Positions 1 through 38,499 of a stretch of DNA of 38,499 nucleotides are shown here, piece by piece. The stretch is from contig JACSRE010000130.1 in the NCBI GenBank assembly GCA_014879945.1, positions 1 through 38,499 on the forward strand, given 5' to 3'. The translations under genes and the position numbers were made by a program. This DNA is from Myxococcus sp. GTDB lineage: Bacteria > Myxococcota > Myxococcia > Myxococcales > Myxococcaceae. The notes beneath the pieces are model-generated. The model saw only the letters and a program-made list of their open reading frames with translations, searched no databases and was not told the origin of the DNA. How positions within the stretch are numbered: the stretch's first letter is position 1; the number at the start of each line of letters is the position of its first letter.

Positions 1-62
1 TCGCCCGTCAGCAGCGCGAGGGGCGACAGCTTCGCGCGGCGTGACCTAACCTGTTCGGCGCT
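1..62. other. left edge, no supported gene
   Basis: Short edge stretch before the stop codon of the first complete gene. No start codon with a convincing coding frame can be assigned. It may hold the end or beginning of a neighbouring gene outside the window, but nothing in it supports a call. Confidence 0.4.
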
Positions 63-674
63 CTAGGGCCGCGAGCCCCCGACCTTCTTCGCCAGCGCCT
101 TCGCCGAGTCGGGGACGTTGGTCGAGTAGTGCACCACGCCATCGCCGTCCGTCCACCGGTAGATGTCGTTGCCGGGTGTTCGCGGCTCGTCGGGGCGGGG
201 CGCGACTGGCGCAGGTGGTGGCGTTGGGAGCACGGCTGCGCGCGCCACCGCCTCACGCTCGAGGCGGAGCCGCTCCTGGGCGAGGGCCTCGCGCTCCGCG
301 GCCAGGCGGCGCTCGTTCTCGAGCTGCTGCTGCAGGAGCGCCTCGCGCTCGGACGCCAGGCGGCGCTCGGCGTCGAACTGGGCCTGCTGGGCCAGGCGCG
401 CCTGCTCGGCGTCCCAGGCGCGGCGCCGCTCGACGTCGAGCTCGGCGGCCGAGGGCTGCGCGTCTTGCCGAACCGCGAACCCCGTCGAGACTGCATACGG
501 CACGACCACGGCCTGGGGCCGCTGGCGGAGCAGCGGCGAGAGGGGGCGACCCAGGGGCTGCGCGTACGGCACCGGGTCGGGCTTCCACCCGCCGACGTAC
601 CCGGTCCACACGCCACCGCTCTGCGCGAGCGCGACGCCGCTGATCGAGAGAGAGATGACGAGGAGGAGTCTCAT
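63..674 (-). CDS. DUF4124-domain secreted coiled-coil protein
   Basis: 203 aa. Residues 1-17 form a signal peptide (MRLLLVISLSISGVALA), so the product is probably periplasmic or envelope-located. The middle (about 75-145) is a charged Glu/Arg/Ala/Gln-rich helix likely to form a coiled coil. A Pro-rich linker follows, and the C-terminal 40 residues match DUF4124: IYRWTDGDGVVHYSTNVP, the usual 'YRW-D--G--HYS--P' signature. DUF4124 has no established biochemical role. The ATG at 674 is preceded by a GGAG about six bases upstream. The gene is divergent from plsB, sharing a spacer of about 100 bases, but nothing shows a functional link. The domain call is firm and the function is unknown. Confidence 0.8.
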   Translation of the reverse strand: MRLLLVISLSISGVALAQSGGVWTGYVGGWKPDPVPYAQPLGRPLSPLLRQRPQAVVVPYAVSTGFAVRQDAQPSAAELDVERRRAWDAEQARLAQQAQFDAERRLASEREALLQQQLENERRLAAEREALAQERLRLEREAVARAAVLPTPPPAPVAPRPDEPRTPGNDIYRWTDGDGVVHYSTNVPDSAKALAKKVGGSRP

Positions 675-775
675 GGGGTGCTCCAGCGCAAGCGACGATC
701 GACAGTGTGACGACGTGCCGCGTCCAAAGCAACGCGGCCTCGAAAACGCTGTCAGCCCGGCCGCCGGTTGCCGGT

Positions 776-3319
776 ATGGTCCGCGCGGTGGACGCCCTGA
801 TCGAAAAGCCCGAGATCGAGGTCAGGCCTCGACTGCACCACGAGTTCGGCCCGGCGGGGCGCTGGCTCGCACGGCGGTACTTCGAGGCCGTGCGCTTCCC
901 TCAGGGAGCGGTCGACGAGCTCAAGGCCCTTCACCAGAAGGGGCTCGTCGTTCACGTCATGCGCACCACCGCGTGGGTGAACTTCTTGTACCTCCACTGG
1001 GCGATGGTGCGTCGGGGCCTGCCTCCGGTGCGCGCCGTCGTCAACCTGCGCCCGTGGTTCACCAGGCCCTTCACGCTGGCCGCCCAGCGCGGCGACTTCG
1101 ACGTGCGCTTCACCTACGCGCGGCGGCAGGGCGGCTCGGGGCTCATCTTCCTGCGCGAGAGCGCTTTCAACTCGGCGCGAGGAAAAGACGGCGAAGACCC
1201 CTTCCCTGCCCTGGTCGAGATGGCGCGCAAGTCGGACACCCCGGTGTTCCTGGTGCCCGAGCTCTTCGTCTGGGAGAAGTGGCTCCAGAAGATCACCCCC
1301 AGCGTCTTCGACCGCGTCTTCGGCAGCCCCGAGGCGCCCGGCTTTTTGCACTCGGTGGGCGCCTTCTTCCGCAACTACAAGCGCGCGCAGTTCCGGGTGG
1401 GCGACGCGATCGATCTGAACGCCTTCGTGGCGGACCACGCCGGCCAGCCCACCGAGGTCATCGCCCGCAAGGTGCGCAGCACGCTCCACCACCACCTGGC
1501 GCGCGAGACCCGGGCGGTGTTCGGCCCGCCGCGCAAGTCCACCGACCGGCTCATCGACGAGGCCATGCGCGATCGGGTGTTTCAGCAGTCGGTCGCCGAG
1601 ATCTCGAAGGAGCAGAGTAAGAGCGTCGAGGCGCTCAACCGCGCCGCCAAGCGGAGCTTCGCGGCGATCGCGGCGCGCTACAGCCCGACGGTGGTGGGCT
1701 TCACGGCGCCCATCCTCCACTGGGTCTTCAACCGCATCTACGACGGGGTCGAGGTCGACGAGGCGGGGCTCGAGCGCGCGATGAAGGCCGCGTCCGACGC
1801 GCCGGTGGTGTTGACGCCCTCGCACAAGAGCCACGTCGACTACCTGATCATGAGCTACGTGCTCTTTCAGCGCGGCTACACGGTGCCGCTGGTGGCCGCG
1901 GGCGCGAACCTCTCGTTCTTCCCCCTCGGCCCGTTCCTGCGGCGCGGCGGGGCCTTCTTCCTGCGGCGCAGCTTCAAGGGCGACAAGCTCTACACGGCGG
2001 TCTTCAAGGCCTACCTGAAGAAGCTGGTGCACGACGGCATTCACCACGAGTTCTTCCCCGAGGGCGGCCGCTCGAGGACGGGCAAGCTGCTCCCGCCCAA
2101 GCTCGGGCTGTTCACCTGGCTGGTCGACGCGGTGATCGAGGGCGCGCGGAACGAGCTGCTCTTCGTGCCGGTGGCCATCGACTACGAGAAGGTCGTCGAG
2201 GGCGCGAGCTACCGGGCCGAGCTGGCCGGCGGCGAGAAGAAGCCAGAGGATCTCAAGGCCCTGCTCTCGGCGCCGAGCGTGTTGACCGAGAACTACGGCC
2301 GCATTCACCTCACCTTCGACGAGCCGGTGTCGGTGGCGAAGCTGATGAAGGAGCGCGGCATCGACCCGCGCACGGCGACCGACGATCAGAAGAAGGCGCT
2401 CGTTCGCGCGCTGGGCCACCGGGTGATGCACGGCATCTCGCGGGTCTCGACGGTGACGCCGCACGCGCTGCTCGCCTCGGCCCTGCTCGCCCACCGCCGG
2501 CGCGGCATCTCGGTGCGGGAGATCACCGATCGCGTGATGCTGCTGCGCCGCATGGCGGCCGATCTGAACGCGCCCCTGTCGATTCAGCTGAAGGACTCGC
2601 CCTCGTCGCCCACGGTGTTGGGCCCCATCGCCGACGCCATGCGCATGTTCGCCGGCGAGGGCTTCGTGCGAATCGTCGAGGCCCGCGGCGAGCCGATCTA
2701 CCAGGTCGAGGAAGATCGGCGCACCGAGCTGACCTTCTACAAGAACACGCTGATGAACCTGATCGCCGGGCGCACCATCGTGTGCGCGGCGATCCTGTCG
2801 AGCGAGCCGGAGCGCTCCATCGTCGCCATTCGGGAGCGCGCGCTGGTGCTCTCGCGGCTGCTGAAGATGGAGTTCATCTACCCGGTGGGCCAGACCTTCG
2901 AGCACATCTTCGACGCGACGGTGGTGCACCTGACGGGGCTGGGGTTGGTGGTTCGCGGCGAGCACTCGCTCGAGGTGGCGCCCGAGGCCCACGTGCGGCC
3001 GTCGGTGCAGTTCCTCTCGGACCTGCTGCTCGACGTGCTCGAGTCGTACCACCTGGCGGCCCGGCAGATCGCCGACGCCCCCAAAGAGGGCCAGGACAAG
3101 AAGGACTTCATCAAGAAGGCGCTCGAGAACGGCCGCGCCGACTTCCTGGGCGGCACCATCATCTCGGCCGAGGCGGTGTCGAAGTCGAGCCTCGAGAACG
3201 CGCTGACGTACCTGGTGGAGCAGGGCTTCCTCACCGAGCAGAGCAAGCGCCTGGTGCCCGGCAAGCCGGTGGACGATCTGGTGGCCCAGCTGAAGCTGTT
3301 CCTGCCCGAGGTGCGGTGA
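776..3319 (+). CDS. plsB: glycerol-3-phosphate 1-O-acyltransferase PlsB
   Basis: 847 aa from ATG 776. The frame is open back to a GTG at 707, but the extra 23 residues are low-complexity and neither start has a clear ribosome site. PlsB acylates the sn-1 position of glycerol-3-phosphate at the inner membrane, the first step of phospholipid synthesis. All four acyltransferase blocks are present: the HX4D catalytic motif in SHKSHVDYL (H350 and D355), the GGAFFLRRSF block, FFPEGGRSRTGK (the glycerol-phosphate binding block) and the LLFVPVAIDY block. Length is close to E. coli PlsB (about 807 aa), with a catalytic block placed about 40 residues later. It reads into the next small gene with one base between stop and start, so the two are probably co-transcribed. 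A myxobacterial paralogue with a different acyl donor cannot be excluded. Confidence 0.93.
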   Translation: MVRAVDALIEKPEIEVRPRLHHEFGPAGRWLARRYFEAVRFPQGAVDELKALHQKGLVVHVMRTTAWVNFLYLHWAMVRRGLPPVRAVVNLRPWFTRPFTLAAQRGDFDVRFTYARRQGGSGLIFLRESAFNSARGKDGEDPFPALVEMARKSDTPVFLVPELFVWEKWLQKITPSVFDRVFGSPEAPGFLHSVGAFFRNYKRAQFRVGDAIDLNAFVADHAGQPTEVIARKVRSTLHHHLARETRAVFGPPRKSTDRLIDEAMRDRVFQQSVAEISKEQSKSVEALNRAAKRSFAAIAARYSPTVVGFTAPILHWVFNRIYDGVEVDEAGLERAMKAASDAPVVLTPSHKSHVDYLIMSYVLFQRGYTVPLVAAGANLSFFPLGPFLRRGGAFFLRRSFKGDKLYTAVFKAYLKKLVHDGIHHEFFPEGGRSRTGKLLPPKLGLFTWLVDAVIEGARNELLFVPVAIDYEKVVEGASYRAELAGGEKKPEDLKALLSAPSVLTENYGRIHLTFDEPVSVAKLMKERGIDPRTATDDQKKALVRALGHRVMHGISRVSTVTPHALLASALLAHRRRGISVREITDRVMLLRRMAADLNAPLSIQLKDSPSSPTVLGPIADAMRMFAGEGFVRIVEARGEPIYQVEEDRRTELTFYKNTLMNLIAGRTIVCAAILSSEPERSIVAIRERALVLSRLLKMEFIYPVGQTFEHIFDATVVHLTGLGLVVRGEHSLEVAPEAHVRPSVQFLSDLLLDVLESYHLAARQIADAPKEGQDKKDFIKKALENGRADFLGGTIISAEAVSKSSLENALTYLVEQGFLTEQSKRLVPGKPVDDLVAQLKLFLPEVR

Positions 3320-3320
3320 C

Positions 3321-3812
3321 GTGAGCGCGTTGATCTTGATGGTGCTGCTGCAGACCCCTGACGCTGGCGTGTCGTCGCACCCCCTCGAGGGCGTGTGGCA
3401 ACTCGATCTCGAGAAGTCGACCGACACCGCCCCCATCCTCGAGAAGCTGGGCGTCGGCTGGTTCGTGCGCTCGGCGGCGAAGTCGGTGCGGCCCATTCAC
3501 CGCATTCGGCTCAACAACGGCACGCTCTTCGTCGAGATCGACGCGACCGTCTCGAAGAAGCGCTTCCAGCTGGTGCTCGACGGCGCCACCCCAACGAAGG
3601 ACGACTTCTTCGGCGACGAGTTCAGCTACACCACGGTGCTCGAGAACGGCGTCTTCCGCTCGGCCGGGCGCATGACCGACCCCACGAAGAAGATGGGCAT
3701 CTCGCTGCGGCGCGAGCTGACCGCCGACGGCCTGATGCTCTACTGCATCACCCTGCTGCCCGACGGCCAGGAGCCGCTGGTGATCAACCGGGTGTTCCGC
3801 CGGAAGACGTGA
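3321..3812 (+). CDS. small secreted protein, possibly beta-barrel
   Basis: 163 aa, GTG start one base after the plsB stop, so translational coupling with plsB is likely. The first 15-19 residues (MSALILMVLLQTPDAG) resemble a short signal peptide. The remainder alternates hydrophobic and charged positions with repeated turns (LEGVWQLDLEKS, LNNGTLFVEIDA, KRFQLVLDGA, GRMTDPTKKMG). This looks like an all-beta, lipocalin or fatty-acid-binding-like fold, and the opening 'LEGVWQLD' resembles the first strand of lipocalin-like domains. That is a fold impression only. Position after plsB makes a lipid-linked role possible but unproven. The 3' end overlaps the convergent HEXXH gene by 29 bases. Confidence 0.65.
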   Translation: MSALILMVLLQTPDAGVSSHPLEGVWQLDLEKSTDTAPILEKLGVGWFVRSAAKSVRPIHRIRLNNGTLFVEIDATVSKKRFQLVLDGATPTKDDFFGDEFSYTTVLENGVFRSAGRMTDPTKKMGISLRRELTADGLMLYCITLLPDGQEPLVINRVFRRKT

Positions 3813-4356
3813 AGGTGGCGCCGCGCCCTGCCCGCCAGGCCTCGCGCGCGGCGAGGAAGGCCGCCGTCCAGTCGCGCCCCCGGAGGACGAACGGGCGCCC
3901 CTCGAAGCAGCCCTGCGCCCACGCCTGCTCGACCAGCGTCGCCTGCTGCTCGCAGTTGAGCTCGGCCCACGCGCGCCCCTGCAAGAGCCCCTTCTCGAGC
4001 TGATAGCCGTCACCCAGCGTCTGCGCGTGCAGGGAGTCGGTGATGTACGCGTGCCCCCCGTGCTGGAACTGCCAGACGTGGGTGGCCTCGTGAACGAGCA
4101 GGTGCATGGGCGCGGCGCCGACGGGCAGCGGCAAGTGCATGGTGTTCTCGATCACGAACGCGCGGCGGCTGAGGTTGATGAGCCCGGAGAGGGCCTCGCG
4201 CACGACGATCACCTCGAGGTCGAGCGAGGCGCCGAAGACGCCACCGAGCACCGCGCGCTCCCGGGCGCTCAGGCCCCGGCGCGGCGCGTGGCTCTGCGCG
4301 CCCACCTGCGAGACCAGCCGCGCGACCGCCCAGCCGACGCGGGCCTTCCAGCTCAT
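3784..4356 (-). CDS. HEXXH-motif protein, DUF4157-like putative metallopeptidase
   Basis: 190 aa. The centre carries LLVHEATHVWQFQHGG, an HEXXH zinc-binding motif followed by the 'VWQ' seen in DUF4157-like and Vgr-associated proteins. About 40 residues later comes WAELNCEQQATLVEQ, the usual 'N-EQQA' segment of that group. There is no signal peptide: the N-terminus is basic and amphipathic (MSWKARVGWAVARLV). The ATG overlaps the stop of the upstream beta-propeller lipoprotein gene by four bases (ATGA), so the two are translationally coupled. DUF4157-like domains are often found with secreted toxin or phage-tail-like systems, but no such genes are nearby. A third zinc ligand is not obvious. Proteolytic activity is inference from the motif. 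Confidence 0.7.
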   Translation of the reverse strand: MSWKARVGWAVARLVSQVGAQSHAPRRGLSARERAVLGGVFGASLDLEVIVVREALSGLINLSRRAFVIENTMHLPLPVGAAPMHLLVHEATHVWQFQHGGHAYITDSLHAQTLGDGYQLEKGLLQGRAWAELNCEQQATLVEQAWAQGCFEGRPFVLRGRDWTAAFLAAREAWRAGRGATFTSSGGTPG

Positions 4357-5318
4357 CGGCAGATCGACTGGTACAGGGGCGGAGCGTCGGTGATGGTCTC
4401 ACTCGCGGTGAAGTACGAGCGCCCGTCGGCCGAGAACGCCACCGCCTCACCCTGCACCTCCTGCGCGACGGGCACGTTGACGGGCGCGGCGCCGAACGCC
4501 GACTCGAGCGCCCCGCCGTCGGTGCGCATCAGCACCAGGCGGTTGTACATGCGCAGCAGCACCGCGTCGCCGCACGGGCTGGCGTCGGCGCCGGTCAACT
4601 GGCTGTCGGTCGGGCCTGGCACCGGCAACGTCACCACCTCTTCGAGCGTCACCTGGGTGCCCGGCGTCAGCGGCATCGGGAAGCGGAACACGGTGCTGGG
4701 CTGGAACCCGCCGGGGGCCTTGGTGATCACGTAGGGCCTGCCCGACTGGGGGTCGACGATCAGCGCCTCAGCGTTGTTCCGCGCGCCGGCCGGGTACTGA
4801 AACGGCAAGCGCTCGCCGGTCACCGTCACGACGGCGCCGCCGGGCACCACCGAAGGCTCGGGCACGACGTAGAGCGCGTAGTCGCTGCGCACCCGGCTGT
4901 TGTCGCCAAAGTCGGCGATGAAGACGCAGGAGCCGGTCGCGCAGGGCCCCACGGCCACGTCTTCCCAGTCGCGGTTGGTGGCGCCCTGCACCGAGAACTC
5001 CTGCAGCACCGCCGCGTTCTGCGCCGAGAGCGCGAAGAAGTGCGCCGCGTCGCCCGAGTCGTTGTGGGCGTACAGCACCCCTGCCTGGGTTCGGCTCGCA
5101 GCCAGCCCCGAGAGCTCGACGACGGGCGCCACCACGTCTCCGAGCGCGCGGGGGGTCGTCCACGCGGCGCACGTCTGGCGGCACCCCTGGCCACCGTCGG
5201 CGCCACCGTCGATCGACGCCACCCCGCCGTCATCGGCGGTGGCGGGCACGAAGACCTGCGCTGGCTTCGGCGCACAACCCAGGAGCGCGACGATCGGCCC
5301 GACCACCCAGAGACGCAT
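4353..5318 (-). CDS. predicted lipoprotein with beta-propeller-like repeats
   Basis: 321 aa from ATG 5318. The frame is open upstream, but only this start places a lipobox at the N-terminus (MRLWVVGPIVALLGC, Cys15). After a Asp/Gly-rich spacer come recurring blocks: LYAHNDSGD, NRDWEDVAVGP, FIADFGDNSRV, NNAEALIVDPQSGRPYVITK, and a last blade near AVAFSADGRSYFT. The 'DWED-A-GP', 'IADFGDN' and 'AEAL-VDP--G--Y-ITK' blocks recur in a widespread family of secreted beta-propeller proteins of unknown function. A disulfide-prone region lies near CRQTC. It is coupled by a four-base overlap to the HEXXH gene downstream, which suggests they act together at the envelope. No substrate can be assigned. Confidence 0.75.
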   Translation of the reverse strand: MRLWVVGPIVALLGCAPKPAQVFVPATADDGGVASIDGGADGGQGCRQTCAAWTTPRALGDVVAPVVELSGLAASRTQAGVLYAHNDSGDAAHFFALSAQNAAVLQEFSVQGATNRDWEDVAVGPCATGSCVFIADFGDNSRVRSDYALYVVPEPSVVPGGAVVTVTGERLPFQYPAGARNNAEALIVDPQSGRPYVITKAPGGFQPSTVFRFPMPLTPGTQVTLEEVVTLPVPGPTDSQLTGADASPCGDAVLLRMYNRLVLMRTDGGALESAFGAAPVNVPVAQEVQGEAVAFSADGRSYFTASETITDAPPLYQSICR

Positions 5319-5384
5319 CGAGGCATCGTGCACGATGGCGCTGCCGCGGGGAACGCCGATTACATCGACGCGTCGTGAACGATG
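5316..5384. repeat. imperfect 22-base direct repeat at a gene junction
   Basis: Bases 5316-5337 and 5363-5384 match at 19 of 22 positions, offset by 47 bases. The right copy encodes the last residues of the NTF2-like protein (VHDAS). The left copy includes the start codon of the downstream lipoprotein gene, and read in another frame it also gives VHDASM. It looks like a small duplication of the 3' end of one gene that now provides the start of the next. Confidence 0.6.
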
Positions 5385-5803
5385 CGCCACCCCGCGGCGA
5401 GGCGGAGCAGGACGATCACGGTGTTGCCGCTGAGCGCCGGCTTGTCGGGGAACCGCAAAGTCCACTTCGCGGAGATGGACACCGCGTCCTTCGTCTCGCG
5501 AACGTCCCACGGGTCGATCGACAGCTGCCCCATCGCCTTCCCGTTCGGGTAGCGCTTGAGGTACCGGGCCAGCACCTCGGCGCGCCCGCGGGTGACGCCG
5601 TCGGAGGCCGGCACGCCCGCGTCGGGGTCGGCCGCGCGCGGCGGCGAGACGAAGACGGCGTCGTCAGCGTAGAGGGCACAGAAGGCCACCAGGTCGCCAC
5701 GGTTCCACGCCGCCACCTGACGTTGAACGACGGCCAGCACCTCGGCGCCGGGCCCGGTGCCGCCGTCGGCCGCCAGGGCGAGCGTCAGGGCGAGGCCGAG
5801 CAT
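5360..5803 (-). CDS. secreted NTF2-like (SnoaL/DUF4440) protein
   Basis: 147 aa with an N-terminal signal sequence (MLGLALTLALAADGG). The body fits the NTF2/SnoaL fold: VLAVVQRQVAAWNRGDLVAFCALYADDAVFV, the typical helix 'W--GD---F---Y--DAVF', ends in a beta sheet closing with GWRIVHDAS. Members bind small ligands or have lost catalysis, so the function is open. The start overlaps the end of the DsbD-like gene by 19 bases, so it is probably expressed from that transcript. The 3' end contains one copy of a short direct repeat whose second copy spans the start codon of the next gene. Confidence 0.75.
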   Translation of the reverse strand: MLGLALTLALAADGGTGPGAEVLAVVQRQVAAWNRGDLVAFCALYADDAVFVSPPRAADPDAGVPASDGVTRGRAEVLARYLKRYPNGKAMGQLSIDPWDVRETKDAVSISAKWTLRFPDKPALSGNTVIVLLRLAAGWRIVHDASM

Positions 5804-7338
5804 GTCGCGATCGCCACCTTCTGCATCTCGGTGAGGAAGCGCGCCGAGTCCATGAAGCCGGTGACGCGCGGGCTCTCGAGCACGTCGCCGGTGGGGCTGA
5901 CGAAGGCCACCGTGGGCAGGCCCTTCACGCCGAACTTCTCGTAGAGCTTGTCGGTGATCTCGTGATCGTTCGTCCCGTCGACCTTGATGGTGACGAAGCG
6001 CTGCGACTCGCTGACGACCTCGCTGGCCACGTAGGTGTGCTGGTCGAGCTCCTTACAGGCGGCGCACCAGTCGGCGAAGAAGTCGATCATCACCGGCTTG
6101 CAGTCGGCCTTCGCCTTCGCGAGCGTCGCCTCGAAGCGGTCAGCCGACTTCGACCGATCGGCCTGGAAGACGAGCCCCCAGACGAACTCGGCTCGCTTCC
6201 CGGTGAGCTTCGAGAGCGCCTCGCGAGCCTGCGCCAGCTGCGCCGCGACGGCGTTCTTCTTCTCCTGATCGGCCTCGACGCCGAGCCGCTGATCGAGCGC
6301 GGCGATCTGCTGCTCGAGCACCGCGCGCTGGTCGGCCAGCGCGGGGTCCACCCGGAGCTGCTCGGGCGCGCCCGCGGCCGCCACGCGCACCAGGAAGGCC
6401 GCGACGAGGGCCGCGGTGCCGAGGGCCTTGAGCGCCCACTCCCCCTCCTCTTTGAACGAGAGGTGAATCGCACCGATCGCCACGCCGATGAAGGCCAGGA
6501 GCGCCGCGACCCCGATGCCGAGGCCTCGACCGAGGGCCACGCCGAGCCCCTCGAGCGCGAGCCGCACCGCCGGAAAGGCGTCGCGCAGGTACGAGGCGGC
6601 CAGCGCCAGGAGCGCCACGCCGAAGACGCTCTTGACCCACTCCATCCACACCCCGCCCTTGGGCAACCGCACGGTGAAGACGCCGATGAGGAAGAAGGGC
6701 ACGCCGATGCCGAGCGCGTAGATGAAGAGCAGCCCGCCGCCGAGCAGCGGGTCCTGGGTCTTCGAGACCCACGCCAGCACGCCCGTCAGCACCGGGCCGG
6801 TACACGGGGCAGCGAGGAACCCGGCGACCGAGCCCATCAAGAGCGCGCCGATCAGCCCGCCTCCACCGACGTTGTTGAGCTTCACCGCCAGGCCCGACGG
6901 GAGCGCGAGCTCGAACGCGCCGAACATCGAGCTGGCCAGCACCACCATGAAGATCGCCAGCCCCGTCACCACCCACGGGTTCCCCAGCGCCGACCCGAAG
7001 GCCTTGCCCGAGAGCGCGGCGACCACCCCGAGGACGCTGAAGACCGCGCCCATGCCGAAGACGTACGCGGTGGTCAGCACGAAGGCCCGGCCGCGACTGT
7101 CGGCCTGCCTGGCGCCGAAGACGCCGACGGTGATCGGAATGAGCGGGTACACGCACGGCGTGAGCGAGGTGAGGAGCCCGCCGAGGAAGATGGTGCCCGC
7201 CGCGAACAACCACTGGCCCGAGTCGAGCAGGCCCGAGGCGTCGAGCGCGCTGGTCGGCCCCGTCGGGAGGATCGCCGGGACGATCGCCAGGCCCAACGCC
7301 GCCACCACCGCCAACCCCATCACGCTCGTTCGTCCCAT
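5785..7338 (-). CDS. DsbD-like thiol:disulfide interchange protein (CcdA-like membrane domain plus thioredoxin)
   Basis: 517 aa. It would carry electrons from cytoplasmic thioredoxin across the inner membrane to periplasmic disulfides. A DsbD-beta/CcdA-type membrane domain spans about 40-320, with the paired redox cysteines in LTPCVYP (Cys62) and APCTGP (Cys179) and several hydrophobic helices. A charged Gln/Ala-rich helix (about 325-380) follows, then a C-terminal thioredoxin domain with WCAAC (Cys425, Cys428). The N-terminal immunoglobulin-like DsbD-alpha domain is missing, so electrons must leave through the thioredoxin domain or a separate partner. The helical insert before the thioredoxin domain is unusual. 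Start choice is either ATG 7338 or the methionine at residue 7. The downstream NTF2-like gene overlaps its 3' end. Confidence 0.9.
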   Translation of the reverse strand: MGRTSVMGLAVVAALGLAIVPAILPTGPTSALDASGLLDSGQWLFAAGTIFLGGLLTSLTPCVYPLIPITVGVFGARQADSRGRAFVLTTAYVFGMGAVFSVLGVVAALSGKAFGSALGNPWVVTGLAIFMVVLASSMFGAFELALPSGLAVKLNNVGGGGLIGALLMGSVAGFLAAPCTGPVLTGVLAWVSKTQDPLLGGGLLFIYALGIGVPFFLIGVFTVRLPKGGVWMEWVKSVFGVALLALAASYLRDAFPAVRLALEGLGVALGRGLGIGVAALLAFIGVAIGAIHLSFKEEGEWALKALGTAALVAAFLVRVAAAGAPEQLRVDPALADQRAVLEQQIAALDQRLGVEADQEKKNAVAAQLAQAREALSKLTGKRAEFVWGLVFQADRSKSADRFEATLAKAKADCKPVMIDFFADWCAACKELDQHTYVASEVVSESQRFVTIKVDGTNDHEITDKLYEKFGVKGLPTVAFVSPTGDVLESPRVTGFMDSARFLTEMQKVAIATCSASP

Positions 7339-7381
7339 GCGGTGCCCTATGTAACCAGAGCCCGCCGGGTTTCAGAGGGAT

Positions 7382-8851
7382 TCAGGCGGGCTCGTGGGGT
7401 TTCTTCGGCAGCTCGAGCCCTGCGCTCCGGGCCAGCCCCATCACCCCTTCGACCGCCGCCGCGATGTAGCCGAAGGGGTTGGCCCCATCGACGGCCGTCA
7501 CGTGCACCTCGCCCATCTTCTGCTGGAAGGCCTGGGCCAGCTCGGGCAGGCGGGTGGCGACGGCGAGCTGAATGGCCTCGGGCGACAGGGTGTTCTCGAT
7601 CTCCTTCAGGCGAGCCGCGCGCTCGAGCTCGACCTTCGACAGCAGGGTCTGCTTCTGCACCTCGAGCTCGGCCGTCCTGGCCTCGATCTCAGCCAGCTGG
7701 CGCCTGGCCTCGGCGGCGTCGGCGCGCGCCCGCAACACCTCGGTCTGCTGGAGCTCCTCGGCGACCCTGGCGGCGTGCCGAGCCTGGCCGGCCTCGGCCT
7801 CGAGCCTGGCGACCTCGACCTCGTTGCGCAGCCGCTCCTGCGCGAGCCGCTCCTGGGCCTGCTGCTGCTCGAGGGCCATCGCCTCGTCGGCGGCCTGCTT
7901 GCGCTGCCGCACCTCGCGCTCGGCGGCGATCTTCGCGAGCTGAAACTCCCGCTCGGTGGCGACCTGGTTGGCGCGGGTGAGGCGCTCCTGCGTCAGGCGC
8001 TGCTCCTCGACCCGCGCGTCGCCGGCGATCTTCTCGAGCCGCGCCTCCTCCTCCGCGGCCGAGCGCTTGCGGCGAATCTCGGTCTGGGCCGCCACCCGCG
8101 ACAGCTCGACCTCCTGCTCGGTGGTGGCCTCGTTGAGCTTGATGGCGCGCTGCTTCTCGAGCTCGGCCTCTCGCGCGACGCGCTCCTGCTCCTGCCGGAA
8201 GCGCGCCTGCATGTTGGCGAAGACCTGCGCCGAGGTGACCCGCACGTCCTGGATCTCGATGGTGTCGACCACCACGCCCCAGCCGCGGTTGGTCGCGTCC
8301 TCGAGGCGGCCGTCGCCCGACACCACCGGCGCGACCTCTCGCACCAGCTCCGACGCCAGCGCGTCTTTGCGGCGCGTCAGGCACTCCTCGATGGTGAGGT
8401 TGGCGACCAGTCGCCGCGTCGCGCCGATGCACATCTCCTCCATCATCGTCGCCAGCTTCTCTTGCGCGCGCTCGGGGAAGCTGAAGTTGAGCATGCGAAA
8501 GGCGATCAGCGGCTCGGCGATTCGGTACACCACGATGCCGGTGACCTTCACGCCCACCTTCTCCTGGGTGATCTGATCGGCGGTGAACTGCAGCCGCTGC
8601 ACCGTGGTGGGCACGATGGCCACCGAGTCCCACGGCCACTTGAAGACGGTCGCTCCCTGCCCGCTGGTGACCACGCTCCCGCCGCGCATGCGAATGAGGA
8701 ACTCGCTGGGGCGGGCCGAGATCACCCCCCACGGCTTCACCTTGTCGGGGTCTTCTTCAGGCTTTCCGCGGCGCCAGCCCTGGGCGTAGCGGGTGGGCTC
8801 GACTTCACTCGAGACGGCGAGGTGGACGTCCTTCGGGGGTGGGCGGGACAT
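7382..8851 (-). CDS. SPFH/Band-7 (flotillin-like) coiled-coil protein
   Basis: 489 aa from ATG 8851, chosen because GGAG lies just upstream. The frame extends further, but with arginine-rich nonsense. The first 200 residues form an SPFH/Band-7 domain (for example VGVKVTGIVVYRIAEPLIAFRMLNF and the repeated 'NLTIEE' to 'DVRVTSAQVFANMQ' part). The next 220 residues are a long heptad-rich coiled coil of Glu, Ala, Arg and Gln (AREAELEKQRAIKLNEATTEQ and similar). A short C-terminal segment with FGYIAAAVEGVMGLARSAG follows. No transmembrane segment is obvious, so membrane attachment would be peripheral, as in flotillins. These proteins oligomerise into membrane scaffolds. No NfeD-type partner is adjacent. 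The DsbD-like gene starts 43 bases downstream. Confidence 0.82.
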   Translation of the reverse strand: MSRPPPKDVHLAVSSEVEPTRYAQGWRRGKPEEDPDKVKPWGVISARPSEFLIRMRGGSVVTSGQGATVFKWPWDSVAIVPTTVQRLQFTADQITQEKVGVKVTGIVVYRIAEPLIAFRMLNFSFPERAQEKLATMMEEMCIGATRRLVANLTIEECLTRRKDALASELVREVAPVVSGDGRLEDATNRGWGVVVDTIEIQDVRVTSAQVFANMQARFRQEQERVAREAELEKQRAIKLNEATTEQEVELSRVAAQTEIRRKRSAAEEEARLEKIAGDARVEEQRLTQERLTRANQVATEREFQLAKIAAEREVRQRKQAADEAMALEQQQAQERLAQERLRNEVEVARLEAEAGQARHAARVAEELQQTEVLRARADAAEARRQLAEIEARTAELEVQKQTLLSKVELERAARLKEIENTLSPEAIQLAVATRLPELAQAFQQKMGEVHVTAVDGANPFGYIAAAVEGVMGLARSAGLELPKKPHEPA

Positions 8852-9069
8852 GGGCGCTCCAGAGCGAGGTGGGAAGGCTCGCGGCTCCAGAGCGACGGCC
8901 GTGCCCGGGGCAAACCGCGCGCGCTTCCTCACCTCGAGCTGCGACGCGCCTCATTCCGGCGAGGCCGAGCGCGCCAATTCGGGGCGCGGCGCCACCACGC
9001 CCTCCACCCGGCCTCCTGGAGCCGGAGCTCCGCCCCTCAGCTCCCTGGGCCCCGCCCGCACCGACATCG
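8852..9069. other. intergenic region between divergent genes
   Basis: About 220 GC-rich bases between the Band-7 gene (leftward) and the operators of the isc operon (rightward). A 12-base word (GCTCCAGAGCGA) occurs at 8856-8867 and 8884-8895. The first copy includes the ribosome site of the Band-7 gene. No convincing ORF, terminator or sigma70-type promoter is visible here. Confidence 0.4.
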
Positions 9070-9086
9070 TGGACTTGACGAGTCCA
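9070..9086 (+). promoter_or_regulatory. inverted repeat O1, IscR/Rrf2-like operator over a -35 hexamer
   Basis: TGGACTTGACGAGTCCA is a perfect 6-5-6 inverted repeat. Its core GACT-N5-AGTC has the same half-sites and spacing as the E. coli IscR type 1 site as remembered (GACT-RWWWY-AGTC), although the central five bases differ. It contains TTGACG (9075-9080), a good -35 element. A repressor bound here would exclude RNA polymerase. Confidence 0.55.
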
Positions 9087-9104
9087 CATCGCAGAGGTTA
9101 CTGA
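9075..9104 (+). promoter_or_regulatory. candidate promoter of the isc operon
   Basis: The -35 is TTGACG at 9075-9080, inside operator O1. A -10 is expected 17-18 bases later, where TTACTG/TACTGA (9098-9104) is the only A/T-rich candidate in this GC-rich region and is a weak match to TATAAT. The -35 is the stronger part of the call. Confidence 0.4.
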
Positions 9105-9118
9105 CAAATCACTGATTC

Positions 9119-9135
9119 TGGACCTGATTGGTCCA
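9119..9135 (+). promoter_or_regulatory. inverted repeat O2, second IscR/Rrf2-like operator
   Basis: TGGACCTGATTGGTCCA is a second perfect 6-5-6 inverted repeat with the same outer half-site TGGAC and the same CAT following it as O1. It starts 49 bases after O1 and ends 20 bases before the iscS start, so it overlaps the probable leader. Two near-identical operators flanking the promoter suggest cooperative or layered control. Confidence 0.5.
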
Positions 9136-9155
9136 CATTGAGCAACGAGGCCGAA

Positions 9156-10517
9156 ATGAAGCTGCCGATCTTCATGGATTACCACTCGACGACGCCCATG
9201 GACCCGCGGGTCCTCGAGGCGATGAAGCCCTACTTCGTCGAGGACTTCGGCAACGCCGCGTCGCGCAACCACGCCTTCGGGTGGAAGGCCGAAGCGGCGG
9301 TCGAGAAGGCCCGCAAGCAGGTCGGCAAGCTGATCGGCGCCTCGGACAAAGAGATCGTCTTCACCTCGGGCGCGACCGAGTCGAACAACCTCGCCATCAA
9401 GGGCGCGGCCGAGTTCTACAAGGACAAGGGCGACCACATCATCACCCTCTCGACCGAGCACAAGGCGGTGCTCGACACCTGCAAGCGGCTCGAGCGCCAG
9501 CGCATGGACCGCATCGAGGAGCTCAAGCTCCAGCGGTTGATGGAGCTGACCGGCCGCGACGTGACGCTCGACGAGCTCGCGACGCTCGAGATCAAGCACG
9601 ACCTCGAGAACGACGCGCTCCTCAAGCGGTGGATCGACAAGGTGCGGGTCGGCGCGCGGGTGACCTACCTGTCGCCGAAGAAGGACGGCCTGATCGATCT
9701 CGACGAGCTGCGCTCGGCCATCACCGACCAGACCATCCTCGTGAGCGTGATGTTCGCCAACAACGAGATCGGCGTGGTGCAGCCCCTCGCCGAGATCGGC
9801 GCCATCTGTCGTGAGAAGGGCGTGCTCTTTCACACCGACGCGGTGCAGGGCGTCGGCAAGCTGCCCTTCGACGTGGAGCAGGTGAAGGCCGACCTGGTGT
9901 CGCTCACCGCGCACAAGATGTACGGCCCCAAGGGCGTCGGCGCCCTCTACGTGCGCCGCAAGCCCCGCGTGCGCATCGCCCCCATCATCGACGGCGGCGG
10001 GCACGAGCGCGGCATGCGCTCGGGCACCCTCAACGTCGCGGGCATCGTCGGCTTCGGCGCTGCGGCCGAGATCGCGAAGGACGAGCTGGCCGCCGAGGCC
10101 CAGCGTGTCGGCGCGCTCCGCGATCGCCTGTGGGCGGGCCTGCAGAAGAAGCTCGACCTGCTCACCGTGAACGGCTCCTGGGAGCACCGCCTGCCCGGCA
10201 ACCTCAACGTCTCGTTCGCCTACGTCGAGGGCGAGGCCATGATGATGGCCATCAAAGACGTGGCGGTCAGCTCCGGCTCGGCCTGCACCTCGGCGTCGCT
10301 CGAGCCCAGCTACGTGCTGCGCGCCCTCGGCGTGGACGAGGACATGGCGCACTCCTCGATCCGCTTCGGGCTCGGCCGCTTCTCGACCCAGGAAGAGGTC
10401 GACTACGTCATCGAGATCGTGATCGCCGCCGTCAAGAAGCTGAGGGACATGTCGCCGCTCTACGAGATGGCCAAAGAGGGCATCGACCTGAAGTCGATCG
10501 AGTGGACGGCGCACTGA
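9156..10517 (+). CDS. iscS: cysteine desulfurase IscS with internal insertion
   Basis: 453 aa from ATG 9156, preceded by GAGG at a good distance. A TTG at 9138 in the same frame is less likely because it abuts operator O2. IscS is a PLP enzyme that takes sulfur from L-cysteine and passes it as persulfide to IscU. The PLP lysine is in [11 protein letters not shown] (K254) and the sulfur-carrying cysteine in SSGSACTS (C377). The segment HTDAVQ carries the Asp that holds the PLP ring. E. coli equivalents are K206 and C328, so about 48 residues are extra. They lie around residues 115-166, between LDTCKRLER and ARVTYLSPK, and are charged and helical (for example [15 protein letters not shown]). 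First gene of a complete isc operon. Confidence 0.96.
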
Positions 10518-10542
10518 GTCTTCGCAGCACCTCAAGTCTTTC

Positions 10543-10549
10543 AAGGAGG
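10543..10549 (+). promoter_or_regulatory. strong ribosome binding site of iscU
   Basis: AAGGAGG lies five bases before ATG 10555. It is the clearest Shine-Dalgarno sequence in the operon and fits a need for more IscU scaffold than IscS. Confidence 0.8.
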
Positions 10550-10554
10550 CACCC

Positions 10555-10986
10555 ATGGCCTACAGCGACAAAGTCATCGAGCACTACGAGAACCCGCACA
10601 ACGTCGGCACCCTCGACAAAGAAGACCCCAACGTGGGCACCGGCCTGGTCGGCGCTCCGGCCTGCGGCGACGTGATGCGCCTGCAGCTGAAGATCTCGGA
10701 CGACGGCATGATCCAGGACGCGAAGTTCAAGACCTTCGGCTGCGGCTCGGCCATCGCGTCGTCGTCGCTCGTCACCGAGTGGGTGAAGGGCAAGTCGATC
10801 GAAGACGCGGTGACCATCACCAACAAGGACATCGCCCAGGAGCTGTCCCTGCCGCCGGTGAAGATCCACTGCTCCGTGCTGGCCGAAGACGCCATCAAGG
10901 CCGCCATCAAGGACTTCCAGGAGAAGCGCGCGCGCCGGCAGTCGGGCGACGCCTCTGCCGTGAAGCAGCCGACCACCCAGCCGTAA
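10555..10986 (+). CDS. iscU: iron-sulfur cluster scaffold protein IscU
   Basis: 143 aa. IscU is the scaffold on which [2Fe-2S] clusters are built from iron and sulfur delivered by IscS. The three ligand cysteines are present at C37 (GAPACGD), C63 (FGCGSA) and C106 (IHCSVL), with H105 alongside. The chaperone recognition motif LPPVK (99-103), bound by HscA, is intact, which agrees with hscB and hscA lying downstream. The C-terminal tail after residue 125 (RARRQSGDASAVKQPTTQP) is longer than in E. coli (128 aa) and looks disordered. It begins 37 bases after iscS. Confidence 0.97.
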   Translation: MAYSDKVIEHYENPHNVGTLDKEDPNVGTGLVGAPACGDVMRLQLKISDDGMIQDAKFKTFGCGSAIASSSLVTEWVKGKSIEDAVTITNKDIAQELSLPPVKIHCSVLAEDAIKAAIKDFQEKRARRQSGDASAVKQPTTQP

Positions 10987-10997
10987 CCGGGGCCCTC

Positions 10998-11396
10998 ATG
11001 ACCGCCGAAGCCAGCGCCACCTTCATCGCGCCCAACCCCAACGCGCTGCCCACCGGCAAGCCGACGGGCAAAGGCATCGGCATCGACGACAGCGCCGTGG
11101 GGCGGCTGAAGAAGCTGCTCGCCGAGCGAAACACCCCCAACGCCGGCCTGCGCATCGCGGTGAAGGGCGGCGGCTGCTCGGGCCTCGCGTACCACATGGA
11201 GTGGGCCGAAGAGGCCAGGCCCCGCGACAAGACCTTCGAGCGCGACGGCGTTCGCGTCTTCATCGACCCCAAGAGCTACCTCTACCTGATGGGCACCGAG
11301 CTCATCTTCGAAGAGACGATCATGGCCTCGGGCTTCAAGCTGCGAAACCCGAACGAGAAGTCGGCCTGCGGGTGCGGCGACTCGTTCTCGGTGTGA
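10998..11396 (+). CDS. iscA: A-type iron-sulfur carrier IscA
   Basis: 132 aa from ATG 10998; the open frame extends upstream through iscU out of register, so that part is not coding. IscA-type proteins carry clusters from the scaffold to target enzymes. The three conserved cysteines are in GGGCSG (C60) and SACGCG (C124, C126). The first 28 residues (to PTGKGIGID) are an extra tail, low in structure, compared with the roughly 107-residue E. coli IscA. An ErpA-like assignment is possible, but the operon position favours IscA. It lies 11 bases after iscU. Confidence 0.93.
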   Translation: MTAEASATFIAPNPNALPTGKPTGKGIGIDDSAVGRLKKLLAERNTPNAGLRIAVKGGGCSGLAYHMEWAEEARPRDKTFERDGVRVFIDPKSYLYLMGTELIFEETIMASGFKLRNPNEKSACGCGDSFSV

Positions 11397-11400
11397 CGCC

Positions 11401-11922
11401 ATGACCCACTTCGACGTGTTCGGCCTCACGCCCGCCCTCGAGCTGGACGTCAAGGCGCTGGAGCAGCAGCTGCGAGCGCTCTCGCTCGAGTTCCACCCAG
11501 ACCGGTTCGCCCAGGCCGACGCGCGCACCCGCCTGGCGGCGCTCGAGAAGACGACCGCGCTCAACGACGCCTTCAAGGTGCTGCGCGACCCGGTGAAGCG
11601 CGCCTTCTACGTGCTCAAGCTCAAGGGCGTCGATCTCGACAGCGAGGCGAGCGCCGCGCAGGTGAAGATGCCGCTGAGCTTCCTCGAAGAGGTGATGGAG
11701 CGACGCGAGCGGCTCGAGGGCCTCAAGCACGCGCGCGACGTCGAGCAGGCCCGCGCCATGGCCGACGAGATCGAGCGCGAGAAGTCGGCGGCGCTGGAGC
11801 GCGCGAAGGTGGCGCTCGAGCGCGACGACGTGCCCGAGGCGACCCACCAGCTGGGCCGCGTGCGGTACCTGAGCCGGTTCATCGAAGAGGTCGAGGCGCT
11901 CGAAGAGGAGGCGTTGTCGTGA
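11401..11922 (+). CDS. hscB: Fe-S co-chaperone HscB (J-domain)
   Basis: 173 aa. The N-terminal J domain carries HPD (H32, P33, D34 in FHPDRF), which stimulates the ATPase of HscA. The C-terminal three-helix part (about 85-173, rich in Glu and Ala, with [16 protein letters not shown] and the closing [16 protein letters not shown]) is the IscU-binding region. Length matches the E. coli protein (171 aa). It starts four bases after iscA, and its stop overlaps the GTG of hscA by four bases, so the two chaperone partners are translationally coupled. Confidence 0.95.
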
Positions 11923-13760
11923 AGGGCTTCTTGCAGATCCACGATCCCCTCAAGCCGAAGGGGCACGCCGTCGGCATCGATCTGGGCACCACCAACTCGC
12001 TCGTCGCGGCCGTCATCAACGGCAAGCCCACCTCGCTGGCCGCGGACGAAGGCGACGAGCGGCTCCTGCCGTCGGTGGTGCACTACGCCCAGAACGGCGG
12101 CGTGCTGGTGGGCAAGCGCGCGGTCGAGCTGCTCGCCACCGCGCCGACCGACACCATCAAGTCGGTCAAGCGCTTCATGGGCAAGTCCCTGGGCGATCTC
12201 GAGACGAAGAAGCTGGGCGCGTACCAGTTCGTCGAGGGCCAGGGCGTGGTGCGCTTCCAGGTCGCCGGCGGGCAGCCCGTCACCCCCATCGAGGTCAGCG
12301 GAGAGATCCTCCGCACCCTCAAGCGGCGCGCCGAGTCGGCCTTCGCCGGCAAGGTGGAGCAGGCCGTCATCACCGTGCCGGCGTACTTCGACGATGGGCA
12401 GCGCCAGGCGACCAAGGACGCGGGGCGGCTGGCGGGGCTCGAGGTGCTCCGGCTGCTCAACGAGCCCACCGCGGCGGCGCTGGCCTACGGGCTCGACAAG
12501 AACGCCCAGGGCACCTTCGCCGTGTACGATCTCGGCGGCGGCACCTTCGACATCTCGATCCTCGAGCTGGTGGACGGCGTGTTCCAGGTGAAGTCGGTGG
12601 GCGGCGACTCGGCGCTCGGCGGCGACGACTTCGACCGCGCCATCGTGCAGCGCGCCCTCGAGGCCTTCGGCATCACCGAGCCCTCGAACACGCAGATCGC
12701 CCAGCTCCTGCAGGCCGGCCGCGCCGCCAAGGAGCGCCTCACCGAGCTCCCTGAGAGCTCCCTCACGCTCGACGGGCGCGTCTTCTCGTTCACCCGCGCC
12801 GACTTCGACGGGTGGATCGCCCCGCTCCTCCAGAAGACGGGCGTGGCCGTGCGCCGGGCCCTCAAGGACGCCGGGCTCACCCCCGCCGACATCAAGGGCG
12901 TGGTGCTGGTGGGCGGTTCGACCCGCGTGCCCGCCGTGCGCAGCTACGTCGAGGCGCTCTTCGGCAAGCCGCCCCTCGCCGACATCGACCCCGATCAGGT
13001 GGTGGCCCTGGGCGCGGCGATTCAGGCCGATCTGCTGACCAACGCCGACCGCCAGGACGAGGTGCTGCTGCTCGACGTCATTCCCCTCTCGCTGGGCCTC
13101 GAGACCATGGGCGGCGTCGTCGAGAAGCTGATCCACCGCAACAGCGCCATTCCCACCGCGCAGGGCCAGGTCTTCACCACCTTCCAGGACGGCCAGACCG
13201 GCATGGACATCCACGTGGTGCAGGGCGAGCGCGAGCTGGTGCAGGACAGCCGCTCGCTGGCCCGCTTCCGCCTCTCGGGTATTCCGTCGATGCCCGCCGG
13301 CATGGGCCGGGTGCAGGTGACGTTCTCGATCGACGCCGACGGCATCCTCTCGGTGAAGGCGAAGGAGCAGACTACCGGCGTCGAGCAGGCCATCACCGTC
13401 AAGCCGACCCACGGCCTCACCGACGAAGAGGTGGAGCAGATGCTGCTCGACTCCATCGAGCACGGCGAAGACGACATGCAGCGCCGCCAGCTCGCCGAGC
13501 AGCAGGTCGAGGCGACCCGGGTGCTGGCCGACGCCCGCAAGCAGCTGCGCGAGAACGGCGACCTGCTCGACCCCGAGGAGCGCAAGCGCTTCGAGCTGGG
13601 CGTCGAGGCCCTCGAGGCGCTCGCGCAGTCCACCACCGATCACGCCTCCCTCAAGAACGCCATTCACGAGCTCGACGAGCAGGCCAGGCCCTTCGTCGAG
13701 CGAATCATGAACCGCGCCATCTCGAAGGCCGCGGTCGGCCACACCATCGAATCGTTCTAG
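11919..13760 (+). CDS. hscA: Fe-S assembly Hsp70 chaperone HscA
   Basis: 613 aa from a GTG overlapping the hscB stop. HscA binds the LPPVK loop of IscU and uses ATP to release the finished cluster. The ATPase domain shows [12 protein letters not shown] (about residue 19), [27 protein letters not shown] and [15 protein letters not shown]. The substrate-binding part starts after [17 protein letters not shown] and is followed by a helical lid ending near residue 613. Length is close to E. coli HscA (616). It is clearly distinct from the second Hsp70 in this window (24152-26977), which has an N-terminal PilZ domain and lacks most of the lid. Confidence 0.96.
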
Positions 13761-13765
13761 CGGCC

Positions 13766-14149
13766 ATGCCCAAAGTCCACTTCCTCAGCCCCCTGCAGGA
13801 TCTGACCGTCGAGGCCCCCGAGGGCACCTCGCTCCTCGAGGCCGCCGAGCTCGGGCACGCGCAGGTCGGCCACTCGTGCGGCGGCGTCTGCGCCTGCTCC
13901 ACCTGCCACCTCTTCGTTCGCAAGGGCCTCGACTCGCTCTCGGAGCAGGACGACCTCGAGATGGACCGCCTCGACCTCGCCTTCGACGTCCGCGCCATCT
14001 CCCGCCTGGGCTGTCAGGCCAGGCTGGGCGCCGAAGACGTCGAGGTGTGGATCACCGAGGAGTCCCTCAAGGCCTGGATGGACGAGAACCCCGACGCCCG
14101 CAAGGCGCTCGAGGCCGAGGGCAAGTGGCCTCCCGCCAGGTTCACCTGA
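13766..14149 (+). CDS. fdx: isc-type [2Fe-2S] ferredoxin with C-terminal extension
   Basis: 127 aa from ATG 13766, five bases after the hscA stop. This ferredoxin supplies electrons for cluster assembly. Ligands follow the adrenodoxin pattern C-X5-C-X2-C-X35-C: C38, C44, C47 and C83 in HSCGGVCACSTCH and RLGCQA. C42 is an extra cysteine inside the loop, as in some relatives. After the usual end of the fold (about VEVWI) there are some 30 extra residues (TEESLKAWMDENPDARKALE), predicted helical, that E. coli Fdx lacks. Last gene of the isc operon; no iscX-like gene follows. Confidence 0.93.
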   Translation: MPKVHFLSPLQDLTVEAPEGTSLLEAAELGHAQVGHSCGGVCACSTCHLFVRKGLDSLSEQDDLEMDRLDLAFDVRAISRLGCQARLGAEDVEVWITEESLKAWMDENPDARKALEAEGKWPPARFT

Positions 14150-14191
14150 GCCGTCAGGGCGCACAGAAGGTAGCCGTCAGCATCGTGGTCG

Positions 14192-14220
14192 TTGACACAC
14201 CGGGGCTGTGACCGTAGAAG
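14192..14220 (+). promoter_or_regulatory. promoter of tRNA-Leu
   Basis: TTGACA (14192-14197) is a perfect -35. It is followed by a 17-base spacer and TAGAAG (14215-14220), a 4/6 match to the -10 consensus. The tRNA 5' end lies 11 bases after the -10, the expected distance for a short leader. Confidence 0.75.
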
Positions 14221-14231
14221 CCCCGCGCCTC

Positions 14232-14315
14232 GCCCAGGTGGCGGAATTGGTAGACGCGCTAGATTCAGGGTCTAGTGCCGGCAACGGCGTGGAGGTTCGA
14301 GTCCTCTCCTGGGCA
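14232..14315 (+). tRNA. trnL-CAG: tRNA-Leu (anticodon CAG)
   Basis: An 84-base cloverleaf with acceptor arms GCCCAGG and CCTGGGC, discriminator A, D-loop GAATTGGTAGA and anticodon stem CTAGA/TCTAG around loop TTCAGGG (anticodon CAG, reads CUG). It has a long variable arm (CCG-GCAA-CGG) and a T-loop GGTTCGAGTCC. The long arm marks it as class II and leucine fits. CCA is not encoded. It is alone between its own promoter and terminator. Confidence 0.97.
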
Positions 14316-14317
14316 CT

Positions 14318-14357
14318 GAAGGGAACCGGTCGAAAGATCGGTTCCCTTCAAACTTTT
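14318..14357 (+). terminator. intrinsic terminator of tRNA-Leu
   Basis: A 14-base-pair stem (14318-14331 with 14336-14349) closes over a GAAA tetraloop with one G-T wobble. AAACTTTT follows at 14350-14357. It starts two bases after the tRNA and is the clearest intrinsic terminator in the window. Confidence 0.88.
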
Positions 14358-14371
14358 CAGGGGTTCGACAC

Positions 14372-14920
14372 GTGAACGCACGCTGGTCAGCGCTGGTGGT
14401 GGTCGCGCTGGTCGCCTGCGAGGCCCCCATCTCGGAAGACGCCGCCGGCCAGCTGGGGCCCATGCGCTTCGAGACGACCGACGACGACTGCCGCCCTGCC
14501 CGCTTCGTCGGGCCCACCGGCGCCCTCTTCGTGGGCGCGCAGGCCAACGGCCGCCTCGTGGTGACGTCCTCGCTGGCGGCCTTCTGGGGGCCTCCCCGGG
14601 AGGACGCGGGCACCCTCATCGCCGGCTCGCGGACCGACTTCGTGCAGGGCACCGACGTCGAGCTGGTGCTGGGGGGCGAACCGACCCGCCGGTGCGGCCG
14701 GCTGCGCTACCGGTGGACCGAGCTCGGCGCCGACGGTGGCGTGCGCTTCCTCGAGCTCAAGCAGGTCTGGCAGGCGATCGACGTGGGCTGCCCGGAGCAG
14801 TACGCCCACCTGCCCGAGCGCGACTGCTCGTCGACCCGCCGGGTCACCTTCACGCCGACGCAGGCCTGCCGCCTGCAGTGCCTCACGCCGACCGACGACG
14901 ATCTCACCTGCGGCTGCTGA
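14372..14920 (+). CDS. cysteine-rich lipoprotein of unknown function
   Basis: 182 aa from GTG 14372. The N-terminus is a lipoprotein signal (MNARWSALVVVALVAC, lipobox Cys16 followed by Glu), so export and outer-membrane anchoring are likely. The mature part has several further cysteines, with a cluster in the last 45 residues (GCPEQYAHLPERDC, TQACRLQC, DDLTCGC), which suggests disulfide bonding. A central part (GALFVGAQANGRLVVTS to TDVELVLGG) looks like beta strands. No domain was recognised. It is separated from the isc operon by the tRNA and its terminator. Confidence 0.65.
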   Translation: MNARWSALVVVALVACEAPISEDAAGQLGPMRFETTDDDCRPARFVGPTGALFVGAQANGRLVVTSSLAAFWGPPREDAGTLIAGSRTDFVQGTDVELVLGGEPTRRCGRLRYRWTELGADGGVRFLELKQVWQAIDVGCPEQYAHLPERDCSSTRRVTFTPTQACRLQCLTPTDDDLTCGC

Positions 14921-14966
14921 AAAAGACGCTCACCTTCGCCCCGCCGCCGAGCGTAGAACCGCGGGC

Positions 14967-16010
14967 ATGTCGATGAGCCACGGCGCGGCCGTCTTCATCT
15001 GTGGAACTGGCGTGGCGCGCGAGGTCGTCGCGAGCGCCGTCTCGGAGCGGCTCTCGGTCAGGGCGCCCGTCGAGGTGGTGCAGTTCGAGAGCGCGGTCGG
15101 GCTGACCGCCCTGGTGGTGCAGCCCCGCGCGGCGGCCATCGGGTTGCTCGATGGGGTCGCCGCCGCCCTGGCCCGCGCCCTCGGGCAGCCCACCTGGTCG
15201 ATGTCGTCGATGGCAGGGCTCGACCGGTGGATGGCGGTGACGGCCTACTCCTCCACGGGCCAGGAGCGCTGGCGCGACGAGTCGCGGGAGTCGCTCACCG
15301 CGAGGCAGCGCGCGACGCTCGGCAAGCGGCTCGGCCAGCAGACCGCGGCGCTCGAGCCCTTCGACTGGCCGTACTGGCGCCTGATGGCAGAGCTGCCCCT
15401 TCGGCCCGCGCGCGACCTGATCGGCCTGGGCGGGGGGCCGACGCTCGCGCTGGCCGCGCCGACGTGGCGCGAGGTCGGCAGGTCGGCCGTCGAGCCCGCC
15501 CCGCGGCTCAGGCCCCACCGCCTCCGGCTGGTCGAAGGCGCCCACCGCGAGCAGCCGCTGTTGATCGAGCGGCGCCGACCGCTCGTCCCTTCCCGTCGGG
15601 CGAACGAAGACGCGGTGATGAACCGCGCGCTCGAGCTCGGCGAGCCCCGCGAGGTGCAGCTCCCCTCGGTCCTGCTGACGAAGGCCGCGCGGCTGGCCAC
15701 GCGGTACGGCGTCGAGGCCGCGTGGGTGCTCCAGGCCGCCGTCGGGCGCGCCACGCCCTGGAGCTTCCCCGTGACGGCGCTCCCGGCCTGCGCCATCAGG
15801 AACCTGCGCCCGGCGGTGTTGGTGGTGTCGCGCTCGCTGGCGCGCGCGCTGGCGCAGAGCAGCCTCCCGGCGTTCGATGGTCGCCCGGCGTCCTTCGACG
15901 AGCTGGTGCGGGTGGCGCTCACCATCGGCCTCGACGATCTCGCCGACGATCTGCGAGACGACGAGAAGACACGCAAGCGCCTGGCCCGGGCCAAGCCGGT
16001 GCAGCCGTGA
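14967..16010 (+). CDS. unknown soluble protein
   Basis: 347 aa from ATG 14967. Not recognised. The N-terminal third has alternating strand-like and helical segments (AAVFICGTGVAREVVASAV, LTALVVQPRAAAIGLLDGVAAAL). The middle is basic and proline-rich (APRLRPHRLRLVEGAHREQP). The C-terminal half is helical, with repeated hydrophobic-alanine segments, and ends in a charged KTRKRLARAKPVQP. There is no signal peptide or membrane segment. The stop overlaps the GTG of the following lipoprotein gene (GTGA), so the two are coupled. Paired lipoprotein and cytosolic protein is a common layout, but the function cannot be said. Confidence 0.6.
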   Translation: MSMSHGAAVFICGTGVAREVVASAVSERLSVRAPVEVVQFESAVGLTALVVQPRAAAIGLLDGVAAALARALGQPTWSMSSMAGLDRWMAVTAYSSTGQERWRDESRESLTARQRATLGKRLGQQTAALEPFDWPYWRLMAELPLRPARDLIGLGGGPTLALAAPTWREVGRSAVEPAPRLRPHRLRLVEGAHREQPLLIERRRPLVPSRRANEDAVMNRALELGEPREVQLPSVLLTKAARLATRYGVEAAWVLQAAVGRATPWSFPVTALPACAIRNLRPAVLVVSRSLARALAQSSLPAFDGRPASFDELVRVALTIGLDDLADDLRDDEKTRKRLARAKPVQP

Positions 16011-16540
16011 GGGGTCGCCTCGCGTGGCTGGCGGCGGGCCTGGTGACGGCGTGCCCACCCCAGCCAGCGACCGAGGCGCTCGACGCCGCCGTGCTCGAGC
16101 TCGACGCCGGCCTCGACGGTGGCGCCGACGCCGGGGCCCCGCTGGGGGCGCCGCAGCTGACCATCGCGTGCGAGCCGGCCGACGGGGGGGCCTTCACCGG
16201 GCTCGACGCCGGCGCCACGGTCGACCCGCTGCGCGCGATGACGTTCACCTTCCCCGCCGCGCTCGACGACGTGCGCTTTCGCGTCATGGACTGGAACGAC
16301 GCGGTGGTGCCCAGCGACGACGAGGCCTTCACCGAAGACGGCGGCTACACCTACCGCATGGTCTTCGTGCAGCCGCTGAAGCCGGGGCGCCGCTACGCGC
16401 TGCTGGTGGACTCCGAGACGAAAGACACCTTCTCCGACGCGCTCGGGCGCCAGTACGACGAGCTGCGGGTGCCGTTCCGCGTCTCAGGCGACGTGCAGCC
16501 CGAGCCGGGCGCCCCGAAGAAGAAGAAGCGGCGCAAGTAG
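16007..16540 (+). CDS. lipoprotein with C-terminal lysine tail
   Basis: 177 aa from GTG 16007, overlapping the previous stop by four bases. It has a lipobox signal (RGRLAWLAAGLVTAC, Cys16), then a spacer of Asp/Ala/Gly repeats (LDAGLDGGADAG). A beta-rich domain follows (AMTFTFPAALDDVRFRVMDWND to KPGRRYALLVDSE), similar in style to Ig-like or bacterial Ig-fold (BIG) domains. It ends in KKKKRRK, a highly basic tail unusual for an envelope lipoprotein. No family was recognised. The gene abuts the convergent exonuclease gene with zero spacing. Confidence 0.62.
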   Translation: MRGRLAWLAAGLVTACPPQPATEALDAAVLELDAGLDGGADAGAPLGAPQLTIACEPADGGAFTGLDAGATVDPLRAMTFTFPAALDDVRFRVMDWNDAVVPSDDEAFTEDGGYTYRMVFVQPLKPGRRYALLVDSETKDTFSDALGRQYDELRVPFRVSGDVQPEPGAPKKKKRRK

Positions 16541-17371
16541 TCAGCCCGCGCTCATCACCAACCGAGTGACGTCGTAGAGCACGTCGCCGCGCCCGAAGAT
16601 GGGCTGCCGCTCGAGCTGCCACGCGAACTGCTCCGCCATGCGCCACTGGCACCACTCGAGCACCGAGCGCAGGTTGACCGCGTCGTAGAGGTTGTACTCG
16701 ATGAGAATTCGCAGGGCCGTCAGATCGCCCCGCTCGCTCCACTCCCGCCACAGGCGAATCGCGTCGAAGCCGTTGACGCCCTTGAGGTGCGGCGGCCGGT
16801 GCAGGCTGAGCGCCTCTTCGATGCCCTTGAGCCCGCCCTTGAGGCCGGTGCGCCGCACCAGGAAGCGCAGATCGATGTGCACCAGCGGCCGGGGGAAGCC
16901 GGTCGCCTCGAAGGCCTTCTCGAGCACCGGCACGTCGAACACCGCGCCGTTGAAGGTCACCCAGATGGGGCTCTGCGCCAGGCGCGCCGGCAGGGCCTCC
17001 ATCGAGCGCCCGCGGCGGAAGGTCGCCACGCCCTGCCGATCCATCACGCCCACGACGGTGGGCACGTTGTCGCCGTCGGCCTCGATGTCGAAGAAGGCGG
17101 CCTGCTCGACGAAGTGCGGGTACAGCCGCCAGTGCTCGCGCGGTGACACCAGCGCCGCGAGCGCCGCCAGATCGCGCCTGGCCAGGGCGTCGCGCGCCTC
17201 GGCGATCTTCGCCAGCGTGCCCTCGTCGATGGCCTTCGACATCACCACGCCCCGCGCGGCGGCGGCCTCGAGCTGCGCCCAGGTCTCGTACCCGCGCGCC
17301 CAGAGATCGCGCTCCCGGTAGGGGCCGACGCCCTTCGAGAGCTGAAAGGTGCGCTCGAGGAACCCGCTCAT
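16541..17371 (-). CDS. RNase H-like (YprB/DEDD) exonuclease
   Basis: 276 aa. The core from about residue 90 is an RNase H-fold exonuclease. Exo I is FDIEADG (D95, E97), exo II is FNGAVFD (N141, D146), and exo III is YNLYD (Y226, D230), giving a DEDDy-type metal-binding set. Intermediate conserved parts are VHIDLRF and FDAIRLW. The N-terminal 80 residues are a helix-rich region (LSKGVGPYRERDLWARGYETW) resembling the helix-hairpin opening found in YprB-like proteins. It probably degrades single-stranded nucleic acid. Its ATG overlaps the Nudix gene by four bases, so they are co-translated. Confidence 0.8.
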   Translation of the reverse strand: MSGFLERTFQLSKGVGPYRERDLWARGYETWAQLEAAAARGVVMSKAIDEGTLAKIAEARDALARRDLAALAALVSPREHWRLYPHFVEQAAFFDIEADGDNVPTVVGVMDRQGVATFRRGRSMEALPARLAQSPIWVTFNGAVFDVPVLEKAFEATGFPRPLVHIDLRFLVRRTGLKGGLKGIEEALSLHRPPHLKGVNGFDAIRLWREWSERGDLTALRILIEYNLYDAVNLRSVLEWCQWRMAEQFAWQLERQPIFGRGDVLYDVTRLVMSAG

Positions 17372-17778
17372 CGCGTCGGCACGTCACCCGTCGCCAGGGC
17401 GTCGAGCAGCGGCAGGTCGGCCTCACAGAACGGCAGCTGCTTCATCTCGGCGACGTCGGCGAAGCGCAGCGCCTGGGCCCCCAGCGGCCTCGGCTGCCCC
17501 TGGGTGATCTCGGCGGCGAAGAGCTCGAGCTCGACGGTGAGATCGGCGTAGGCGTGCACCGTGCTCCACAGCTTGCGCCCCACCGCGAGGCCGACGTCGA
17601 GCTCTTCGCGGCACTCCCGCGCCAGCGCCTGCGCCTCGGACTCACCGGGCTCGATCTTCCCGCCGGGGAACTCCCAGAGGTTGGCGCGGCTGGCCCCGGG
17701 CAAGCGCTGCTGAACGAGGAAGCGGCGCGGATCGGTCGGGTCGGCGATGAGGCCGGCGACCACCCGAACGCGCTTCAT
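17368..17778 (-). CDS. MutT-family Nudix hydrolase
   Basis: 136 aa. The Nudix box is G40-X5-E46-X7-R54-E55-C-R-E58-E59-L-D-V within GGKIEPGESEAQALARECREELDV. The usual final Gly is Asp, a change seen in other active members. The fold and length match MutT/NudG-type enzymes, which hydrolyse oxidised or modified nucleotides such as 8-oxo-dGTP. The substrate is not proven. It overlaps bamB upstream and the exonuclease gene downstream by four bases each, so all three are coupled. A nucleotide-pool cleaner next to an exonuclease fits DNA maintenance. Confidence 0.87.
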   Translation of the reverse strand: MKRVRVVAGLIADPTDPRRFLVQQRLPGASRANLWEFPGGKIEPGESEAQALARECREELDVGLAVGRKLWSTVHAYADLTVELELFAAEITQGQPRPLGAQALRFADVAEMKQLPFCEADLPLLDALATGDVPTR

Positions 17779-18974
17779 CCACCGCTCCCGATCATCTGCA
17801 GGGCGAACAGCGTGCCCAGGTTGGTCAACACGTACAGGCGGTTGCCGTCACGCGCCGAGACGAAGCGGGTGGGCGTGGCGGTGACGCCGCGGCCCGGGTT
17901 CCACGCCGCGCGCACCTTCCCCACCGTCGGGTCGACGAAGGCCAGCGCCGTCGAGGTGGGCACCACGAGGTAGCCGCGCGTCATCACCGGCGGGCGGCCG
18001 GCGTTGTTCAGCTTGCCCTTCGAGGTGCGATCCGAGAGGTCGAGGCTCCACAGCGCCTTGCCGCCGCGGCTGTCGAGGGCCGTCAGGGTGCCGTCGCCGG
18101 TGGCGAACAGCACCGCGCCGCGCAGCAGCAGCGAGGTCACGCCGGCGCGCGCCGACGCCCAGAGGATGTCGCCCGTCTTGGCGTCGAGGCCGTACACCCC
18201 GTCCTTGTAGCTGGCGGCGTAGAGGTGGCCGTCTTCGTCGAGCACCGGCGTGGAGTCGACGTCCTTGAACTGCTGGCCACCCGAGATCGTCAGCTTGCGC
18301 TCCCAGCGGGCCACGCCGTCGTCGAGGCCCACCGCCGCGAGGAAGCCGTCGGCGAAGCCCGCGTAGGCGAGGCCCTCGTGGACGACCGGCGCCGACGCGC
18401 CCCGCACCGAGAACCCCTGCGGCATGTCGCGCTTGTACTGCCACACCCACTTGCCCTCGGTCGCGTCCACGGCGAACAGGGTGTCTTGCGACGACATCAC
18501 CAGCACGCGCCCGTCGGCCAGCACTGGCGTGGTGATGAGCTCCTCGTTCGACTTGAACTCCCACACCAGCTCGCCCGAGAGCACGCGAATCGCGTACAGC
18601 GAGCCGTCGCCGCCCGGCACGTACGCGACGCCCTGAAAGACGCCGGCGCCCGAGAAGAAGCGGCCCAGGGTCTTCTTCTCCCACAGCAGGCTGCCGTCCA
18701 CCGGCGAGAGGCACCTGATGGCGCCGTCGCGGGTGGTGACGATGATGCGCTCGGTGTCGGGGTCGATGGCGGGCTTCGCCGTCTCGCGCGGCTGGTACTC
18801 GAGCAGCTCGCCCTTCACCAACGGGCGATGCCACTCCACCTGCCAGAGGGCGGGTGGGCTGACCTGCGCCACCTGCACCGGCATGGTGGGATCGTTCGAG
18901 AGCGGTATCGCCTTGCAGCCGGCGGCGCCGACCACCAGCGCCAGCACCCCGAGCGCGCGCAGCGGCATCGTCAC
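17775..18974 (-). CDS. bamB: outer membrane assembly lipoprotein BamB (PQQ-like beta-propeller)
   Basis: 399 aa. It has a lipobox (VGAAGC, Cys20), then repeated PQQ-like beta-propeller blades containing 'G--W' and 'A-d--G' units: DGAIRCLSPVDGSLLWE, DGSLYAIRVLSGELVWEF, DTLFAVDATEGKWVWQY, DGVYGLDAKTGDILWAS, DGTLTALDSRGGKALWSLD. BamB binds BamA and helps insert outer-membrane barrels. The GTG at 18974 overlaps the stop of the YfgM-like gene by four bases; ATG 18968 is an alternative. The yfgM-bamB order matches E. coli, although der does not follow here. A different PQQ-propeller lipoprotein is possible, but the gene order supports BamB. Confidence 0.83.
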   Translation of the reverse strand: MTMPLRALGVLALVVGAAGCKAIPLSNDPTMPVQVAQVSPPALWQVEWHRPLVKGELLEYQPRETAKPAIDPDTERIIVTTRDGAIRCLSPVDGSLLWEKKTLGRFFSGAGVFQGVAYVPGGDGSLYAIRVLSGELVWEFKSNEELITTPVLADGRVLVMSSQDTLFAVDATEGKWVWQYKRDMPQGFSVRGASAPVVHEGLAYAGFADGFLAAVGLDDGVARWERKLTISGGQQFKDVDSTPVLDEDGHLYAASYKDGVYGLDAKTGDILWASARAGVTSLLLRGAVLFATGDGTLTALDSRGGKALWSLDLSDRTSKGKLNNAGRPPVMTRGYLVVPTSTALAFVDPTVGKVRAAWNPGRGVTATPTRFVSARDGNRLYVLTNLGTLFALQMIGSGG

Positions 18975-19765
18975 TTGCCCGCGTCAACGGCCGCGGCGGG
19001 CGCAGCAGCGGCAGCCGGCACGGCGACCCCCTTGGCGGCGAGCAGCGCGATGCGCTCCTTCGCCAGCCGGGCCGCCGACGAGTCAGCCGCCGAGGCGGTG
19101 ACCTCGCTGTAGCGCTTCATGGCGCCGTTCAGATCGCTCTTCTTCTCGAGCATGCGCGCCGAGTGGTACAGGCCCATGCCCTTCATGAAGTCGGACTTGT
19201 TCTCTTGCGAGAGCTTCTCGAAGGCGGCGGCGGCCTCGTCGGTCTTGCCCAGCGCCTCGAGCGCGTAGCCGCGGGTCTCGAACGCGATGGGCCGCAGCAC
19301 GTCGTTCTGGTCGGCCTCCTTGAGGAACTCCTCCGAGAGCTTGAGCGCATCGTCGGCCTTGCCCTGCCGCAGCAGCGCCTGGGCGAGGGGCAGCGCGGCG
19401 GCGGTCGCCGTCTGGTTGCTCTTGTAGTCCGCGCGGAAGGCGGTGAGCTTCGCGATGATCGCCTCGTCCTTCTCCTTCTCGGACTTGAAGGGCGCCTCTT
19501 CGTCGGGCTTGGTGGGCGCGGCGGCGTTGGCGTTCACCTCGCGGTCGAGCACCTTCAGCGCGGCGCCGTACTGGTACATCGACGCCTCGTTGCTGCGCTT
19601 GCGCACGTGGCCGACCAGCGCGATGCCGCCGCCGATGCCGACGAAGGCGATCACGCCCAGCACGATGTTGCGCCCGTGCTGCTCGAGGAAGGGCACGGCC
19701 TGCTGCCCGAGCTTCTGCAACTCGTCAGGCGCCCGCAGTTCTTTGAGCTCTTTCTTGGTCGTCAT
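18971..19765 (-). CDS. YfgM-like membrane-anchored TPR protein
   Basis: 264 aa from ATG 19765, the first methionine that gives a normal N-terminus. A 39-base upstream open part is arginine-rich. A single transmembrane segment lies at about 34-53 (IVLGVIAFVGIGGGIALVGH) after a short cytoplasmic tail. The rest is exported and helical, with TPR-like repeats (ADDALKLSEEFLKEAD, RGYALEALGKTDEAAAAFEKL, LYHSARMLEKKSDLNGAMKRYSE). YfgM in E. coli is a periplasmic partner of SecYEG and of chaperones. The C-terminal Ala-rich tail (AVPAAAAAPAAAVDAGK) is low-complexity. It is coupled to bamB. Confidence 0.75.
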   Translation of the reverse strand: MTTKKELKELRAPDELQKLGQQAVPFLEQHGRNIVLGVIAFVGIGGGIALVGHVRKRSNEASMYQYGAALKVLDREVNANAAAPTKPDEEAPFKSEKEKDEAIIAKLTAFRADYKSNQTATAAALPLAQALLRQGKADDALKLSEEFLKEADQNDVLRPIAFETRGYALEALGKTDEAAAAFEKLSQENKSDFMKGMGLYHSARMLEKKSDLNGAMKRYSEVTASAADSSAARLAKERIALLAAKGVAVPAAAAAPAAAVDAGK

Positions 19766-19829
19766 GTCGGCCGGGCTTCTCGCGCCCCTCGCCCGGCGTG
19801 TCAACCTCTGACAATGACTCCAAAAAGCC

Positions 19830-20342
19830 TCAGCTGCGGTGCAGGTGGCCGCCGGGGCCCTCGAGGCGGCTGAGCTGGCGGTGCAAGGTGACCAGCTCGA
19901 GCTCGCGCTCGGTGAGGAGCTCGAAGGCCTGCTGCCCGTAGCGCCGAATGAAGCCCGAGAAGTCGCCCAGGCGGGCCAGCTCGCCAGAGGCGCGGGCCAG
20001 GAGCGCGCGCTCCTTCTCGGGCTCGGGCTGCTGGTGGGCCCGGGCCTGGTGCAGCGCGGCCTCGGCGTCGGCCACCCGCTGCTTCACGGTGAGCCAGGCC
20101 GAGCGCTTGCCGCAGAACTCCGAGACCGGCACCTTGATGCGCTGCTGCGTCAACGGGTCGAGCCCGCTCTCGGCGAGCCCCTTCGCGTGCGCGAAGGCGA
20201 AGCGCCCGGCCCAGCTCGTCTCTGGCGGCTCCCACGTGCTGGCGAGGGCGCCGATCACGGTGCGCTCGTAGACCAGGAACGCGTCGAGCGTGGGCTGGGT
20301 CAGCTGGGCAGAGACGAGGCGGAGGGTCTTCACGTCTGACAT
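19830..20342 (-). CDS. unknown helical protein
   Basis: 170 aa from ATG 20342 (MSDVKTLRL). The frame continues upstream with no sensible N-terminus. Not recognised. It is largely helical and charged (VKQRVADAEAALHQARAHQQPEPEKERALLARASGELARL), probably a short coiled coil around 85-125, with a second helical stretch at the end and a His-rich tip (GGHLHRS). No signal or membrane segment. It lies upstream of the yfgM-like gene in the same direction, and its start faces the kinase gene. Confidence 0.55.
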   Translation of the reverse strand: MSDVKTLRLVSAQLTQPTLDAFLVYERTVIGALASTWEPPETSWAGRFAFAHAKGLAESGLDPLTQQRIKVPVSEFCGKRSAWLTVKQRVADAEAALHQARAHQQPEPEKERALLARASGELARLGDFSGFIRRYGQQAFELLTERELELVTLHRQLSRLEGPGGHLHRS

Positions 20343-20391
20343 GGCGGCCCAAAGCCTAGCGCGGAACATCGGTGGTAGCCGTGGTGCCTTC

Positions 20392-23202
20392 ATGGTTGAA
20401 GGAGGGCCTCCAGCGAGCCCGGTCGCTGGCCTGTTCTCGCGAGCGCGTGTGGCCGACTCACACCCCAAGGACGACCCGCTCTTCGGCGACACGCTGCCGC
20501 CGGCGCGCGGCCCGGCGACCGACCCGGCGCTCGAGGCGACCCACCACTCTGGCGAGCACTCGAACCCGGCGCCGGCGGCCGCCCCGCAGCTCGAAAAGGG
20601 TGAGCCCATCGACCGGTACGTGGTGCTCAATCGTCTCGGCCAGGGCGGCATGGGCGACGTCTACGCCGCGTGGGATCCGGTGCTCGACCGCAAGGTGGCG
20701 CTCAAGCTGCTCAAGGCCGAGCACCAGGCCAGCGGCATCGCCGACGAGCTGCGGCTGCGGCTGATGCGTGAGGCCCAGGCGCTCGCGCGCATGAGCCACC
20801 CCAACGTCGTGACCGTGCATGACGTCGGCATGGTGGACGGGCAGGTCTACGTCGCGATGGAGTTCGTCGAGGGGCAGACCCTGACGAAGTGGCTGGCCGA
20901 GAAGCCGCGGAGCTGGCGTGAGATCCTCGGCGTGTTCCTCGAGGCCGGAGAAGGGCTGGCGGCGGCCCACGACTCGGGCGTCACCCACCGCGACTTCAAG
21001 CCCGACAACGTGGTGATCAGCAAGACCGGCCGGGCGCGCGTGATGGACTTCGGGCTCGCGCACGCCCACGAGAACCAACCCGAGAAGGCGACGGCGCCGC
21101 TCACCGACACGCCCACCGGCTCGATGCGGCGGCGCATCACCCTGCCCGGCATCATGCTCGGCACGCCCGCCTACATGTCGCCCGAGGCGATGTACGGGCA
21201 GCAGACCGACCCGCGCAGCGACGAGTTCAGCTTCGCGATCGCGCTCTACGAGGCGCTCTACGGGTACCGCCCCTTCGAGGGAGAGACCGCGCCCGCCGTG
21301 GCCGCCGAGATCCAGCTCGGCCGGGTCCGCGCGCCGCCCCGCAAGACGGCGGTGCCCCGGCGCATCTTCCAGCTGCTGCAGAAGGCCCTGCGCACCAACC
21401 CCGACGAGCGCTTCCAGACGCTGCGCGCGCTGCTGCTCCAGCTGGGCCGGCGGCGCTCGTCGCGCACCAGACGGCTGGCGACGATCGGCGTGGCGAGCCT
21501 GGCCACCTTCGCCCTGGTGCTGGTGGTGGTGCTCTCACGGCGCGAGGCGCAGCGGTGCGCCGGGGTGTCGACGCGGCTGACCGGCGTGTGGGACGAGAAG
21601 GCGAAACACGAGGCGCGCGCGGCCTTCAAGCGCTCGAGCCAACCCTGGGCGATGGCGGGCTGGGCCGAGACCGAGCGCCTGATGGACGCGTGGGGCCGGC
21701 GGTGGGTCGAGCGGCGCAAGGCGGCCTGCGAGGCCTCTGACGGGCGCGCCGACGAGCGCCTGGGGCAGTCGATCGTCTGCCTGAGCAGGCGGCTGGCCGA
21801 CTTCGACGCGACCGCCCAGCTCCTGCGCAGGGCCGATGACGAGATCGTCGAGCGCGCCGTGTCGCTCACCGCCGCGCTCCCGACCTTGACCGCGTGCGAT
21901 CACGCCGCGCCCGTGGTGGCGACCGACGAGGGCGACGAGCTCCGCAAGGGCCTGGCCGGCGTGCGCGCGCTCATCGACGCGGGCAAGCTGCGCGAGGCGC
22001 GCGAGCGGATCGCCCAGGTGACGCGGCAGGCCTCGAAGCAGGACGCCGCCGACGCGCTGGCCGAGGCGACGTGGCTGAGCGCGCGGCTCTCTGCGGCCGA
22101 GCTCGACTTCACGCGGGCCGACCAGCTCGCCGAAGACGCGATCCTCCTGGCGCAGCAGCACCAGTCCGACGAGCTCGCCGCGCGCGCCTGGGTCGACCGC
22201 GTGGGCTTCGCCGGCGCCAGCGACCTCGATCTCCAGGACGCCGAGCGCTGGGCCCGGTACGCGCGGGTGGCCGTCAACCGCTTCGGCGCGCCGCGGGAGC
22301 TCGAGGCCTCGCTGGCGAACAACGAGGCGGTGCTGCGCGCGCGCCAGGGGCGACACGACGAGGCGCTGGCGCTCCACCAGCGGGCCCTCTCACTGCGCGA
22401 AGCCGTCTTCGGGCCCGAGTCGCCGCTCGCCGCCCGCAGCCACGGCAACCTCGGCATCACCCTGCGCAGCATGGGGCGCTCCGCCGAGGCGATCGGCGAG
22501 TTCAAGCGCGCGCTCGCGATCGAGGAGCAGGTGCTCGCCCCGCTCCACCCGGCCGTCGCCGACACGCTGAACAACCTCGCCAACGCCCTGCACGCAGAGG
22601 GCACGCAGAGCGCCGCGGCCATCGAGGCGCTCGAGCGCTCCTTGCGCATTCGTGAACAGGCCTACGGCGCCGAGAGCCCGAAGGTCGCGCAGTCTCTCTC
22701 GAACCTGGGCGCGGTGTTGCTCGACGCGGACAAGCCGCAGCAGGCCCTCGAGGCGCTGCGGAAGGCGCTGGCGATCAAGGAGCGCGCCGCTGGGCCTCGC
22801 GCGCTGACGGTCGCGGTGACGCTCACCAACCTCGCGACGGCGCAGCGCAGAACCGGCGCGCTCGACGCAGCCATCGCGTCCGACACCCGCGCCCTCGAGA
22901 TCCGCAAGGCCGCCCTGGGCCCCGCCAGCCCCGAGCTGACGCGCAACCTCACCGGCCTTGGAGCGACCCGCCTGCTCGAGGGCAACCTCAGCGCGGCGCG
23001 CGGGCACCTCGAGCAGGCGCTCGCGCTGGCTGCCGCGAGCTCGATCGAGCGCGGCGACGCGGCGCTCCTCCTGGCGAAGGCGTTGGGCGCCACGCAGCGC
23101 GCGCGCGCCGTCGAGCTGATCGATGACGCGCTGGCGAGCTGGCCGCCGACGTACGACTCCCGCGCCGAGGCCCAGGCGCTGCGGGAGCGCCTGCTGCGGT
23201 GA
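20392..23202 (+). CDS. serine/threonine protein kinase with TPR sensor domain
   Basis: 936 aa from ATG 20392; the in-frame ATG at 20341 is possible but would overlap the opposing start codon. Cytoplasmic kinase domain at about 75-350: glycine loop GQGGMGDV (83-90), K105, E127, THRDFKPDN catalytic loop (D201), DFG (219-221) and SPE (263-265). A single transmembrane helix (about 362-381, LATIGVASLATFALVLVVVL) is followed by a large outer domain of TPR repeats. The last about 250 residues hold five TPR_12-like units such as ALHQRALSLREAVFGPESPLAARSHGNLG. Myxobacteria have many such Pkn kinases. Its signal and targets are unknown. Two decayed copies of its 3' end follow. Confidence 0.92.
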   Translation: MVEGGPPASPVAGLFSRARVADSHPKDDPLFGDTLPPARGPATDPALEATHHSGEHSNPAPAAAPQLEKGEPIDRYVVLNRLGQGGMGDVYAAWDPVLDRKVALKLLKAEHQASGIADELRLRLMREAQALARMSHPNVVTVHDVGMVDGQVYVAMEFVEGQTLTKWLAEKPRSWREILGVFLEAGEGLAAAHDSGVTHRDFKPDNVVISKTGRARVMDFGLAHAHENQPEKATAPLTDTPTGSMRRRITLPGIMLGTPAYMSPEAMYGQQTDPRSDEFSFAIALYEALYGYRPFEGETAPAVAAEIQLGRVRAPPRKTAVPRRIFQLLQKALRTNPDERFQTLRALLLQLGRRRSSRTRRLATIGVASLATFALVLVVVLSRREAQRCAGVSTRLTGVWDEKAKHEARAAFKRSSQPWAMAGWAETERLMDAWGRRWVERRKAACEASDGRADERLGQSIVCLSRRLADFDATAQLLRRADDEIVERAVSLTAALPTLTACDHAAPVVATDEGDELRKGLAGVRALIDAGKLREARERIAQVTRQASKQDAADALAEATWLSARLSAAELDFTRADQLAEDAILLAQQHQSDELAARAWVDRVGFAGASDLDLQDAERWARYARVAVNRFGAPRELEASLANNEAVLRARQGRHDEALALHQRALSLREAVFGPESPLAARSHGNLGITLRSMGRSAEAIGEFKRALAIEEQVLAPLHPAVADTLNNLANALHAEGTQSAAAIEALERSLRIREQAYGAESPKVAQSLSNLGAVLLDADKPQQALEALRKALAIKERAAGPRALTVAVTLTNLATAQRRTGALDAAIASDTRALEIRKAALGPASPELTRNLTGLGATRLLEGNLSAARGHLEQALALAAASSIERGDAALLLAKALGATQRARAVELIDDALASWPPTYDSRAEAQALRERLLR

Positions 23203-23421
23203 GCCGCCGGGATCGTGAAGGCGCCCGGCGGTGATCGATGACGCGCTGGCGGGCTGGCCTCGGCGTGTGACTCCCGCGCCGGGGCCCTGGCGCTGCGGCA
23301 ACGCCTGCCGAGGTGAGCGGGGTGTTCGACATGGTTGGCGAGGTGCCCTCGACGCTCGACCCCCGCGGCGAGGCGCAGGTGCTGCGGCCGCGCCCGCTGA
23401 GGTGAGCAGCCAGGGCGGTGA
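23203..23421 (+). repeat. two degenerate tandem copies of the kinase gene 3' end
   Basis: Starting about 30 bases after the kinase stop, the DNA repeats the last about 85 bases of the kinase gene. The parent word GATCGATGACGCGCTGGCG (23118) recurs identically at 23233. The segment ending in the stop recurs with stops at 23314-23316 and, in a more decayed second copy, at 23403-23405. The parent stop is 23200-23202, so offsets are 114 and 89 bases. The copies contain frameshifts and substitutions and code for no sensible protein. Tandem duplication followed by decay is inferred. Confidence 0.72.
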
Positions 23422-23454
23422 ATGAACCCGGCGGGTGACCGTCGAGGGCGCGCC

Positions 23455-24147
23455 ATGAACTCGAGGGTGCTCTGTTGTGTCGTCGCCCTGGCCGTCGCGG
23501 GCTGTCACGCCGTGCGCGCCAGCAGCCCCGTCGCCGGCACCCGCGCACAGCTGGCCGACGCGACCCGTGCGGTGGCGACCCGTCTGGGGTGGGAGGCCCA
23601 CCTCGCAGACTCGGGCCAGCTCGTGCTCATCACGACGCCCAACGGAGTGATGACGGTCGAGCCCCGGGACAACGCCCTGAACGCGACCAGCCTTCACTCG
23701 GAGCTCAACGAGCTCGATCTCCTCGCGGCCGCGGTCGAGAACGAGCTGACGGGCCGACGCGGCGAGGCGCTGACGACGCGCTCGGGGCCGCTGGCGGTGG
23801 GCCTCGGGGCCGTCATCCCCTTCGTGTCGACGCTCTACCTGGGCTCGAACGACCCCGTCGCTGCGTCGATGGGCCTCTCCTTCGGCAGCTCCATGGCGCT
23901 GCACGTCGCGATGGACCTGGTGGCCGTGCAGATGGCGTGGCTCGCGCTCTCCGACGCCAGGGGCCCGCTCGAGCGGTGGGTGTTCGTGAGCTACGCCATC
24001 ACCGCAGCCGTCGCCAACCGCGTCATCGCGATCGTCAACGGGGTTCGGGTCGTCGACCAGCGAAACGCCTGGGCCGCCTCGGGCGTCGAGGTGCCCACGG
24101 CCGCGCAGCTCGATCGCGCGACCGAGCTCCGACGCGTGCTGTGGTGA
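23455..24147 (+). CDS. lipoprotein with two to three hydrophobic segments
   Basis: 230 aa from ATG 23455, chosen because it places a lipobox (MNSRVLCCVVALAVAGC, Cys17) at the N-terminus. The frame extends 33 bases upstream without one. The body is not recognised. Its hydrophobic segments (SGPLAVGLGAVIPFVSTLYLG, SFGSSMALHVAMDLVAVQMAWLAL) could be membrane-inserted or buried, which is unusual for a lipoprotein. The stop lies four bases from the stop of the convergent PilZ-Hsp70 gene. Function unknown. Confidence 0.6.
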   Translation: MNSRVLCCVVALAVAGCHAVRASSPVAGTRAQLADATRAVATRLGWEAHLADSGQLVLITTPNGVMTVEPRDNALNATSLHSELNELDLLAAAVENELTGRRGEALTTRSGPLAVGLGAVIPFVSTLYLGSNDPVAASMGLSFGSSMALHVAMDLVAVQMAWLALSDARGPLERWVFVSYAITAAVANRVIAIVNGVRVVDQRNAWAASGVEVPTAAQLDRATELRRVLW

Positions 24148-24151
24148 CGCG

Positions 24152-26977
<2,826 letters not shown>

Positions 26978-27016
26978 CCCGCGAGTGTAGGCCGCTTCGG
27001 GCGCGCGCTCGAACAA

Positions 27017-28417
27017 TCACGTCGGGATGAGCTGCTGGGCGATGCGCTCGAGGTCCGACAAGGTCTGCACCGTCACCACCTGGGACACGGCGCGCTCGTA
27101 CGTCAGCATCTCGGAGTCGCCGAACCCCCAGTTCTGCTTCGGCTCGGTGCAGATCCACACCACCCGCTTCGCCTTGCGCTTGAGGTCCTCGAGGGCCCAG
27201 GCGTTGGCGGCGTTGTGGTTGTTGCGCCCGTCTCCGATGATCAGCACCGTCGTGCGTCGGGTGACCGACCCCAGGTAGCCCCGGGTGAACTCGGCGAAGG
27301 CGTTGCCGTAGTTCGAGTTCGAGGCCAGGGAGATCACCCCCGACTGGGTGGCGACGTCCATCGCGTCTTCGGGCCTTGCGTCCTTGAGGTACTTCGTCAC
27401 CTCGCCCAGCTCCGACACGAAGATGAAGCTGCGCACGCGCGCGAACAGCGACTGCAGCGTGAAGGTGAAGAGGATCATCATGCGCGAGGTGACACGCACC
27501 GAGTCCGAGACGTCGCAGAGCACCACGACGTCGGGGCGCGCCGGCCGGCGGGTCCGGAACTGGGGCACCATGGGCACGCCGCCCGCCGAGAGGTTCTTTC
27601 GCAGGGTGCGGCGCGGGTTGAGCTGCCCGCGTTTGCGGGAGCGCTGCCGCCGAATGAGCCGCGACTTGAGCTTCTCGGCCAGCGCGCGCACGGCCCGCTG
27701 GGCGATCTCGAGCTCCTGCCGCGACAACAGGTGCAGCGGCTTGTCGGCCACCGAGCCCTGGGCCTTGCGCAGCCGGGCGCCGATCTGCCGCCCCGCCTCG
27801 GCGCGCGCGGCCTCTTCGATCTGCCGCATGGCCGCCGAGAGCTGCCGGGCGACGATCTCGACCCCGCGGGCCGACACCCCGCGCGCCTCGAGCTCGGCGT
27901 TGATGCCCTGCACCTCGCTGCGCATGGTGTCGAAGCCGGCGCCCGACAGGAGCCGGCGACTGTAGAAGCCCGTCTGCAGCGCGTTCTGCACCCGCGCGAA
28001 GTCCAGCTGCAGCGTCGCCTGCCGGAAGAGGCTCGCCAGCTGCCCGCGGTTGCCGTTCATCGCGGCCTGCGTCAGCGGCGACATCTGCCCGGCCAGCTGC
28101 TCCAGCATCCACACGATCATCTTCAGCTCGTCGCCCTCGAGCAGCCCCTCTTCACGAATGCGATCGGCCAGCGACTGATCGAGGTCCTGCAGCATCTTCA
28201 CCGCGCCGGTGAAGAAGAGCGTGAAGGCGCGGTTGAAGGTCTCGACGTCGCCCACCCGCTTGCACAGCGAGGCCTCGAGCGCCGACCGGAACAGCTCGGG
28301 GTCTTCCAGGCCGAGCTCGGCGATGGCTTCGACGGCGTCGCGCGTCTCCGAGACGGCGACGCGCATGCCGTTCTGGCGGAGCACCTCGACGAACTCGACG
28401 ACGCGGCCCTCCATCAT
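27017..28417 (-). CDS. CoxE-like VWA-domain protein
   Basis: 466 aa. The N-terminal 300 residues are helical and charged (for example LEARGVSARGVEIVARQLSAAMRQIEEAARAEAGR). The C-terminal 165 residues are a von Willebrand A domain of the CoxE type: VVVLCDVSDSVR with the MIDAS DxSxS motif, then TFTLQSLFARVRSFIFVSELGEVT and TTVLIIGDGRNNHN. Such proteins usually work with a MoxR-family AAA+ ATPase to mature metalloenzymes or remodel complexes. No MoxR gene is adjacent in this window. The gap to the PilZ-Hsp70 GTG is 39 bases, so co-transcription is likely. No signal peptide; cytoplasmic. Confidence 0.85.
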   Translation of the reverse strand: MMEGRVVEFVEVLRQNGMRVAVSETRDAVEAIAELGLEDPELFRSALEASLCKRVGDVETFNRAFTLFFTGAVKMLQDLDQSLADRIREEGLLEGDELKMIVWMLEQLAGQMSPLTQAAMNGNRGQLASLFRQATLQLDFARVQNALQTGFYSRRLLSGAGFDTMRSEVQGINAELEARGVSARGVEIVARQLSAAMRQIEEAARAEAGRQIGARLRKAQGSVADKPLHLLSRQELEIAQRAVRALAEKLKSRLIRRQRSRKRGQLNPRRTLRKNLSAGGVPMVPQFRTRRPARPDVVVLCDVSDSVRVTSRMMILFTFTLQSLFARVRSFIFVSELGEVTKYLKDARPEDAMDVATQSGVISLASNSNYGNAFAEFTRGYLGSVTRRTTVLIIGDGRNNHNAANAWALEDLKRKAKRVVWICTEPKQNWGFGDSEMLTYERAVSQVVTVQTLSDLERIAQQLIPT

Positions 28418-28433
28418 CGGCGCCCTCCCTGCC

Positions 28434-29702
28434 TCAGGAACCGCGAGAGAAGGCCATCACGACCTCGATGTGCCGGGTCTGCGGAAAGAGATCGAAGAGC
28501 CGAACGGTGGTGGGCGTGAAGCCGTTGGCCACCAACTCGGCGGCGTCGCGCGCCAGCGCCGCGGGGTCGCACGCCACGTAGACGACCCTCGACACCAGCA
28601 GGCGCGAGGCCCACGCGCCGACGCCCGGCGCGCCCGTGCGTGGGGGGTCGAGCAGGAGCCGCTGAAACCGCTTCGACTCCTTCACCAGGCCGTTGGCGAA
28701 CTTCTCGCAGTCGCCCTGCACGAAGCGGATGTTGGTGAAGCCGAGCTTCCGCGCGCCCTGCTGCGCCAGGCCGAGCGAGACGGTCGAAGACTCCACCGCC
28801 AGCACCGACGCAGCGCTCGCGGCGAGCGGGAAGGTGAAGTTGCCGTTGCCCGAGTAGAGCTCGAGCACCGCGTCGTCGGGGCCCGCCTGGAGCTGCGCCA
28901 CGGCGTGCTCCACCAGCGGCCGGTTCACGTCGGCGTTGGCCTGCGCGAAGGCGTCGGGGCGGTAGAGCACCCCGTCTTCCTCCAGCACCGCGGCGCCGTG
29001 GAGCTCGGGCGAGCCCTTCCCTGCCCCGGGCACCAGCACCACGCCGGCGACCACCTCGTCGCGGATCAACGCCTGGGCCGCCTCGCGGTGCTTCGGGCGG
29101 AGCGCGCCCTTGGCGAGCACCGCGAACGAGATCTGCCCGCCCACCTCGAGCAGGTGCACCTCGTCGACGTCCTTGAGGGCGGTGCCGAGGGCGTCGGCCA
29201 GCTCGCCGGGCAGAGACTCGAGCGGCGGGGTCAGCGCGGGGCAGAGATCGACCTCGACGTGGGTGTGGCTGCGCTTGCCGAAGAAGCCCAGGCGGCCCTT
29301 CACCGGGTGCAGCACCGCGCGCCGCCGCGAGTTGTACGGCATGGGCGAGAAGACGAAGGGCAACAGCTCGTAGGCGTCGGGGGCGACGCCGCCGAGGTGC
29401 TCGAGCGCCGAGATCACGATCTGCTGCTTGTGCTCGTGCTGCACGTCCTCCGTCAGGTGCATCCAGTCGCAGCCGCCGCAGCGATCGGCGAGGGGGCAGA
29501 TGGGCGAGCGCCGCCCCGGCCCCGGGTTCAACACCTCGAGCACCTCGCCCCGCATGGCCTTGCCCTGCTCGAAGACCTCGGCGAGCACGCGATCGCCCGG
29601 CACCGTGCCTGGAACGAAGACGGCGCGGCCCGCGACCTCGGCCACGCCGTCACCCGACTTCGACAACCGCTCGATGGAGAGCTCGAGGCGCCGCAACGTC
29701 AC
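28434..29702 (-). CDS. RlmD/TrmA-family rRNA or tRNA uracil-5-methyltransferase
   Basis: 422 aa. It has an N-terminal TRAM-like RNA-binding part (about 1-55). A [4Fe-4S] cluster is set by C69, C75 and C78 in CPLADRCGGC with C154 in DLCPAL, matching RumA/RlmD spacing. The S-adenosylmethionine-binding Rossmann fold begins at ELYSGNGNFT (281-290), with LDPPRTGAPG (351-360). The catalytic nucleophile is C378 (VYVACDP) and the base E413 (RHIEVV). The enzyme methylates C5 of a uridine; the 23S positions (U747 or U1939) or a tRNA cannot be told apart from sequence alone. Its GTG overlaps the stop of the PilZ gene by four bases. Confidence 0.9.
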   Translation of the reverse strand: MTLRRLELSIERLSKSGDGVAEVAGRAVFVPGTVPGDRVLAEVFEQGKAMRGEVLEVLNPGPGRRSPICPLADRCGGCDWMHLTEDVQHEHKQQIVISALEHLGGVAPDAYELLPFVFSPMPYNSRRRAVLHPVKGRLGFFGKRSHTHVEVDLCPALTPPLESLPGELADALGTALKDVDEVHLLEVGGQISFAVLAKGALRPKHREAAQALIRDEVVAGVVLVPGAGKGSPELHGAAVLEEDGVLYRPDAFAQANADVNRPLVEHAVAQLQAGPDDAVLELYSGNGNFTFPLAASAASVLAVESSTVSLGLAQQGARKLGFTNIRFVQGDCEKFANGLVKESKRFQRLLLDPPRTGAPGVGAWASRLLVSRVVYVACDPAALARDAAELVANGFTPTTVRLFDLFPQTRHIEVVMAFSRGS

Positions 29703-30091
29703 TTCTTCGCGGGCACGTCTTCGGGCAGTTCGGCGCGGAGCCGATCGACGAAGCGCTCGAGGCGCGCGCGCTTCTCGTCGTCGACGTCCATGAACTCGAT
29801 GCCCATGCCCGAGGTCTGCTCGCCCTGGGGATCGTGCGGCTGCGCGCGAATGACGCGGCCCGTGAGATCGAAGGGGAACGCCGCGTCGGGCAGCGAGATG
29901 ATCAGCCTCACCACGCTCCCCGCGGGCAACGGGTTGCGGGTGTTGATGAAGATGCCGCCCCGGCTGATGTTGACGGCCCAGTCGGTGATGAAGCCGTCCA
30001 CCGTTCGATAGGCGACCAGCAGCTCGTGCTGAAGGCGCTCGGCCTTGCGGGTGGACTTGTCAGCAGCCGGTTTGGAGGCCTTGTCGGGCAT
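29699..30091 (-). CDS. single-domain PilZ protein
   Basis: 130 aa. A PilZ domain of the myxobacterial style covers about 15-118. It keeps RxxxR in RKAER (R15-R19) and NxSxxG in NISRGG, followed by IFINTRNPLPAGSVVRLIISLPDAAFPF and GMGIEF. Both elements are needed to bind cyclic di-GMP, so binding is plausible. The N-terminus is a short Lys/Ala-rich tail and the C-terminus a charged helix. It is coupled by overlap to the RlmD-type gene and lies two genes upstream of the VWA-PilZ-Hsp70 pair, so two PilZ genes share one run. Confidence 0.85.
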   Translation of the reverse strand: MPDKASKPAADKSTRKAERLQHELLVAYRTVDGFITDWAVNISRGGIFINTRNPLPAGSVVRLIISLPDAAFPFDLTGRVIRAQPHDPQGEQTSGMGIEFMDVDDEKRARLERFVDRLRAELPEDVPAKK

Positions 30092-30104
30092 GGTGTGGGG
30101 GACC

Positions 30105-30539
30105 TTACACGAGCAGCGCGTCGAGGTGATTGGCGGCGTGCATGACGTGCACGGCTTCGTAGGCGGCCTTCGAGACCGGCCCGTAGGCGAAGTGGGGGGC
30201 CAGCGCGCCCTGGTGGGCCTTGAAGCGGGCGATGGCGGCCTCGAGCTTCGCGACGCCCTCGGCCGCCGAGAGCGCCGTTGCCGGCGGGGGCACGCCTGGC
30301 ACGGGGGCGTTGGTGTCGTGCCGCATGAAGCCCTGCTTGAGGAACTTCTTGAGCACCATTGGCCCGATGAGCGCGCGCACCGGCCAGGCCGCGGGCTTCG
30401 GGTAGCCGTCGAGGGAGCACTCGATCGACTGCGCGCAGTGCGCCATGGCCGCGCCGAAGCCAGCGGGCGCCTCGTTCGCCACCTCGCGCACCTCGAGCAG
30501 CAGGGCGTCGAAGGTCGACAGCTGCCGGGGCGCGCCCAA
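30105..30539 (-). CDS. DUF1569/DinB-like protein
   Basis: 144 aa from a TTG at 30539, three bases after the CoA-transferase subunit B stop; no ATG is better placed. It resembles the DUF1569 branch of the DinB superfamily: an N-terminal helix with H34 (MAHCAQSIE), a middle helical region with a Pro-rich loop (MRHDTNAPVPGVPPP), and a C-terminal HVMHAANHL helix with H134 and H138. H34, H134 and H138 form the usual metal-binding triad of this four-helix fold. Function is unknown; several DinB members are thiol transferases. The start is uncertain by a few residues. Confidence 0.72.
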   Translation of the reverse strand: MGAPRQLSTFDALLLEVREVANEAPAGFGAAMAHCAQSIECSLDGYPKPAAWPVRALIGPMVLKKFLKQGFMRHDTNAPVPGVPPPATALSAAEGVAKLEAAIARFKAHQGALAPHFAYGPVSKAAYEAVHVMHAANHLDALLV

Positions 30540-30542
30540 TCG

Positions 30543-31199
30543 TCAGAGCTCCATCGTCTTGCAGTCCTTCGAGACCTTGAGCGTCGGGCCGGTCAGCTTC
30601 TGCACCGACTCCACCGTCTCGCCGGGCGCCAGCTCCTTGAGCACGAGGCCCTCGGGCGTCACGTCGATCCACGCGAGATCGGTGCAGATGGCGTTGACGC
30701 AGCGCTTGCTGGTCAGCGGCAGCGCGCACTCCTTGAGGATCTTGTGGGCGCCCTCTTTGGTGGCGTGCTCCATCGCGACGATCACGCGCTTGGCGCCGAC
30801 CGCGAGATCCATGGCCCCGCCCATGCCCTTGACCATCTTGCCGGGGATCATCCAGTTCGCGAGATCGCCGAACTCCGAGACCTCCATGGCCCCGAGCACC
30901 GCCAGGTCGATGTGCCCGCCGCGGATCATCGCGAAGCTGGCGGCCGAGTCGAAGTAGGCCGCGCCCTTCACCGCCGTGACGGTCTCTTTGCCCGCGTTGA
31001 TGAGATCGGGGTCTTCGTCGCCCGCGAGCGGGTACGGGCCGGTGCCGAGCATGCCGTTCTCGCTCTGGAGCACGACCTCGACGCCAGCGGGGATGTAGTT
31101 GGGGATCAGCGTCGGCAGACCGATGCCGAGGTTGACGTAGAAGCCGTCACGGAGTTCGCGCGCGACACGGCTGGCGATCTGTTCACGAGTCAGAGGCAT
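30543..31199 (-). CDS. scoB: succinyl-CoA:3-ketoacid CoA-transferase subunit B
   Basis: 218 aa from ATG 31199. Type I CoA-transferase beta subunit; the catalytic glutamate is E47 in SENGMLG, which forms the enzyme-CoA thioester. Other blocks are [14 protein letters not shown] near the start and [20 protein letters not shown] in the middle. With subunit A it moves CoA from succinyl-CoA to acetoacetate, giving acetoacetyl-CoA for the thiolase encoded 1.3 kb upstream. It is 11 bases from the end of subunit A, and the DUF1569 gene starts three bases after its stop. Confidence 0.94.
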
Positions 31200-31210
31200 T
31201 GGTGGCTCTT

Positions 31211-31909
31211 TCAGGCGCGGGAGCGAACGGTGCGCCGCTCGATCCACTTGTTGAGGCCCTGCGACAGCACGACGCGGTTGACGTAGATCGACGGCACGTG
31301 CACCTGATCGGGCTCGATGTCTCCGACGGGCACGATGTGCTCGGCCTCGACGATGGTGACCTTCGCGGCCATGCACATCAGCGGCGAGAAGTTGCGGGCC
31401 GTCTTGCGGAAGACCAGGTTGCCCCAGGCGTCGGCCTTCCACGCGCGCACGATGGCGAAGTCGGCCTTCAGCGGCTTCTCGAGCACGTACTCGTGGCCGT
31501 CGATGACGCGCACCTCTTTGCCCTTCGCGACCTCGGTGCCGACGCCGGTGCGCACGAAGAAGCCGCCGATGCCGGCGCCGCCGGCCCGAATGCGCTCGGC
31601 CAGGGTGCCCTGCGGGTTGAGCTCGACCTCGAGCTCTCCCGAGAGGAACTGCCGCTCGAACTCCTTGTTCTCGCCCACGTAGGACGAGACCATCTTCTTG
31701 ACCTGCTTGTTCTTGAGGAGCACGCCGAGCCCGAGATCGGTGGTGCCGCAGTTGTTGGCGATGATCGTCAGCCCCTTCACGCCCTTCTTGTTGATGGCGG
31801 TGATGAGGTTCTCGGGGTTGCCACAGAGGCCGAAGCCTCCGGACATGAGGGTGACGTTGTCGGGGATGTCTTTGACGGCCTCGTCGGCCGAGGCGACGAC
31901 CTTGTTCAT
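31211..31909 (-). CDS. scoA: succinyl-CoA:3-ketoacid CoA-transferase subunit A
   Basis: 232 aa. Type I CoA-transferase alpha subunit: [14 protein letters not shown] near residue 23 (CoA-binding glycine region) and [11 protein letters not shown]. The central part includes [21 protein letters not shown], typical of the SCOT alpha subunit, and [15 protein letters not shown]. It works with subunit B in acetoacetate activation. Gene order A then B matches other bacteria. It is preceded, 56 bases upstream, by the stop of a lipoprotein gene that is probably a separate unit. Confidence 0.94.
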
Positions 31910-31965
31910 GGTGCGCGTTCTTCCGCAGGCGCCGGGCGATCACAACAGCGGAAAGCGTCGGCCTG

Positions 31966-32382
31966 TCAGATCGCGTGGTGCTCGACGGTGCCCGTCAGAC
32001 CGGAGGGTGCCCCACGCAGCGGCGCCAGCTCGAGGGTGAAGCTCTGGGTGTTGCGGTTGAGCGCCACGTCGGCCTCGACCGCGGCGGGCGCGCCAGGCGT
32101 CAGCGTCGACGTCCACACCACGCCCTCGCCGCCCCTCAGGCTGGCCTGCACCTCGCCGGCCGCCAGCGTCAGCGAGAGCTTCACGTGCACCTTGAAGTTG
32201 CGCGACTCGGTGCGCAGCGCGGCCAGCGCGGGCTTGTCAGCGAACCGCTCGACCGCCACCGTGCAGGACCGGGCGTCGTTGGCCGCGAAGAAGACGGTCT
32301 CGCAGCGGGTGACGAGGGCGTCGGGCGGAGGCTTGCAGCCCGTCACCAGCGCCAGCACGAGACCCACAAAGAGCGCACGCAT
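31966..32382 (-). CDS. small lipoprotein of unknown function
   Basis: 138 aa from ATG 32382, chosen because it gives a lipobox ([16 protein letters not shown], Cys16). The upstream open frame has none. The mature part is beta-rich with alternating hydrophobic residues ([44 protein letters not shown]), resembling a small Ig-like or FxLD-like domain. Two further cysteines (RCETVFF and RSCTVAV) could form a disulfide. No family was recognised, and no link to the flanking ketoacid genes can be shown. Confidence 0.6.
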
Positions 32383-32435
32383 GAGCCGTGTCTGCCCGAG
32401 CAGCGCCGAGGTGTCGAGGCGCCACACACGACGAA

Positions 32436-32465
32436 GCCGCCTCTCCCGCGGCGGGGAAAGGCGGC
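32436..32465 (-). terminator. candidate terminator hairpin after the thiolase gene
   Basis: Arms 32436-32447 and 32453-32465 pair with one mismatch and a short loop, just after the thiolase stop on the minus strand. No run of T follows (the next bases are TTCGTCG), so it is a weak or Rho-dependent terminator, or a transcript-stabilising stem. Confidence 0.4.
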
Positions 32466-32484
32466 CTCGAGACGACGTTCGACC

Positions 32485-33663
32485 TCAGCGCTCGACCATC
32501 AGCGCGATGCCTTCACCGCCGCCGATGCAGAGCGAGGCCACGCCGCGCTTGAAGTTGTGGTCCTTCATGGTGTGCAGCAGCGTCACCAGCACGCGCGCAC
32601 CCGAGGCCCCGATGGGGTGGCCGAGCGCCACCGCGCCGCCGCGGATGTTGACCTTCGAGGGGTCGAGCTTGAGCAGCTGGTTGTTGGCCAGCGACACCAC
32701 CGCGAAGGCCTCGTTGATCTCCCAGGTGTCGACGTCGCTCGTCGTCTTGCCGGTGCGCTGGAGCAGCTTGTTGATGGCGTCGGCCGGGGCGATGGTGAAC
32801 TCCACCGGCTTGCGGGCCGCGGCCGCGTGGCCGGTGATGCGGGCCAGCACGGGCAGGTTCAGCGCCTTCGCCTTCTCGGCGCTCATCAGCACCAGCGCCG
32901 CCGCGCCGTCGTTGAGCGACGAAGCGTTCGCCGCGGTGACCGTGCCGTCCTTCTTGAACACCGGCTTGAGCGTGGGAATCTTCTCGGGCTTCGCGCCCTT
33001 CGGGCCCTCGTCCTCGAGGAACATGATCGGGTCGCCCTTCTTCTGAGGCACCGGCACCCCGACGATCTCGGCCTTGAACAGCCCTTCTTTCTGCGAGCGG
33101 ACGGCGCGGTTGGTCGACTCGACCGCGAACTCGTCTTGCGCCGAGCGCGAGATCTTCATCGAGTCGGCGCAGGCCTCGGCGCACACGCCCATGTGCACGT
33201 TGTCGTACGCGTCGGTGAGGCCGTCAGACACCATCGAGTCCTTGAACTCGACCGTGCCCATGCGGGCGCCGCCGCGCAGGTGCTGCGAGAGGTACGGGGC
33301 GTTGGTCATCGACTCCATGCCACCGGCCACCACCACGTCGGCCTCGCCCAGCGCGATCGTCTGGTACGCGTTGACGACCGCCTGCAGGCCCGAGCCGCAC
33401 ACCTTGTTGATCGTCACCGCGGGGGTGCCATCGGGCAGCCCGGCCAGCCGACCCGCCTGGCGGGCAGGCGCCTGCCCGACGCCGGCCTGGAGCACGTTGC
33501 CCATAAAGATCTGCTCGACGAGCTCCGGCTTCACGCCAGCGCGCTCGAGGGCCGCCTTGATGGCCACCGCGCCGAGCTCCGGCGCCTTCATCGTCGACAG
33601 CGCTCCCTGAAACGCCGCCACTGCCGTCCGCGCCGCGCCCACAATCACCACGTCTCGAGCCAT
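32485..33663 (-). CDS. acetyl-CoA C-acetyltransferase (thiolase)
   Basis: 392 aa, full length for the family. The nucleophilic cysteine is C89 in NKVCGSG. The second active-site pair is H349 in GHPIGASG and C379 in CIGGGEG. The sequence VALGHPIGASGARVLVTLLH is a hallmark of thiolases. It splits acetoacetyl-CoA into two acetyl-CoA, or makes it in reverse. Together with scoAB nearby it can use acetoacetate. Strong match to acetyl-CoA acetyltransferases; a broader beta-ketothiolase is possible. GGAG lies nine bases before ATG 33663. Confidence 0.94.
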   Translation of the reverse strand: MARDVVIVGAARTAVAAFQGALSTMKAPELGAVAIKAALERAGVKPELVEQIFMGNVLQAGVGQAPARQAGRLAGLPDGTPAVTINKVCGSGLQAVVNAYQTIALGEADVVVAGGMESMTNAPYLSQHLRGGARMGTVEFKDSMVSDGLTDAYDNVHMGVCAEACADSMKISRSAQDEFAVESTNRAVRSQKEGLFKAEIVGVPVPQKKGDPIMFLEDEGPKGAKPEKIPTLKPVFKKDGTVTAANASSLNDGAAALVLMSAEKAKALNLPVLARITGHAAAARKPVEFTIAPADAINKLLQRTGKTTSDVDTWEINEAFAVVSLANNQLLKLDPSKVNIRGGAVALGHPIGASGARVLVTLLHTMKDHNFKRGVASLCIGGGEGIALMVER

Positions 33664-33698
33664 GTTCGTCTCCGCGAAAGAAGAAGTCAGACCTGGGC

Positions 33699-33734
33699 TG
33701 TATGTCGCCGGGCCCCTCGGGGGTCAAGCCCCCG
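33699..33734 (-). promoter_or_regulatory. candidate thiolase promoter with inverted repeat at the -35
   Basis: On the minus strand, TTGACC (33722-33727) is separated by 17 bases from CATACA (33699-33704). The -35 sits in the loop of CGGGGG-TCAAG-CCCCCG (33718-33734), a perfect 6-5-6 inverted repeat on the plus strand. This could be an operator or a chance GC palindrome. The -10 is weak. Confidence 0.35.
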
Positions 33735-33830
33735 AAGCGACCTTCACTTCGCACACGCACAACGAGCAAGCCACGGTTTCTACGGGGGTTCAGCCAACCT
33801 CAAACGCACCCGCAACAACCCCTCGAAAAC

Positions 33831-35903
33831 TCAAGGCGCGGCGGCGAGGGGGCCTGTCGGAACGGCCTGGTACCGGGGCACGGGGTTTCTGCGCTCGGCG
33901 CAGCCCACGACGCGCTTGCTGCACTTGCCCTTCGCCGAGGAGCCCTCGTCGGGCACGCGCCACTCGAGCGCGACGGCCAGCGATCGCTCCCGCACCTCGG
34001 GGGGCGCCCCCAGCTGCGCCAACGAGAGGGCCTGCACGCGCAGACAGTCGGCGTCTCGGGGGACGAGGCGAATGCCCGCCTGGGCGGCCTCGAGGGCCTC
34101 GGCGTAGCGGCCCACGCTCGCCTCGGCCATCGCGAGCGCCTGCCAGAGCGTGACGTCCTGGGGGGCCAGCTGCGTCGCGCGGCGGTAGGCCTCGGCGGCC
34201 AGGGCCCAGCGCCACACCTGGGCGAAGGTGTCTCCGCGCGCGCGCCAGACCGAGGGGTGATCGCCGAGCACCCGCTGCGCAGCGCTCAGGAGCTTCAGGG
34301 CCTCGTCTGTCTGGCCCCGCTTGCCAGCGATCGAGGCCCGGCCCCACAGCGCCCTCCCCTTCGCCTCAGCGGTGGTGGCGGCCGCCGCGGCGAACCCGAA
34401 CGCCTGCTCGGCCTCTCCGAGGTACTCCTGCAACGCGACGCTCAACGCCAGCCCGCGACGCCACGCGGTGTCGAACGACGCGCGCCCGGCGCCGGTGAGC
34501 GCGACCTGCGTTTCGCCGATGGTGGTGGCGGGGGCGTCTGCGCAGGCGTCGAGGCGGTGGCCGAGCAGCGCCCGGGTGGCGGCGGAGAACGCCTCGCCCC
34601 GCGGCGTGCTGGCCTCGGCGCAGGCGCGGGCATGGAGCTCGGGCAAGCGGGTCCGGTGGGTGATCCGCGCGCGCACCGCGAGGGGAAGGTCGCGCGGCCC
34701 CAGCCCGGCGGGCACCTCGAAGCCCACCCGCACCGCGCGCGCATCGCGGGCCGGCACCGTGTGGTTCCAGACGGCGCTGACGAAGTGGTGCGTCTGGCGC
34801 TCGTGCAGGGGCTCGCCTTCGAGCGACACCACCTCGGCGCGCAGCTCGTGCTCGTCTGACGCCGCGAGCCGTCGCCCCTCCTTCGTGAGCAGCTCGACCT
34901 CGAGGCGCGTGCCCTGGTTGTCGAGCACGCTGCCCGGGAAGCGGTGCCCGACGCGCTCGTTGAAGACGACCACGTCGACCTCGAAGGCCTCACCGGCCTT
35001 CGGCGAGGCGAGCGAGGCCGCAGGGAGCCAGGGGCCGCCGCCGACCCGCGCCGAGGCCACCTCGACGGTGACGGAGCCCTCGAGGAACTCGCGCACCCGG
35101 CGCAGCGTCTCGGCGTCGCCGCGCATGGCGGCCAGCGCGGTGTGCGAGCCCAGGAAGCGGTGCGAGGTGATCTGGCCCTTCTTCGCGGCCACGTCCCCCA
35201 GCACCGCGGGCGCCTTCGTCATGTGGCACCCGCGACAGTCCTGCGGCTTCACGGCGTCGGGGCGCTCACCTCGCGAGCCGTTCCACGCCGACTTCTGCCA
35301 GGCGCCGAAGTCATCCATGCCGAAGAAGGCGGCCTGGTTTCCGGTCGCGGCGCTGAGGAACGCGCGGTGGCAGCTGCCGCACAGCTCAGCGGTGCGCAGG
35401 GCCGGGCTGGCGACGCGGCGCTTGTGGTTGTCCACGGTGGCGTCTTCGAGCTCCTCGGGCAGCGCCTGATCGGAGCGCAAGGTGAGGCTGCCGTTCCCGT
35501 CGACGGTGGCGTGGGTCGCGCTGTGACAGGTGGTGCAGCTGACGCCGGCGTGGGCGCGCGGGTCGTCGGGCGCGATCGGCTGGTCCATCGCGCCGGCGGT
35601 GAGCAACGCCAGATCGTGACACCCGGCGCACATGCGGCTGGCCGCGAAGCCCACCTCGCTGCGCAGGCGCTCGACCGAGACGCGGTACAGCGGGTTGCTG
35701 AACGAGGCGAGCGAGTGCGCGCTCGTTCTCCACTGCGCCGCGATGTCGGTGTGGCAGCTGCCACACACCTTCGCGTCATCGAGGTTGGCTGACGGGGCGT
35801 GCCCCTGCCGATCCTGCACCAGCTGACCCGGCGCCCAGATCGACCGATCGGCCGGGAGCACCGGCTCGGCGGCGACGAACATGGCGACGAGGAGGCTCAG
35901 CAT
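33831..35903 (-). CDS. pentaheme cytochrome c with C-terminal TPR-like region
   Basis: 690 aa. A short signal sequence (MLSLLVAMFVAAEP) suggests export. Five CXXCH heme sites lie at C47-H51 (CGSCH), C92-H96 (CAGCH), C123-H127 (CTTCH), C175-H179 (CGSCH) and C223-H227 (CRGCH). Spacing and the intervening His residues resemble cytochrome c554-type domains that bind hemes in close packing. Residues about 300-430 are beta-rich. The final 200 residues are Ala/Leu-rich helices with TPR character (ALKLLSAAQRVLGDHPSVWRARGDTFAQVWRWALAAEAYRRAT). A periplasmic electron-transfer or nitrogen-oxide role is possible, but the substrate is unknown. It lies just downstream of the DUF2330 genes. Confidence 0.85.
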   Translation of the reverse strand: MLSLLVAMFVAAEPVLPADRSIWAPGQLVQDRQGHAPSANLDDAKVCGSCHTDIAAQWRTSAHSLASFSNPLYRVSVERLRSEVGFAASRMCAGCHDLALLTAGAMDQPIAPDDPRAHAGVSCTTCHSATHATVDGNGSLTLRSDQALPEELEDATVDNHKRRVASPALRTAELCGSCHRAFLSAATGNQAAFFGMDDFGAWQKSAWNGSRGERPDAVKPQDCRGCHMTKAPAVLGDVAAKKGQITSHRFLGSHTALAAMRGDAETLRRVREFLEGSVTVEVASARVGGGPWLPAASLASPKAGEAFEVDVVVFNERVGHRFPGSVLDNQGTRLEVELLTKEGRRLAASDEHELRAEVVSLEGEPLHERQTHHFVSAVWNHTVPARDARAVRVGFEVPAGLGPRDLPLAVRARITHRTRLPELHARACAEASTPRGEAFSAATRALLGHRLDACADAPATTIGETQVALTGAGRASFDTAWRRGLALSVALQEYLGEAEQAFGFAAAAATTAEAKGRALWGRASIAGKRGQTDEALKLLSAAQRVLGDHPSVWRARGDTFAQVWRWALAAEAYRRATQLAPQDVTLWQALAMAEASVGRYAEALEAAQAGIRLVPRDADCLRVQALSLAQLGAPPEVRERSLAVALEWRVPDEGSSAKGKCSKRVVGCAERRNPVPRYQAVPTGPLAAAP

Positions 35904-35907
35904 GGCG

Positions 35908-37431
35908 TCACCGCTTCACGAGGTTGAGGGGTTGCCCGGCCCGCTCCTTCTTTCCGCGCACGCCCAATTCGGGCACCGGGCTCTCGGCGAAGGCGCCCAG
36001 GTCTTTCCCGCGAGGCGCGAAGGCCGTGTCTTGCGCTGCCAGCGGCGGCGCCGAGCCCCCATTCGGAGGGCCGCCCCAGCGCCCCCGGATCGGGTTCTTG
36101 CAGGCGATCGGGCCCGTCCACGGGTAGCGAATCGCGTAGCGGCCCTGAAACTGGTTTCGGCCCGACGGCACCGAGCCCTGCTCGAGCGCGGTGCCGTTGG
36201 TGAGGAACTCCCGGCCTCCGGCGATGGGCGGCGCGGCCCTGAAGACCAGATCCTCCCCCAGCGACGTCTTGTCGTAGCGCGCGTGGAGGCGCGTCAACAC
36301 GAAGCCCCAGCCCCCCTGAGCGACTCGGTGGCGTTGACGAACCCGCTGCTGAATCACGTCGAGGTGCTGCGTCACCAGCTGCTGATCCTGCGCGTCCAGC
36401 TTGTCCAGGTTCTTCACCTCGATCTCGGGCGCGACGAAGCTCGCGCTGTCGAGCACGTCGAGGCCCAGCACGGTGAGATCGGCCTCGTCGAGCGCGGGGA
36501 TCGGGCAGGGATCGCAGGTGTTCGAGTCCCACGCGTACTCGGTGACGACGGTGTTGGCGCGCCTGGCCAACGTCTTGTCGAAGAGCGACGCATAGAAGGG
36601 CCCGAACTCGTTCTTGGCGCTGGGCACCAGGTCGAGGTTGGTGGGGATGGTGGTGTTCGCGTAGTTCGCGGCCTCGTAGCGCTGGTTGCGCGCGAGCACG
36701 TGCACGATCAGGTCCTGCTTGTCCTTCGCGTTGATGAGCCCCAGGCGCACCGGGAGCTCGAACTTCTCGGAGTCGTAGTGAAAGCGCAGCGGCGAGAGCC
36801 GGGCCTGCCCATCGGCGAAGGTGACCTTCCCGGCGTTCACCCGCGCGACGAAGAACTTCATGCCCTGCTGAATGTACGGGCGGAACAGCGGCTCCGCGCC
36901 CGAGGGGATCTTGTACTTGCTGTCCTTGAGGTAGCGCTCGAGGCCGAGGGCGTCTTTCGCCGAGAGGATGACGATCTCGTACTCGCCGACCTCGAACTTC
37001 GCCTCGATCTTGACGCCGTAGTCGCGGCCCAGCGCGAAGGCGCCGTCGTCTTCGGGCGCCATCATCGACTTCATCGACAACCGCTTGCGCTCGTACTTGC
37101 GCTCGGGCTCGCTGTAGCAGGGGTCTTGCTCCCAGTACTCGACCAGGCGCGGCGCCGAGAGCTTGTCCACCTTGTCGAAGATCGCCTTGTTGAGCGTCTT
37201 CACGTTCTCTTTTTGCAGCACCACCGGCACGGGGACCACCATGGCGAAGTCTTCAGGCGGGCCCTGGTAGTTGTTCTGCATCGACAGCACGGTGCGGGTG
37301 CCGTTGCGCATCAGCACCACCTGCGTGGCGTTGTTGAACAGCTCGGCGCCGCCGCCCGAGACGTAGAAGCCACAGAAGGCCGAGGCCGAGGACGACAGCA
37401 ACGCGACGGCGCCCGAGAGCAGCGTCTTCAT
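35908..37431 (-). CDS. DUF2330-domain secreted protein
   Basis: 507 aa from ATG 37431. A signal peptide (MKTLLSGAVALLSSSASA) precedes FCGFYVSGGG, the start of the DUF2330 domain, with Cys20 near the cut site. Conserved parts include QNNYQGPPEDFAMVVPVPV, RPYIQQGMKFFVARVN and TEYAWDSNTCDPCPIP, plus a late IACKNPIRGRWGG. The cysteine pairs (C-x-x-C in NTCDPC) fit an oxidising, exported protein. DUF2330 proteins have no known activity. It is followed by the pentaheme cytochrome gene with four bases between, and preceded by a close paralogue 11 bases away. These look like a tandem duplication. Confidence 0.85.
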   Translation of the reverse strand: MKTLLSGAVALLSSSASAFCGFYVSGGGAELFNNATQVVLMRNGTRTVLSMQNNYQGPPEDFAMVVPVPVVLQKENVKTLNKAIFDKVDKLSAPRLVEYWEQDPCYSEPERKYERKRLSMKSMMAPEDDGAFALGRDYGVKIEAKFEVGEYEIVILSAKDALGLERYLKDSKYKIPSGAEPLFRPYIQQGMKFFVARVNAGKVTFADGQARLSPLRFHYDSEKFELPVRLGLINAKDKQDLIVHVLARNQRYEAANYANTTIPTNLDLVPSAKNEFGPFYASLFDKTLARRANTVVTEYAWDSNTCDPCPIPALDEADLTVLGLDVLDSASFVAPEIEVKNLDKLDAQDQQLVTQHLDVIQQRVRQRHRVAQGGWGFVLTRLHARYDKTSLGEDLVFRAAPPIAGGREFLTNGTALEQGSVPSGRNQFQGRYAIRYPWTGPIACKNPIRGRWGGPPNGGSAPPLAAQDTAFAPRGKDLGAFAESPVPELGVRGKKERAGQPLNLVKR

Positions 37432-37442
37432 GATCGAGGTCC

Positions 37443-38480
37443 TCACTTCACGTTCACCGGGGTGCCGGCGGCCTTCTTCCGGCCCCTGACGCCCAGCTCG
37501 GCGACCGGGCTCTCGACGAAGGTGCCGAGGTCCTTGTTGCGCGGCACGTTCGCGGTGCTCGGCAGCGCCTCGGGCCGCGCGCGCCCACCAGCGGGGTTGG
37601 CGCCCCAGCGACCGCGCACCGGGTTCGCGCAGCTGATCTCTTGGGCCCACGGGTACCGAATGGCGAAGCGCCCCTGGAACTGGTTGTTGCCGAACGGCAC
37701 CGCGCCCTGCTCCAGCGTGGCGCCGTTGGTCAGGAACTCGCGGCCTCCCGCGATGGGCGGCGCGGCGCGGAACACGAGATCGTCGCCGAGCGACTTCTTG
37801 TCGTAGCGGGCGTGCAGGCGCGTCACCACGAAGCCGCGCCAGTTCAGGCCGCGCGTCTGGCGCATCAGGCTCTGCTGCTTGATGTTGTTCACCGCCTGCG
37901 ACACGTACTGCTGCTCCTGCGCGGGCAGCTCGGCGAGGTTCTTCACCTCGATGTTCGGCTCCATGGCCGCGACCGAAGCGCCGTCGATCACGTCGAGGCC
38001 GAACGCGAGCAGCTCGCCCGCAGCCAGCGCCGGCGTCGGGCACGGGTCGCACGTGTTGGCGTCCCACGCGTACTCGGTGACGACCGCCCCGCCCGCCTTC
38101 GCCTGCGTCTTGTCGAAGAGCGACGCGTAGAACGGGCCGAACTCGTTCTTGGTGCTCGGCACCAGATCGATGTTGGTGGGGATGGTGACGTTCGGCTTGT
38201 TGGCGACCTCGTAGCGCTGGCCCCGCGCCAGCACGTGAACGATCAGATCCTGCTTGTCCTTCGCGTTGATGAGGCCGAGCCGCACGGGCAGCTCGAACTT
38301 CTCGGAGTCGTAGAAGAAGCGCAGCGGCGAGAGCGTGGCCTGGCCGTCCTTGAAGGCGACCTTCTTCGCGTTCACCCGCGCGACGAAGAACTTCATGCCC
38401 TGCTGAATGTAGGGGCGGAAGAGCGGCTCGGCGCCCGAGGGAATGTTGTAGCCGTTCTTCTTGAGCCAGCGCTCCAGGCC
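37443..38480 (-). CDS. DUF2330-domain protein, 5' end cut by contig end
   Basis: 345 residues remain; the N-terminal about 162 residues, including the signal peptide, are missing beyond the contig end. It aligns with the adjacent DUF2330 protein along its whole length (GAEPLFRPYIQQGMKFF, LGLINAKDKQDLIVHVLAR, AKNEFGPFYASLFDKT-like parts, TEYAWDANTCDPCPTP, FRAAPPIAGGREFLTNG). Both end in the shared 'ESPV-ELGVRG-KK' tail. A tandem duplication is clear. The frame could seem to start at 38495 with MYKRQ, but those five codons are sequencing adapter. Confidence 0.88.
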   Translation of the reverse strand, partial: GLERWLKKNGYNIPSGAEPLFRPYIQQGMKFFVARVNAKKVAFKDGQATLSPLRFFYDSEKFELPVRLGLINAKDKQDLIVHVLARGQRYEVANKPNVTIPTNIDLVPSTKNEFGPFYASLFDKTQAKAGGAVVTEYAWDANTCDPCPTPALAAGELLAFGLDVIDGASVAAMEPNIEVKNLAELPAQEQQYVSQAVNNIKQQSLMRQTRGLNWRGFVVTRLHARYDKKSLGDDLVFRAAPPIAGGREFLTNGATLEQGAVPFGNNQFQGRFAIRYPWAQEISCANPVRGRWGANPAGGRARPEALPSTANVPRNKDLGTFVESPVAELGVRGRKKAAGTPVNVK

Positions 38481-38499
38481 CTGTCTCTTATACACATCT
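38481..38499. other. Tn5/Nextera mosaic-end adapter sequence (artefact)
   Basis: CTGTCTCTTATACACATCT is the exact 19-base mosaic end used by tagmentation library kits, in reverse complement. It lies at the extreme contig end, in place of the next codons of the DUF2330 gene. It is library adapter left in the assembly. In the minus reading it gives the well-known false N-terminus MYKRQ. Confidence 0.97.

Follow-up and report, generated by a model that had tools for sequence, protein, structure and literature searches.

The isc operon described here is preceded by two inverted repeats, O1 and O2, and is not accompanied by a gene for the protein that would read them, which raises the question of what controls the operon and from where. 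No Rrf2 gene is encoded in the window, that is, in the whole stretch of 38,499 nucleotides that was analyzed. The first-pass annotation described O1 and O2 as perfect inverted repeats, each directly followed by CAT, with a TTGACG resembling a -35 element inside O1, and this description was borne out in front of iscS (table 1). Operators of this type have been described before, as the RisR box of Myxococcus xanthus. O1 and O2 are very probably docking sites for an Fe-S-sensing repressor; their function as operators is well supported, and it is the identity of the binder that we infer.

Table 1. Features of the isc promoter and operon in the window, and the Rrf2 gene found elsewhere in the same genome (G000).
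Feature	Position	Strand	Basis
O1, RisR-type box operator	9070..9086	+	TGGACTTGACGAGTCCA, TGGACT-N5-AGTCCA; sequence, conservation, matrix score
Putative -35, TTGACG, inside O1	9075..9080	+	Conservation
Putative -10, TTACTG, 17 nt past the -35	9098..9103	+	Conservation
O2, RisR-type box operator	9119..9135	+	TGGACCTGATTGGTCCA, TGGACC-N5-GGTCCA; sequence, conservation, matrix score
iscS, cysteine desulfurase	9156..10517	+	PRK14012 IscS, 695 bits (cut-off 548)
iscU, scaffold	10555..10986	+	TIGR01999, 226 bits (cut-off 192.4)
iscA-like A-type carrier	10998..11396	+	TIGR00049 subfamily, 119.8 bits (cut-off 58.8); IscA equivalog, 102.5 bits, below cut-off 150.6
hscB, co-chaperone	11401..11922	+	TIGR00714, 83.1 bits (cut-off 46.75)
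hscA, chaperone	11919..13760	+	TIGR01991, 826 bits (cut-off 708.55)
fdx-like ferredoxin	13766..14149	+	TIGR02007, 87.8 bits, below cut-off 132.1; best model, operon position
tRNA-Leu (CAG), next after fdx	14232..14316	+	ARAGORN, Rfam RF00005
Type A Rrf2 gene	G000:C206:60245-60715	-	Lone Rrf2 of the genome

In M. xanthus, RisR was footprinted on T(t/g)GAC-N7-GTCC(t/a) in front of isc and suf, holo-RisR represses both operons with a [4Fe-4S] cluster inferred, and mutation of the RisR site raised expression 3- and 4-fold (Sourice et al. 2023, PMC9973013). Both O1 and O2 read TGGAC-N7-GTCCA and so have this core, and they lie on the isc promoter, directly before iscS. The two loci share the core, the position before iscS, the operon order and the tRNA-Leu(CAG) in which the M. 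xanthus operon likewise ends (PMC9973013), so that this placement of the tRNA is old in the family. They differ in that the window has two boxes whereas M. xanthus isc has one, that O1 covers the -35 whereas the M. xanthus box covers the -10 and the start, and that, unlike in M. xanthus, neither a RisR-type gene nor a suf operon was found in the genus of the window. An insert of about 50 residues is present in the IscS of the Myxococcaceae (9470-9645 in the window, residues ~105-163); the protein has 453 residues here and about 402 in neighboring families, whose matches to the window IscS begin at residue 164.

The promoter hexamers were placed by conservation, because a consensus promoter scan found no sigma-70 site. 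The TTGAC within the box is kept in 20 of the 21 promoters that have an O1-type box, and a hexamer of the TTA/TA type lies at the same 17-nt distance in these 21 promoters.

As a bare palindrome, the pattern is at chance level genome-wide, with four exact places against six for the reversed control pattern. Whether matches to TGGAC-N7-GTCCA must be exact or may have one mismatch, O1 and O2 are the sole ones in the window, and this one-mismatch count of 2 compares with a shuffle mean of 1.08 and is reached by 29 of 100 shuffles. Conservation goes beyond chance, both among the congeners and across the family, and a reading of the repeats as chance palindromes was rejected on this account. In an alignment of seven species of the genus, with columns tallied by hand, 16 of the 17 columns of O1 and 9 of the 12 arm columns of O2 are invariant, compared with 7/32 between the boxes and 2/30 upstream. 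A position matrix trained on the family, with the window's own genome in the training set, scores O2 at 39.0, the top of the window, and O1 at 22.3, the next unrelated place in the window reaching -2.3. When at most one mismatch is allowed, a longer pattern has 18 matches in the seven genomes of the genus (7 for the reversed-pattern control), and 16 of these are at iscS; the strict box is thus found in the genus essentially only before iscS, which gives the circuit the look of a single repressor serving a single operon.

The box extends throughout the Myxococcaceae. IscS was detected in 95 of 96 genomes of the family, and a matching box, scored as present where a 25-mer agrees with AATGTGGACC-N5-GGTCCACATT at 14 or more of 20 positions, precedes iscS in 88 of the 89 genomes examined (outside the 89 upstream regions are G049 and G081 (gene cut in both), G085 (no IscS), G075, G077, G078 and G079, and also the second IscS copy of G042). 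The sole exception is G008, whose contig gives just 33 bases upstream, with GGACC-N5-GGTCCACATT still visible in them. Both O1 and O2 are present in 15 genomes, at a spacing of 43-50 bp, and O1 alone in 6; the other 68 are without the O1 signature, and as a rule their single box overlaps the -10 and the start region. The contig-cut G008 is counted among the 68, and the five other examined genomes of its genus have O1 and O2. The box therefore shifts its position in the promoter between genera but keeps its sequence, which is the behavior of an operator. Looping between O1 and O2 in a fixed phase is not proposed, as the spacing varies from 43 to 50 bp across the 15 genomes. Second IscS copies (64-66% identity) occur in some SUF-bearing genomes; the region upstream of the copy in G042 (L233, G042:C43) has no box.

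The first-pass annotation had expected the regulator to be encoded away from the operon, and the absence of any Rrf2 gene from the genome would have spoken against its reading. Exactly one Rrf2 gene, which we refer to as type A, was found in the genome (7.7 Mb, 98.7% complete, 448 contigs), on a different contig from isc. A further expectation, that of an Rrf2 gene with these repeats in front of it, is not borne out in this genome but holds in relatives, where the gene in question is RisR. No RisR-type gene was found in this genome or in its six congeners, no RisR gene upstream of suf was found in this genome, and SUFBD searches gave no match in the seven except for a 27-residue fragment in G094. 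Exactly one Rrf2 is present in six of the seven genomes, the window's included; the congener G092 has three, but only one of these appears in the type A search at E 1e-10, a level that RisR reaches in other genomes. The genus thus seems to lack the Myxococcus repressor, and a different relative probably uses the same site.

Our preferred reading is that isc is repressed from O1 and O2 by an Fe-S-sensing Rrf2 protein and that in this genus the repressor is most likely type A, not RisR; we consider this probable. The type A protein of this genome belongs to the Rrf2 superfamily (PF02082, 117.4 bits, cut-off 30; TIGR00738, 105.2 bits, cut-off 73.3). Its nearest named equivalog is TIGR02944 (suf_reg_Xantho, a SUF system regulator), on which it scores 77.5 bits and the type A protein of G045 95.1. 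Neither reaches the cut-off of 110.65, which a RisR-type relative (L080, G019) passes with 138.3 bits. In a tree of 75 Rrf2 proteins, in which several other rows are long-branched and unsure in placement, type A sequences from Binatota to Myxococcaceae form one clade (100/99) and the RisR clade is separate (100/100).

Support for type A comes, besides its being the lone Rrf2, from the protein itself, from its co-occurrence with the lack of SUF, from its association with the box in outgroups and from a locus in the Binatota. The RGxxGGY wing of the wHTH is invariant in 8 aligned type A proteins, as are C96, C104 and C110, which would provide the three cysteines of a cluster site; the RisR-type protein of G063 has cysteines at 92, 102 and 108, the positions given for M. 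xanthus RisR (PMC9973013). Type A is present in 43 of the 96 family genomes, and these comprise 27 of the 30 SUF-less against 16 of the 66 SUF-bearing Myxococcaceae (type A was called above 170 bits, the next match being at 73, and SUF at SUFBD above 100 bits; the cross-count was tallied by hand from two tables and consists of plain counts). The SUF-less genomes without type A are G048 (78% complete), G049 (90%, with a RisR-clade gene) and G084 (87%, no Rrf2). It is thus chiefly from genomes with RisR that type A is absent.

For 54 genomes from outside the Myxococcaceae that encode a close IscS, the 250 bases upstream of the gene were scored at p<=0.01, using a matrix for which only sequences of the family had served as training set. 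A box precedes iscS in 31 of the 40 with type A versus 1 of the 14 without, an association that is partly phylogenetic, because these are related genomes and the 14 come mostly from other groups; a control stretch further upstream has a box in 1 of the 54. The clearest case is group f3, with canonical boxes in 9/9. Two of its genomes, G178 (the contigs of G099) and G185 (the contigs of G098), have one clear Rrf2, which is type A, together with canonical boxes; a further marginal Rrf2 match was seen in G099 (29.7 bits, in a 526-aa frame) and one below the cut-off in G098. In the Binatota, locus L267 (1-990) comprises the end of hscA, then a putative iscX frame recognized by eye, then an A-like Rrf2 gene; on a different contig of this genome, iscS is preceded by a box. 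L267 represents an isc-linked version of this regulator clade; its hscA end was recognized by reading the sequence, the search of type A loci for isc genes having missed it.

Other observations count against type A. Its own gene, including that of the window's genome, has no box upstream in 40 of 42 family genes and 10 of 10 outgroup genes scored. A box precedes all 11 RisR-clade genes scored (by position matrix, with p as low as 100 shuffles allow; among the 11 are the divergent G049b and G052b), and in the genera g5, g6 and g20 exact boxes often lie right before Rrf2 genes that adjoin sufB/sufD-type genes. Nor is type A beside isc in the Myxococcota loci examined: searches of 34 type A loci gave no iscS, iscU or hscB matches, and five matches to the hscA query near type A (~41-43% identity) were taken for DnaK. 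Furthermore, the recognition helix of type A differs from that of RisR, and the box is missing from 9 of the 40 outgroup genomes in which type A occurs; of 23 f2 genomes with type A, 8 lack it. RisR-clade genes are also present in some f2-type genomes. The box also occurs without type A in G201 (86% complete) and without any detected Rrf2 in G084.

Autoregulation of type A through the box was rejected as unsupported except in G082 and G083. In these two genomes, which belong to one genus, the type A promoter (L280, L281) has a half box, AATGTGGACC, between TTGAAA and TATAAT/TATCAT, so that type A may be autoregulated in this genus, and in this genus only. At several of the inspected loci within and outside the family (L001 and L234-L266), the neighbor of the type A gene is a divergently oriented gene whose small product starts with MIDLHSHT and looks PHP-like by eye.

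A regulator from outside the Rrf2 family, common to the whole order, might instead bind the box, with RisR reading it where present and type A regulating something else. This would fit the persistence of the box in RisR-only genomes, in type A-only genomes and in G084, and the lack of type A autoregulation through it. We nevertheless hold it to be unlikely: outside the family the box tracks type A, the Binatota have an A-like gene immediately 3' of hscA, G084 is only 87% complete, and the sole protein shown to bind the box is an Rrf2 (PMC9973013).

The assemblies of this genus are fragmented, with 448 contigs in the window's genome, and not all of them are complete, so RisR itself could regulate isc here and have been missed. 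That all seven genomes are without a RisR-level match, and without SUFBD save for the fragment mentioned, with completeness at 95% or more in four of them, makes this very improbable.

The IscR type 1 consensus has a YYGACT arm and GAC-N7-GTC spacing. The first-pass annotation had taken O1 and O2 for IscR/Rrf2-like operators with type 1 spacing; what stands of this is that they look like Rrf2-type operators before isc, but the published match is the RisR box and not the type 1 site, with which nothing is shared besides the GAC-N7-GTC spacing common to both. The likeness to E. coli IscR lies in such an operator before isc, in this spacing and in the logic of negative feedback; the differences are the TGGAC arms, the regulator encoded outside the operon and an Rrf2 protein far below the IscR models. 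Core spacing and location would thus suit a classical IscR acting through a type 1 site, yet the arms fit the RisR motif better than YYGACT, the only Rrf2 gene lies on a separate contig and not first in the isc operon, and its product scores 61.7 bits on TIGR02010 (cut-off 207.55) and 45.8 on PRK10857 (cut-off 275). No classical IscR was found, the type 1 reading was rejected on the protein models and the published RisR motif, and we give a classical IscR hardly any credence.

It is just as hard to credit that O2 is a hairpin of the leader RNA, or that the two repeats arose as palindromes by chance across a conserved -35. A 6-bp stem closing a 5-nt loop can be drawn for O2 and the bare pattern is at chance level, but shuffled sequences fold as well as the leader does (z -0.54), the leader has no Rfam match, and O2 is conserved away from the -35. 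In 60 distinct boxes, whose three core pairs are invariant because they were selected by the search pattern, the left base of the outer arm pair varies (G 38, T 15, A 6, 1 other) whereas its right partner is C in 59; there is thus no compensation. The hairpin was rejected on folding and on this lack of compensatory change.

Returning to repression by type A, the isc operon would be under negative feedback from a dimeric Rrf2 repressor that senses Fe-S clusters. By analogy with RisR, when clusters are plentiful the holo-repressor would sit on O1, over the -35, and on O2, just past the start, and block RNA polymerase; upon loss of the cluster, the apo-protein would release and the promoter would be freed. 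The binder in this genus would most likely be the type A protein, encoded far from isc, and its gene would be outside its own control. Binding by type A, its carriage of a cluster, repression and the promoter positions are predicted from sequence.

For the order as a whole, we see roughly even chances that the ancestral isc repressor was type A, inherited vertically, unlinked and usually not autoregulated. RisR, tied to suf, would then have taken over the operator in Myxococcus and its neighbors, with repeated loss of type A following, and SUF-less genera such as that of the window would have kept type A together with a doubled operator.

A full-text literature search, with most subscription journals outside its coverage, turned up no publication that deals with type A, or with RisR boxes in species other than M. 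xanthus. As far as this search shows, the twin boxes in a lineage without RisR or SUF are new, as is a distinct Rrf2 clade as their likely reader. Whether ISC was acquired by transfer is a question left open in the M. xanthus paper (PMC9973013); the presence of ISC with the box throughout the family and in several neighboring families speaks for ISC being old and SUF being patchy. These results extend the one studied Myxococcus circuit to the order, in which the RisR box predates the arrangement of RisR plus suf and reaches beyond it, and they point to an unstudied Rrf2 clade whose members likely regulate isc in genomes without RisR. If this is true, the operator outlived a change of regulator, and the isc promoter would provide a compact example of one regulator replacing another while the operator is conserved.

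Follow-up and report, generated by a model that had tools for sequence, protein, structure and literature searches.

INTRODUCTION

The nearest described counterpart of the contig end reported here is the read-through of Nextera/Illumina adaptors in draft assemblies. PMC3046479 prints CTGTCTCTTATACACATCT as the reverse complement of the mosaic end (ME) used in transposase-made libraries, and PMC5240201 gives adaptor lengths of 14 and 15 bases as well as a symmetry from base 1 to base 9 for Nextera Tn5. The window (the whole stretch of DNA analysed, 38,499 nucleotides) is the entire contig C429 of a 448-contig, 7.7 Mb genome, and its end resembles such read-through in the exact ME, the terminal position and outward orientation of that ME, the i5/i7 continuation at sister ends and the Tn5 bias at the junctions, with no difference seen. 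We assign a probability of about 0.985 to the reading of this contig end as an artefact of adaptor read-through, and no evidence against it was found. The contig-end observation is confirmed as real, and the feature is a technical artefact without biological novelty.

RESULTS

The contig terminus and the apparent MYKRQ start

Bases 38481–38499 (CTGTCTCTTATACACATCT; feature on the minus strand) are identical, with 0 mismatches, to the 19-base Tn5 ME of Nextera libraries, a synthetic, non-genomic adaptor. This is the sole match in the window (both strands, up to 3 mismatches); ME is present on C429 at the right end only. The earlier note had identified the last 19 bases as the Nextera/Tn5 mosaic end, and the exact 19/19 match together with its absence from all 100 dinucleotide shuffles bears this out; the real sequence of contig C429 stops at 38480. 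The minus-strand frame at 37443–38498 is open up to the contig edge, and its first six codons, past one spare base, read D V Y K R Q and are adaptor. Within them, GTG TAT AAG AGA CAG (38495–38481, minus strand) lies wholly in the adaptor and gives M(V)YKRQ, the GTG at 38495–38493 being the apparent start of MYKRQ. MYKRQ is translated adaptor, and the feature at 38481–38495 (minus strand), defined from sequence and translation, is a false start consisting of GTG and the adaptor-coded YKRQ. The native frame reads GLERW from 38480 and ends with the stop TGA at 37445–37443; because the last 19 letters are adaptor, a gene cut at the contig end appears to begin with five spurious residues.

The same adaptor at other contig ends of the genome

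A search of the same genome that allowed 2 mismatches returns 56 copies of ME (the C429 end and 55 other full copies at contig ends), all 56 with 0 mismatches, and the reversed ME pattern, used as a control, gives 0 matches in this genome. On inspection of all 56 ends, every copy points outward and is no more than 35 bases away from a contig end. A 12-base search reveals a 57th end, C351, that carries 13 bases of ME, which brings the adaptor-bearing contig ends to at least 57 out of 896 in this genome (56 full, 1 partial).

The sequence outside ME is informative as to its source. At 24 of the 56 ends there is no tail, as at the C429 end; 23 carry i5, 8 carry i7 and 1 carries i5 with an extra base. 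Over the compared part, 31 of the 32 tails show no deviation from i5 or i7 and one has a single inserted base; 27 tails are at least 8 bases long, and the remaining 5, of only 1–5 bases, are too short for identification alone. A tail of exactly 18 bases occurs at 14 of the 56 ends. The longest i5 tails run into index and P5-like bases. At the G000 contig ends with the longest tails (e.g. L023, L296) the i5-side bases CGGAGAGA lead into P5-like sequence, and TAG is appended to one of the i7 tails in G000; library index bases are thus readable from the assembly.

The genomic bases at the junctions carry a pattern of their own. Counting inward from ME, 32 of the 56 junctions have G at base 1, 45 have a pyrimidine at base 4 and 30 have C at base 9, against a background of A 0.145, C 0.367, G 0.349 and T 0.139. 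Bases 1–4 mirror bases 9–6 as reverse complements, symmetric about base 5, which is the 9-base target bias of Tn5. The correlation for this mirror symmetry is r = 0.82 in the genome itself, where four control offsets give −0.07 to 0.45; at 260 public junctions among the matches listed it is r = 0.92, with −0.41 to 0.52 at the control offsets. Single-position chi-square tests for the genome itself are modest, with the best p of 0.0001 at base 4 and no significance at bases 2, 3 and 7.

These ends also bear on the reading in which a real Tn5-type or engineered, ME-bounded transposon sits within the gene and the contig ends at the transposon edge. According to PMC3046479 the 19-base ME suffices as a transposon end for hyperactive Tn5, although the same paper gives wild-type Tn5 an outside and an inside end, of which ME is a hyperactive derivative. 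No reciprocal 9-mer, as would be expected of the two flanks of one insertion, is common to any two of the 56 junctions, none of the 56 copies lies more than 35 bases from a contig end, and 32 of them continue into i5/i7 library adaptor rather than into a transposon body. On the missing reciprocal 9-mers and the library origin of the tails we reject a transposon insertion, which we regard as very unlikely. A repeat was weighed as a possible cause of the contig break as well: between the final 300 genomic bases and the copies examined, exact identity extends over 44 bases at most, a length at which an assembly could be broken at small k-mer sizes only.

Relatives across the junction

Searches of six same-genus genomes give best matches to the truncated gene that are 76–89% identical along the full 345 residues in five of them and 68% identical in the sixth, G001. 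In the family alignment 14 of 19 rows (query apart) cover the junction, and all 14 are uninterrupted there, with LSA(E/K/Q)DA(L/M)-GL(E/D); the remaining 5 rows begin downstream of the junction. Rows of sufficient length show a leader-like N-terminus ∼160 residues upstream of it. Three same-genus orthologues (L311, L312, L313) show no difference over the first 30 residues past the junction, and at the DNA level each of the three relatives examined (G002, G004, G006) aligns as far as base 38480. This identity and this alignment refute, at the C429 locus, the view that the adaptor is real but that the bases directly before it are chimeric as well; adaptor copies deep inside contigs elsewhere (L100, L106) speak for such joins, but here we consider one extremely improbable. 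The least likely proposal takes the 19 bases for native coding sequence and MYKRQ for the true start of the gene; it draws on a frame that is open across them and contains GTG. Yet the relatives read through the junction to their leader-like N-termini, and the exact 19-mer, which stands at 55 further contig ends in this genome, is found in 0 of 59 relatives (search of 60 genomes including this one). These data refute such a start, and its likelihood is negligible. The claim of the earlier note that adapter at the contig end creates a false start is supported by the 56 same-genome copies, the relatives and the Tn5 target bias alike.

The truncated DUF2330 gene and its surroundings

The genuine part of the gene, at 37443–38480 on the minus strand, encodes the 345-residue C-terminal part of a DUF2330 protein that is 5′-truncated by the contig end, as indicated by Pfam (PF10092) and by the orthologues. 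It matches PF10092 with an E-value of 2.9e-29 and 102.6 bits, above the gathering score of 24.7. The cut gene resembles the family over profile positions 132–278 of 279, whereas the N-terminal part of DUF2330 is absent because the contig ends. An intact tandem paralogue of 507 residues lies at 35908–37431 on the minus strand (PF10092, E 1.2e-59, profile 3–279 of 279) and probably shows the form of the missing N-terminus. Adjoining the DUF2330 genes, at 33831–35903, is a gene whose product matches Cytochrome_C554 and Cytochrome_C7 and has TPR repeats at its C-terminal end.

The length of the missing part may be estimated by counting from the closest Met that precedes AFCGFYV. By this rule, the five same-genus orthologues have 163, 163, 161, 165 and 163 residues upstream of the junction, and the paralogue at 35908–37431 has 162 before the equivalent position. 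Other family copies give 160, 162 and 162, and also 150, 151 and 152, the latter because a nearer Met sits inside the leader; one row gave no Met by this rule. The real gene probably lacks about 160–165 N-terminal residues on C429, and the previously proposed figure of ∼162 is sound as an estimate, given 162 in the paralogue and 161–165 in the five orthologues.

Two genes of the DUF2330 tandem array lie within 35908–38480, and three are present in the relatives G002, G004, G005 and G006; further DUF2330 matches in the same genome are on C390, C361, C353 and C37. Contig C390, whose first bases fall within another DUF2330 copy, is alignable with the same region in three relatives, shortly past the window's end. 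In alignment coordinates, the distance from base 38480 to base 1 of C390 is 981 bases (G004), 984 bases (G002) and 974 bases (G006). From these aligned gap sizes, C429 and C390 are probably neighbours in a three-gene tandem array, the middle gene of which would be split by the gap, and synteny likewise suggests that the missing gene part probably lies in this gap of about 974–984 bases before C390. The genome search did not find a full ME at the C390 start.

The adaptor in public collections

Among the matches listed, ME is no more than 100 bases from a contig end in 121 of 133 genome-contig cases and in 123 of 127 viral-contig cases. Those 121 genome-contig ends comprise 59 with i5, 40 with i7, 20 without a tail and 2 with another tail, and the 123 viral-contig ends comprise 51 with i5, 62 with i7, 3 with approximate tails, 5 without a tail and 2 with another tail. 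The 12 other listed genome-contig matches either reach a run of N within 1–4 bases (7), continue into i5/i7 (4) or do neither (1, L100). The remaining 4 listed viral matches are each followed by the start of i5 or i7; in two of these, just 5 or 11 bases are stored. Seven ‘Doro1’ actinomycete scaffolds (L038, L070, L091, L107, L123, L136, L147) carry ME beside internal N runs, and the adaptor thus sits inside scaffolds too. L100 (CAJXPN010000583.1) has an exact ME at 3073–3091, more than 1 kb inside the contig and without i5/i7, and is perhaps a chimeric join. In L066 and L119, ME leads into CTGA..., which fits neither i5 nor i7 and may represent an older transposase-library adaptor. The 33-base ME+i5 string occurs in 26 of 50,697 phage records, a count that treats the GenBank and RefSeq versions of a genome as separate records. 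The 34-base ME+i7 string occurs in 0 of 20,395 records of complete Escherichia coli assemblies; each string was tried in its own collection only.

DISCUSSION

Under the preferred reading, adaptor read-through, the sequence pattern shows that, during Nextera preparation, Tn5 attached the ME adaptor to the genomic DNA at what is now base 38480. Because the insert was presumably shorter than the read, the read would have run into ME, and the adaptor would have been left untrimmed and kept by the assembler. That the contig stops exactly at the ME end is probably due to the following base, which is G in i5 but C in i7 and would fork the assembly graph.

The same arrangement has consequences for predicted proteins. 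At 35 of the 56 full-copy ends, an inward open frame of at least 100 residues runs from a start codon in the adaptor (an open-frame count judged on about 700 bases per end); 28 of these ends have it via GTG/MYKRQ and 17 via ATG/MCIRD, some via both. As long chance frames are common at about 70% G+C, 35 of 56 is an upper bound on false proteins. Annotation pipelines do produce adaptor-coded false starts, as seen in deposited phage records: in LR597643.1 (L392) the annotated CDS VUF54202.1 starts in the adaptor with MCIRD.... In LR597653.1 (L393) the CDS VUF54226.1 runs through the adaptor, in MK373775.1 (L389) an annotated tail-fibre CDS ends inside it, and annotated features also cover adaptor in LR597636.1, LR595870.1 and MZ092003.1; a CDS starting with MYKRQ itself was found in none of the six phage records examined. 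Among the papers listed for MYKRQ and MCIRD, none was recognisable as describing either peptide as adaptor contamination; some of them, by their titles, deal with in vitro transposition or insertion mutagenesis. PMC4658143 quotes a guppy oestrogen-receptor variant as beginning MYKRQN, which matches the adaptor translation and may do so by coincidence.

On balance, we lean towards the view that adaptor-coded N-termini (MYKRQ..., MCIRD...) and C-termini have spread unflagged in public bacterial and phage protein sets. If this is true, such termini could pass for real start sites or for conserved leader motifs. The relevance of the finding is one of quality control only, and such starts and truncations are not to be read as biology.
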